From NCBI GenBank assembly GCA_011391275.1, contig JAABQW010000044.1, forward strand, positions 1 to 35,064: a DNA stretch of 35,064 nucleotides, in the 5' to 3' direction. The notes beneath the pieces were generated by a model that did not search any database, had not been told where the DNA came from, and saw only the letters and a program-made list of their open reading frames with translations. The position numbers and the translations under genes were made by a program. The DNA comes from Betaproteobacteria bacterium (GTDB lineage: Bacteria; Pseudomonadota; Gammaproteobacteria; Burkholderiales; Usitatibacteraceae). Within the stretch, counting starts at the first letter, position 1, and the number at the start of each line of letters is the position of its first letter. Of the stretch, positions 1 through 35,064 are shown one piece after another.

Positions 1-755
1 ACCGGGAGGATCCACGGCTCGCGGTGCCCCACCAGGCGGCAGATGGCCCGCATCATCGCCTCGTAGGTGAGCGTCTCGGGCCCGCCCGCGTCGTAGATGC
101 CGCCGGCCATTGCCGGGACGCGCGGCGCCTCCACCAGGTAGTGCAGAAGGTTGTCCAGGGCGATGGGGGGCGATTTCGCCCGCACCCAGCGTGGCGTGAT
201 CATGACCGGCAGGTGCAGCACGAGGTCGCGCATCACCTCGAACGCCGCGGAGCCGGGACCCACGATGATGCCGGCGCGGATCTCGGTGACCGGGACCGGG
301 TGCGCGCGCAGCCGCTCGCCGGTGTCGCGCCGCGACAGGAGGTGCTCGGAATCCGCGCCCTGCGGAACCAGCCCGCCCAGGTACACGATGCGCTTCACGC
401 CGGCGGCGGCGCAGGCCTTCGCGAAGTGGTCCGCGGCCTCGAGGTCCAGGCGGCCGAAATCGGGCCCGGCGGCCATGGAGTGGACGAGGTACCAGGCGAC
501 GTCGATGCCGGCGAGGGCGGCGGACAGCGTCTCGGGCTTGAGCGCATCGGCCGCGGCGAGCTCGATGCCCTGCCAGCCGCGCGCCTCGAGGACCTTGAGG
601 TTGCGCGCCGAGGCGCGCACGCGCCAGCCGCGTTCGGCGAGCGCGGGGACGAGGTGGCTTCCGATGTAGCCGCTCGCCCCGAAGACCAGCGCGTTGCCCG
701 TGGGGATCGGGGACTGTCCCTGCTGCTGGGGGCTGTCCCCGATTCCCTCGGACAC
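1..755 (-). CDS. SDR-family NAD(P)-binding protein (NmrA/DUF2867-like), 3' end outside window
   Basis: This ORF is missing from the supplied track because it runs off the left edge. Read on the minus strand it gives a Rossmann start VFGASGYIGSHL, then a Ser-rich YLVHSM segment, VYLGGL, and RAGIIVGPGSAAFE. This pattern is typical of atypical short-chain dehydrogenase/NmrA-like proteins that often carry a C-terminal DUF2867 domain; that domain would lie outside the window. The substrate is unknown. The only plausible start I find is a GTG at 755, five bases past the desA stop. It gives about 20 unusual residues (DSPQQQGQSP) before the Rossmann fold, and those codons fall inside a GGGGAC-type palindrome. 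The true start is therefore uncertain. The gene probably shares a transcript with desA. Confidence 0.75.
   Translation of the reverse strand, partial: MSEGIGDSPQQQGQSPIPTGNALVFGASGYIGSHLVPALAERGWRVRASARNLKVLEARGWQGIELAAADALKPETLSAALAGIDVAWYLVHSMAAGPDFGRLDLEAADHFAKACAAAGVKRIVYLGGLVPQGADSEHLLSRRDTGERLRAHPVPVTEIRAGIIVGPGSAAFEVMRDLVLHLPVMITPRWVRAKSPPIALDNLLHYLVEAPRVPAMAGGIYDAGGPETLTYEAMMRAICRLVGHREPWILP
703..747. repeat. GGGGAC-type palindromic repeat at the start of the SDR gene
   Basis: The arms GGGATCGGGGAC (703-714) and GTCCCCGATTCCC (735-747) are inverted copies differing by one inserted base. Between them lies a second, imperfect pair, CTGTCCC and GGGGGCTGT. The core resembles the larger palindromes at 7560 and 14018. 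The element lies inside the reading frame of the SDR protein, just downstream of the desA stop. It is probably a REP-like dispersed repeat; that is inference, since only one window was seen. Confidence 0.6.
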
Positions 756-760
756 CGATT

Positions 761-1942
761 TCAGGCCGCGGCGTAGCGGCGAAGGCGCTGCGAGAACTCC
801 GCGAGGGTCTCGATGCCGCTCGCTTCCGCCCGGTCGCACCAGTCGCGCAGCTGCTGCACGAGCTGCTCCGTGGAAAGCGTGGAACGCTCCCAGGTCTTGG
901 TGAGCTCCTCGCGCATCCGGTACAGGGTGGCCAGGCGCGGGCTGGACTCGAGCGCGCGCGCGACGGCCTCGCGCTCGGCCGCGGTCTGGACGGTGCCGCG
1001 GGTGATGCAGCGGCGCAGGCGCCGGGCGGTGGCGCTGTCGGCGAGGACCTGCTTCTCGCGAAGCTTCGCCACCTCCTCCTTCCACGCCGCCTTCATCGAC
1101 TTGGCGTAGCGGGCCAGCACCTCGTAGCGGTTCGTCGCGATGGCCTGCACGGTCTGCACGTCGATCACCGACTTCGAAGGGTCGATCTTCACCCTGGGCG
1201 GCAGCTTCCTGGCACGCGCGAGGCCCAGGGCCGCCAGGACCTGGATGTACAGCCAGCCCAGGTCGAACTCGTACCACTGCACCGAGAACTTGGCCGAGGT
1301 GGGGAAGGCGTGGTGGTTGTTGTGCAGTTCCTCGCCGCCGATCCAGGCCGCGACGGGAACGATGTTGGTGCTTGCGTCCTGCGTCTGGAACTTGCGGTAA
1401 CCCCAGAAGTGGCCGATGCCGTTGATCACGCCCGCGGCCCAGAAGGGGATCCACGCCATCTGCACGCCGAACATGAGCAGGCCGGGCACGACGCCGAACA
1501 GGGCGATGTTCGTGGCGGCCGTGAGGATGACGCCGAACTTGTGGTACGGCGAGTAGATCGTGCGCTCGAGCCAGTCGTCGGGCGTGCCGTGGCCGTAACG
1601 CTGCATGGTCTCGGGGTGGTGCGACTCCTTCACGTAGAGGAACACCCCGGCGAAGAGCACGCGATTGATGCCGTAGACCTGCGGGCTGTGCGGGTCCTCG
1701 GCCGTCTCGCACTTGGCGTGGTGCTTGCGGTGGATCGCCGTCCACTCCTTCGTGACCATGCCCGTGGTGAGCCACAGCCAGATCCGGAAGAAGTGGCTCA
1801 CGACCGGGTGCAACTCCAGCGACCGGTGCGCCTGGCAGCGGTGCAGGTAGAGCGTCACCGCGGCAATGGTGATCTGGACGAGGACCAGGAGGACAAGCAG
1901 CTTGCCCCACCAGGGAATGTCCAGCAGACCGTCGAACATCAT
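761..1942 (-). CDS. desA: DesA-type phospholipid/acyl-chain delta-9 fatty acid desaturase
   Basis: This is a membrane di-iron desaturase that uses O2 to put a cis double bond into acyl chains. All three histidine boxes are present: HRCQAH near residue 34, HRKHH near 71, and HNNHH near 208. Hydrophobic helices lie at about 10-30 and 145-180. At 393 residues, with a charged helical C-terminal third ending DWCDRAEASGI...LRRYAAA, it resembles Pseudomonas aeruginosa DesA (from memory) more than shorter acyl-CoA desaturases. DesA acts on phospholipid acyl chains; substrate assignment here rests on that family resemblance. The start is ATG-ATG at 1942 with a GAAAGG Shine-Dalgarno. A TAGAAT -10 candidate lies 66 bases upstream, so the gene may have its own promoter. 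Its stop is five bases before the SDR start. Confidence 0.88.
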   Translation of the reverse strand: MMFDGLLDIPWWGKLLVLLVLVQITIAAVTLYLHRCQAHRSLELHPVVSHFFRIWLWLTTGMVTKEWTAIHRKHHAKCETAEDPHSPQVYGINRVLFAGVFLYVKESHHPETMQRYGHGTPDDWLERTIYSPYHKFGVILTAATNIALFGVVPGLLMFGVQMAWIPFWAAGVINGIGHFWGYRKFQTQDASTNIVPVAAWIGGEELHNNHHAFPTSAKFSVQWYEFDLGWLYIQVLAALGLARARKLPPRVKIDPSKSVIDVQTVQAIATNRYEVLARYAKSMKAAWKEEVAKLREKQVLADSATARRLRRCITRGTVQTAAEREAVARALESSPRLATLYRMREELTKTWERSTLSTEQLVQQLRDWCDRAEASGIETLAEFSQRLRRYAAA

Positions 1943-2007
1943 GTGGTTGGCGCCTTTCAGTCAGTGAAGCCCGCTCGGTGGCGGGTTCGGACGAATCCTG
2001 GCCGCGA

Positions 2008-2013
2008 ATTCTA
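2008..2013 (-). promoter_or_regulatory. Candidate -10 box (TAGAAT) for desA
   Basis: Read on the minus strand the sequence is GATAGAATTCGCGG in the 116-base gap between the MscS gene and desA. The -10 matches TAGAAT boxes upstream of purM and hda. No convincing -35 is visible, so this is only a candidate. Confidence 0.3.
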
Positions 2014-2058
2014 TCTGAATGCCGTCGCGGCCGCTGTTCGGCAATGTGCGGGGAATCG

Positions 2059-3348
2059 CTAACCCGTTGTAATGGCAGGATCTTTCTCGTTGGCAACCGG
2101 CCCGATGATTCTTACATCCCGCTGCGGGAAGGGGATCTCGATGCCCTCGGCCCGGAACGCCTCCAGGATCTCCTTGAGGATGGCGCCACGCAGCGCCGCC
2201 TGGCCCTGGTCCGGGTCGGAGATCCACGCGCTCATCTCGATCTCGATGCCGTTGTCGCCGAGCGCCACGATCCAGGCCCCGGGCGCCGGATCCGCCAGGA
2301 TCCGCGGCTGGCGCCTCGCGGCATCCAGCATCAGAGCGAAGACGCGGTCCACGTCGGAGCCGTAGCCGACCGTGACCTTCAGCTTCAGCGAAACCTTGCG
2401 GTCCGTGTACGAGTGGTTCGTCACCGCCTGGGTGATGAGCGTCTCGTTGGGCAGGATCGACTCGGTGCCGTCGAGGCTGCGGATCACCGTGTAGCGCGAC
2501 GCGATCTCCTTCACCACGCCGTGCCGGTTGTCCACGGTGACGAGGTCGCCGATTCGCACCGAGCGGTCGAGCAGGATGATGTAGCCGCTCACGTAGTTGC
2601 TCGCGATCTTCTGCAGCCCGAAGGCGAGGCCCACGCCCAGCGCGCCGCCGAACACCGAGAGCGCGGTCACGTCGATGCCCACGATCGGGAGTGCCACGAG
2701 GATCGCCAGGAAGAAGGCCAGCGCGCGGACGAGCTTCGCGATCACCACGCGCGTGGAGAGCTCGATGCGCTCCGCGGCGAGGATCTGCCCCTCGATCAGC
2801 TTGGCGAGCCACATGGAGATGGCAAGCGCGATCGCGGCCGAGACCAGCCCCTGCAGCACGAGGAGCAGCGAGATGCGCTGCTTGCCCACGGTGAACGCGA
2901 TGGAATCCAGGGCCTCCCAGACCTCGGGCAGGATGCCGACGAGATGCAGCGCCACCCCCACCCACATCGCGATGGCGATGGTGCGCTCCGAGCCGCGCAG
3001 GAATGCGCCGTCCGGCACGACGTGGCGAAGCACGTAGACCGCCAGGCGGATGACGGCGAAGGCGACCAGCAGCGAGACGGCCAGGTCGACGAAGGGCGTC
3101 CTGAACGCCTTCTGCAAGGGGAACCGGGTTCCCCAGATGAGGGCCAGCGCAGCCAGCGGGAAGGCGACCCGGTCGAAGCCCCCCGTGCCGAACTTCCACA
3201 GCGCCGCCTGCGTCACGCGCCGGCGCATCACGCGCGCGGCGAGCCACCCGAAGCCGAGCCCCGCGGCGATGGCGGCGAGCTGCATGAGCCCGTGCGGCGT
3301 CGTCGCCTGCGTGGCGAAGGCTTCCAGCGTCTTCTCGAGCGGGCTCAT
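2059..3348 (-). CDS. MscS-family mechanosensitive ion channel
   Basis: This is an inner-membrane channel of the small-conductance mechanosensitive family, which releases solutes on osmotic downshock. The 429-residue protein has about six hydrophobic segments over its first 260 residues. The diagnostic pore helix and beta-domain entry follows (GGALGVGLAFGLQKIASN, then SGYIILLDRSVRIGDLVTV), with a soluble beta/alpha-beta C-terminal part (VKLKVTVGYGSDVDRV). It is longer than E. coli MscS (286 residues) and has extra N-terminal helices, like YnaI/YbdG-type members. The start ATG at 3348 lies seven bases after the stop of the upstream nuclease gene, so it is very probably cotranscribed with rsmB and that nuclease. 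No gene-specific regulation is visible. Confidence 0.9.
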   Translation of the reverse strand: MSPLEKTLEAFATQATTPHGLMQLAAIAAGLGFGWLAARVMRRRVTQAALWKFGTGGFDRVAFPLAALALIWGTRFPLQKAFRTPFVDLAVSLLVAFAVIRLAVYVLRHVVPDGAFLRGSERTIAIAMWVGVALHLVGILPEVWEALDSIAFTVGKQRISLLLVLQGLVSAAIALAISMWLAKLIEGQILAAERIELSTRVVIAKLVRALAFFLAILVALPIVGIDVTALSVFGGALGVGLAFGLQKIASNYVSGYIILLDRSVRIGDLVTVDNRHGVVKEIASRYTVIRSLDGTESILPNETLITQAVTNHSYTDRKVSLKLKVTVGYGSDVDRVFALMLDAARRQPRILADPAPGAWIVALGDNGIEIEMSAWISDPDQGQAALRGAILKEILEAFRAEGIEIPFPQRDVRIIGPVANEKDPAITTG

Positions 3349-3355
3349 GGGGCCG

Positions 3356-3910
3356 TCATTGTAACCGCGAGGCCCGCGCGCGGTGCCGCTCGAAGTCGCG
3401 CGCGAAGCGGCCCGTCACGTCCGGGCTCCCGGAGATCACCACGACGTTCTCGGCGTTCCTGTCCTGCGCGGCCTGGGTGAAATTGAAACTCCCGGTGACC
3501 ACGACGGCCGAGGGCGTGCCCGCGTCGACGAGGACGACCTTGTTGTGGAAGGCCGCGAAGTCGCCCGCGAGCCAGATGCGCACGCCGGCGCGGTCCAGGG
3601 TCTTCAGAACCGGCAGGCCGCCCGCCTCGTGCTGGCGCGCGTCGGCCACGAGCTCCACCGCGACGCCCCGCCGCGCGGCCTTCGCGAGGGCGGCGGCGAT
3701 CCGCCTGTTGGTGAAGAGATAGGCCTGCACCTGCACGGTCCGCCGGGCCGCGTCGATGCGCCCCGAGATGACCCGCGCCACGTCGTCGCCGGGCGTGAAG
3801 TACGCCTCGACCCGGGCGGCCGCCGCCGGTTCCCCGGTGCGCGGCGCGGGTTGCGCCCCCGCGAGCGCGGCGGCAAGCCCCAGCGCGAGGAACGCGAGCC
3901 CGCGCCTCAC
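3356..3910 (-). CDS. Secreted single-HKD phospholipase D-like nuclease (Nuc type)
   Basis: The track ORF (3356-4258) begins inside rsmB in another frame. The supported start is the GTG at 3910, in a GTGA overlap with the rsmB stop. It gives 184 residues beginning MRRGLAFLALGLAAALAGAQ, a clear signal peptide. The mature part has one HKD motif, H122-x-K124-x4-D129 (FHNKVVLVD), followed by the GSFNFT stretch that completes the PLD active site. Single-HKD proteins of this size, such as Salmonella Nuc, act as homodimeric phosphodiesterases on nucleic acids. Periplasmic or secreted nuclease activity is therefore the likely role; the substrate is inferred from the family. Confidence 0.82.
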   Translation of the reverse strand: MRRGLAFLALGLAAALAGAQPAPRTGEPAAAARVEAYFTPGDDVARVISGRIDAARRTVQVQAYLFTNRRIAAALAKAARRGVAVELVADARQHEAGGLPVLKTLDRAGVRIWLAGDFAAFHNKVVLVDAGTPSAVVVTGSFNFTQAAQDRNAENVVVISGSPDVTGRFARDFERHRARASRLQ

Positions 3911-5172
3911 GCGGCGCGCTGCATCACCGCGGCGAAGAAGCCGTCGGTGTCGTGGACATGCGGCAGCAGGCGCAGCCAGCGCTCGCAGCCGGGGATGTCG
4001 AGCCCCAGGCGCGCGAGGACCTCCGCGCAGGGCACGACCGAGAAGTCGGGGTGCGCGGCGAGGAAGCGCTCGACGATCGCCTCGTTCTCGTCCTCGAGCA
4101 GGCTGCAGGTGCCGTAGACGATGCGCCCGCCCGGCTTCACGAGGCCCGCGGCGGCCTCGAGGATCGCGTACTGCTTCACGGTGAGCTCGGCGAGCCCCGC
4201 TTCCGTCTGCCGCGTCTTGAGGTCGGGGTTTCGCCGCAAGGTCCCCATCCCCGTGCACGGGGCGTCGACCAGCACGCGGTCGACCTTGCCGCGCAGCCGC
4301 TTCACCTTGGTGTCGTTCTCGCCGCTGATGCGCTGCGGGTGCACGTTGGAGAGCCCCGAGCGGCGCAGCCGCGGCGTGAGGTTCGCCAGGCGCTTGTCGG
4401 AGACGTCGTAGGCGTAGAGGCGCCCGTGCGAGCCCATCGCGGCGCCGAGCTGCAGGGTCTTGCCGCCGGCGCCCGCGCAGAAGTCGACCACCATGTCGGT
4501 GCGCTTCGGCTCGACGAGGAGCCCGAGGATCTGGCTGCCCTCGTCCTGCACCTCGACCGCGCCGTCGAGGAACATCGGGTGCCGGTTCAGCGCGATCTTC
4601 TCCTTCAGGCGCACGCCGATCGGCGAGTAGCGGGTGGGCGCGGCGGGCGTGCCGTCGGCCTCCAGCCGGTCGAGCACCGCCTCGCGCGGGGCCTTCAGCG
4701 TGTTCACGCGCAGGTCGAGCGGGGCGGGGTGCTGCAGGCTTCGGGCGAGCGCCATGATCTCGTCGTCGCCGTGGTGCTTGCGCAGGCGGGCGATCACCCA
4801 GTCGGGGAGGTCGGCCCTCACCTCGAACGGAAGGGCGTCGATGTCCTCGGCCTTGAGCGCGGCGAGCCAGTTGCGCTCCGAGCTCTTGAGGAGGGATTCG
4901 AGCTGCCCGATGCTGATGCCCTGCAGCTTCACGAGGGAGGCGAGCGCCAGCTCGCGCGGCGAGGAGGAGGGGGTGAGCCTTTCCAGGAGCCGCCGGCGAC
5001 GCAGCACCGAGTACACCGTGTCGGCGACGAGGGCGCGGTCGCGGGTGCCCAGCGCGCGGTTCTCGCGGAAGTAGTGCTTCATGACCGCGTCGGCGGGGCT
5101 GCGCGCCGGCAGCACTTCCGCCAGGGCGTGGACGATGGCGTCGATCTGCGCGCGGGTGATGGTCGCGGACAT
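3907..5172 (-). CDS. rsmB: RsmB/NOP-family rRNA (cytosine-C5) methyltransferase
   Basis: This is an S-adenosylmethionine-dependent RNA m5C methyltransferase, most likely acting on 16S rRNA. The track start (456 residues) is too long. The ATG at 5172 gives 421 residues, follows a GAGG Shine-Dalgarno, and shares a base with the upstream stop (TGATG). An N-terminal NusB-like helical part spans about residues 1-150. The SAM motif VDFCAGAGGKTLQLG begins near 229. The two catalytic cysteines are C306 (DAPCTGMG) and C356 (GTCSL). It could be a close RsmB paralogue rather than the C967 enzyme itself. The gene sits in a tightly coupled string from purN to the MscS gene. Confidence 0.85.
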   Translation of the reverse strand: MSATITRAQIDAIVHALAEVLPARSPADAVMKHYFRENRALGTRDRALVADTVYSVLRRRRLLERLTPSSSPRELALASLVKLQGISIGQLESLLKSSERNWLAALKAEDIDALPFEVRADLPDWVIARLRKHHGDDEIMALARSLQHPAPLDLRVNTLKAPREAVLDRLEADGTPAAPTRYSPIGVRLKEKIALNRHPMFLDGAVEVQDEGSQILGLLVEPKRTDMVVDFCAGAGGKTLQLGAAMGSHGRLYAYDVSDKRLANLTPRLRRSGLSNVHPQRISGENDTKVKRLRGKVDRVLVDAPCTGMGTLRRNPDLKTRQTEAGLAELTVKQYAILEAAAGLVKPGGRIVYGTCSLLEDENEAIVERFLAAHPDFSVVPCAEVLARLGLDIPGCERWLRLLPHVHDTDGFFAAVMQRAA

Positions 5173-6206
5173 CAGCGTGCCCTCACGGAGGTGGCGGTCT
5201 GCTCGACCACGAGGCGGTTGCGGGCCACGGGATAGCGCAGCTTCACGGGGAGGTAGTGCTGGTCGACGCCGAGCCACACGTCGACGACCTCCTCGGGCTT
5301 CTGCCCCGCGTGCCGGAGGTGCAGCGTGCGGGCGGGGCCGAAGGGCAGGGCCAGGTCCTCGAAGCCCACGACCTGCAGGCGGTACTGGTAGAGGCGGCGC
5401 TGGGTGTAGACGCGAAGGTCCATCGTGTCGCCTTTCGGGGGCATGTGTGCGAGCTGGAAGATCATGGAAAGCCAGTCGACGGTGGCGTCGGCCAGCGGGG
5501 CGGTGCGAAGGTCGTCGCCGCGGCGGAATTCCACCTGGCGCGCGTCCCAGTCGAACGAAAGGCCTTCCTCGGGCGTGGTCCCGCGGCGCTCCGTGAAGCG
5601 GTCGGGACGCAGCCCCTCGGCGGTCACGTGCCCGCTCGTCGACTGGTAGATCTGGCCTTCGAGGAACAGCGTGAAGAAGCCGACCGCCTCCGCGAAGCCG
5701 GAGATCTCGTAGCGGTCGCCGTCGCGCTTCCAGGTGTATTCGGCGGCGCCGTCGGCGAAGGCCGAAGTGAGCGAATAGGCGATGGTCACCTCGTCGGGGA
5801 AGGCGACGCGGTCGAAGCGGGGGAGTTGCGCGGGCGCGGCCGGCACCATCGGCTGCGCGAGGGCGACCATTTCCGGCAGCGGCTCGCCCTCGGGCGGGAG
5901 CGCTGCGTCGGCCTCCAGCGGGGCGAGCGCCGACTCCTCGATGGCGGCCGGCAGGAAGGCCACGGTTTCGTCGGCGCGGGGCGGTTTCGGTCGCGCGCGC
6001 GGCTTCGGCGGCGGCGCTGCCGCGGGTGCAGGCAGGGCTTCCGGCGCGGGAACGAGCGTTGCCTCGAGGGGCGGCGCATCGAGGCTCGCCTCGCCCGCAT
6101 CCGGCACCTGCAGGCCCACGAGCGCCGTGGCGTGCACCAGGGCCGACACGGCCACGGCGACCGCGGCGGGGCGCCAGGAGGGGGCGAGGAAGCCGGGGAA
6201 GCCCAT
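5172..6206 (-). CDS. DUF3108 protein with TonB-like N-terminal anchor and proline-rich linker
   Basis: The track ORF starts too far upstream; the ATG at 6206, two bases after the preceding stop, gives 344 residues. The layout is a short cytoplasmic stretch, one hydrophobic segment at about 12-33 (AVAVAVSALVHATALVGL), and a linker to about 115 rich in Pro, Ala and Lys/Arg (PPPKPRARPKPPRA). A beta-rich DUF3108 domain follows (IAYSLTSAFADGAAEYTWKR ... LEGQIYQSTSGHVT). The anchor plus linker is a TonB-like layout, so the domain is presumably held across the periplasm. DUF3108 proteins have no settled biochemical role. It is the second of two adjacent DUF3108 genes and overlaps rsmB by one base (TGATG). 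Confidence 0.8.
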   Translation of the reverse strand: MGFPGFLAPSWRPAAVAVAVSALVHATALVGLQVPDAGEASLDAPPLEATLVPAPEALPAPAAAPPPKPRARPKPPRADETVAFLPAAIEESALAPLEADAALPPEGEPLPEMVALAQPMVPAAPAQLPRFDRVAFPDEVTIAYSLTSAFADGAAEYTWKRDGDRYEISGFAEAVGFFTLFLEGQIYQSTSGHVTAEGLRPDRFTERRGTTPEEGLSFDWDARQVEFRRGDDLRTAPLADATVDWLSMIFQLAHMPPKGDTMDLRVYTQRRLYQYRLQVVGFEDLALPFGPARTLHLRHAGQKPEEVVDVWLGVDQHYLPVKLRYPVARNRLVVEQTATSVRAR

Positions 6207-6208
6207 GG

Positions 6209-6907
6209 CTAGCGGGTCGCGAGGCTCACGAGGGTCTGCTCGAGCCTCAGACCCCTGGAGTCCTCGAACACGATGCGCACCGGCAGGCTGAAGCGGTCGC
6301 GCGCGAGCCACAGCTGGGCGCGGTTTTCCTTCTCGCTCCCGGTGATGCGCTCGTAGTGCAGGGTTGCGAACTCGCCCGCCGGCGTGTCGATCGTGGGCGT
6401 GCCGACCTTGCGGTAGGCGTAGAGCTCCACCTTGCGCCCGTTCGACATGTGCATGCGCACGACCTCGCCGGCTTGCCCGACGTGCATGAACTGGTAGAGC
6501 ACGGAGAGGCGGTCCTGGGTGCCCGGCGGCAGGGCGTGCACCGATTCCTCGCCGCGGTAGGCGCTGCGAAGCTGCGCCTTCTCCCAGTCGAACTCGGCGA
6601 CGATGTCGCGGCTCGAGTCGCCCAGGCGCCGCTGCTCGAAGCGCAGCGGCTGCAGGCCCTTCGGGCCCAGCCGGCCGGCGCTCGACAGCACGATCGTGTC
6701 GTCGCGGAAGAGCCGGAACACGCCTTCGGCCCGCGTCGTGCTCTCGATGCGGTAGGTGTCGCCGGTGCGCACGTAGGTTTCGTGGACGTGTCCGATCGCC
6801 ACCCCGGCGGTGGAGATGCGGTACTCCGCCGCGACTTCGGTGGGGAGGGTGGGCGCGGCGGTGGCGGCGAGGCTGGCGAAGGCGAAGGCGAAGGCGAGGA
6901 GCCTCAT
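6209..6907 (-). CDS. Periplasmic DUF3108 protein
   Basis: The ATG at 6907 overlaps the purN stop (ATGA) and gives 232 residues with a signal peptide MRLLAFAFAFASLAATAAP. The mature protein is one DUF3108 domain: EYRISTAGVAIGHVHETYVR, then FRLFRDDTIVLSSAG and RVGTPTI-like strands, ending VRIVFEDSRGLRLEQTL. Its strand pattern parallels the downstream DUF3108 gene (LTSAFADG, FFTLFLEGQIYQSTSG), so the pair probably arose by duplication. The longer track ORF (to 7423) is purN read in another frame. Function is unknown. Coupling to purN looks like operon economy rather than a link to purine synthesis. Confidence 0.8.
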   Translation of the reverse strand: MRLLAFAFAFASLAATAAPTLPTEVAAEYRISTAGVAIGHVHETYVRTGDTYRIESTTRAEGVFRLFRDDTIVLSSAGRLGPKGLQPLRFEQRRLGDSSRDIVAEFDWEKAQLRSAYRGEESVHALPPGTQDRLSVLYQFMHVGQAGEVVRMHMSNGRKVELYAYRKVGTPTIDTPAGEFATLHYERITGSEKENRAQLWLARDRFSLPVRIVFEDSRGLRLEQTLVSLATR

Positions 6908-7545
6908 GGGGGGTCCCGGGGAGCGATGGCCCAGTCGGTACCAACGCCCGAGCCGCGCACCTGGACGACATCGGGGCCGCGGAACTCGACGCGACCCTCG
7001 GCGAGCCAGCGCGCCGCCTGCGGGTAGATGCGGTGCTCCTGCGCCAGCACCCGGGCGGCGAGCGCCTCCTCGGTGTCGCCGTCGAGCACCGGCACGGCCG
7101 CCTGGACCAGGATCGGGCCGTGGTCCAGCGCGGGCGTGACGAAGTGCACCGTGGCCCCGTGCAGCTTGACTCCTGCCTCGATCGCGCGGCGGTGCGTGTC
7201 GAGCCCCGGCCAGGAAGGCAGCAGGGATGGGTGGATGTTCAGGATGCGCCTCGGGTAGCGGTCGATGAAGCCTGCGGTGAGGATGCGCATGAAGCCGGCG
7301 AGGAAGAGGTAATCCGGCGCATGCGCATCGATGGCCTGCGCGAGTGCGGAGTCGAATGCCTCGCGCGAGGCGAAGGCCTTGTGGTCCACGACGACGGTGG
7401 CGATGCCGCGCGAGGCCGCCCACTCGAGCCCCCCGGCCGCCGGGCGGTTGGCGATCACCGCCCGGAAGTCGAGCCCCGGCTTCGCCTCCACCAGCGCCTG
7501 CATGTTGCTGCCCCGGCCGGAGATGAGGATGACGGCGGATTTCAT
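6904..7545 (-). CDS. purN: Phosphoribosylglycinamide formyltransferase (GART)
   Basis: PurN transfers a formyl group from 10-formyltetrahydrofolate to glycinamide ribonucleotide, the third step of purine synthesis, in the cytoplasm. The 213-residue protein opens with ISGRGSNMQALVEA, the phosphate-binding loop. It carries the catalytic set N103, H105 (NIHPSLLP) and D141 (TPALDHGPI). The length matches E. coli PurN (212). The ATG at 7545 is well placed. purM lies upstream in the usual purMN order, but a 155-base gap filled by a 58-bp inverted repeat separates them. The stop overlaps the start of the next gene (ATGA). Confidence 0.96.
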   Translation of the reverse strand: MKSAVILISGRGSNMQALVEAKPGLDFRAVIANRPAAGGLEWAASRGIATVVVDHKAFASREAFDSALAQAIDAHAPDYLFLAGFMRILTAGFIDRYPRRILNIHPSLLPSWPGLDTHRRAIEAGVKLHGATVHFVTPALDHGPILVQAAVPVLDGDTEEALAARVLAQEHRIYPQAARWLAEGRVEFRGPDVVQVRGSGVGTDWAIAPRDPP

Positions 7546-7559
7546 GGCGTTCCCGGCAA

Positions 7560-7707
7560 GGTCTGAAAAAGGGGTCAGATCCCTTTATTGGGACGGTTCT
7601 ACAGAACCGGTCTATTCCGTTCTGAACGCGGGCATCGATCTTCTTCCGTGAATAGACCGGTTCTGTAGAACCGTCCCAATAAAGGGATCTGACCCCTTTT
7701 TCAGACC
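7560..7707. repeat. 148-bp element with perfect 58-bp inverted arms between purM and purN
   Basis: The left arm 7560-7617 and right arm 7650-7707 are exact reverse complements over 58 bases, around a 32-base loop. Each arm contains GGGGTCAGATCCCTTTAT, a GGGACGGTTC core, and an inner palindrome GGTTCTACAGAACC. The right arm includes the purM stop codon; the left arm ends 14 bases before the purN start. RNA from either strand would fold into a very long hairpin. The shape suits a MITE-like or REP/BIME-type element, or a dimer of one. No transposase is encoded within it. Confidence 0.9.
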
Positions 7708-8741
7708 ACGACGGTCTGCGGCGCGTCGCCGACGCGGGTGACGACGGCCCCCACTTCCCACGCGGGTATGCCGTGGACGCCCAGCGAGGCGATCGCGGCG
7801 GCGGCGTGCTCCTTCGCCATCACGAGCACCATGCCGATGCCGCAGTTGAAGGTGCGGTGCATCTCGGCCTCGGGGACGTTGCCCTGCGTCTGCAGCCAGT
7901 CGAAGATGGCGGGCCGCGGCCAACGCGCCTTCTCCAGGCGCACCGCGGTGTTCGCGGGCAGCACGCGCGGCACGTTTTCCACGAGGCCGCCGCCGGTGAT
8001 GTGCGCGATGCCCTTGAGCGGCATCTTGTCCAGGAGCGCCAGCACCGGCTTCACGTAGATGCGCGTGGGCTCGAGCAGCGCCTCGCCCAGGGTGCGGCCG
8101 TCGAAGGCATCCTCGAGCGGCGCCTCGCTGACGGCGAGGATCTTCCTCACCAGCGAGAAGCCGTTGGAGTGCACGCCGCTGGAGGCGAGGCCCACCGCCA
8201 CGTCTCCCGGGACGATGGTCGAGCCGTCGATGATGCGGTCCTTCTCCACGAGGCCCAGGGCGAAGCCCGCGAGGTCGTACTCGTTCGGGTCGTAGAGCCC
8301 GGGCATCTCCGCCGTCTCGCCGCCGATGAGCGCGCAGCCGGCCTGCTCGCAGCCGGCGGCCACGCCCTTCACCACGTCGGCGGCCACGTCCACGCGGAGC
8401 TTCCCGCACGCGAAGTAGTCGAGGAAGAAGATGGGCTCGGCGCCGGTGACGAGGACGTCGTTCACGCTCATCGCCACGAGGTCGATGCCGATGGTGTCGT
8501 GCTTCTTCATGCGGAAGGCGAGCTTGAGCTTGGTGCCCACGCCGTCCGTCCCGGAGACCATCACGGGGTTCCTGTACTTCTTCGACACTTCCACCATCGC
8601 TCCGAAACCGCCAAGGGTGCTCAGCACCTCGGGGCGCATCGTGCGCCTGGCGAAGGGCTTGATGCGTTCGACGAGTTCGTCGCCCGCGTCGATGTCTACG
8701 CCGGCGTCTCGGTAAGTCAGGGGAGTGGTGGCAGCGGTCAC
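7701..8741 (-). CDS. purM: Phosphoribosylformylglycinamidine cyclo-ligase (AIR synthetase)
   Basis: PurM makes aminoimidazole ribonucleotide from FGAM using ATP, the fifth step of purine synthesis. The track ORF (853 residues) is an over-extension. A GTG at 8741, nine bases after GGAAG, gives 346 residues against 345 in E. coli. Family motifs are [20 protein letters not shown] at the N-terminus, [32 protein letters not shown], and [23 protein letters not shown] -10 candidate lies 32 bases upstream. The stop codon is inside the right arm of the 58-bp inverted repeat. Confidence 0.96.
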
Positions 8742-8772
8742 GGAGGCGCTTCCGGAAGGAATCCAGACCCGA

Positions 8773-8778
8773 ATTCTA
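8773..8778 (-). promoter_or_regulatory. Candidate -10 box (TAGAAT) for purM
   Basis: On the minus strand the sequence reads GGAGTAGAATTCGGG, 32 bases upstream of the purM GTG, in the only gap (59 bases) between purM and the TonB-C-like gene. A small palindrome CAGGGTCACCCTG lies just upstream. No good -35 is seen. Confidence 0.35.
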
Positions 8779-8800
8779 CTCCAGGGTGACCCTGCCCGTT

Positions 8801-9505
8801 TCAGTCGAGGGTCATGTGAAAGCGCACCTCCGCGCACCAGCGGGTTTGCTGCGGCGCGTACTTCCACTGGCGGATCGCCGCGGCGAGGAGGGGCTCGAAC
8901 TCGCGGTAATGAAGCATCGGGGCGACCGTCACGCCGGTCACCGAGCCGTCCTCGGCGACGGCGACGTAGGCGACCTGGAGGATCGCCCTGGGCGCGTTCG
9001 GGTCCATCGCGAGCTTCTGCGGATACAGCGGCGCGACCATCCTGTCCGGCTTGCGGTCGGTGCGGATGTCGGGCGCCTTTGCGCCTTCCGGCCGCGCGGT
9101 GCCGTAGCTCACCTTGGGCTGGCCGTTCGCGATGTCGAACCAGAGGGACACGCGGGCCTTCCCCTCGGTGGCGAGGCACGACGACGGGTCGATGCGCGGC
9201 TGCAGCCGCCACAGCGGCACGACCGTCTTCACGGCCGCGGCGAAGGCCTCGTTGCCCGCGCCCGTATCGATGGACGCGTTGTCGAGGCCGCCGTCGGTCC
9301 GCACCGTGCCGGAGACGTCGATGCGCGCGGTGAGCCCCTGGGCGAGCGCCTCGCGGGGGAAGGCGGGCGCAACGAGGACCAGCATCCCGCCCTCGGCGTA
9401 GAGGAGCTTCTCGGGGGCCGGCGCGGGCGCGGTCGCAGGCGGCGCGGCCACCGCGGCCACGGCGGTGACGGCACCCGCGAGCAGCGCGGCCAGGTTCTTC
9501 GTCAT
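8801..9505 (-). CDS. Periplasmic protein with two TonB C-terminal-like domains
   Basis: This is a 234-residue protein with a signal peptide or anchor ([20 protein letters not shown]) and a short Pro/Ala spacer. Two segments follow, each like a TonB C-terminal domain. The first is [20 protein letters not shown] with DGGLDNASI and [15 protein letters not shown]. The second is [20 protein letters not shown] with [11 protein letters not shown] and [11 protein letters not shown]. Each shows the xYPxxA / G-x-V / A-x-x-x-W-x-x-x-P signature. The long rigid Pro/Lys linker of true TonB is absent, so energy transduction is doubtful. Possible roles are binding at the outer membrane or a partner of an ExbBD-like system. 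It lies between nadA and purM, 30 bases after nadA. Confidence 0.65.
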
Positions 9506-9535
9506 GGGGATTGCCTCGGGAAGTTGCGGGGTGGG

Positions 9536-10621
9536 TCAGGCGTCGCCGCTGCCCTTCAGGGCGGGAAGGTGCGCCCGGGCGAAGTCGAGCATGCGCTGGA
9601 TGGAGACCTTGGCGCGCTTTCCCACCTCCGGGTCGACGTGGATCTCGTTGCGGCCGGTCTCGAGCACGTCGAGCAGGTTGTGCAGGCCGTTCATCGCCAT
9701 CCACGGGCAGTGCGCGCAGCTCTGGCACGTGGCGCCCTTGCCGGCCGTGGGCGCCTCGATGAAATTCACGCCGGGCAGGCGCCTGCGCATCTGGTGGAGG
9801 AGCCCGCCGTCGGTGGCCACGATGTACTCCTTCGCACCCAGCCGCACGGCCGCCTCGATGATGCCCGTGGTGGAGCCCACGGCGTCGGCCAGCGCGATCA
9901 CGCTCGCGGGCGACTCCGGGTGCACCAGCACCTTGGCGCCGGGGTGCTTCAGCTTCAGCTCCTCCAGCTGCAGCGCCTTGAACTCGTCGTGCACGACGCA
10001 GGCCGCGTTCCACATCAGCATGTCGGCGCCGGTGACCTTCCGGATGTAGGCGCCCAGGTGCTTGTCGGGCGCGAAGAGGACCTTCTTCCCCTCGGCGTGC
10101 AAGTGGGCCACGATCTTCTCGGCGATCGACGAGGTCACCATCCAGTCGGCCCGTGCCTTCACCGCGGCGCTGGTGTTGGCGTAGACGACCACCACGCGGT
10201 CGGGGTGGGCGTCGCAGAACTTCGCGAACTCGTCGGCGGGGCAGGCGAGGTCCAGCGAGCATTCCGCGCCGAGGTCCGGCATGAGGACGCGCTTCTCGGG
10301 GTTGAGGATCTTGGCCGTCTCCCCCATGAAGCGCACGCCGGCCACCACGACGGTCCTCGCGGGGTGGTCGCGGCCGAAGCGCGCCATCTCCAGGGAATCG
10401 GACACCGTGCCGCCGGTGGCCATGGCGAGGTCCTGGATGTCCGGGTGGACGTAGTAGTGCGCGACGAGGACGGCGTCCATCGCCTCCAGGCGCTCGCGGA
10501 TGCGGGCGAGGAGCGCGGGCTTCTCCTGCTCCGTGACGACGCGGGGCGGCTTCGCCGGCGCGATGTCGAGGGCGCCGTCGAAGCGCTCGAAGCGGATCTG
10601 GATGGGGGTGGCCACTGCCAT
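9536..10621 (-). CDS. nadA: Quinolinate synthase A
   Basis: NadA condenses iminoaspartate with dihydroxyacetone phosphate to quinolinate in de novo NAD synthesis, using one [4Fe-4S] cluster. The 361-residue protein shows [13 protein letters not shown] near residue 54, AECSLDL with C121, [10 protein letters not shown] with C208, and [10 protein letters not shown] with C299/C302/C305. It also has HPESP and TEG-type GSTTGI motifs. The cluster ligands expected for the family are C121, C208 and one cysteine of the last group. The ATG at 10621 matches the usual length. No nadB or nadC is nearby. The gene is divergent from hda. Confidence 0.96.
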
Positions 10622-10689
10622 GGGAATCTCCGTTTAGCCTTTGATTCTGCCATAGGGGAATCGTTCGGGGCCCGCGCCCGGGCGCGTGC

Positions 10690-10695
10690 TAGAAT
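10690..10695 (+). promoter_or_regulatory. Candidate extended -10 (TGCTAGAAT) for the hda operon
   Basis: TGCTAGAATTCC lies in the 179-base nadA-hda divergent region. It would leave a leader of about 100 bases, rich in G+C palindromes, before the hda ATG. No clear -35 is present, but the extended TGn part may compensate. I see no gene in the remainder of this gap. Confidence 0.35.
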
Positions 10696-10800
10696 TCCGG
10701 CGCATGAAACGCGCTTCCGCGGGACGACATCCCGCCGGGCGCGCCCGGGCCAAGCCGGGCGGCGCAACCCTGCGCCGCGGCGCAGGCCCAGGGAGCCCCG

Positions 10801-11448
10801 ATGAGGCAGCTGCTCCTCGACTTCGCCCAGGGCCCCGCGCCTACCTTCGACAACTTCGTACCCGGCCACAACGCCGAGCCGCTGGCGGCCGTGCGCGCCG
10901 CGCTTTCGGCCATCCCGGAGCGCGTGCTCTACCTCTGGGGCGAGACGGGCGCCGGGAAGTCCCACCTGCTGCGCGCCTTCGCGGCCGTGCGCCCGGGCGC
11001 GCGGTACGTGCGCGGCGAGGACTACCTCGGCACCGAATCCGGCGGGGTCCTGGTCCTGGACGATGCCGAGCGCCTGGCCGAGGCGAGGCAGGTGGCCCTC
11101 TTCAACGCCTTCAACGAACGCGCCTTCGAGCTGATCGTCGTCTCCGCCCACGCGGCCCCGAAGGACGTGGCCCTGCGCCGCGACCTCGCCACGCGGCTGG
11201 CCACCGGCCTCACGTACTGGCTCCAGCCGCTCACCGACGACGAGAAGCGCGAAGCGCTGGCGGCGCACGCCCGCGCGCGCGGCTTCGCCCTCACCGGGGA
11301 GGTGGCGTCCTACCTCCTCACCCACGCGCGGCGCGACATGCCGTCGCTCATGCAGGCGCTCGACACCCTCGACCGGTACTCGCTGGAGACCGGGCGCCCC
11401 ATCACCGTGCCGCTCCTCAAGGCGGCGCTCCAACCCGAGCTCACATGA
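10801..11448 (+). CDS. hda: DnaA regulatory inactivator Hda
   Basis: Hda is a DnaA-like AAA+ protein that, bound to the DNA-loaded beta clamp, stimulates hydrolysis of DnaA-bound ATP and so prevents re-initiation. The N-terminal QLLLDF (residues 3-8) fits the clamp-binding motif. Walker A is GETGAGKS (47-54), Walker B is VLVLDD (83-88), and a sensor/arginine-finger region RRDLATRLATGLTYWL follows. The length of 215 residues is normal. The Shine-Dalgarno GGGAG is five bases upstream of the ATG. Its stop overlaps a 19-codon ORF that leads into pcnB. Confidence 0.92.
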   Translation: MRQLLLDFAQGPAPTFDNFVPGHNAEPLAAVRAALSAIPERVLYLWGETGAGKSHLLRAFAAVRPGARYVRGEDYLGTESGGVLVLDDAERLAEARQVALFNAFNERAFELIVVSAHAAPKDVALRRDLATRLATGLTYWLQPLTDDEKREALAAHARARGFALTGEVASYLLTHARRDMPSLMQALDTLDRYSLETGRPITVPLLKAALQPELT

Positions 11449-11504
11449 ACCCCGCACCCATCGGCCGCACGCGCGGCCGCCCCACCCGGAGGATGCGCGC
11501 ATGA
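11445..11504 (+). CDS. Possible 19-codon Arg-rich coupling ORF between hda and pcnB
   Basis: An ATG overlapping the hda stop (ATGA at 11445-11448) opens a frame encoding MNPAPIGRTRGRPTRRMRA. Its stop overlaps the pcnB ATG (ATGA at 11501-11504). The pcnB Shine-Dalgarno CGGAGG lies within it. Such an ORF could carry ribosomes from hda to pcnB, or be the fused ends of a deleted gene. As I recall, related genomes often have a HAD-family phosphatase at this position. No family is recognisable, and chance cannot be excluded. Confidence 0.3.
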   Translation: MNPAPIGRTRGRPTRRMRA

Positions 11505-12898
11505 TCAAGTCGTTCATCTCGCGGGTCTTCGGCCGCGGCGGCGCCAAGCAGGCCGCGCACCCGTCGAAGCCCGTCGTCTACGGTCCCGACAAGCACCACA
11601 TCCGCAAGGACCACATCAGCCGCGGCGCCCGCAAGACCTGCGAGGAGCTGCAGCGCGCCGGCCACACCGCGTACGTCGTCGGCGGGGCGGTGCGCGACCT
11701 GATCCTGGGAAGGCGGCCCAAGGACTTCGACGTGGCCACCAGCGCGCACCCCGACGAGGTGCGCTCGCTCTTCCGCCGCTCGCGCATCATCGGCCGGCGC
11801 TTCCAGATCGTGCACGTGATGTTCGGCGCGGAGACGGTCGAGGTCTCGACCTACCGCGCCCACTTCACGACGAAGGACCCCGAGGCCGACGACGACGAGA
11901 AGGACAGGCAGGACGTGCACGGCCGCGTGCTCTCCGACAACGTCTTCGGCACGCAGGCCGAGGACGCCGTGCGCCGCGACTTCACCGTGAACGCGCTCTT
12001 CTACGACCCGGTGAAGGAGGAGGTCTGGGACTACCAGAACGGCGTGAAGGACCTCGTCGCGAGGAAGCTCGTGATGATCGGCGACCCCGCCACGCGCTAC
12101 CGGGAGGACCCGGTGCGGATGCTGCGCGCGGCCCGCCTGTCGGCCAAGCTGGGCCTCACCATCGACCCGAAGACCGCCGCGCCGATCCGCGAGCTCAAGC
12201 ACCTCCTGGAGAACGTGCCCCAGGCGCGCCTCTTCGAGGAGATCCTCAAGATGCTGCTCTCGGGCAACGCCGTGGCCTGCGTGCAGCGGCTGCGCGACCT
12301 GGAGCTGCACCACGGCCTGCTGCCGCTGCTCGACGACTCGCTCGAGGACGCGGCGACCGGCCCGTTCGCCATGGCCGCGCTCAAGGCGACCGACGACCGC
12401 CTGCGCGAGGACAAGCCCGTCTCGCCCGCCTTCCTGCTGGCCGCGCTCCTGTGGGGCCGCGTCGAGCGGCGCTGGCACGAGCTCGAGGAGAAGGGCCAGC
12501 CGTCGACGCCCTCGCTGCATTCGGCGATGCACGACGCGCTGGACGCGCAGCGCGAGTCGCTCGCCATCCCGCGCCGCTTCGACGCGACGATGAAGGAACT
12601 GTGGCTGCTGCAGCCGCGCTTCCCGCAGCGCGGCGGCACGCGCCCCTTCCGGCTGCTGGAGCACCCGCGCTTCCGCGCCGCCTACGACTTCTTCGAGCTG
12701 CGCGCGCAGGCCGGCAACGCGCCCCTGGAGATCGCGCAGTGGTGGGAGAAGTTCCAGGACGCCTCCGGCGAGGAACGCGAGCGCATGCTGCACGCCGACG
12801 AGGGCCCGAAGAAGAAGAAGCGCCGCCGGCGCGGCGGCAAGCGCCGTCCGGAAGACGGCGGCTCGCCCGAGGAAGTGGCGCCGGGCGCCGACGAATGA
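11501..12898 (+). CDS. pcnB: Poly(A) polymerase I
   Basis: PcnB adds 3' poly(A) tails to RNA, promoting decay. The 465-residue protein has the class II nucleotidyltransferase core: VVGGAVRDLILGRRPKDFDV with D75 and D77 as metal ligands. RRDFTVNALFYD follows near residue 168, then GDPATRYREDPVRMLRAARL. The tail KKKKRRRRGGKRR is a basic RNA-binding extension seen in PcnB but not in CCA-adding enzymes. That, with the length, favours PcnB over cca. The ATG at 11501 follows CGGAGG. The stop overlaps the folK start (ATGA). Confidence 0.94.
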   Translation: MIKSFISRVFGRGGAKQAAHPSKPVVYGPDKHHIRKDHISRGARKTCEELQRAGHTAYVVGGAVRDLILGRRPKDFDVATSAHPDEVRSLFRRSRIIGRRFQIVHVMFGAETVEVSTYRAHFTTKDPEADDDEKDRQDVHGRVLSDNVFGTQAEDAVRRDFTVNALFYDPVKEEVWDYQNGVKDLVARKLVMIGDPATRYREDPVRMLRAARLSAKLGLTIDPKTAAPIRELKHLLENVPQARLFEEILKMLLSGNAVACVQRLRDLELHHGLLPLLDDSLEDAATGPFAMAALKATDDRLREDKPVSPAFLLAALLWGRVERRWHELEEKGQPSTPSLHSAMHDALDAQRESLAIPRRFDATMKELWLLQPRFPQRGGTRPFRLLEHPRFRAAYDFFELRAQAGNAPLEIAQWWEKFQDASGEERERMLHADEGPKKKKRRRRGGKRRPEDGGSPEEVAPGADE

Positions 12899-13389
12899 AC
12901 CCGGTGCGCGCCGCGGTCGCGCTGGGCTCCAACCTCGACGGCCCCGAGGCGCGCGTGCGCCGGGCGTTCGGGGAAGTGGCGGCGCTCCCCTCGACGCGGG
13001 TCCTCGCGCGCTCCGCGCTCTACCGCACCGCGCCCGTGGGCTACCTCGACCAGCCCGCGTTCATCAACGCCTGCGCGCTTGTGGAGACGGCCCTCGGCCC
13101 GCGCGAGCTCCTCGCGGAGCTCCTCGCCATCGAGCGGCGGCACGGCCGCGTGCGCGACCTGCCCAACGGCCCGCGCACGCTCGACCTCGACATCGTGCTC
13201 TACGGCGACCTCGTCCTCCACGAGCACGGGCTCACCCTGCCGCACCCGCGCGCGCACGAGCGCGCCTTCGTGCTCGCGCCGTTGCTGGACGTGTGGCCCG
13301 ATGCCATCATTCCGGGCCGCGGCGCGGCGGCCTCGTTCCGCGACCGCGTGGACGACCAGGCCATCGAGAGGCTGCCGGAGGGCCCATGA
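12895..13389 (+). CDS. folK: HPPK, 2-amino-4-hydroxy-6-hydroxymethyldihydropteridine pyrophosphokinase
   Basis: FolK transfers pyrophosphate from ATP to 6-hydroxymethyl-dihydropterin in folate synthesis. The track ORF is over-extended. The ATG at 12895, in an ATGA overlap with pcnB, gives 164 residues starting [15 protein letters not shown]. Family motifs are [18 protein letters not shown], the catalytic loop [14 protein letters not shown] with its two metal-binding aspartates, and [16 protein letters not shown]. The length agrees with E. coli FolK (159). The stop overlaps the kinase start (ATGA), so pcnB-folK-kinase are translationally coupled. Confidence 0.95.
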
Positions 13390-14015
13390 AGCACCGCTTC
13401 ATCGTGATCGAGGGGCCCATCGGGTGCGGCAAGACGAGCCTCGCGAAGCTGATGGCGCGGCGCCTCAACGCCAACGTGGTGCTCGAGGAGCCGCAGGCCA
13501 ACCCCTTCCTGCCGCTCTTCTACCGCGACATGCGCCGGCACGCGCTGTCCACGCAGCTCTTCTTCCTCTTCCAGCGCCTGCACCAGCTCGAGGGCCTGCG
13601 CCAGCCCGATCTCTTCGGCCGGCCCACGGTGGCCGACTTCGCGCTGCAGAAGGACCCGCTCTTCGCGCGCCTGACCCTCGACGACAACGAGTTCGGCCTG
13701 TACACGCGCATCTTCGAGCACGTGCGGCCGCAGGCGCCCACGCCGGACCTTGTGATCTACCTGCAGGCCAAGGTCGAGACGCTGGTCGAGCGCGTGCGGC
13801 GGCGCGGCAACCCGATGGAAGCCGGCATCGCCGACGACTACCTGCGCGCCATCTCCGACACCTACACGCGCTATTTCTACAACTACGACGAGAGCGCGCT
13901 GCTGATCGTCAACAGCGAGCGGCTCAACTTCGTGGACGTCCCCGAGCACTTCGACCTGCTGGTCGAGCGCGTGCAGTCCATCCGCGGTGGCCGGGAGTTC
14001 TTCAACCGCGCCTGA
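13386..14015 (+). CDS. Deoxynucleoside (deoxyadenosine/deoxyguanosine) kinase
   Basis: This is a 209-residue P-loop kinase of the deoxynucleoside kinase family, starting at the ATG that overlaps the folK stop. The P-loop is GPIGCGKTS (10-18). [16 protein letters not shown] carries the substrate-binding glutamate region, and [18 protein letters not shown] corresponds to the segment often read SDYxFxKD in bacterial enzymes. [13 protein letters not shown] forms the Arg-rich lid. It would phosphorylate salvaged deoxynucleosides; dA/dG specificity is a family-level guess. The folK-kinase-panB order is usual in Burkholderiales. A 31-bp inverted repeat starts three bases after its stop. Confidence 0.85.
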
Positions 14016-14017
14016 CC

Positions 14018-14086
14018 GGTATTGGGGACGGTTCCTGGGGACGGTTCCTAAATTCGGAACCGTCCCCAGGAACCGTCCCCAATACC
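14018..14086. repeat. 31-bp perfect inverted repeat (GGGGACGGTTCC type) between the kinase gene and panB
   Basis: Arms 14018-14048 and 14056-14086 are perfect reverse complements around the 7-base loop TAAATTC. Each arm contains two tandem copies of TGGGGACGGTTCC, so the element looks like a doubled repeat unit. The hairpin would be extremely stable and probably attenuates or ends transcription from the upstream operon, but there is no T-tract. It is related in sequence to the element between purM and purN. Confidence 0.88.
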
Positions 14087-14149
14087 TATGCTGCATTGCA
14101 GCGAAACCGTGGCAGAATGCTCTTCCCGTTCTGCCCGAATCCCCAAGAC

Positions 14150-14941
<792 letters not shown>

Positions 14942-14965
14942 GAGTGATGCGGGCGCAAACCTCTG

Positions 14966-15005
14966 GAACACGGATGAACACGGATCACGGCGGATAAACA
15001 CGGAT
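14966..15005. repeat. Four tandem 10-bp units (GAACACGGAT) between panB and panC
   Basis: The units are GAACACGGAT, GAACACGGAT, CACGGCGGAT and AAACACGGAT. They fill half of the 86-base panB-panC gap. I recall ACACGGAT-type tandem repeats as common intergenic elements in diverse proteobacterial genomes, with no agreed function. The 10-base period is close to one helical turn. Confidence 0.8.
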
Positions 15006-15027
15006 AGAAACCGAGTGGGGTTGCTGC

Positions 15028-15858
15028 GTGGATCTGATTCATACCGTTGACGAGTTGCGGGCGAGGCTCAAGGGCGAAGCATCGGTCGCGCTCGTGCCGA
15101 CGATGGGGAACCTCCATGCGGGGCACCTCGCGCTGGTCACCGAGGCGGGGAAGCACGGCCGGTGCGTCGTGGCCTCGATCTTCGTGAACCGCCTGCAGTT
15201 CGAGCCCGGCGGGGACTTCGACCGGTATCCGCGCACGCTGGCCGACGATTGCGCCAAGCTCGAGAAGGCGGGATGCCACGTGGTGTTCGCGCCCGACGAG
15301 CGCGAGCTCTATCCCGAGCCCCAGGAGATCTTCGTCACGCCGCCGAAACTCGCCGGGCAGTTGTGCGGCGACTTCCGGCCGGGCCACTTCCAGGGCGTGG
15401 TGACCGTCGTCGCGAAACTCCTCAATATTGTTGCACCGCACACAGCCGTCTTCGGCCGCAAGGACTACCAGCAACTGGCCGTGATCCGGGCCCTGGCGAG
15501 GCAGCTGAACTATCCCGTTTCGATCGTCGGGGTGGATACCGTGCGCGAGCCCGACGGCCTCGCGATGTCGTCCCGGAACGGCTATCTCTCCTCTGAGGAA
15601 CGCACCGAAGCGGTGCGCCTCGGCCAAAACCTGCGGCGGATCAAGGCCCTCGCCGAAGGCGGCTCGCACGATTTCGATGCGCTTTGCGCGTTGGCAATCA
15701 AGGACTTGACGGATGCCGGCTGGCGCGTGGATTATGTTGCAGTGCGGAATCAATCCGGACTGTCCGTTCCGGGCCCCGCGGACCGCGATCTGGTGGTCCT
15801 GGGCGCGGCCTGGCTGGGCAGGACCCGGCTGATCGACAACGTCGAGTTCCGCGCCTGA
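15028..15858 (+). CDS. panC: Pantothenate synthetase (pantoate-beta-alanine ligase)
   Basis: PanC joins pantoate and beta-alanine with ATP, the last step of pantothenate synthesis. The 276-residue protein begins at a GTG at 15028 with only a weak GTGGGG upstream. It shows LVPTMGNLHAGHL with the HxxH adenylate motif (H30, H33), SIFVNRLQF, RYPRTLADD and VFGRKDYQQLAVI. The KMSKS-like MSSRNGYLS follows, and the C-terminal domain has VDYVAVRN. NRLQF replaces the more common NPxQF, a small change at the ATP/pantoate pocket. The codon texture is slightly less extreme in G+C than its neighbours. Confidence 0.95.
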   Translation: MDLIHTVDELRARLKGEASVALVPTMGNLHAGHLALVTEAGKHGRCVVASIFVNRLQFEPGGDFDRYPRTLADDCAKLEKAGCHVVFAPDERELYPEPQEIFVTPPKLAGQLCGDFRPGHFQGVVTVVAKLLNIVAPHTAVFGRKDYQQLAVIRALARQLNYPVSIVGVDTVREPDGLAMSSRNGYLSSEERTEAVRLGQNLRRIKALAEGGSHDFDALCALAIKDLTDAGWRVDYVAVRNQSGLSVPGPADRDLVVLGAAWLGRTRLIDNVEFRA

Positions 15859-15952
15859 TCGAGCCACCTGGGGCTGCCGGGAGTTTTCGAGTCTTTGCTC
15901 TAGAAAGACCCGCTAGACTGCCCTCCAGTCGCACTTGCGGAGACGGGGACAC

Positions 15953-16336
15953 ATGCAACGCACCATGCTCAAGTCGAAGCTGCACCGAGTCACCTGCACG
16001 GCGTCGGAACTCCATTACGAGGGCTCCTGCGCCATCGACCAGGACCTCCTGGACGCGGCCGACATCCGGGAGTTCCAGCAGATCGAGATCTACAACGTCA
16101 ACAACGGCGAGCGGTTCTCGACCTACGCCATCGCGGCCCAGCGCGGCTCCGGGACGATCTCGGTGAACGGTGCCGCCGCCCACAAGGCGCGCCGCGGCGA
16201 CCTCCTGATCATCGCCTCCTACGCCGTCTACGCGGAGTCCGAGATCGCGGCCTACCAGCCCGACCTCGTCTACGTGGATGCGAACAACGCCATCCGCGAA
16301 AAGCGCGGGTCCATCCCCATCCAGAAAGCGGCCTGA
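15953..16336 (+). CDS. panD: Aspartate 1-decarboxylase proenzyme
   Basis: PanD makes beta-alanine from aspartate with a pyruvoyl group formed by self-cleavage. The ATG at 15953 (not the track start) gives [13 protein letters not shown] and 127 residues, against 126 in E. coli. The cleavage site is G24-S25 in [11 protein letters not shown]9, R54 and Y58 (ERFSTYAI) are at the expected positions, and [22 protein letters not shown] follows. With panB and panC the whole route from ketoisovalerate and aspartate to pantothenate is here except ketopantoate reductase (panE/ilvC). A strong hairpin follows the gene. Confidence 0.96.
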
Positions 16337-16356
16337 CGGCCCGGCGGAAGCAATCG

Positions 16357-16388
16357 AGAAGGGCCGGTCGGAGACGACCGGCCCTTCT
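16357..16388. terminator. Strong bidirectional hairpin between panD and the MmgE/PrpD gene
   Basis: AGAAGGGCCGGTCG pairs perfectly with CGACCGGCCCTTCT across a GAGA tetraloop (14-bp stem). It begins 20 bases after the panD stop and ends four bases before the stop of the convergent MmgE/PrpD gene. The T-tract is poor (TGCATT), but position and stability suit a shared terminator. Confidence 0.85.
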
Positions 16389-16392
16389 GCAT

Positions 16393-17730
16393 TCAGGCGC
16401 CCCCGGTGCCGAGACTGGCCGCGGCCTCCAGGGTCCACAGCCGGTGCGCGAGGTCGCCCGCGCGCTCCGCGCCGATCACCGGCGTGGCCAGCTCGTGGAA
16501 CTTGGCGTCGAGCTCCGCGTCGCTCAGCGGCGCGTCGGGATCGCCCTTGCGCGTCGGCTGCAGCCACGAGCCCCTCGCGCCGTCGTCCCAGTCGATGCTG
16601 ACGCGTGCCGCGCGCTTGCCGGGGAACGCCGCATCCAGTTCCGGGTCGACGGCGATCTCGATGCGGCCCATCAGGGCGCGTATCGCGGGATCGGCCAGGC
16701 GCTCCGGGGAGAAGGCGTCCAGCCGCACGGCTCCGCGCGCCAGCGCGTGCGCCACGACGTAGGCGAGGCTGAACTTCGCCAGCGCCGCCGTGGATGCCTC
16801 GGCATTGCCGGCGACGTCCAGCGCGACCCGGTAGGTTTCCACGCGGACCCGCGCGATGTCGCCCGCGGTCCTCCCGCTGCGGGCCATGACCTCGAGGGCG
16901 CCGTCGATGGCGGCGAAGGTGTGCCCGCAGCAGCCGTGGTTCTTGAACGTCATCAGCGAGATGTTCCAGACCTTGCCGAGGCTCTCGCACGCCTTGTCCC
17001 AGTCGGGGCCGTTGCTCATGGCCTTGCCGAGGCCCGCCTCGCCGTCGATCACGTCCAGCGATCCCGTCACGCCTTCGCGCGCGGCCAGCGCCGCGAGGAC
17101 GCCCGCCTCGGCGGCGCGCCCGGCATGGAGAGGCTTGGACATCGAGTCCATGCGGAACGCCTGCTGGAGGCCCGCCGCGAAGGTCGTCACCGTGGCCAGC
17201 GCGTGGGCGAACTGCCCGCGGGAAAGGCCGAGCAGCATCGCCGCCGCGGCCGCGGCGCCGAAGCTGCCCACCGTGCCCGTCGTGTGCCAGTGGCGGTAGT
17301 GCGTCCGGCCCAGGGCGGCGCCGATGCGGGTCGAGATCTCGTAGCCGGCCACGACCGCCCGGAGGAACTCCTCGCCGCTCGCGGCCCGGTCCTGCGCGAC
17401 GGCGAGTGCCGCCGCGATCGTGGGCGCGCCCGGATGGTAGATCGCGTCGCGGAAGATGTCGTCGAACTCGATGGCGTGCGAGGCGGTGCCGTTGATGAGG
17501 GCGGCGGCGCGCACCGTCGCGCGCCGGCCCAGCGCCAGCGTGGCTCCGCCACGGTCCAACTCCCCGGCCAGCGCCCGCTCGAGGAGGGTGGCGGGCGCGA
17601 CCACGGCGCCGGGAAACAGCGCCGCGTGCCAGTCGACGACGGCCCGCTTCGCGTGGTGCAGCGCCTGCGCGGGCAGCCGCTGGCTGCGCAACTCTTCCGC
17701 GTAGGCCGCGAACCGCTCGGTCACGAACAC
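16393..17730 (-). CDS. MmgE/PrpD-family protein (2-methylcitrate dehydratase / aconitate decarboxylase fold)
   Basis: This 445-residue protein has the family's conserved patches in order: EFDD...YHPGAP, HWHTTGTVGSFGA, SKPLHAGRAAEAG and FKNHGCCGHTFAAID. These carry the His and Lys residues thought to be catalytic in PrpD and cis-aconitate decarboxylase. So it is probably an active hydro-lyase, decarboxylase or epimerase on a small di/tricarboxylate. No prpB or prpC is near, so a methylcitrate-cycle role is unlikely. The GTG start at 17730 follows a GGAGGG Shine-Dalgarno. It is the last gene of the TPP enzyme-TctC unit, 15 bases after the TctC stop. Confidence 0.85.
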   Translation of the reverse strand: MFVTERFAAYAEELRSQRLPAQALHHAKRAVVDWHAALFPGAVVAPATLLERALAGELDRGGATLALGRRATVRAAALINGTASHAIEFDDIFRDAIYHPGAPTIAAALAVAQDRAASGEEFLRAVVAGYEISTRIGAALGRTHYRHWHTTGTVGSFGAAAAAAMLLGLSRGQFAHALATVTTFAAGLQQAFRMDSMSKPLHAGRAAEAGVLAALAAREGVTGSLDVIDGEAGLGKAMSNGPDWDKACESLGKVWNISLMTFKNHGCCGHTFAAIDGALEVMARSGRTAGDIARVRVETYRVALDVAGNAEASTAALAKFSLAYVVAHALARGAVRLDAFSPERLADPAIRALMGRIEIAVDPELDAAFPGKRAARVSIDWDDGARGSWLQPTRKGDPDAPLSDAELDAKFHELATPVIGAERAGDLAHRLWTLEAAASLGTGGA

Positions 17731-17745
17731 GGGGGGACCCTCCGC

Positions 17746-18723
17746 TCAGTTGGCCTTGGCCCCGGCCATCTTGACTACCTTGGCCCACTTCTCCGTCTCG
17801 GAGCGGATGTAGGCGGCGAACTCTTCCGGCGTGCTGCCGACGGGGTCCACGCCCTGCTGGACGAGCTTCTCGCGGATCTCGGGGATCCTGATGATGCGGG
17901 CGACCTCGGCCTGGATCTTCATGGCGATCTCGCGGGGCATGCCGGCCGGGCCGAGCAGGCCGAACCACGACGAAGCCTCGAAGTCGGGATAGCCCAGTTC
18001 CGCGACCGTGGGCAGGTCGGGCGAGGACGCCGAGCGCGTCTTGGTGGTGACGGCGATGCCGCGCAGGCGCCCGGAGCGCACGTGCTGGATGACGGACGGG
18101 ATCGTGGCGAACATGAAATGCACCTGCTCGCCGGACAGGAGGTCGTTGAGCGCCACCGCCCCCTTGTAGGGAACGTGCGTCGCCTCGACGCCCGCCATGG
18201 ACTTCAGGAGCTCGCCTGACAGGTGCGCCGAGGTGCCCACGCCGGTGGAGGCGAAGAAATACTTGTTCGGGCTGGCCTTGAGCAGGCGCAGGAAGTCCGG
18301 GAAATCCTTTGCCGGCATGGAGGTGGGGTTCACCACGAGCATGTTGGGCGCGCCGACCACCTGCGAGATCGGCTGGAAGTCCTTGATGTTGTCGTAGGGC
18401 ATGCTGGAATAAAGCGTCGCGTTGATCGCGAGCGGCCCCACCGACCCCATGAGCAGCGTGTAGCCGTCCGGCTTCGCCTTGGCGACCAGGTTGGCGCCGA
18501 TGTTGCCGCCGGCGCCGGGCTTGTTCTCGACGACCACGGTCTGGCCCCAGGTCTTGCGGAACTCCTCGGCCATGATGCGCGCGACGAAGTCCGTCGACCC
18601 CCCCGGCGAGAAGCCCACGACGATCGTGATCTGGCGGTTGGGCCAGTCGCCCTGCGCCAGGGCAAGCGTCGAGGCGGCCAGCGCGAGCAGGGCGGCTGCG
18701 GCTTTCAGGATCAGGTTCTTCAT
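17746..18723 (-). CDS. TctC/Bug-family tripartite tricarboxylate transporter receptor 1
   Basis: This is a periplasmic solute receptor of 325 residues. The ATG at 18723 after AAGGAGGA gives a signal peptide (MKNLILKAAAALLALAASTLALA) and a mature protein beginning GDWPNRQITIVVGFSPGGSTD. That is the standard Bug opening, where the PGG loop contacts the ligand carboxylate. GAGGNIGANLVAKAKPDGYTLL, THVPYKGAVALNDLLSG and LPTVAELGYPDFEASSWFGL complete the pattern. Ligands of such receptors are usually di/tricarboxylates or aromatic acids. No TctA or TctB membrane subunit is in the window. It sits between the TPP enzyme and the MmgE/PrpD gene. Confidence 0.93.
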   Translation of the reverse strand: MKNLILKAAAALLALAASTLALAQGDWPNRQITIVVGFSPGGSTDFVARIMAEEFRKTWGQTVVVENKPGAGGNIGANLVAKAKPDGYTLLMGSVGPLAINATLYSSMPYDNIKDFQPISQVVGAPNMLVVNPTSMPAKDFPDFLRLLKASPNKYFFASTGVGTSAHLSGELLKSMAGVEATHVPYKGAVALNDLLSGEQVHFMFATIPSVIQHVRSGRLRGIAVTTKTRSASSPDLPTVAELGYPDFEASSWFGLLGPAGMPREIAMKIQAEVARIIRIPEIREKLVQQGVDPVGSTPEEFAAYIRSETEKWAKVVKMAGAKAN

Positions 18724-18802
18724 TTGTCTGTCTCCTCCTTGTTGTTGAAGCACGCTCGGTTGCTGCAGGCGGGGAGCCGCGCCTCTCGCGGGCGCTGGCC
18801 CC

Positions 18803-20407
18803 TCAGAATTGCGCCAGGTACTGCGCCGGATCGATGTGGACGCCCACCACCAGGGGCCTCGTCGCCGCGCGCGGCTGCGCGAGGATGCGCTCCAGCCCCG
18901 CGGCCGAATCGGCAACGGCGCCGTCGCACCCCATGGACTGGGCGAGCTTCTCGATGTCGGTCGCGTCGATGAGGGTTCCCCAGCTCGGGTACTCGCGCTG
19001 GGTCTGCTTGAGCTCGATGCGGTTGAGGCTGTTGTCGCAGAACACGACCACCAGCGGGTCGATCTTCAGGCTGGCGGCGAGGCGCAGCTCGCCCTGCACC
19101 ATCGCGAGGCCCCCGTCGCCGGTGAAGCACACGACCGGGCGATCCGGGTGGACGAGCTTGGCCGCGATCGCCGCCGGAAGCGAGAAGCCCATCGAGGACA
19201 GGCCGTTGGTCATGAGGGTGGAGCGCGGCGAGTAGGTGGTCCAGCCCTGGCCCACCAGGATCTTGTGCGAGCCCACGTCCGCGGTGGCGATCGTCTCCCG
19301 CGGCATGGCGCGGCGCACGACGTCGATCACGTCGGTCGGGTTGAGGCGGCCCGCGGTGCGACCCTCGTAGTACTTCGACACGAGCGCGTTCCGGTGCGAG
19401 GCGACCTCGGCCACCGTCCACCGGGCTTCGCCCGCGCAGGCGTCGGCGAGTGCGCCGAGAATGGCGGCCACCGGGCCGACGAGCTCGACTTCCGCGGGGT
19501 AGATCTGGTCGGTGTTCGGCGTCGAGTCGACATGGATGGTCGGGACATCCACGCTCCACGGCTTGATGAGCTCCACCGCGTCGAAGCCCGCCGCGATGAT
19601 GAGGTCGCAGCCGGCGAGGAACTGCCACATGAAGGCGTTGCAGGCCATGTCCAGCGTCCCCGCGTACAGGGGGTGGTCCTCGGCCAGGACGCCCTTGGCC
19701 ATCGGGGCCACGACCACGGGGCAGCCCAGCGTCTCGGCCAGCCGCGCGAGGCTTGCGGAAGCGTTGCCGCGGACGGCGGCGATGCCGGCGAGGATCACCG
19801 GGCGGCGGGCGCCGCGGATCTTCGACACGACGCCGGCCACGGCGGTCCCGGAGCCGAACGCGAAGGGCAGCTCCTGCGCGGCGAGCGGCGGCAAGAGGAT
19901 GCGGTCGTCCACGGCCTGCGCGCCGACGACGTCGGCGGCGAGCGTCATGTGCACCGGTCCCGGGCGCTCGGCCATCGCGGTGCGCACGGCCTTGCGCAGG
20001 ATGATCGCGGCGGTGTGCGGCTGGATCGTCGTCGCCCACTTGCACACCGGGGCGAAAATGCGCTCCTGGTCGACCACCTGGTGGGTGAAGTAGGGCTCGC
20101 GCTTGCTCTCGATCTGCCCGGAGATGGCGAGCATCGGCACGCGGTCGAGCCAGGCGTTGGCCACGGCGTTCACGAGGTTCGTCGACCCCGGCCCGAGCGT
20201 GGAGACGCAGACGCCGGGGAGCCCCGTGAGCATCCCGGCGGCCTCCGCCATGAGACCGGCCGTGCCCTCGCGGCGCGCCAGCACGAAGTCGAGGTTTTCG
20301 CGCCGGCAGGACTCGAGGAGCTCGACCGTGGGGTCCCCGGGATACCCGAAGACGTGGCGCACGCCGAGGGCACGCAGGTAGCGGACCAGGAATTCGGAGA
20401 CGTTCAT
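18803..20407 (-). CDS. Thiamine-diphosphate-dependent enzyme (acetolactate synthase-like large subunit / 2-oxoacid decarboxylase)
   Basis: This 534-residue protein has the three ThDP-enzyme domains. The PYR domain carries the catalytic glutamate E47 (ARREGTAGLMAEAAG) and STLGPGSTNLVNAVANAW. A middle domain has RRPVILAGIAA. The PP domain carries the metal motif GDGGLAMVQGE (430-440) and N459 about 27 residues on. No ilvN-type small subunit is adjacent, so branched-chain amino acid synthesis is unlikely. Decarboxylation or carboligation of a 2-oxo acid from the local pathway is more likely; the substrate is unknown. It heads a minus-strand unit with a TctC receptor and MmgE/PrpD, and is divergent from the DUF1932 dehydrogenase across a palindromic operator. 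Confidence 0.85.
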   Translation of the reverse strand: MNVSEFLVRYLRALGVRHVFGYPGDPTVELLESCRRENLDFVLARREGTAGLMAEAAGMLTGLPGVCVSTLGPGSTNLVNAVANAWLDRVPMLAISGQIESKREPYFTHQVVDQERIFAPVCKWATTIQPHTAAIILRKAVRTAMAERPGPVHMTLAADVVGAQAVDDRILLPPLAAQELPFAFGSGTAVAGVVSKIRGARRPVILAGIAAVRGNASASLARLAETLGCPVVVAPMAKGVLAEDHPLYAGTLDMACNAFMWQFLAGCDLIIAAGFDAVELIKPWSVDVPTIHVDSTPNTDQIYPAEVELVGPVAAILGALADACAGEARWTVAEVASHRNALVSKYYEGRTAGRLNPTDVIDVVRRAMPRETIATADVGSHKILVGQGWTTYSPRSTLMTNGLSSMGFSLPAAIAAKLVHPDRPVVCFTGDGGLAMVQGELRLAASLKIDPLVVVFCDNSLNRIELKQTQREYPSWGTLIDATDIEKLAQSMGCDGAVADSAAGLERILAQPRAATRPLVVGVHIDPAQYLAQF

Positions 20408-20470
20408 GGCTTGCTTTCCGTTCGGTGCGGTCGAGGGGGCATCCGCGACGTTCCGGAGAATCTAGCAGAC

Positions 20471-20492
20471 ACGGTATACGGTTGTATACCGT
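20471..20492. promoter_or_regulatory. Palindromic operator candidate (ACGGTATA-N6-TATACCGT)
   Basis: A perfect 8-bp inverted repeat with a 6-base spacer sits in the divergent region between the TPP-enzyme gene and the DUF1932 dehydrogenase gene. It overlaps the presumed -35 of the plus-strand promoter. GTATAC-centred palindromes are typical of GntR-family (FCD type) repressors. No GntR gene is in the window, so the regulator would be encoded elsewhere. Confidence 0.6.
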
Positions 20493-20511
20493 CGCCCGAC
20501 CCGCGTATGAT
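20482..20511 (+). promoter_or_regulatory. Promoter candidate TTGTAT-N18-TATGAT for the DUF1932-ALDH unit
   Basis: The -10 TATGAT (20506-20511) lies 18 bases after TTGTAT (20482-20487). Transcription would begin at about 20518-20520, at or next to the ATG of the gene, implying a leaderless or near-leaderless mRNA. The -35 lies within the palindromic operator, consistent with repression. Confidence 0.5.
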
Positions 20512-20519
20512 TTCCGTCC

Positions 20520-21428
20520 ATGAGCGCGCCCGCCCTGCCCGCATTTGCACTGATCGGCTTCGGCGAAGCCGGGCAGGCGCTCGCCGAGGGATTGCGCGGC
20601 GAAGGCGTCGACCGGCTCGCGTCCTGGGACATCCTGTTCCCGGACGCCGAGAAGGGCGAGCCGCTGCGCGCGGCCGCCGGCCGGCTGGGCGTGCGGGTCG
20701 CCACCGACTGCGTGGATGCGATCCGCGGCGCCGACGTCGTCATCGCCGCGGTGACGGCCTCCTCGAACCTCGACGCTGCCGCTTCAGCCGCGGCCGGACT
20801 TTCCGCGCAGCAGTTCTACCTCGACGTCAATTCCGTGTCCCCGCAACGCAAGCGCGAGGCGGCGCGCATCGTGGGAGATCGCGCCCGCTTCGTGGACGTG
20901 GCCGTCATGGCGCCGATCCTGCCGTTGCGCCACAGGACTCCCATGCTCGCGTCCGGGCCCGCCGCCGAAGACCTGCTGCCGCTCCTGCGGCGCTGCTCAA
21001 TGAGCATCGAAGGCGTCGGCGCCGACGTCGGCGCCGCGATCGCGATGAAGATGGTGCGAAGCGTCATGATCAAGGGGCTCGAGGCCCTCACGCAGGAGTG
21101 CTTCCTGGCCGCGCAGTCGAGCGGCGTGGAGGACCGGCTGATCGCCTCGCTCACCCAGTCCTTCCCGACGCTCGACTGGGCGGGGATGGCCGACCACAAC
21201 CTCGAACGCATGGCGAGCCATGGCATCCGGCGCGCGGCGGAAATGCGCGAGGTCGCGAAGACGCTCGAGGCCCTGGGCGTCGAGCCGCTGATGACGCGCG
21301 GCACCATCGAGCGCCAGCAGCGCACGGGCGACGCGAAGCTCCGGGACGCGTTCGGCGGCAAGGTGCCGCTGGACCGCCGCGCGATCATGGAGGCGCTGCG
21401 CAAGGCCCGGAAGGACGAGCCCGTCTAG
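20520..21428 (+). CDS. NAD(P)-dependent dehydrogenase, 6-phosphogluconate/3-hydroxyisobutyrate type with DUF1932 C-terminus
   Basis: The 302-residue protein opens with FALIGFGEAGQALAEGL, a Rossmann motif of the beta-hydroxyacid dehydrogenase superfamily. GADVVIAAVTAS and FYLDVNSVSP follow, then RFVDVAVMAP. The helical part AIAMKMVRSVMIKGLEALTQE matches the region with the catalytic lysine of the superfamily (K-x-x-x-N in classic members), and the end fits DUF1932. It probably oxidises a beta-hydroxy acid or reduces the matching oxo acid. No Shine-Dalgarno precedes the ATG. It is the first gene of a unit with the aldehyde dehydrogenase 29 bases downstream. Confidence 0.8.
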   Translation: MSAPALPAFALIGFGEAGQALAEGLRGEGVDRLASWDILFPDAEKGEPLRAAAGRLGVRVATDCVDAIRGADVVIAAVTASSNLDAAASAAAGLSAQQFYLDVNSVSPQRKREAARIVGDRARFVDVAVMAPILPLRHRTPMLASGPAAEDLLPLLRRCSMSIEGVGADVGAAIAMKMVRSVMIKGLEALTQECFLAAQSSGVEDRLIASLTQSFPTLDWAGMADHNLERMASHGIRRAAEMREVAKTLEALGVEPLMTRGTIERQQRTGDAKLRDAFGGKVPLDRRAIMEALRKARKDEPV

Positions 21429-21457
21429 GGCCCCACTCCATCTCTCGAGGGAAACCC

Positions 21458-22918
21458 ATGTCCGGAACGAACAAGGCAAACGCAGGCGCGTCGGCGGATG
21501 CCGTGCCGCGGCTGCGCATGAGGATCGGCGGCGAGTGGCGCACCGGCAGCCCCGAGTCGGCCGTCGTAGACCCCTGGCGCGGCGAGAAGGTGGCCCTTGC
21601 GCCGGAATCCTCGCTGAAGGACCTGGACGACGCCCTCGCGGCGGCGGTTGCAGCCAAGGCGGTCATGGCGGCCATGCCCGGGTACCAGCGCGCGGCGCTG
21701 CTGCGCAAGGTCGCAGCACTTCTCGCCGAGCGCGCCGACGCCATCGCGGAGGTCATGACGCGCGAGACGGGGAAGGCCATCAAGGACGCGCGCGCGGAGG
21801 TCACGCGGTCGCAGGACACGATCCTGCTTTCCGCCGAGGAGGCGATCCGGATCGAGGGCGAGCAGGTCCCGCTGGACGGCACGGCCATGGGTGCGGGCAA
21901 GCTCGCCTTCCTGCTTCGCTTCCCCGTCGGCGTGGTCGCGGGCATCACCCCGTTCAACGCGCCCTTCAACCTCGCCTGCCACAAGATCGCCCCGGCCCTC
22001 GCGGCCGGAAACTCCATCGTCCTCAAGGCGCCGCCGCAGTCGCCCGCGGTCGTGGCGAGGCTGGTGGAACTGTTCGTCGACGCCGGCGCCCCCCCGGGCT
22101 CCGTGAACCTCCTGTACGGCAACGCGGTGGGGCCGGCCCTCGTGCGCGACCCGCGCGTGGACTTCGTGTCCTTCACCGGCTCGAGCCGGGTGGGCGCGGA
22201 GATCAAGGCGGCCAGCGGGCTGCGCCGCGTGGCGCTGGAGCTGGGCGGCAACGGCACGACGATCGTCCACTCGGACGCGGACGTGGCGGAGGCCGCCACC
22301 CTTTGCGCGCGCAATTCCATGCGGCTCGCGGGCCAGAGCTGCATCTCGGTGCAGAACGCCATGGTGCACGAGAGCGTGTACGACGCCTTCGTCGAGCGCC
22401 TCGTCGCCGAGGTGAAGACGCTCGAGGTCGGCGATCCGCTGGACGCGGCCACGGACGTGGGCACGCTGATCGACGAGGCCGCGGCCAGGCGGGTGGAAGG
22501 CTGGGTCGCCGAGGCGGTGTCGCAGGGCGCCCGCATGCTCACGGGCGGCGGCCGGCGCGGTGCGCAGTACGAGCCGACGGTGCTCGTGGACGTGAAGCGC
22601 ACGATGCGCGTGGTGTGCGAGGAGGTGTTCGGCCCCGTGGTGACGGTGCAGCGCTACCGGGACTTGAAGCCCCTCTTCGAGCAGATCAGCGCCGACCAGT
22701 ACGGGCTGCACTGCGGGATCTTCACGAAGTCGATCCAGGTGGCGTTCGACGCGATCCGGTCGCTTCGCGTAGGCGGCCTCATCGTCAACGGCACGTCCAC
22801 CTGGCGCACCGACCAGCTCGCCTACGGCGGCGTCAAGTCGAGCGGCATCGGCCGGGAAGGGCCGCGCTACGCCATCCGCGACATGACCGAGGAGCGCCTG
22901 GTCCTGTTCAACCTCTAG
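21458..22918 (+). CDS. NAD(P)-dependent aldehyde dehydrogenase
   Basis: The track ORF (1369 residues) is an artefact of G+C-rich read-through. The ATG at 21458 after GAGG gives 486 residues. The catalytic set is complete: N167 (TPFNAPFN), K190 (IVLKAPPQSP), E261 (LELGGN) and C295 (AGQSCIS). EEVFGPVV and GGVKSSGIGREG follow at the C-terminus. It resembles the lactaldehyde/sulfolactaldehyde/phosphonoacetaldehyde dehydrogenase group, but substrate cannot be read reliably. Beside a TPP-dependent decarboxylase it could oxidise the aldehyde that enzyme releases. Its TAG stop overlaps the stop of the convergent LysR gene (CTAG). Confidence 0.9.
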   Translation: MSGTNKANAGASADAVPRLRMRIGGEWRTGSPESAVVDPWRGEKVALAPESSLKDLDDALAAAVAAKAVMAAMPGYQRAALLRKVAALLAERADAIAEVMTRETGKAIKDARAEVTRSQDTILLSAEEAIRIEGEQVPLDGTAMGAGKLAFLLRFPVGVVAGITPFNAPFNLACHKIAPALAAGNSIVLKAPPQSPAVVARLVELFVDAGAPPGSVNLLYGNAVGPALVRDPRVDFVSFTGSSRVGAEIKAASGLRRVALELGGNGTTIVHSDADVAEAATLCARNSMRLAGQSCISVQNAMVHESVYDAFVERLVAEVKTLEVGDPLDAATDVGTLIDEAAARRVEGWVAEAVSQGARMLTGGGRRGAQYEPTVLVDVKRTMRVVCEEVFGPVVTVQRYRDLKPLFEQISADQYGLHCGIFTKSIQVAFDAIRSLRVGGLIVNGTSTWRTDQLAYGGVKSSGIGREGPRYAIRDMTEERLVLFNL

Positions 22919-23865
22919 GCCGCGACCGGCTTCTTCGGGCGGGCGGAGGCCGCACGCCCGGGCGATGCGAACCCGGGCCAGTCGTGGGCCATCGCGAGGA
23001 AGCGTTCCAGCAGCGGCGTCCTGTCGCCGGAGCGCCACGCGAGGAGCAGCCGGCTCCTCGATGCCGTCCCGGCGATCGGCCTGTGGACCACGCCGGGAAT
23101 GCTCGCGTTGCGGTAGGTGTCCGGGAGGATCGATATCCCCGTGCCCGCCGCGATCAGCGCGAGGATGGTCACGCCCTCGCGCGCTTCCTGAGCCACGCGC
23201 GGGGCGAAGCCGGCCTGGCTGCACAACCCCATCACGTGGTCGTAGAGGCCGCAGCCGATGCCGCGCGGGAAGAGGATGAACGGCTCGTCGGCGAGGTCGG
23301 CCATCCTCACGCCGGCGCGCGCGCGCGCCAGCCGGTGCCCGGACGGCAGCACCGCCGTCAGCTCGTCCTCCCAGATGTTGCGCACCGCGATTTCCGGGCC
23401 GGGCGCGAACTGGTGGGAAGGCCGCAGGAAGCCCACGTCGATGCGGCGGTCGGCGAGCGCCTGGAGCTGGGCGCCCGTGGACAGGTGGCCCATCTCCACG
23501 CGAACGCCGGGGAATCGCTCGCGAAAGGCCTGGATGAACCGCGGGAACGGCTCGAACATGGGGACGGACCCCGTGAACGCCATGCGGATCTCGCCGGCCT
23601 CGCCGCGGGCCGCGCGCCGGACCTCGTCGCCCGCGTCGTCGAGCTGCGCCAGGATGGAGCGGGCCTGCAGGAGGAAGAGGCGCCCCGGTTCCGTGAGCCG
23701 GACGCTTCTCTTGGTCCTCTCGAGCAATTTCGTCCCGAGCTCGTCCTCGACCGCCTTGATCTGCTGGCTCAAGGGCGGCTGGCTCATGTGCAGTCGGCGA
23801 GCGGCCTGGCTGAAGTTCAGCTCCTCGGCGACGGCGACGAAGTAGCGCAGCTGGCGGATGTCCAT
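22915..23865 (-). CDS. LysR-family transcriptional regulator
   Basis: The ATG at 23865 (not the track start) gives 316 residues with the typical LysR N-terminus MDIRQLRYFVAVAEELNFSQ and a winged helix-turn-helix to about residue 60 (AARRLHMSQPPLSQQIKAVE). A periplasmic-binding-type effector domain follows (IRMAFTGSVPMFEPFPRFIQ onward). It is divergent from the LigJ-type hydratase gene, so it most likely activates unit C in response to a pathway intermediate and represses itself. A T-N11-A box is present in the shared region. Its last codon overlaps the ALDH stop on the other strand. Confidence 0.93.
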   Translation of the reverse strand: MDIRQLRYFVAVAEELNFSQAARRLHMSQPPLSQQIKAVEDELGTKLLERTKRSVRLTEPGRLFLLQARSILAQLDDAGDEVRRAARGEAGEIRMAFTGSVPMFEPFPRFIQAFRERFPGVRVEMGHLSTGAQLQALADRRIDVGFLRPSHQFAPGPEIAVRNIWEDELTAVLPSGHRLARARAGVRMADLADEPFILFPRGIGCGLYDHVMGLCSQAGFAPRVAQEAREGVTILALIAAGTGISILPDTYRNASIPGVVHRPIAGTASRSRLLLAWRSGDRTPLLERFLAMAHDWPGFASPGRAASARPKKPVAA

Positions 23866-23869
23866 GCTT

Positions 23870-23884
23870 ATAGGGAATGCGTAT
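23870..23884. promoter_or_regulatory. LysR-type box candidate (ATA-N9-TAT)
   Basis: ATAGGGAATGCGTAT fits the T-N11-A rule with dyad ends. It lies five bases upstream of the LysR ATG and about 97 bases upstream of the hydratase ATG, where an autoregulatory and activation site is expected. An AT-rich AAATATATATTGG stretch follows, probably part of a promoter. Confidence 0.4.
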
Positions 23885-23980
23885 GACTGGAGGGCGAAAT
23901 ATATATTGGACTCGACCCAGCCGCGATGCAAACATCGGCCGGATACCCTGCGAGGGTCGCCTCCGGCGGCCGCCCCACCG

Positions 23981-24994
23981 ATGATCATCGACTGCCACGG
24001 CCACTACACGACGGCGCCCAGGTCCCTGGAGGGATGGCGGGCGAAACAGATAGAGGCGCTGGACGGCAAGTCGCCTTCGCCCAGGCCGACGGAGCTTTCC
24101 GTCAGCGACGACGAGCTGCGCGAGAGCCTGGAGAACGCCCAGCTCAGGCTGCAGCGCGAGCGCGGCACCGACCTCACGCTCTTCTCCCCGCGCGCGATGG
24201 CGATGTCCCACCACATCGGTACCCAGGAGACGAGCCTGGAGTGGTCGCGCCTGTGCAACGACCTCATCCACCGCGTGTGCACGCTCTATCCCCGCAACTT
24301 CGCGCCGGTGTGCCAGCTTCCACAGTCGCCCAGCGTGCCCCCGGCGAGCTGCGTCCCGGAACTGGAGCGCTGCGTGAAGGAGCTGGGCTTCGTCGGCTGC
24401 AACCTGAACCCGGACCCCTCCGGCGGCCACTGGCAGGACCCGCCCCTCACGGACCGCTGGTGGTACCCGCTCTACGAGAAGCTGGTGGAGCTCGACGTGC
24501 CTGCCATGGTGCACGTGAGTGCCAGCTGCAACCCCTGCTTCCACGCGGTGGGCGCGCACTACATCAACGGGGACACGACGGCGTTCATGCAGTTCCTCAC
24601 GTCGGACCTCTTCAAGGACTTCCCGACCCTCAGGATCGTGATTCCCCACGGGGGCGGGGCCGTTCCCTACCACTGGGGGCGCTACCGGGGCCTCGCGCAG
24701 GACATGGGCCGCCCGCCGCTCGAGGAACTGCTGCTGAAGAACGTCTACTTCGACACCTGCGTCTACCACCAGCCGGGCATCGACCTGCTCCTCAAGGTGA
24801 TTCCCGTGGAGAACATCCTCTTCGCCTCCGAGATGGTGGGCGCGGTCCGCGGCGTCGACCCGCGCACGGGCCACTACTACGACGACACGAAGCGCTACAT
24901 CGACTCGGCTCCCGGCCTCACGGCCGCGGACCGCCAGAAGATCTACGAAGGCAACGCCAGGCGGGTCTACAGCCGCCTGAAGCTGCCCGCCTGA
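23981..24994 (+). CDS. ligJ: 4-oxalomesaconate hydratase, LigJ type (amidohydrolase superfamily)
   Basis: LigJ hydrates 4-oxalomesaconate to 4-carboxy-4-hydroxy-2-oxoadipate in the protocatechuate 4,5-cleavage pathway. The ATG at 23981 gives 337 residues beginning MIIDCHGHYTTAP. H6, H8, H178, H223 and E284 fall at the numbers I recall for the zinc and catalytic residues of Sphingobium LigJ. NPDPSG, DRWWYPLYEKL and IPHGGGAVPYHWGR also match. The earlier track start at 23858 overlaps the LysR gene and adds residues with no family match. It leads a five-gene unit with two receptors and two aldolase-like genes; LigK aldolases belong to the same fold as those. A different branched unsaturated acid could be the real substrate. 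Confidence 0.8.
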   Translation: MIIDCHGHYTTAPRSLEGWRAKQIEALDGKSPSPRPTELSVSDDELRESLENAQLRLQRERGTDLTLFSPRAMAMSHHIGTQETSLEWSRLCNDLIHRVCTLYPRNFAPVCQLPQSPSVPPASCVPELERCVKELGFVGCNLNPDPSGGHWQDPPLTDRWWYPLYEKLVELDVPAMVHVSASCNPCFHAVGAHYINGDTTAFMQFLTSDLFKDFPTLRIVIPHGGGAVPYHWGRYRGLAQDMGRPPLEELLLKNVYFDTCVYHQPGIDLLLKVIPVENILFASEMVGAVRGVDPRTGHYYDDTKRYIDSAPGLTAADRQKIYEGNARRVYSRLKLPA

Positions 24995-25026
24995 GCGAAC
25001 CACGAACCGCAAGGAGGACTTCCGAA

Positions 25027-26016
25027 ATGATTTCCAGCATCCGAAAGACGACCCGCGCCGCGGCCGTGCTCATGGCCGCTTTCCTGGCGATCGGCACCGC
25101 ACCCGTCGCGATGGCCCAGGCATATCCCTCCAAGACCGTGAAGATCCTGGTCGGCTTCGCCCCCGGCGGCGCCATGGACATCGTGGCGCGCACGGTGGGG
25201 CAGAAGCTGGCCGAAGGCCTCGGGCAGACGGTGATCATCGAGAACAAGCCGGGCGCGGCCAGCAACATCGCCATCCGCCAGCTGATCGAAAGCCCGCCCG
25301 ACGGCTACACGGTGATGCTCGTCGCCAACGGCCTCACGGCGAACCCGCTCCTCTACACGCAGCAGCCGTTCGATCCCAACACGGACGTGGTACCCATCTC
25401 GCTCGTCGCCCGCCTGCCGGTGGTGATCGCCGCCGGCGCGAAGTCGGAGCTCTCCACGCTCAGGAAGGTCATCGAAGCGTCGAAGGCGCGCCCCGGGAGC
25501 GTGAACTACGGGTCGCCCGGGCAGGGCTCCACGCCGCACCTCGCGACGGAGCTCTTCGCGCGCGGGGCAGGCATCGAGCTCACGCACGTCCCGTACAAGG
25601 GCGGCAAGCCCGCGATCGCCGACGTCCTCGGCGGGCAGCTACCGCTCGTCGCGGTGAACGCGGTCGAGGTCCTGCCGCTCGTGAAGGACGGCAAGCTTCG
25701 CGTGCTGGCGGCGCTGAGCGCCCAGCGCGTCTCGACGCTGCCGGACGCGCCGACGATCGCCGAATCCGGCTACCCGGGCTTCGAGGCTTCCGTCTGGCAC
25801 GCCTTCATCGCGCCGAAGGGCACGCCGCCGGCGATCGTCGCGAGGCTGAACGCCGAGATTCACAAGGCGCTCGCGGACCCGGTGGTGAAGGAGCGGCTGG
25901 CCAACCTCGGCGCGGAAGTGTCGCCGACCACGCCGCAGGAGCTGGCCACGCTCGTGCGCACCGAGTACGAGCGCTACGGCAAGCTCATCCGCGAGGCGAA
26001 CATCAAGGTGAACTGA
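25027..26016 (+). CDS. TctC/Bug-family tripartite tricarboxylate transporter receptor 2
   Basis: The ATG at 25027 after AAGGAGGA gives 329 residues with a signal peptide ending APVAMAQA and the Bug opening YPSKTVKILVGFAPGGAMDIVA. Further motifs are ENKPGAASNIAIRQL, NYGSPGQGSTPHLATELF, THVPYKGGKPAIADVLGG and DAPTIAESGYPGFEASVWHA. It starts 32 bases after the hydratase gene, so it is probably coexpressed and captures the pathway substrate in the periplasm. Membrane partners TctA/TctB are absent here. It is clearly diverged from receptor 3 next to it, so the pair is not a recent duplication. Confidence 0.93.
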   Translation: MISSIRKTTRAAAVLMAAFLAIGTAPVAMAQAYPSKTVKILVGFAPGGAMDIVARTVGQKLAEGLGQTVIIENKPGAASNIAIRQLIESPPDGYTVMLVANGLTANPLLYTQQPFDPNTDVVPISLVARLPVVIAAGAKSELSTLRKVIEASKARPGSVNYGSPGQGSTPHLATELFARGAGIELTHVPYKGGKPAIADVLGGQLPLVAVNAVEVLPLVKDGKLRVLAALSAQRVSTLPDAPTIAESGYPGFEASVWHAFIAPKGTPPAIVARLNAEIHKALADPVVKERLANLGAEVSPTTPQELATLVRTEYERYGKLIREANIKVN

Positions 26017-26061
26017 AGGGTGGGGCACGGCAGCCCACGGGAAACGACAAAGGAGGATTCC

Positions 26062-27027
26062 ATGATCAGGAACTTCGCGCGTGCGGCTGCCGTCGTGCTG
26101 GCGGCTGCCATCCTGCCCGCAATGGCCCAGGAGTACCCGACCCAGACGATCAAGATCGTGTCCCCCTACCCGCCCGGGGGGACCACCGACATCCTCGCGC
26201 GCATGCTGACGCCGAAGCTCACCGCGGCACTCGGGCAGACGGTCATCGTGGAGAACAAGGCCGGAGCGAGCGGCAACATCGGCACGGAGCTCGTTGCGCG
26301 CTCGAAGCCAGACGGCTACACGCTGCTCCTCGGCAACAACACGGGGGTGGTGATCAACCAGAGCCTCTACAAGCTCAACATCATCCCGGCACAGGCGCTC
26401 GCGCCCGTTGCGCTCGTGGGGATGGTGCCCACGGCGCTCTATGTGCACCCGTCGGTGCCGGCGAAGACGGTGGCCGAGTTCGTGGCCCTGGTGAAGGCCT
26501 CGCCGGGCAAGTACTCGTTCGCCTCCGCGGGCAGCGGCAGCCCGCAGCACCTGGCCGGCGAGATGCTCAAGATGGCCTTCGATCTCGACATGGTCCACAT
26601 TCCCTACAAGGGTTCCGGGCCCGCCATCATGGACGTCATCGGCGGGCAGGTCCCGGCGAGCTTCGAGTCGACGGTGGTGCTCCAGCCGCACATCGCCGCC
26701 GGCCGCGCGCGGCCGCTGGCGACGAGCGGCGCGAAGCGCTCGATCTCGCTGCCGGACGTGCCCACGATGATGGAATCGGGCGCGAAGGACTTCGACCTCA
26801 CGAACTGGTATGGCCTGTTCGCTCCGGCCGGGACACCGCCGGCCATCGTCAACCGCCTCAACGCCGAGGTGCTCAAGATCCTCGCCGAGCCGGAGATCAA
26901 GGAGCGCCTGGCGAAGATGGGCTCCGCCGTCGATCCCCTCACCGCCGCCGAGTTCGCCCAGTTCATCAAGGAGGAAGTGCCGCGCTGGGCCGCGGTCGTG
27001 AAGAAGTCCGGCGCCAGGATCGACTGA
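26062..27027 (+). CDS. TctC/Bug-family tripartite tricarboxylate transporter receptor 3
   Basis: The ATG at 26062, seven bases after AAAGGAGGA, gives 321 residues; the track start is 14 codons too early. The signal peptide ends AILPAMAQ and the mature start is EYPTQTIKIVSPYPPGGTTDILA. ENKAGASGNIGTELVARSKPDGYTLLLG and VHIPYKGSGPAIMDVIGG are close to the family consensus. PDVPTMMESGAKDFDLTNWYGL follows. Two different receptors in one unit suggest two related ligands, or that one acts as a sensor. It lies 31 bases before the first RraA-like gene. Confidence 0.93.
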   Translation: MIRNFARAAAVVLAAAILPAMAQEYPTQTIKIVSPYPPGGTTDILARMLTPKLTAALGQTVIVENKAGASGNIGTELVARSKPDGYTLLLGNNTGVVINQSLYKLNIIPAQALAPVALVGMVPTALYVHPSVPAKTVAEFVALVKASPGKYSFASAGSGSPQHLAGEMLKMAFDLDMVHIPYKGSGPAIMDVIGGQVPASFESTVVLQPHIAAGRARPLATSGAKRSISLPDVPTMMESGAKDFDLTNWYGLFAPAGTPPAIVNRLNAEVLKILAEPEIKERLAKMGSAVDPLTAAEFAQFIKEEVPRWAAVVKKSGARID

Positions 27028-27058
27028 TGCGGTCGCGCGGAAAGCCGGTGGAGACGCC

Positions 27059-27730
27059 ATGAACGCGTCGGATCCCCTCGTCGAGCGCCTGTCGCTCCTG
27101 GACTGCTGCGCCGTGTCCGACGCCATGGACAGGCTGAAGCTCGCCGGCGTGGTGATCGGGCTTCACCAGCTCTCCACTTCCCGGCGAATCGCGGGCCGGG
27201 TCGTCACGGTAAAGCTCGGCACCGGAACCGCAACCCCGGGGGGCCCGGGGCCGGTGCGCCACCTCGGCACGACGGCCATCGAGACCGCCCGTCCGGGCGA
27301 CGTCATCGTCGTCGAGCAACGCAGCGGGATCGACGCAGGAAGCTGGGGAGGCATCCTGTCGCTGGGTGCGAAGCTGCGCGGCGTGGCCGGCGTGATCGCG
27401 GACGGCCCGGTGCGGGACATCGACGAGGCGAAAGGGCACGACTTCCCCGTCTTCGCGCGCGCCTGCACGGCGCGCACGGCCCGGGGACGGATCGTCGAGC
27501 TGGCGACCAACGGGCCGGTCAGGATCGGGGAGGTCGATGTGTCCCCCGGCGACTACGTGGTCGCCGACGGCAGCGCCGTCGTGTTCATCCGCTCGGCGGA
27601 TATCGACCGCGTCCTGGAGGCCGCGGAGCTGATCGCCGGGCGCGAAGCGCTGATGGCGAAGGCGCTGCGCGAGGGCAAGCCGATCACCGAGGTGATGGGC
27701 GCCAACTACGAACAGATGCTGAAGGGATAG
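27059..27730 (+). CDS. RraA/LigK-family protein 1 (HMG/CHA aldolase-like)
   Basis: This 223-residue protein has the RraA/class II HMG-CHA aldolase fold: TARPGDVIVVEQR, KLRGVAGVIADGPVRDIDE and GDYVVADGSAVVFI. In true aldolases of this family, which cleave 4-carboxy-4-hydroxy-2-oxoadipate to pyruvate and oxaloacetate, a D-x20-R-D motif binds the metal. Here R119-D120 is present, but the position 21 residues before R119 is G98 (SWGGILS). Activity may therefore differ or depend on its partner. It is unlikely to be the RNase E regulator RraA in this catabolic context. RraA-like gene 2 starts 10 bases downstream. Confidence 0.8.
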   Translation: MNASDPLVERLSLLDCCAVSDAMDRLKLAGVVIGLHQLSTSRRIAGRVVTVKLGTGTATPGGPGPVRHLGTTAIETARPGDVIVVEQRSGIDAGSWGGILSLGAKLRGVAGVIADGPVRDIDEAKGHDFPVFARACTARTARGRIVELATNGPVRIGEVDVSPGDYVVADGSAVVFIRSADIDRVLEAAELIAGREALMAKALREGKPITEVMGANYEQMLKG

Positions 27731-27740
27731 GAGACACGCA

Positions 27741-28412
27741 ATGGCGCTGGGCTCTCGCATCCTTCCGAGTCCGGAGCGCGCCGACCAACGGCTGCTCGAG
27801 CGCCTCCGTACGCTGCCCGTGTCCAACGTGAGCGACAACATGCAGCGCTCCCACGGCACGAACCTGGAGCCGATCCACCGCGGCGGCAGGATGGTGGGCA
27901 CCGCGTTCACGGTGAGGATGCGCCCGGGCGACAACCTGATGGTGCACAAGGCCATCGACATGGCCGCGCCGGGCGACGTAATCGTGGTCGACGCGGGCGG
28001 GGCGCTCGAGAACGCGCTCATCGGCGAGCTGATGGCGGGGTGGGCGCGCAAGCGCGGCGTGGCGGGATTCGTGATCGACGGTGCCATCCGCGATTCCGAG
28101 GCGCTGTCCGAGGGCGACTTCCCGGTCTACGCCGCGGGGGTGACACATCGCGGCCCCTACAAGGACGGCCCGGGCGAGATCAACGTGGTGGTGTGCGTCG
28201 CAGGCATGGTGGTGCGCCCCGGCGACCTGGTCGCCGGCGACCACGACGGCGTAGTGGCGATTCCGGCCGAGGAGACGGAGCGCGTCATCGCCGCGGCGGA
28301 AGCCCAGAACCGCAAGGAGCAGGCGGCGCTGGCGGCCATCGAGGCCGGCACCTGGGACCGCAGCTGGGTCGACGGAGCGCTCAAGGCGCGCGGGTGCGAC
28401 CCGGCAGGCTGA
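27741..28412 (+). CDS. RraA/LigK-family protein 2 (HMG/CHA aldolase-like)
   Basis: This is another 223-residue RraA-fold protein, well diverged from its neighbour. Motifs are LPVSNVSDNMQRSHG, RMRPGDNLMVHKAID, APGDVIVVDAGG, IGELMAGWARKRGVAGFVIDGAIRD and GDLVAGDHDGVVAIP. The metal motif is near complete, with E96 in place of Asp and then R117-D118, so it is the better candidate for the catalytic aldolase. Downstream of a LigJ-type hydratase, a 4-carboxy-4-hydroxy-2-oxoadipate aldolase (LigK/ProA type) is the natural guess. It is the last gene of the unit; a hairpin terminator begins 15 bases after its stop. Confidence 0.82.
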   Translation: MALGSRILPSPERADQRLLERLRTLPVSNVSDNMQRSHGTNLEPIHRGGRMVGTAFTVRMRPGDNLMVHKAIDMAAPGDVIVVDAGGALENALIGELMAGWARKRGVAGFVIDGAIRDSEALSEGDFPVYAAGVTHRGPYKDGPGEINVVVCVAGMVVRPGDLVAGDHDGVVAIPAEETERVIAAAEAQNRKEQAALAAIEAGTWDRSWVDGALKARGCDPAG

Positions 28413-28426
28413 TCGTTGTCGCCATT

Positions 28427-28461
28427 CGAAGACGGGCGCCCTCGGGCGCCCGTCTTCGTTT
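28427..28461 (+). terminator. Rho-independent terminator after the hydratase/aldolase unit
   Basis: CGAAGACGGGCGCCC pairs with GGGCGCCCGTCTTCG (15 bp) across a minimal loop and is followed by TTT. It separates the catabolic unit from the MCE transport operon, whose promoter starts about 20 bases later. Confidence 0.85.
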
Positions 28462-28480
28462 CAGGCCCGGCCTGGCGAGT

Positions 28481-28486
28481 TATCAT
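28481..28486 (+). promoter_or_regulatory. Candidate -10 (TATCAT) immediately upstream of the MlaE-like gene
   Basis: TATCAT ends seven bases before the ATG at 28493, so transcription would start at or next to the start codon. No Shine-Dalgarno is visible (GAGTTATCATCGAAGC). A leaderless mRNA is therefore possible. No clear -35 is present. Confidence 0.4.
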
Positions 28487-28492
28487 CGAAGC

Positions 28493-29248
28493 ATGCAGGC
28501 CACCTTCCCGGGCCGCGCGGCGCGGCTGATCCTCTTCGGCGCAGAAGCGCTTGCGGCGGCCGTCTCGCCCTCCACCTACACCGCGCCGGCGCGCCGGATC
28601 GCCGCGCGGCAGGTTTGCTCGTCCGCCTGGCAGGTCCTTCCCGCCTTCATGCTCGCCTGCGCCATCCTCGGGGCCCTCGTGATCCGCATCGTCGACTCGA
28701 CGGCGCGCGACTTCGGGCTGTCGGGCTATACGCTCGATCTCTACTTCCGCGTGCTGGTGCTGGAGCTCATCCCGCTCTTCGTGGCCCTCTTCGTGGCGAT
28801 CCGCTCCGGGGCGGCGCTCAGCACCGAGGTCGCGCTGCTGCGCGCCCAGGGCGAGCTCGAGCCGCACCGCAGCGGCGCGGCCGACCCGCTGCGCGGCGAG
28901 CTGCTGCCGCGCGGCATCGGCGCGGCCTTTGCCGTCCTCGCGCTCACCGTCATCGGCGGCCTCGTCGCGCTGGTGGTGGCGTACGTGAGCCTCTACAGCC
29001 TGTCGCCGTGGGGGCACGCGGCGTACGCGCGGGCCATCGGGCATGTGTTCGCTCCGGTGGTCCTGGCGGGGTTCGCGATGAAGGTCGCGTTCTTCGCGAT
29101 CGCGGTGGCGGTGATCCCGGTGGCTGCGGGCCTCGCCTCGTCGCGCGACCTGCGCTCGGTGCCGGATGCCGCGCCGCGCGGCCTCGTCGGGATCTTCGTG
29201 GTCCTGGCGCTCGTCGAGGCCGGGTCGCTCGCCATCAAGTACGCCTGA
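28493..29248 (+). CDS. MlaE-family permease of an MCE-type lipid ABC transporter
   Basis: This is an inner-membrane permease of 251 residues, taken from the ATG at 28493 inside a longer track ORF. It has about five hydrophobic helices, and the MlaE signature lies between helices 2 and 3 (FVAIRSGAALSTEVALLRAQGELE). Such permeases work with an MCE (MlaD) hexamer and an MlaF-type ATPase to move phospholipids between the membranes. An MCE gene follows after six bases, but no ATPase gene is present in the operon, which is unusual. Substrate and direction are unknown. Confidence 0.82.
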   Translation: MQATFPGRAARLILFGAEALAAAVSPSTYTAPARRIAARQVCSSAWQVLPAFMLACAILGALVIRIVDSTARDFGLSGYTLDLYFRVLVLELIPLFVALFVAIRSGAALSTEVALLRAQGELEPHRSGAADPLRGELLPRGIGAAFAVLALTVIGGLVALVVAYVSLYSLSPWGHAAYARAIGHVFAPVVLAGFAMKVAFFAIAVAVIPVAAGLASSRDLRSVPDAAPRGLVGIFVVLALVEAGSLAIKYA

Positions 29249-29254
29249 CCGCGC

Positions 29255-30244
29255 ATGGAACCCGCCTCCCTTCCTCCCGCCGATCCTCCCGCCGAGATCC
29301 GCCACGCCGGGTTCAAGGCCGGGGTGGTGCTCATCGCCACGGCGGTCATCGCGGTCGCGTTCGTCGCCTACGTGCTCTACGCGCGCGGCGTCTTCGAGAA
29401 TACGCAGCGGCTGGTGCTCATGGCCGACGACGGAGCGGGGGTGACGGTCGGCATGGACCTCACCTTCTCGGGCTTCCCCGTGGGGCGCGTGCAGAAGATC
29501 GAGCTCGCGGCCGACGGCAAGGCGCGCATCGAGATCGACGTGCCGGAGGTGGACGCGAAGTGGCTTCGCGCCTCCAGCGTCTTCACGCTGGAGCGAAGCA
29601 TCGTGGGCGGGACCCGGCTGCGGGCCTTCACCGGGAACCTCGAGGACAAGCCGCTGCCCGACGGCGCGATCCGGGAAGTCCTGCGCGGGGATGCCACCGA
29701 CGAGCTCCCGGGGCTCATCGCCTCGATGAAGCGGCTGCTCGAAAACCTGGAGCGCATGACCGCGGAGGACTCCAGCCTCAATGCGAGCCTCGCCGGCGTG
29801 AAGACCCTCACCGATCGCATGTCCGGCCCGAGCGGCGCGCTGGGCGGCATCCTCGGCAGCGAGGAGAACGCGAAGAAGGTGATCACCGCGCTGGACCGCG
29901 CCAACGCCACGCTCGCCTCCCTCGAGAAGGTGTCGGCGCGGCTCGACGGCCTCATCGGCAAGGCCGACGAGAGCGTATTCGGCGCGGGCGGCGTGATGGA
30001 GGAGACGAGGAAGACGGTGGCGAACCTCAACGCCGCGCTTTCCGAGGCGCGCGAGGGCCTCAGGAAGGCCGACGCCATTCTCGCGGACGCGCAGAAGATC
30101 AGCGCCAGCACGCGCGAGGCCACCGCGGACCTGGGCAACCTTCGCCAGGAGGTGGAGTCGAGCCTGCGGCGCGTGAACTCGCTCATCGACGAGATCAACC
30201 GCAAGTGGCCGTTCGCGCGCGATACCGAGGTGAAGCTGCCATGA
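29255..30244 (+). CDS. MCE/MlaD-family lipid-binding protein
   Basis: This 329-residue protein has one N-terminal transmembrane helix (about 22-43, KAGVVLIATAVIAVAFVAYV). One MCE domain follows to about residue 140 (GVTVGMDLTFSGFPVGRVQKIEL ... LRAFTGNLEDK). A long heptad-like helical C-terminal part (about 150-320) is rich in Ala, Leu, Glu and Lys, with repeated LNAALSEA and ISASTREATADL-type segments. MCE proteins form hexameric rings in the periplasm that pass lipids, and the long helices could form a needle-like tube. It lies between the permease and a lipoprotein gene whose ATG overlaps its stop (ATGA). Confidence 0.88.
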   Translation: MEPASLPPADPPAEIRHAGFKAGVVLIATAVIAVAFVAYVLYARGVFENTQRLVLMADDGAGVTVGMDLTFSGFPVGRVQKIELAADGKARIEIDVPEVDAKWLRASSVFTLERSIVGGTRLRAFTGNLEDKPLPDGAIREVLRGDATDELPGLIASMKRLLENLERMTAEDSSLNASLAGVKTLTDRMSGPSGALGGILGSEENAKKVITALDRANATLASLEKVSARLDGLIGKADESVFGAGGVMEETRKTVANLNAALSEAREGLRKADAILADAQKISASTREATADLGNLRQEVESSLRRVNSLIDEINRKWPFARDTEVKLP

Positions 30245-30879
30245 GGCTCGCACTCGCCGCCTGCGCGCTTGCCGTCGCCTCGTGCGCCAGCGGCCCCCCG
30301 GCGCCCGAATGGGAGGCCGCCGCGCATGGGGCGCTGAAGGGCTTCCAGTCCGCCTACCTCGCCGGGCGCACGCAGTCGGCCGAACAGGAATTCGCGCGGG
30401 CGCGGTCGGCGCTCGCCGCCACCGGACGGGCGGAACTCGTGGCGAGAGCCGAGCTGGTGCGCTGCGCCGCGCGGGTGGCGAGCCTGGATTTCGACGACTG
30501 CCCCGGTTACCGGGCTCTGGCGGCCGACGCGCCGCCGGCCGAGCGAGCCTACGCGGCCTACCTCGCGGGGAAGGCGCAGGCGGGGGATCCGGCGCTGCTG
30601 CCGGAGCACCACCGCAGCGTCTCCGCGGACAACCTCGCCGCGATCGCCGATCCGTTTGCCCGGCTGGTGGCCGCCGGGGTGCTGTTCCGGCAGGCCGCCA
30701 TCACGCCTCCCGGCATCGCGGCCGCCGTGGATACCGCCTCCGCCCAGGGGTGGCGGCGGCCGCTGCTGGCCTGGCTGGGCGTGCAGGCGAAGCGCGCGGA
30801 GGACGCGGGCGACCGGGCCGCCCTCGAGGCGATCCGGCGCCGCATCCGGCTCGTGGCGGGCGACGCGGCCGGCGGCTGA
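30241..30879 (+). CDS. Lipoprotein of the MCE operon, unknown family
   Basis: The ATG at 30241 overlaps the MCE stop and gives 212 residues. The N-terminus MRLALAACALAVASCASG is a lipoprotein signal with lipobox VAS-C15. The rest is Ala-rich and helical (EFARARSALAATGRAELVARAELVRCAARVA), perhaps TPR-like. It does not show the beta-rich pattern expected of PqiC/auxiliary lipoproteins. By position it could be the outer-membrane end of the MCE pathway, but this is inference. Confidence 0.7.
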   Translation: MRLALAACALAVASCASGPPAPEWEAAAHGALKGFQSAYLAGRTQSAEQEFARARSALAATGRAELVARAELVRCAARVASLDFDDCPGYRALAADAPPAERAYAAYLAGKAQAGDPALLPEHHRSVSADNLAAIADPFARLVAAGVLFRQAAITPPGIAAAVDTASAQGWRRPLLAWLGVQAKRAEDAGDRAALEAIRRRIRLVAGDAAGG

Positions 30880-31029
30880 GCCGGGCCCGCCATCCGGAAT
30901 ATCCCGGCTGGCTGCATTCCACCCCGGGCAAATGCCGCCCTGTCGGCCGGGGCTGGCTCCAGCGCGTCCCGGCCCATAATCTGCCCCCATCGCCGAAACC
31001 CGGCCCCGCAACCAGAGGCAATACCCGCC

Positions 31030-31932
31030 ATGAGCACGTCACAGACCACGAAACAGACCTTCAGGGAGATCGCCGACGGCATCGTCGTGCTGTGGTGGAA
31101 GTTCTTCGACTGGCTGGCGGTGGTGCCGTGGAAGACGCTCGTCTTCGTCTGCATCCTGCTGATGATCCTCGTGGGCGGCATCCTGGGCGCCCCGCAGGTG
31201 GCGTTCCTCTTCATCATCGCCTCCCTCATCATCAAGGCGGTGGCGGGAGGCAAGCACAACGCCGAGGTGGCCGCGAGCCAGGCCGTGGAGCGGGCGGAGA
31301 AGGAGCAGCTCGAGCGCACGGCGCTGGAGGCGCACCTGGAAGCGCTGCAGGCGCAGATCGAGCCGCACTTCCTCTTCAACACGCTGGCGAGCATCGACCA
31401 GCTCATCCTCACCGACCCGCCGCGGGCTTCCCGCATGCAGCAAAGCCTCATCCGCTACCTGCGCGCCGCCATGCCGCAGATGCGCGCGAGCGGCAACGGC
31501 GTGCGGCCCACGCTGGGGCAGCAGGTCGACCTCTCGCGCGCCTTCCTGGAGATCATGGCGGTGCGCATGGAGGACCGCCTGCAGGTCGTGATGAGCGTGC
31601 CCGAGGGGCTCAAGAGCGCGGCCTTCCCGTCGATGATGCTGCAGACGCTGGTGGAGAACGCCATCCGGCACGGGCTCGAGCCCAAGGCCGAGGGCGGGAA
31701 GCTGGAGATCCGGGCGGAAATCGTGGATGGAAGGCTCGCCGTTCAGGTGTGCGACACCGGCATCGGCTTCGCGCCCAGCTCCAAGGGCGGCGTGGGGCTG
31801 GCCAACATCCGCGAGCGGCTGAAGGTGATCTACAAGAACCGCGCGGAGCTGGTGATCAGCGTGCCGGCGGAAGGCGGAACCTGTGCCACCATTACGGTTC
31901 CCTACGAGGTGGCCGCCCCCGCCTCGGCCTGA
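31030..31932 (+). CDS. LytS/YehU-type sensor histidine kinase
   Basis: This is a 300-residue membrane kinase with two hydrophobic helices (about 36-52 and 56-71), a short coiled linker, and the His_kinase domain of the LytS family. The phosphorylated His is H113 in QAQIEPHFLFNTLASID. The N-box is VENAIRHGLEPKA and the G-boxes are CDTGIGFAP and GVGLANIRERL. It has almost no periplasmic loop, so it probably senses the membrane itself or a partner protein. A CATAAT -10 candidate lies about 50 bases upstream in the 150-base gap after the MCE operon. The cognate LytTR regulator starts 16 bases downstream. Confidence 0.92.
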   Translation: MSTSQTTKQTFREIADGIVVLWWKFFDWLAVVPWKTLVFVCILLMILVGGILGAPQVAFLFIIASLIIKAVAGGKHNAEVAASQAVERAEKEQLERTALEAHLEALQAQIEPHFLFNTLASIDQLILTDPPRASRMQQSLIRYLRAAMPQMRASGNGVRPTLGQQVDLSRAFLEIMAVRMEDRLQVVMSVPEGLKSAAFPSMMLQTLVENAIRHGLEPKAEGGKLEIRAEIVDGRLAVQVCDTGIGFAPSSKGGVGLANIRERLKVIYKNRAELVISVPAEGGTCATITVPYEVAAPASA

Positions 31933-31948
31933 CCGTCCGGGTGTCCGC

Positions 31949-32722
31949 ATGAACGAAGCACGCAAGCCCACCGCCGTCATCGCCGACGACGAGCGCCTGA
32001 TGCGCGAGCAGATCGCCGCGCGCCTGCGGGAGGCGTGGCCGGAGCTCGAGATCGTGGGCGAGGCCGTCAACGGCCGAGAGGCCGTCGCCCTGGTGCGCGC
32101 CCGCAACCCCGACATCGTCTTCCTCGACATCCGCATGCCGGAGATGGACGGCATCGAGGCGGCGAAGGCGCTGGCGGGCGAGGCCCACGTGGTCTTCGTC
32201 ACCGCCTACGACGAGTACGCCGTGAACGCCTTCGAGCAGGGCGCCGTCGACTACCTCCTGAAGCCCGCGGATCCCGAGCGCGTTGCGGTCGCCTGCCAGC
32301 GCCTGCGCGGCCGGCTCGCGCGGAAGCCCGATCCCATGAGCGACCTGCTGGCCGAGCTCTCGGCGCGCATCGGTGGCGGTGGGACGAGAGCGCGCGAGTA
32401 CCTGCGCTGGGTGCAGGCGAGCGTGGGTACCACGCTGCGCGTGGTCCCGACCGCCGAGATCCTCTTCTTCCGCGCTGAGGACAAGTACACGCGCGTGCAG
32501 ACCGAGGGCTTCGAGGCCCTGATCCGCAAGCCCATCAAGGAGCTGGTCGGCGAGCTGGACCCCGAGGAGTTCTGGCAGATCCACCGCGCCATCCTCGTGC
32601 GCGTCGACGCGGTCGAGCAGGTGAGCCGCGACTTCCGCGGGCACCAGGTGGTGAAGGTGAAGGGGCGGGACGAGAAGCTCGAGGTGAGCCGGTCCTTCAG
32701 CCACCTGTTCAAGCAGATGTAG
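31949..32722 (+). CDS. LytTR-family response regulator
   Basis: The ATG at 31949 gives 257 residues. The receiver domain has the acidic pair IADDE, phospho-acceptor D60 (VFLDIRMPEMDG), FVTAYDEYA and YLLKPADPER. The LytTR DNA-binding domain (about 150-255) shows ILFFRAEDKYTRVQTEG, then EFWQIHRAILVRVDAVEQV and the terminal KLEVSRSFSHLFKQM. Together with the LytS-type kinase it forms one two-component system. LytTR regulators bind paired imperfect direct repeats; none was identified. Targets are unknown, and the neighbouring MCE operon and the downstream small genes are candidates. Confidence 0.93.
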   Translation: MNEARKPTAVIADDERLMREQIAARLREAWPELEIVGEAVNGREAVALVRARNPDIVFLDIRMPEMDGIEAAKALAGEAHVVFVTAYDEYAVNAFEQGAVDYLLKPADPERVAVACQRLRGRLARKPDPMSDLLAELSARIGGGGTRAREYLRWVQASVGTTLRVVPTAEILFFRAEDKYTRVQTEGFEALIRKPIKELVGELDPEEFWQIHRAILVRVDAVEQVSRDFRGHQVVKVKGRDEKLEVSRSFSHLFKQM

Positions 32723-32737
32723 GACGGGAGGTATGAT
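32708..32737 (+). promoter_or_regulatory. Promoter candidate TTCAAG-N18-TATGAT for the VOC gene
   Basis: The -10 TATGAT (32732-32737) is a near-consensus box, 18 bases after TTCAAG, at the end of the response regulator gene. It leaves a leader of about 36 bases with a GGAGG Shine-Dalgarno before the VOC ATG. Confidence 0.45.
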
Positions 32738-32779
32738 CGCGCATCAAGCCGAAATTGCTCCAGGATTCCGGAGGTCGCG

Positions 32780-33166
32780 ATGATCAGAGTCACCGGCATC
32801 GGCGGGATTTTCTTCAAGGCGAAGGATCCCGTCTCGCTTCGCGCCTGGTACCGGAATCACCTCGGCGTCGACGTCCAGGACTGGGGCGGCGCCGCGTTTC
32901 GATGGACCGATGGCGAGGGCAACCCGGCCGCGGGGACGACGGTCTGGAACATCTCGGACGGCAGCAATGACTACTTCGCCCCCGGCACCTCGTCCTTCAT
33001 GGTGAATTACCGGGTCGCCGACCTCGACGCCCTCGTCCGGGTACTTCGCGAGGAGGGCTGCCAGGTGCTCGACAAGACGGAAGTGTCGGAATTCGGCAAG
33101 TTCGGCTGGGTCATGGACCCGGAGGGCAACAAGATCGAGCTCTGGGAACCGCCCGCGGGCCAGTGA
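32780..33166 (+). CDS. VOC-family (glyoxalase/bleomycin-resistance fold) protein
   Basis: This 128-residue protein carries two beta-alpha-beta-beta-beta units of the vicinal oxygen chelate fold. The first is VTGIGGIFFKAKDPVSLRAW with YRNHLGVDV; the second is SSFMVNYRVADLDALVRVLR ending FVMDPEGNKIELWEP-like (GWVMDPEGNKIELWEP). The terminal E-x-W is the usual second-half metal ligand. The first-strand His of glyoxalase I is replaced by Phe (GIFFKAK), so a standard metal site is incomplete and enzyme function is uncertain. GGAGG precedes the ATG. Confidence 0.85.
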   Translation: MIRVTGIGGIFFKAKDPVSLRAWYRNHLGVDVQDWGGAAFRWTDGEGNPAAGTTVWNISDGSNDYFAPGTSSFMVNYRVADLDALVRVLREEGCQVLDKTEVSEFGKFGWVMDPEGNKIELWEPPAGQ

Positions 33167-33302
33167 GCGGGTTGGCGGCTGCCGCCGCGGAAGGTATCCT
33201 GATGAAAACGGCCCCGCCGGGCTCGTCGCGCTCTCCACGCGACCCGGAAGGCGGCCGACCGATCATGGCGCCGATTCGACCACGCGAAGCCGGAGAAACC
33301 AC

Positions 33303-33623
33303 ATGATCACCACCATCCTGCTGCTCATCGCCGTCGCGCTGATCGCGGTCGCCGCGGTGCCGCTCCTGCTGCGCCTCATCCCGCAGAACCCGGTGTACGG
33401 CGTGCCGACGGAGCGCACGCTTGACGACGAGAAGCTCTGGTTCAACGTGAACGCGTTCGCCGGCAAGGCCGTGCTCATCGCCTGCGGCGTCGTTGCGCTG
33501 CTGCTCATCCTCTACCAGGGCACCTGGCTCAGGTCCGCCTGGGCCCAGGTCCTGGTGTTCATGGTTCCCCTGGCGGTCGCCGTGGGGGCGACGATCGCCT
33601 ACGAGCGCCGCCTCACGCGTTGA
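33303..33623 (+). CDS. SdpI-family small membrane protein
   Basis: This 106-residue protein has three hydrophobic helices (about 3-25, 54-71, 78-97). The SdpI/YfhL signature lies between the first two: LIPQNPVYGVPTERTLDDEK and then W-x-x-x-N-x-x-x-G (WFNVNAFAGK). In Bacillus, SdpI gives immunity to the SdpC toxin. In proteobacteria, relatives are common with no toxin nearby and no known role. GGAG precedes the ATG. A TATCCT -10 candidate lies at 33195-33200. The gene converges on the FkbM methyltransferase with only 39 bases between, and no terminator is evident. Confidence 0.8.
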   Translation: MITTILLLIAVALIAVAAVPLLLRLIPQNPVYGVPTERTLDDEKLWFNVNAFAGKAVLIACGVVALLLILYQGTWLRSAWAQVLVFMVPLAVAVGATIAYERRLTR

Positions 33624-33662
33624 GAGGGCCGGTCGAGGGCGCGCTGCCGAATCGCCGCGGCG

Positions 33663-34520
33663 TCAGCCTGGAACGCCGGCCCCGGCCAGGAGTTGCGCGT
33701 AGCGCTGCCCCGCGCCCCGGGAAAGGCTTCCGCGGTTCGTGAGCAGCAAGAGGCAGCGCATCACCAGGTCGATCGACCCGTAGCAGTGGTGCGCGACAAG
33801 CGCCAGGTGCTTCAGTTGCTCGTCGCTCATCGCGTCCGGCCTCGAGAAATCCCGCACGTAGACGATGTCCGCCTCCAGGAGCTGGTGGAGCGGCTTGTAC
33901 GGGTCGCCGTCGACGATGCACGGCGCGATCGGCCAGTTCTTCACGGCGGCGAAGCAATGCGGAATGAAGCCCATGCGCCGCATCTCGAGATCGACCTCGC
34001 CGAACACGGGCTGGCCCTGGTAGAGCGGGACGAACGAGACCTCGAGCTGCGCGGCCACGGCCCGGGAGAGCTTCTCCTGCCCGCCTTCCAGCACCGCGAG
34101 CTCGCTGCCCTGGATGTCCATCTTGAGGTAGTCGAGCCGCTCGATCTCACCGATGTCGTCCAGCCTTCGCGTCTGCACGGGCACCTCGCCCACGACCTCA
34201 CCCCAGTGCTTCAGCGCCCCGAAGATCTCCAGCGTCACGGGGTCGGGCGCGAGGAGGCTCGCCATCCCCGGCGAGCGGCACAGCCGCAGGGTGTGCGCCC
34301 CGCCGTCGCCCACCGCATGGGGCAGGTAGCGCTCGTGCGCGCCCTGGGCAGCGACGAGCCTGGCGAACGCGTCCTGCTGCGGCTCGAACCCGGTGACGCG
34401 GCACGCGCCGGCCGCGAGCATCGCCTTGTAGGGCGGGTCCTCGCCGTGGGGGTTGGCGCCGATGTCCACGACCTCGGTGAGGCGCTCGGGCCGCAACAGG
34501 TCGACGAGCGTCCCGCTCAT
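33663..34520 (-). CDS. FkbM-family methyltransferase
   Basis: The supported start is the ATG at 34520, giving 285 residues (the longer track ORF runs into the upstream gene). SAM-binding motif I is VVDIGANPHGED, the acidic end of strand 2 is VTGFEPQQDAF, and the FkbM hallmark is LDYLKMDIQGSELAVLEGG. FkbM enzymes O-methylate sugars or polyketides, and bacterial members often belong to surface-glycan or glycoprotein modification. The target is unknown. The start is 10 bases after the proline-rich gene upstream. Confidence 0.85.
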   Translation of the reverse strand: MSGTLVDLLRPERLTEVVDIGANPHGEDPPYKAMLAAGACRVTGFEPQQDAFARLVAAQGAHERYLPHAVGDGGAHTLRLCRSPGMASLLAPDPVTLEIFGALKHWGEVVGEVPVQTRRLDDIGEIERLDYLKMDIQGSELAVLEGGQEKLSRAVAAQLEVSFVPLYQGQPVFGEVDLEMRRMGFIPHCFAAVKNWPIAPCIVDGDPYKPLHQLLEADIVYVRDFSRPDAMSDEQLKHLALVAHHCYGSIDLVMRCLLLLTNRGSLSRGAGQRYAQLLAGAGVPG

Positions 34521-34530
34521 GGGCGCGCCG

Positions 34531-35064
34531 CTACCACCGGCAGTTGCCCTCGCCGAACTCGTTTGCGATGAGCGGCACGACGGCGAGCAGCCCCATTCCC
34601 TTGTAGGCGTCCTTGCAGTCGGGCTTCCACGCGTTCTCGATCGCGAGCTGCTCCTTCGACTTCTTCTCGGGAAGCGGCGGCATCGGGAAGGGCAGCAGCG
34701 CGCGGTTGCCGGTGCCTTCCCGCGCTGCCTCGCGCGCCCGGGCCCGCGCGGCGTCGAGGTCGATGCGCGGCTCGGTGCCGGGAATGGGCGCATCGCCGGT
34801 CGGCGCGCGGCGATTGTCGAAGATCGGCGAATCGCGCGACGAGGTTGCGGAATCCCGGGCGCCGGGGCGCTCCGCGGCAGGCGCCGCATCGCGGGCCGTC
34901 GGCGTGCCCGGCCGCGGCGTGGCGACAGGCGGGGCGGCCTGCTGGATCGGCGCGACTTCGACAGGCGGCGCCAGCGACGGGGCCGCCGCGGGAATCGCCG
35001 TGTGCGGCATCGGCGGCGCGGCGATCGCGGGAATCTCGACGGGCGGCCTGCGCAGGGGAACGAC
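34531..35064 (-). CDS. Proline/alanine-rich protein, 5' end outside window
   Basis: The frame is open to the right edge, so the track start (35010) is probably internal. The visible part (about 177 residues) is a low-complexity Pro/Ala-rich segment (PVEVAPIQQAAPPVATPRPG), then an acidic-basic stretch RIDLDAARARAREAAREG. It ends in a more ordered tail LPEKKSKEQLAIENAWKPDCKDAYKGMGLLAVVPLIANEF with two cysteines before the stop. This pattern suits an anchored periplasmic or outer-membrane protein with a long linker. I recognise no family. Confidence 0.6.
   Translation of the reverse strand, partial: VVPLRRPPVEIPAIAAPPMPHTAIPAAAPSLAPPVEVAPIQQAAPPVATPRPGTPTARDAAPAAERPGARDSATSSRDSPIFDNRRAPTGDAPIPGTEPRIDLDAARARAREAAREGTGNRALLPFPMPPLPEKKSKEQLAIENAWKPDCKDAYKGMGLLAVVPLIANEFGEGNCRW

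Follow-up and report, generated by a model that had tools for sequence, protein, structure and literature searches.

The described tricarballylate operons, tcuABC, are regulated by the LysR-type protein TcuR. In protocatechuate operons, a DUF1932 gene adjoins ligK and ligI and lies between them in pmd-type clusters. For the cyanobacterial alpha-ketoglutarate decarboxylase, which works together with succinic semialdehyde dehydrogenase, His385, Lys386 and Lys471 were reported as substrate-contacting residues (PMC10418658). Here, we analyzed an island of 11 genes that resembles each of these systems in part. It lies in the window, i.e., the whole stretch of 35,064 nucleotides under study. Its enzyme families are known, but the way they are combined is apparently undescribed: our literature search returned no description of this gene set, and nothing linking tricarballylate to 4-oxalomesaconate or to a thiamine decarboxylase.

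Gene content and layout of the island

The gene content and coordinates of the three-unit island in the original prediction were borne out, as all 11 genes were found. Each shows coding-type GC by codon position, and Pfam and NCBIfam back each family name. Unit 1, on the minus strand, comprises tpp (18803–20407), encoding a ThDP-dependent, acetolactate-synthase-like enzyme (PF02776/00205/02775), tctC1 (17746–18723) for a tripartite tricarboxylate transporter-type receptor (PF03401, 246 bits) and mmgE (16393–17730, GTG start) for a MmgE/PrpD family protein (PF03972, 216 bits; PF19305, 147 bits). The divergent unit 2, on the plus strand, holds duf1932 (20520–21428; PF09130, 71 bits), encoding a beta-hydroxyacid-dehydrogenase-like oxidoreductase, and the aldehyde dehydrogenase gene aldh (21458–22918; PF00171, 474 bits). 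A LysR-type regulator gene (lysR, 22915–23865, minus strand; PF00126, PF03466) is divergent from the plus-strand genes ligJ (23981–24994), tctC2 (25027–26016; PF03401, 255 bits), tctC3 (26062–27027; PF03401, 244 bits), rraA1 (27059–27730; PF03737, 111 bits) and rraA2 (27741–28412). Of the last two, rraA1 encodes a diverged RraA-like protein and rraA2 an RraA/LigK-type aldolase candidate (PRK06201, 311 bits, above the cut-off of 231).

Terminators had been predicted at both ends, and strong hairpins were indeed present. Between the convergent panD and mmgE, a perfect inverted repeat at 16358–16387 (RNA fold −30.2 kcal/mol, z −3.8) is probably a bidirectional terminator, and a second one 3' of rraA2 at 28428–28457, within a fold of −43.3 kcal/mol (z −5.1), is a probable terminator. 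However, the T-tracts are short and a scan for intrinsic terminators recovered neither hairpin. The island is flanked by panC, panD, mlaE and mlaD, genes with housekeeping or unrelated functions.

The PDB relatives of the DUF1932 protein, 4ezb and 3qsg, are of unknown function. For the aldehyde dehydrogenase the best NCBIfam match was lactaldehyde dehydrogenase, at 445 bits against a cut-off of 650. The number of TctC receptors was dropped as evidence, since with 20 matches in this MAG they are common in the genome and tell little alone.

An operator-like site shared with tcuAB

The tpp/duf1932 intergenic region contains a 16-bp GTATACnnnnGTATAC site that is kept where the flanks diverge. Its sequence in the window, GTATACGGTTGTATAC (20474–20489), is identical in three genomes, including the related loci L046 and L074. 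A palindrome at 20471–20492, ACGGTATAC-GGTT-GTATACCGT, spans the site, with 0 such palindromes expected in shuffles; it had not been part of the original description of the locus.

In each of the three island genomes (G000, G180 and G207) the operator pattern occurs at exactly two places, whereas ~0.01 occurrences would be expected by chance from the genome size and the base composition of the window. The second copy sits between tctC and gntR-tcuA-tcuB in all three, and this copy at gntR-tcuAB is conserved in five congeners. TcuA and TcuB of this locus score 724 and 436 bits, respectively, above the NCBIfam cut-offs of 369 and 246.6, and the regulator adjoining tcuA is of the GntR/FCD type. 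The MFS transporter TcuC was not seen in the tcuAB neighbourhood. At L070 and L076, gntR and tcuA lie next to tpp, which is preceded by TTGTACACCCTTGTATACAA. The GTATAC site is missing from most TPP orthologues, and in one genome (G213) tpp is present and gntR was not detected. The tcuAB genes, which lie outside the island, also occur in the congeners G211 and G212, where no TPP gene was found.

On the basis of the common operator-like site, units 1 and 2 appear to be members of a GntR-controlled tricarballylate regulon, in which the GntR protein beside tcuA would bind the site. The shared site further points to tricarballylate-type C6 acids on the product side. The GntR-type palindrome between tpp and duf1932 speaks against control of units 1 and 2 by LysR.

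Enzymes of the island and their conserved neighbours

We found ~30 clear orthologues of the TPP enzyme, with carriers among cultured bacteria such as Thalassobaculum fulvum KCTC 42651 (L070) and Bradyrhizobium sp. LTSP885 (L068). Within the order it was found in 2 of 180 genomes, so that the full gene set is rare there. The enzyme scored below every acetolactate synthase cut-off shown (best 403.8 versus 509, NCBIfam), and an acetoin or acetolactate role, considered for the AlsR-like LysR and the ALS-like TPP enzyme, was rejected because the family cut-offs were not reached.

Residues E47, H381, D431, D458, R463 and K467 are present in 30 of 30 orthologues and K382 in 29. As the TPP enzyme belongs to the acetolactate synthase family and pairs with hydroxyacid dehydrogenases of three types, namely DUF1932 (many loci), a 3-hydroxyisobutyrate type (L050) and a 2-hydroxyacid type (L069), it could act as a carboligase whose product is reduced by DUF1932, as by tartronate semialdehyde reductase. 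Glyoxylate carboligase, however, carries Val at the position of the catalytic Glu47, which the TPP orthologues keep. A carboligase would also leave the TcuA, MmgE and LigJ partners and the common operator unexplained, and we consider this assignment very unlikely. Instead, we propose that the TPP enzyme is a 2-oxo-polycarboxylate decarboxylase. By residue numbering, H381, K382, K467, D431 and D458 would correspond, at a constant offset of +4, to residues published for the cyanobacterial alpha-ketoglutarate decarboxylase (PMC10418658). At the position of the invariant R463 the cyanobacterial enzyme has Leu (PMC10418658).

To quantify linkage, gene families within 5 kb of TPP orthologues (near) were compared with those at 5–10 kb (far). 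On some lower-GC contigs, e.g., L030 and L044, genes were identified by tblastn. This internal comparison replaced Streptomyces-dominated controls, which were judged taxonomically biased. TcuA (tricarballylate dehydrogenase; 11 near versus 0 far), MmgE (13 versus 0), DUF1932 (11 versus 0), LigJ (6 versus 0) and TctC (15 versus 3) were enriched near the TPP gene; ALDH (5 versus 3) and RraA (1 versus 5) were not. Among 32 loci with a TPP orthologue, 11 have TcuA beside it and 6 have LigJ within 6 kb, one of these LigJ proteins at only 22% identity. Joint conservation of the neighbours, on which the original prediction was to stand or fall, was thus found for DUF1932, MmgE/PrpD, LigJ and TctC, and the island recurs in congeners, at L046 as a whole block at a different position. 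Phosphonate use, suggested at L058 by a phnR-like GntR and a phnS2-like transporter, was rejected with scores far under the cut-offs.

The island might also represent two adjacent, separate pathways, a GntR-controlled one with TPP/TctC/MmgE and DUF1932/ALDH and a LysR-controlled one with LigJ/TctC/RraA. The regulators and promoters are separate, with ligJ–rraA under its own LysR, RraA is not enriched near TPP, most TPP orthologues have no nearby LigJ, and many related LigJ loci lack the TPP gene. However, ligJ starts 11 bp after aldh at L074 with no lysR between them, the TPP gene faces a DUF1932-LigJ operon at L055, L057 and L059, and at L046 the whole block occurs at another position. We regard two pathways as unlikely, albeit worth serious consideration. 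Linkage, block recurrence and the gene order at L074 support much of the originally predicted single pathway, though with a different substrate. RraA is the weakest link of the single-pathway model: it is not enriched near TPP, so that the predicted order of aldolase before TPP enzyme is not supported. At L046, an rraA1 orthologue (73%) is not followed by rraA2.

LigJ is homologous over its full length to the 4-oxalomesaconate hydratase 2gwg (PDB; 539 bits, residues 1–334). Together with the RraA family, this would fit lower protocatechuate or gallate catabolism, with LigJ and RraA (as LigK) converting ring-cleavage products that would be formed by enzymes encoded elsewhere in the genome. In the LigJ tree, however, the island protein falls outside the 24-row protocatechuate clade (support 100/99), which holds all LigABC-linked copies. 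True LigB was not found in the three island genomes, which are incomplete MAGs: only DODA-type proteins of about 110–121 bits were detected, compared to about 263–280 bits for the highest-scoring LigB matches. Both RraA proteins score below the LigK cut-offs of 304.5 (TIGR02798) and 179 (NF006731), with 145 and 162 bits for rraA2 and 79 and 84 bits for rraA1. Arg123 and Asp124 of the P. putida aldolase are kept as a pair in both (VRD, IRD); in place of Asp102, rraA2 has Glu, and rraA1 has lost the equivalent residue. Given the LigJ placement and the LigB scores, an aromatic ring-cleavage origin of the substrate is unlikely, protocatechuate and gallate were rejected as the candidate sources they had been in the original prediction, and we consider this lower pathway very unlikely.

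Proposed route and comparison with known systems

The gene families, conserved linkage, common operator-like site, LigJ clade and absence of detected true LigB are established at the sequence level, whereas the route proposed below is inferred, namely its substrates, the sequence of its steps and what DUF1932 and MmgE do in it. That the island serves tricarboxylate catabolism tied to TcuAB is rather probable. That it breaks down a branched tricarboxylate in concert with the TcuAB regulon elsewhere in the genome, by the steps below, we consider as likely as not. TctC receptors would bind the acid for uptake, with DUF1932 interconverting a hydroxy and an oxo form upstream. The TPP enzyme may then decarboxylate a C7 2-oxo-tricarboxylate, e.g., 4-carboxy-2-oxoadipate or its 4-hydroxy form CHA, non-oxidatively to a C6 semialdehyde, which ALDH would oxidize to tricarballylate (citrate if from CHA); this pair of steps is put forward tentatively. 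TcuAB would dehydrogenate tricarballylate to cis-aconitate, which MmgE/PrpD or aconitase could pass to the TCA cycle. LigJ would hydrate an unsaturated C7 acid, and RraA may offer an alternative exit, cleaving the LigJ product to pyruvate and oxaloacetate. A bolder and rather doubtful extension is a previously undescribed link by which 4-oxalomesaconate-type C7 acids would enter the TCA cycle directly, bypassing the aldolase: LigJ would yield CHA, the TPP enzyme citrate semialdehyde and ALDH citrate, or aconitate or tricarballylate from unsaturated or reduced analogues.

Proteobacterial genomes widely encode TctC receptors, RraA paralogues, DUF1932 and MmgE proteins for which no substrates have been assigned. 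The proposed regulon links several such families, along with a TPP enzyme family that has no name, to a single class of acids that can be tested and to the known oxidase TcuAB. If true, branched tricarboxylates would be degraded by a new catabolic route, and DUF1932, which is likewise unexplained in protocatechuate operons, would gain a defined context for assays.

The nearest solved relatives of mmgE are the MmgE/PrpD family members iminodisuccinate (IDS) epimerase (148 bits) and cis-aconitate decarboxylase/IRG1 (123 bits and below), from which a specific activity is not inferable. With the lower pathway of protocatechuate 4,5-cleavage (LigJ/PmdE, LigK/PmdF) the island shares a LigJ-type hydratase, RraA-type aldolase candidates and DUF1932, but it is without LigABC or LigI, its LigJ belongs to another clade and its RraA proteins stay under the LigK cut-offs. 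Like the tcuABC operons, the system includes TcuA and TcuB above their cut-offs, joined to the island by the operator-like site and, for TcuA, by adjacency to TPP orthologues. In contrast to these operons, which as described comprise no TPP enzyme, ALDH, DUF1932, MmgE or LigJ, the regulator is GntR/FCD rather than LysR-type and the receptors are TctC. Cyanobacterial alpha-ketoglutarate decarboxylase and succinic semialdehyde dehydrogenase likewise combine an ALS-like ThDP enzyme with an ALDH, converting a 2-oxo acid to the next shorter acid, and the His, Lys and Asp positions would agree by residue offset. The island enzyme differs in its extra invariant Arg463 and its tricarboxylate-type neighbours.

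Gene content and placement of the island

All eleven genes that the original prediction had assigned to three units were found, intact and in the claimed layout. At one end the island borders panC and panD, at the other mlaE and mlaD. Terminators had been claimed at both ends; GC-rich hairpins are present there, between panD and mmgE (16358-16387) and 3' of rraA2 (28428-28457), each folding better than all shuffles, but with T-tracts shorter than the intrinsic-terminator scan requires. The window corresponds to contig C35 in a 3.27 Mb MAG (80.8% complete); organism assignments of contigs follow the bins of incomplete MAGs.

The congener locus L046 carries the whole island minus rraA2; in it panD adjoins mlaE, and the island follows the mlaE-mlaD-c24 block, an arrangement shared by genome G213 at the mmgE end. 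This local block rearrangement, with the island between panD and mlaE in the window (16393-28412) but after mlaE-mlaD-c24 in the L046 and L167 congeners, means that the block stays together when its placement changes. In the congener locus L074, ligJ begins 11 bp past aldh and lysR is absent between them.

Conserved neighborhood of the TPP enzyme

Scanning with the alignment of the ThDP-dependent TPP enzyme returned 34 loci at 56-92% identity, after which matches drop to ~30%. At loci with usable flanks, DUF1932, MmgE/PrpD and TcuA were each encoded 11-13 times within 5 kb of TPP, and LigJ six times, with none at 5-10 kb, and TctC 15 times against three. ALDH (five near, three far) and RraA (one near, five far) were not enriched. 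A core partner was present at 27/32 TPP loci versus 1/46 distant TPP loci, a comparison confounded by taxonomy because the distant controls are mostly Streptomyces. The enzyme was found in 2/180 genomes of the order, and the full set is therefore rare there.

At three loci, L055 (6640-8896), L057 and L059, an operon divergent from tpp combines DUF1932 and LigJ with a decarboxylase-like gene and may encode an aromatic pathway that does without LigAB. The decarboxylase-like protein (265-287 aa) has no Pfam or NCBIfam match, and L055 and L059 also hold a VOC-dioxygenase-like gene. At L049, L051 and L053 the gene divergent from TPP encodes an indolepyruvate ferredoxin oxidoreductase-type protein of 1178 aa, which might replace TPP plus ALDH by an oxidative step; in L051 and L053 DUF1932 lies downstream of it. 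At L060 (11672-12643) a LigI-like amidohydrolase (45%) with a signal-like N-terminus lies between TPP and TctC.

A candidate operator shared with tricarballylate genes

The 112-bp tpp/duf1932 divergent region contains the palindrome ACGGTATAC-GGTT-GTATACCGT (20471-20492). Sixteen bases, GTATACGGTTGTATAC, are perfectly conserved in the island-carrying congeners L046 and L074 amid diverged surroundings. Each of the three island genomes has this pattern exactly twice, with ~0.01 expected from composition for 3.27 Mb. Its other location is the interval separating a tctC gene from gntR-tcuA-tcuB, whose TcuA and TcuB score far over curated cut-offs (724 vs 369 and 436 vs 246.6) and whose regulator has GntR and FCD domains. 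Five congeners keep this second site, including G211 and G212, in which the TPP gene was not found. In the alphaproteobacterial loci L070 and L076, gntR, tcuA and tpp stand side by side, with TTGTACACCCTTGTATACAA 5' of tpp. From these sequence patterns we infer that units 1 and 2 are joined to the tricarballylate regulon through a shared candidate operator.

Another TcuA-linked gene set, at L170 (G005), combines gntR, TcuA (62%), LeuCD-like proteins, TctC, MmgE and an isocitrate-lyase-type protein.

Proposed route and known counterparts

In the proposed route, TctC would take up the substrate, a C7 2-oxo-tricarboxylate would be decarboxylated, the resulting C6 semialdehyde oxidized, and TcuAB and MmgE or aconitase would lead to the TCA cycle, with LigJ-RraA hydration and cleavage as a branch. 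CHA is HOOC-CO-CH2-C(OH)(COOH)-CH2-COOH; given this structure, decarboxylation and oxidation would yield citrate, and its deoxy analog would chemically yield tricarballylate. Such a route would explain the tricarboxylate-type partners TcuA, MmgE, LeuC-like, LigJ and TctC; substrate, DUF1932 role and step order are putative.

LigJ is homologous over its full length to solved 4-oxalomesaconate hydratases. In the tree, LigABC- or pmdU-linked copies group within a single clade (support 100/99), which also holds three rows labeled 'non'; one of these shows a LigABC-linked locus for a second time. The copies from the window, L046 and L074 are outside this clade. In the three island genomes, incomplete MAGs, true LigB was not found, only a DODA-type relative. 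Both RraA proteins retain the Arg-Asp pair known from the P. putida aldolase, but RraA1 no longer has the Asp102 position, and both score below the LigK cut-offs. At L138 an rraA1-type gene (63%) adjoins a second LigJ paralog (39%). A tie between rraA1 and LigJ-like enzymes is suggested.

For DUF1932 between ligK and ligI, as in the protocatechuate 4,5-cleavage clusters L022, L023, L025, L028 and L030, no described function was found in open-access literature. In several protocatechuate operons a ~40% identical DUF1932 adjoins ligK and ligI, and the DUF1932-LigJ association therefore occurs there too.

The TPP enzyme is acetolactate-synthase-like, yet scores under every acetolactate synthase cut-off shown. 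Across 30 orthologs E47, H381, D431, D458, R463 and K467 are invariant, and K382 is kept in 29. In a cyanobacterial alpha-ketoglutarate decarboxylase, His385, Lys386, Asp435, Asp462 and Lys471 are reported to bind 2-oxoglutarate or ThDP (PMC10418658). These match TPP-enzyme residues by numbering at a constant offset of four, and the residues are suggestive of a decarboxylase of a 2-oxo acid with distal carboxylates. By the same offset, this alpha-ketoglutarate decarboxylase has Leu467 where the TPP orthologs have the invariant Arg463.
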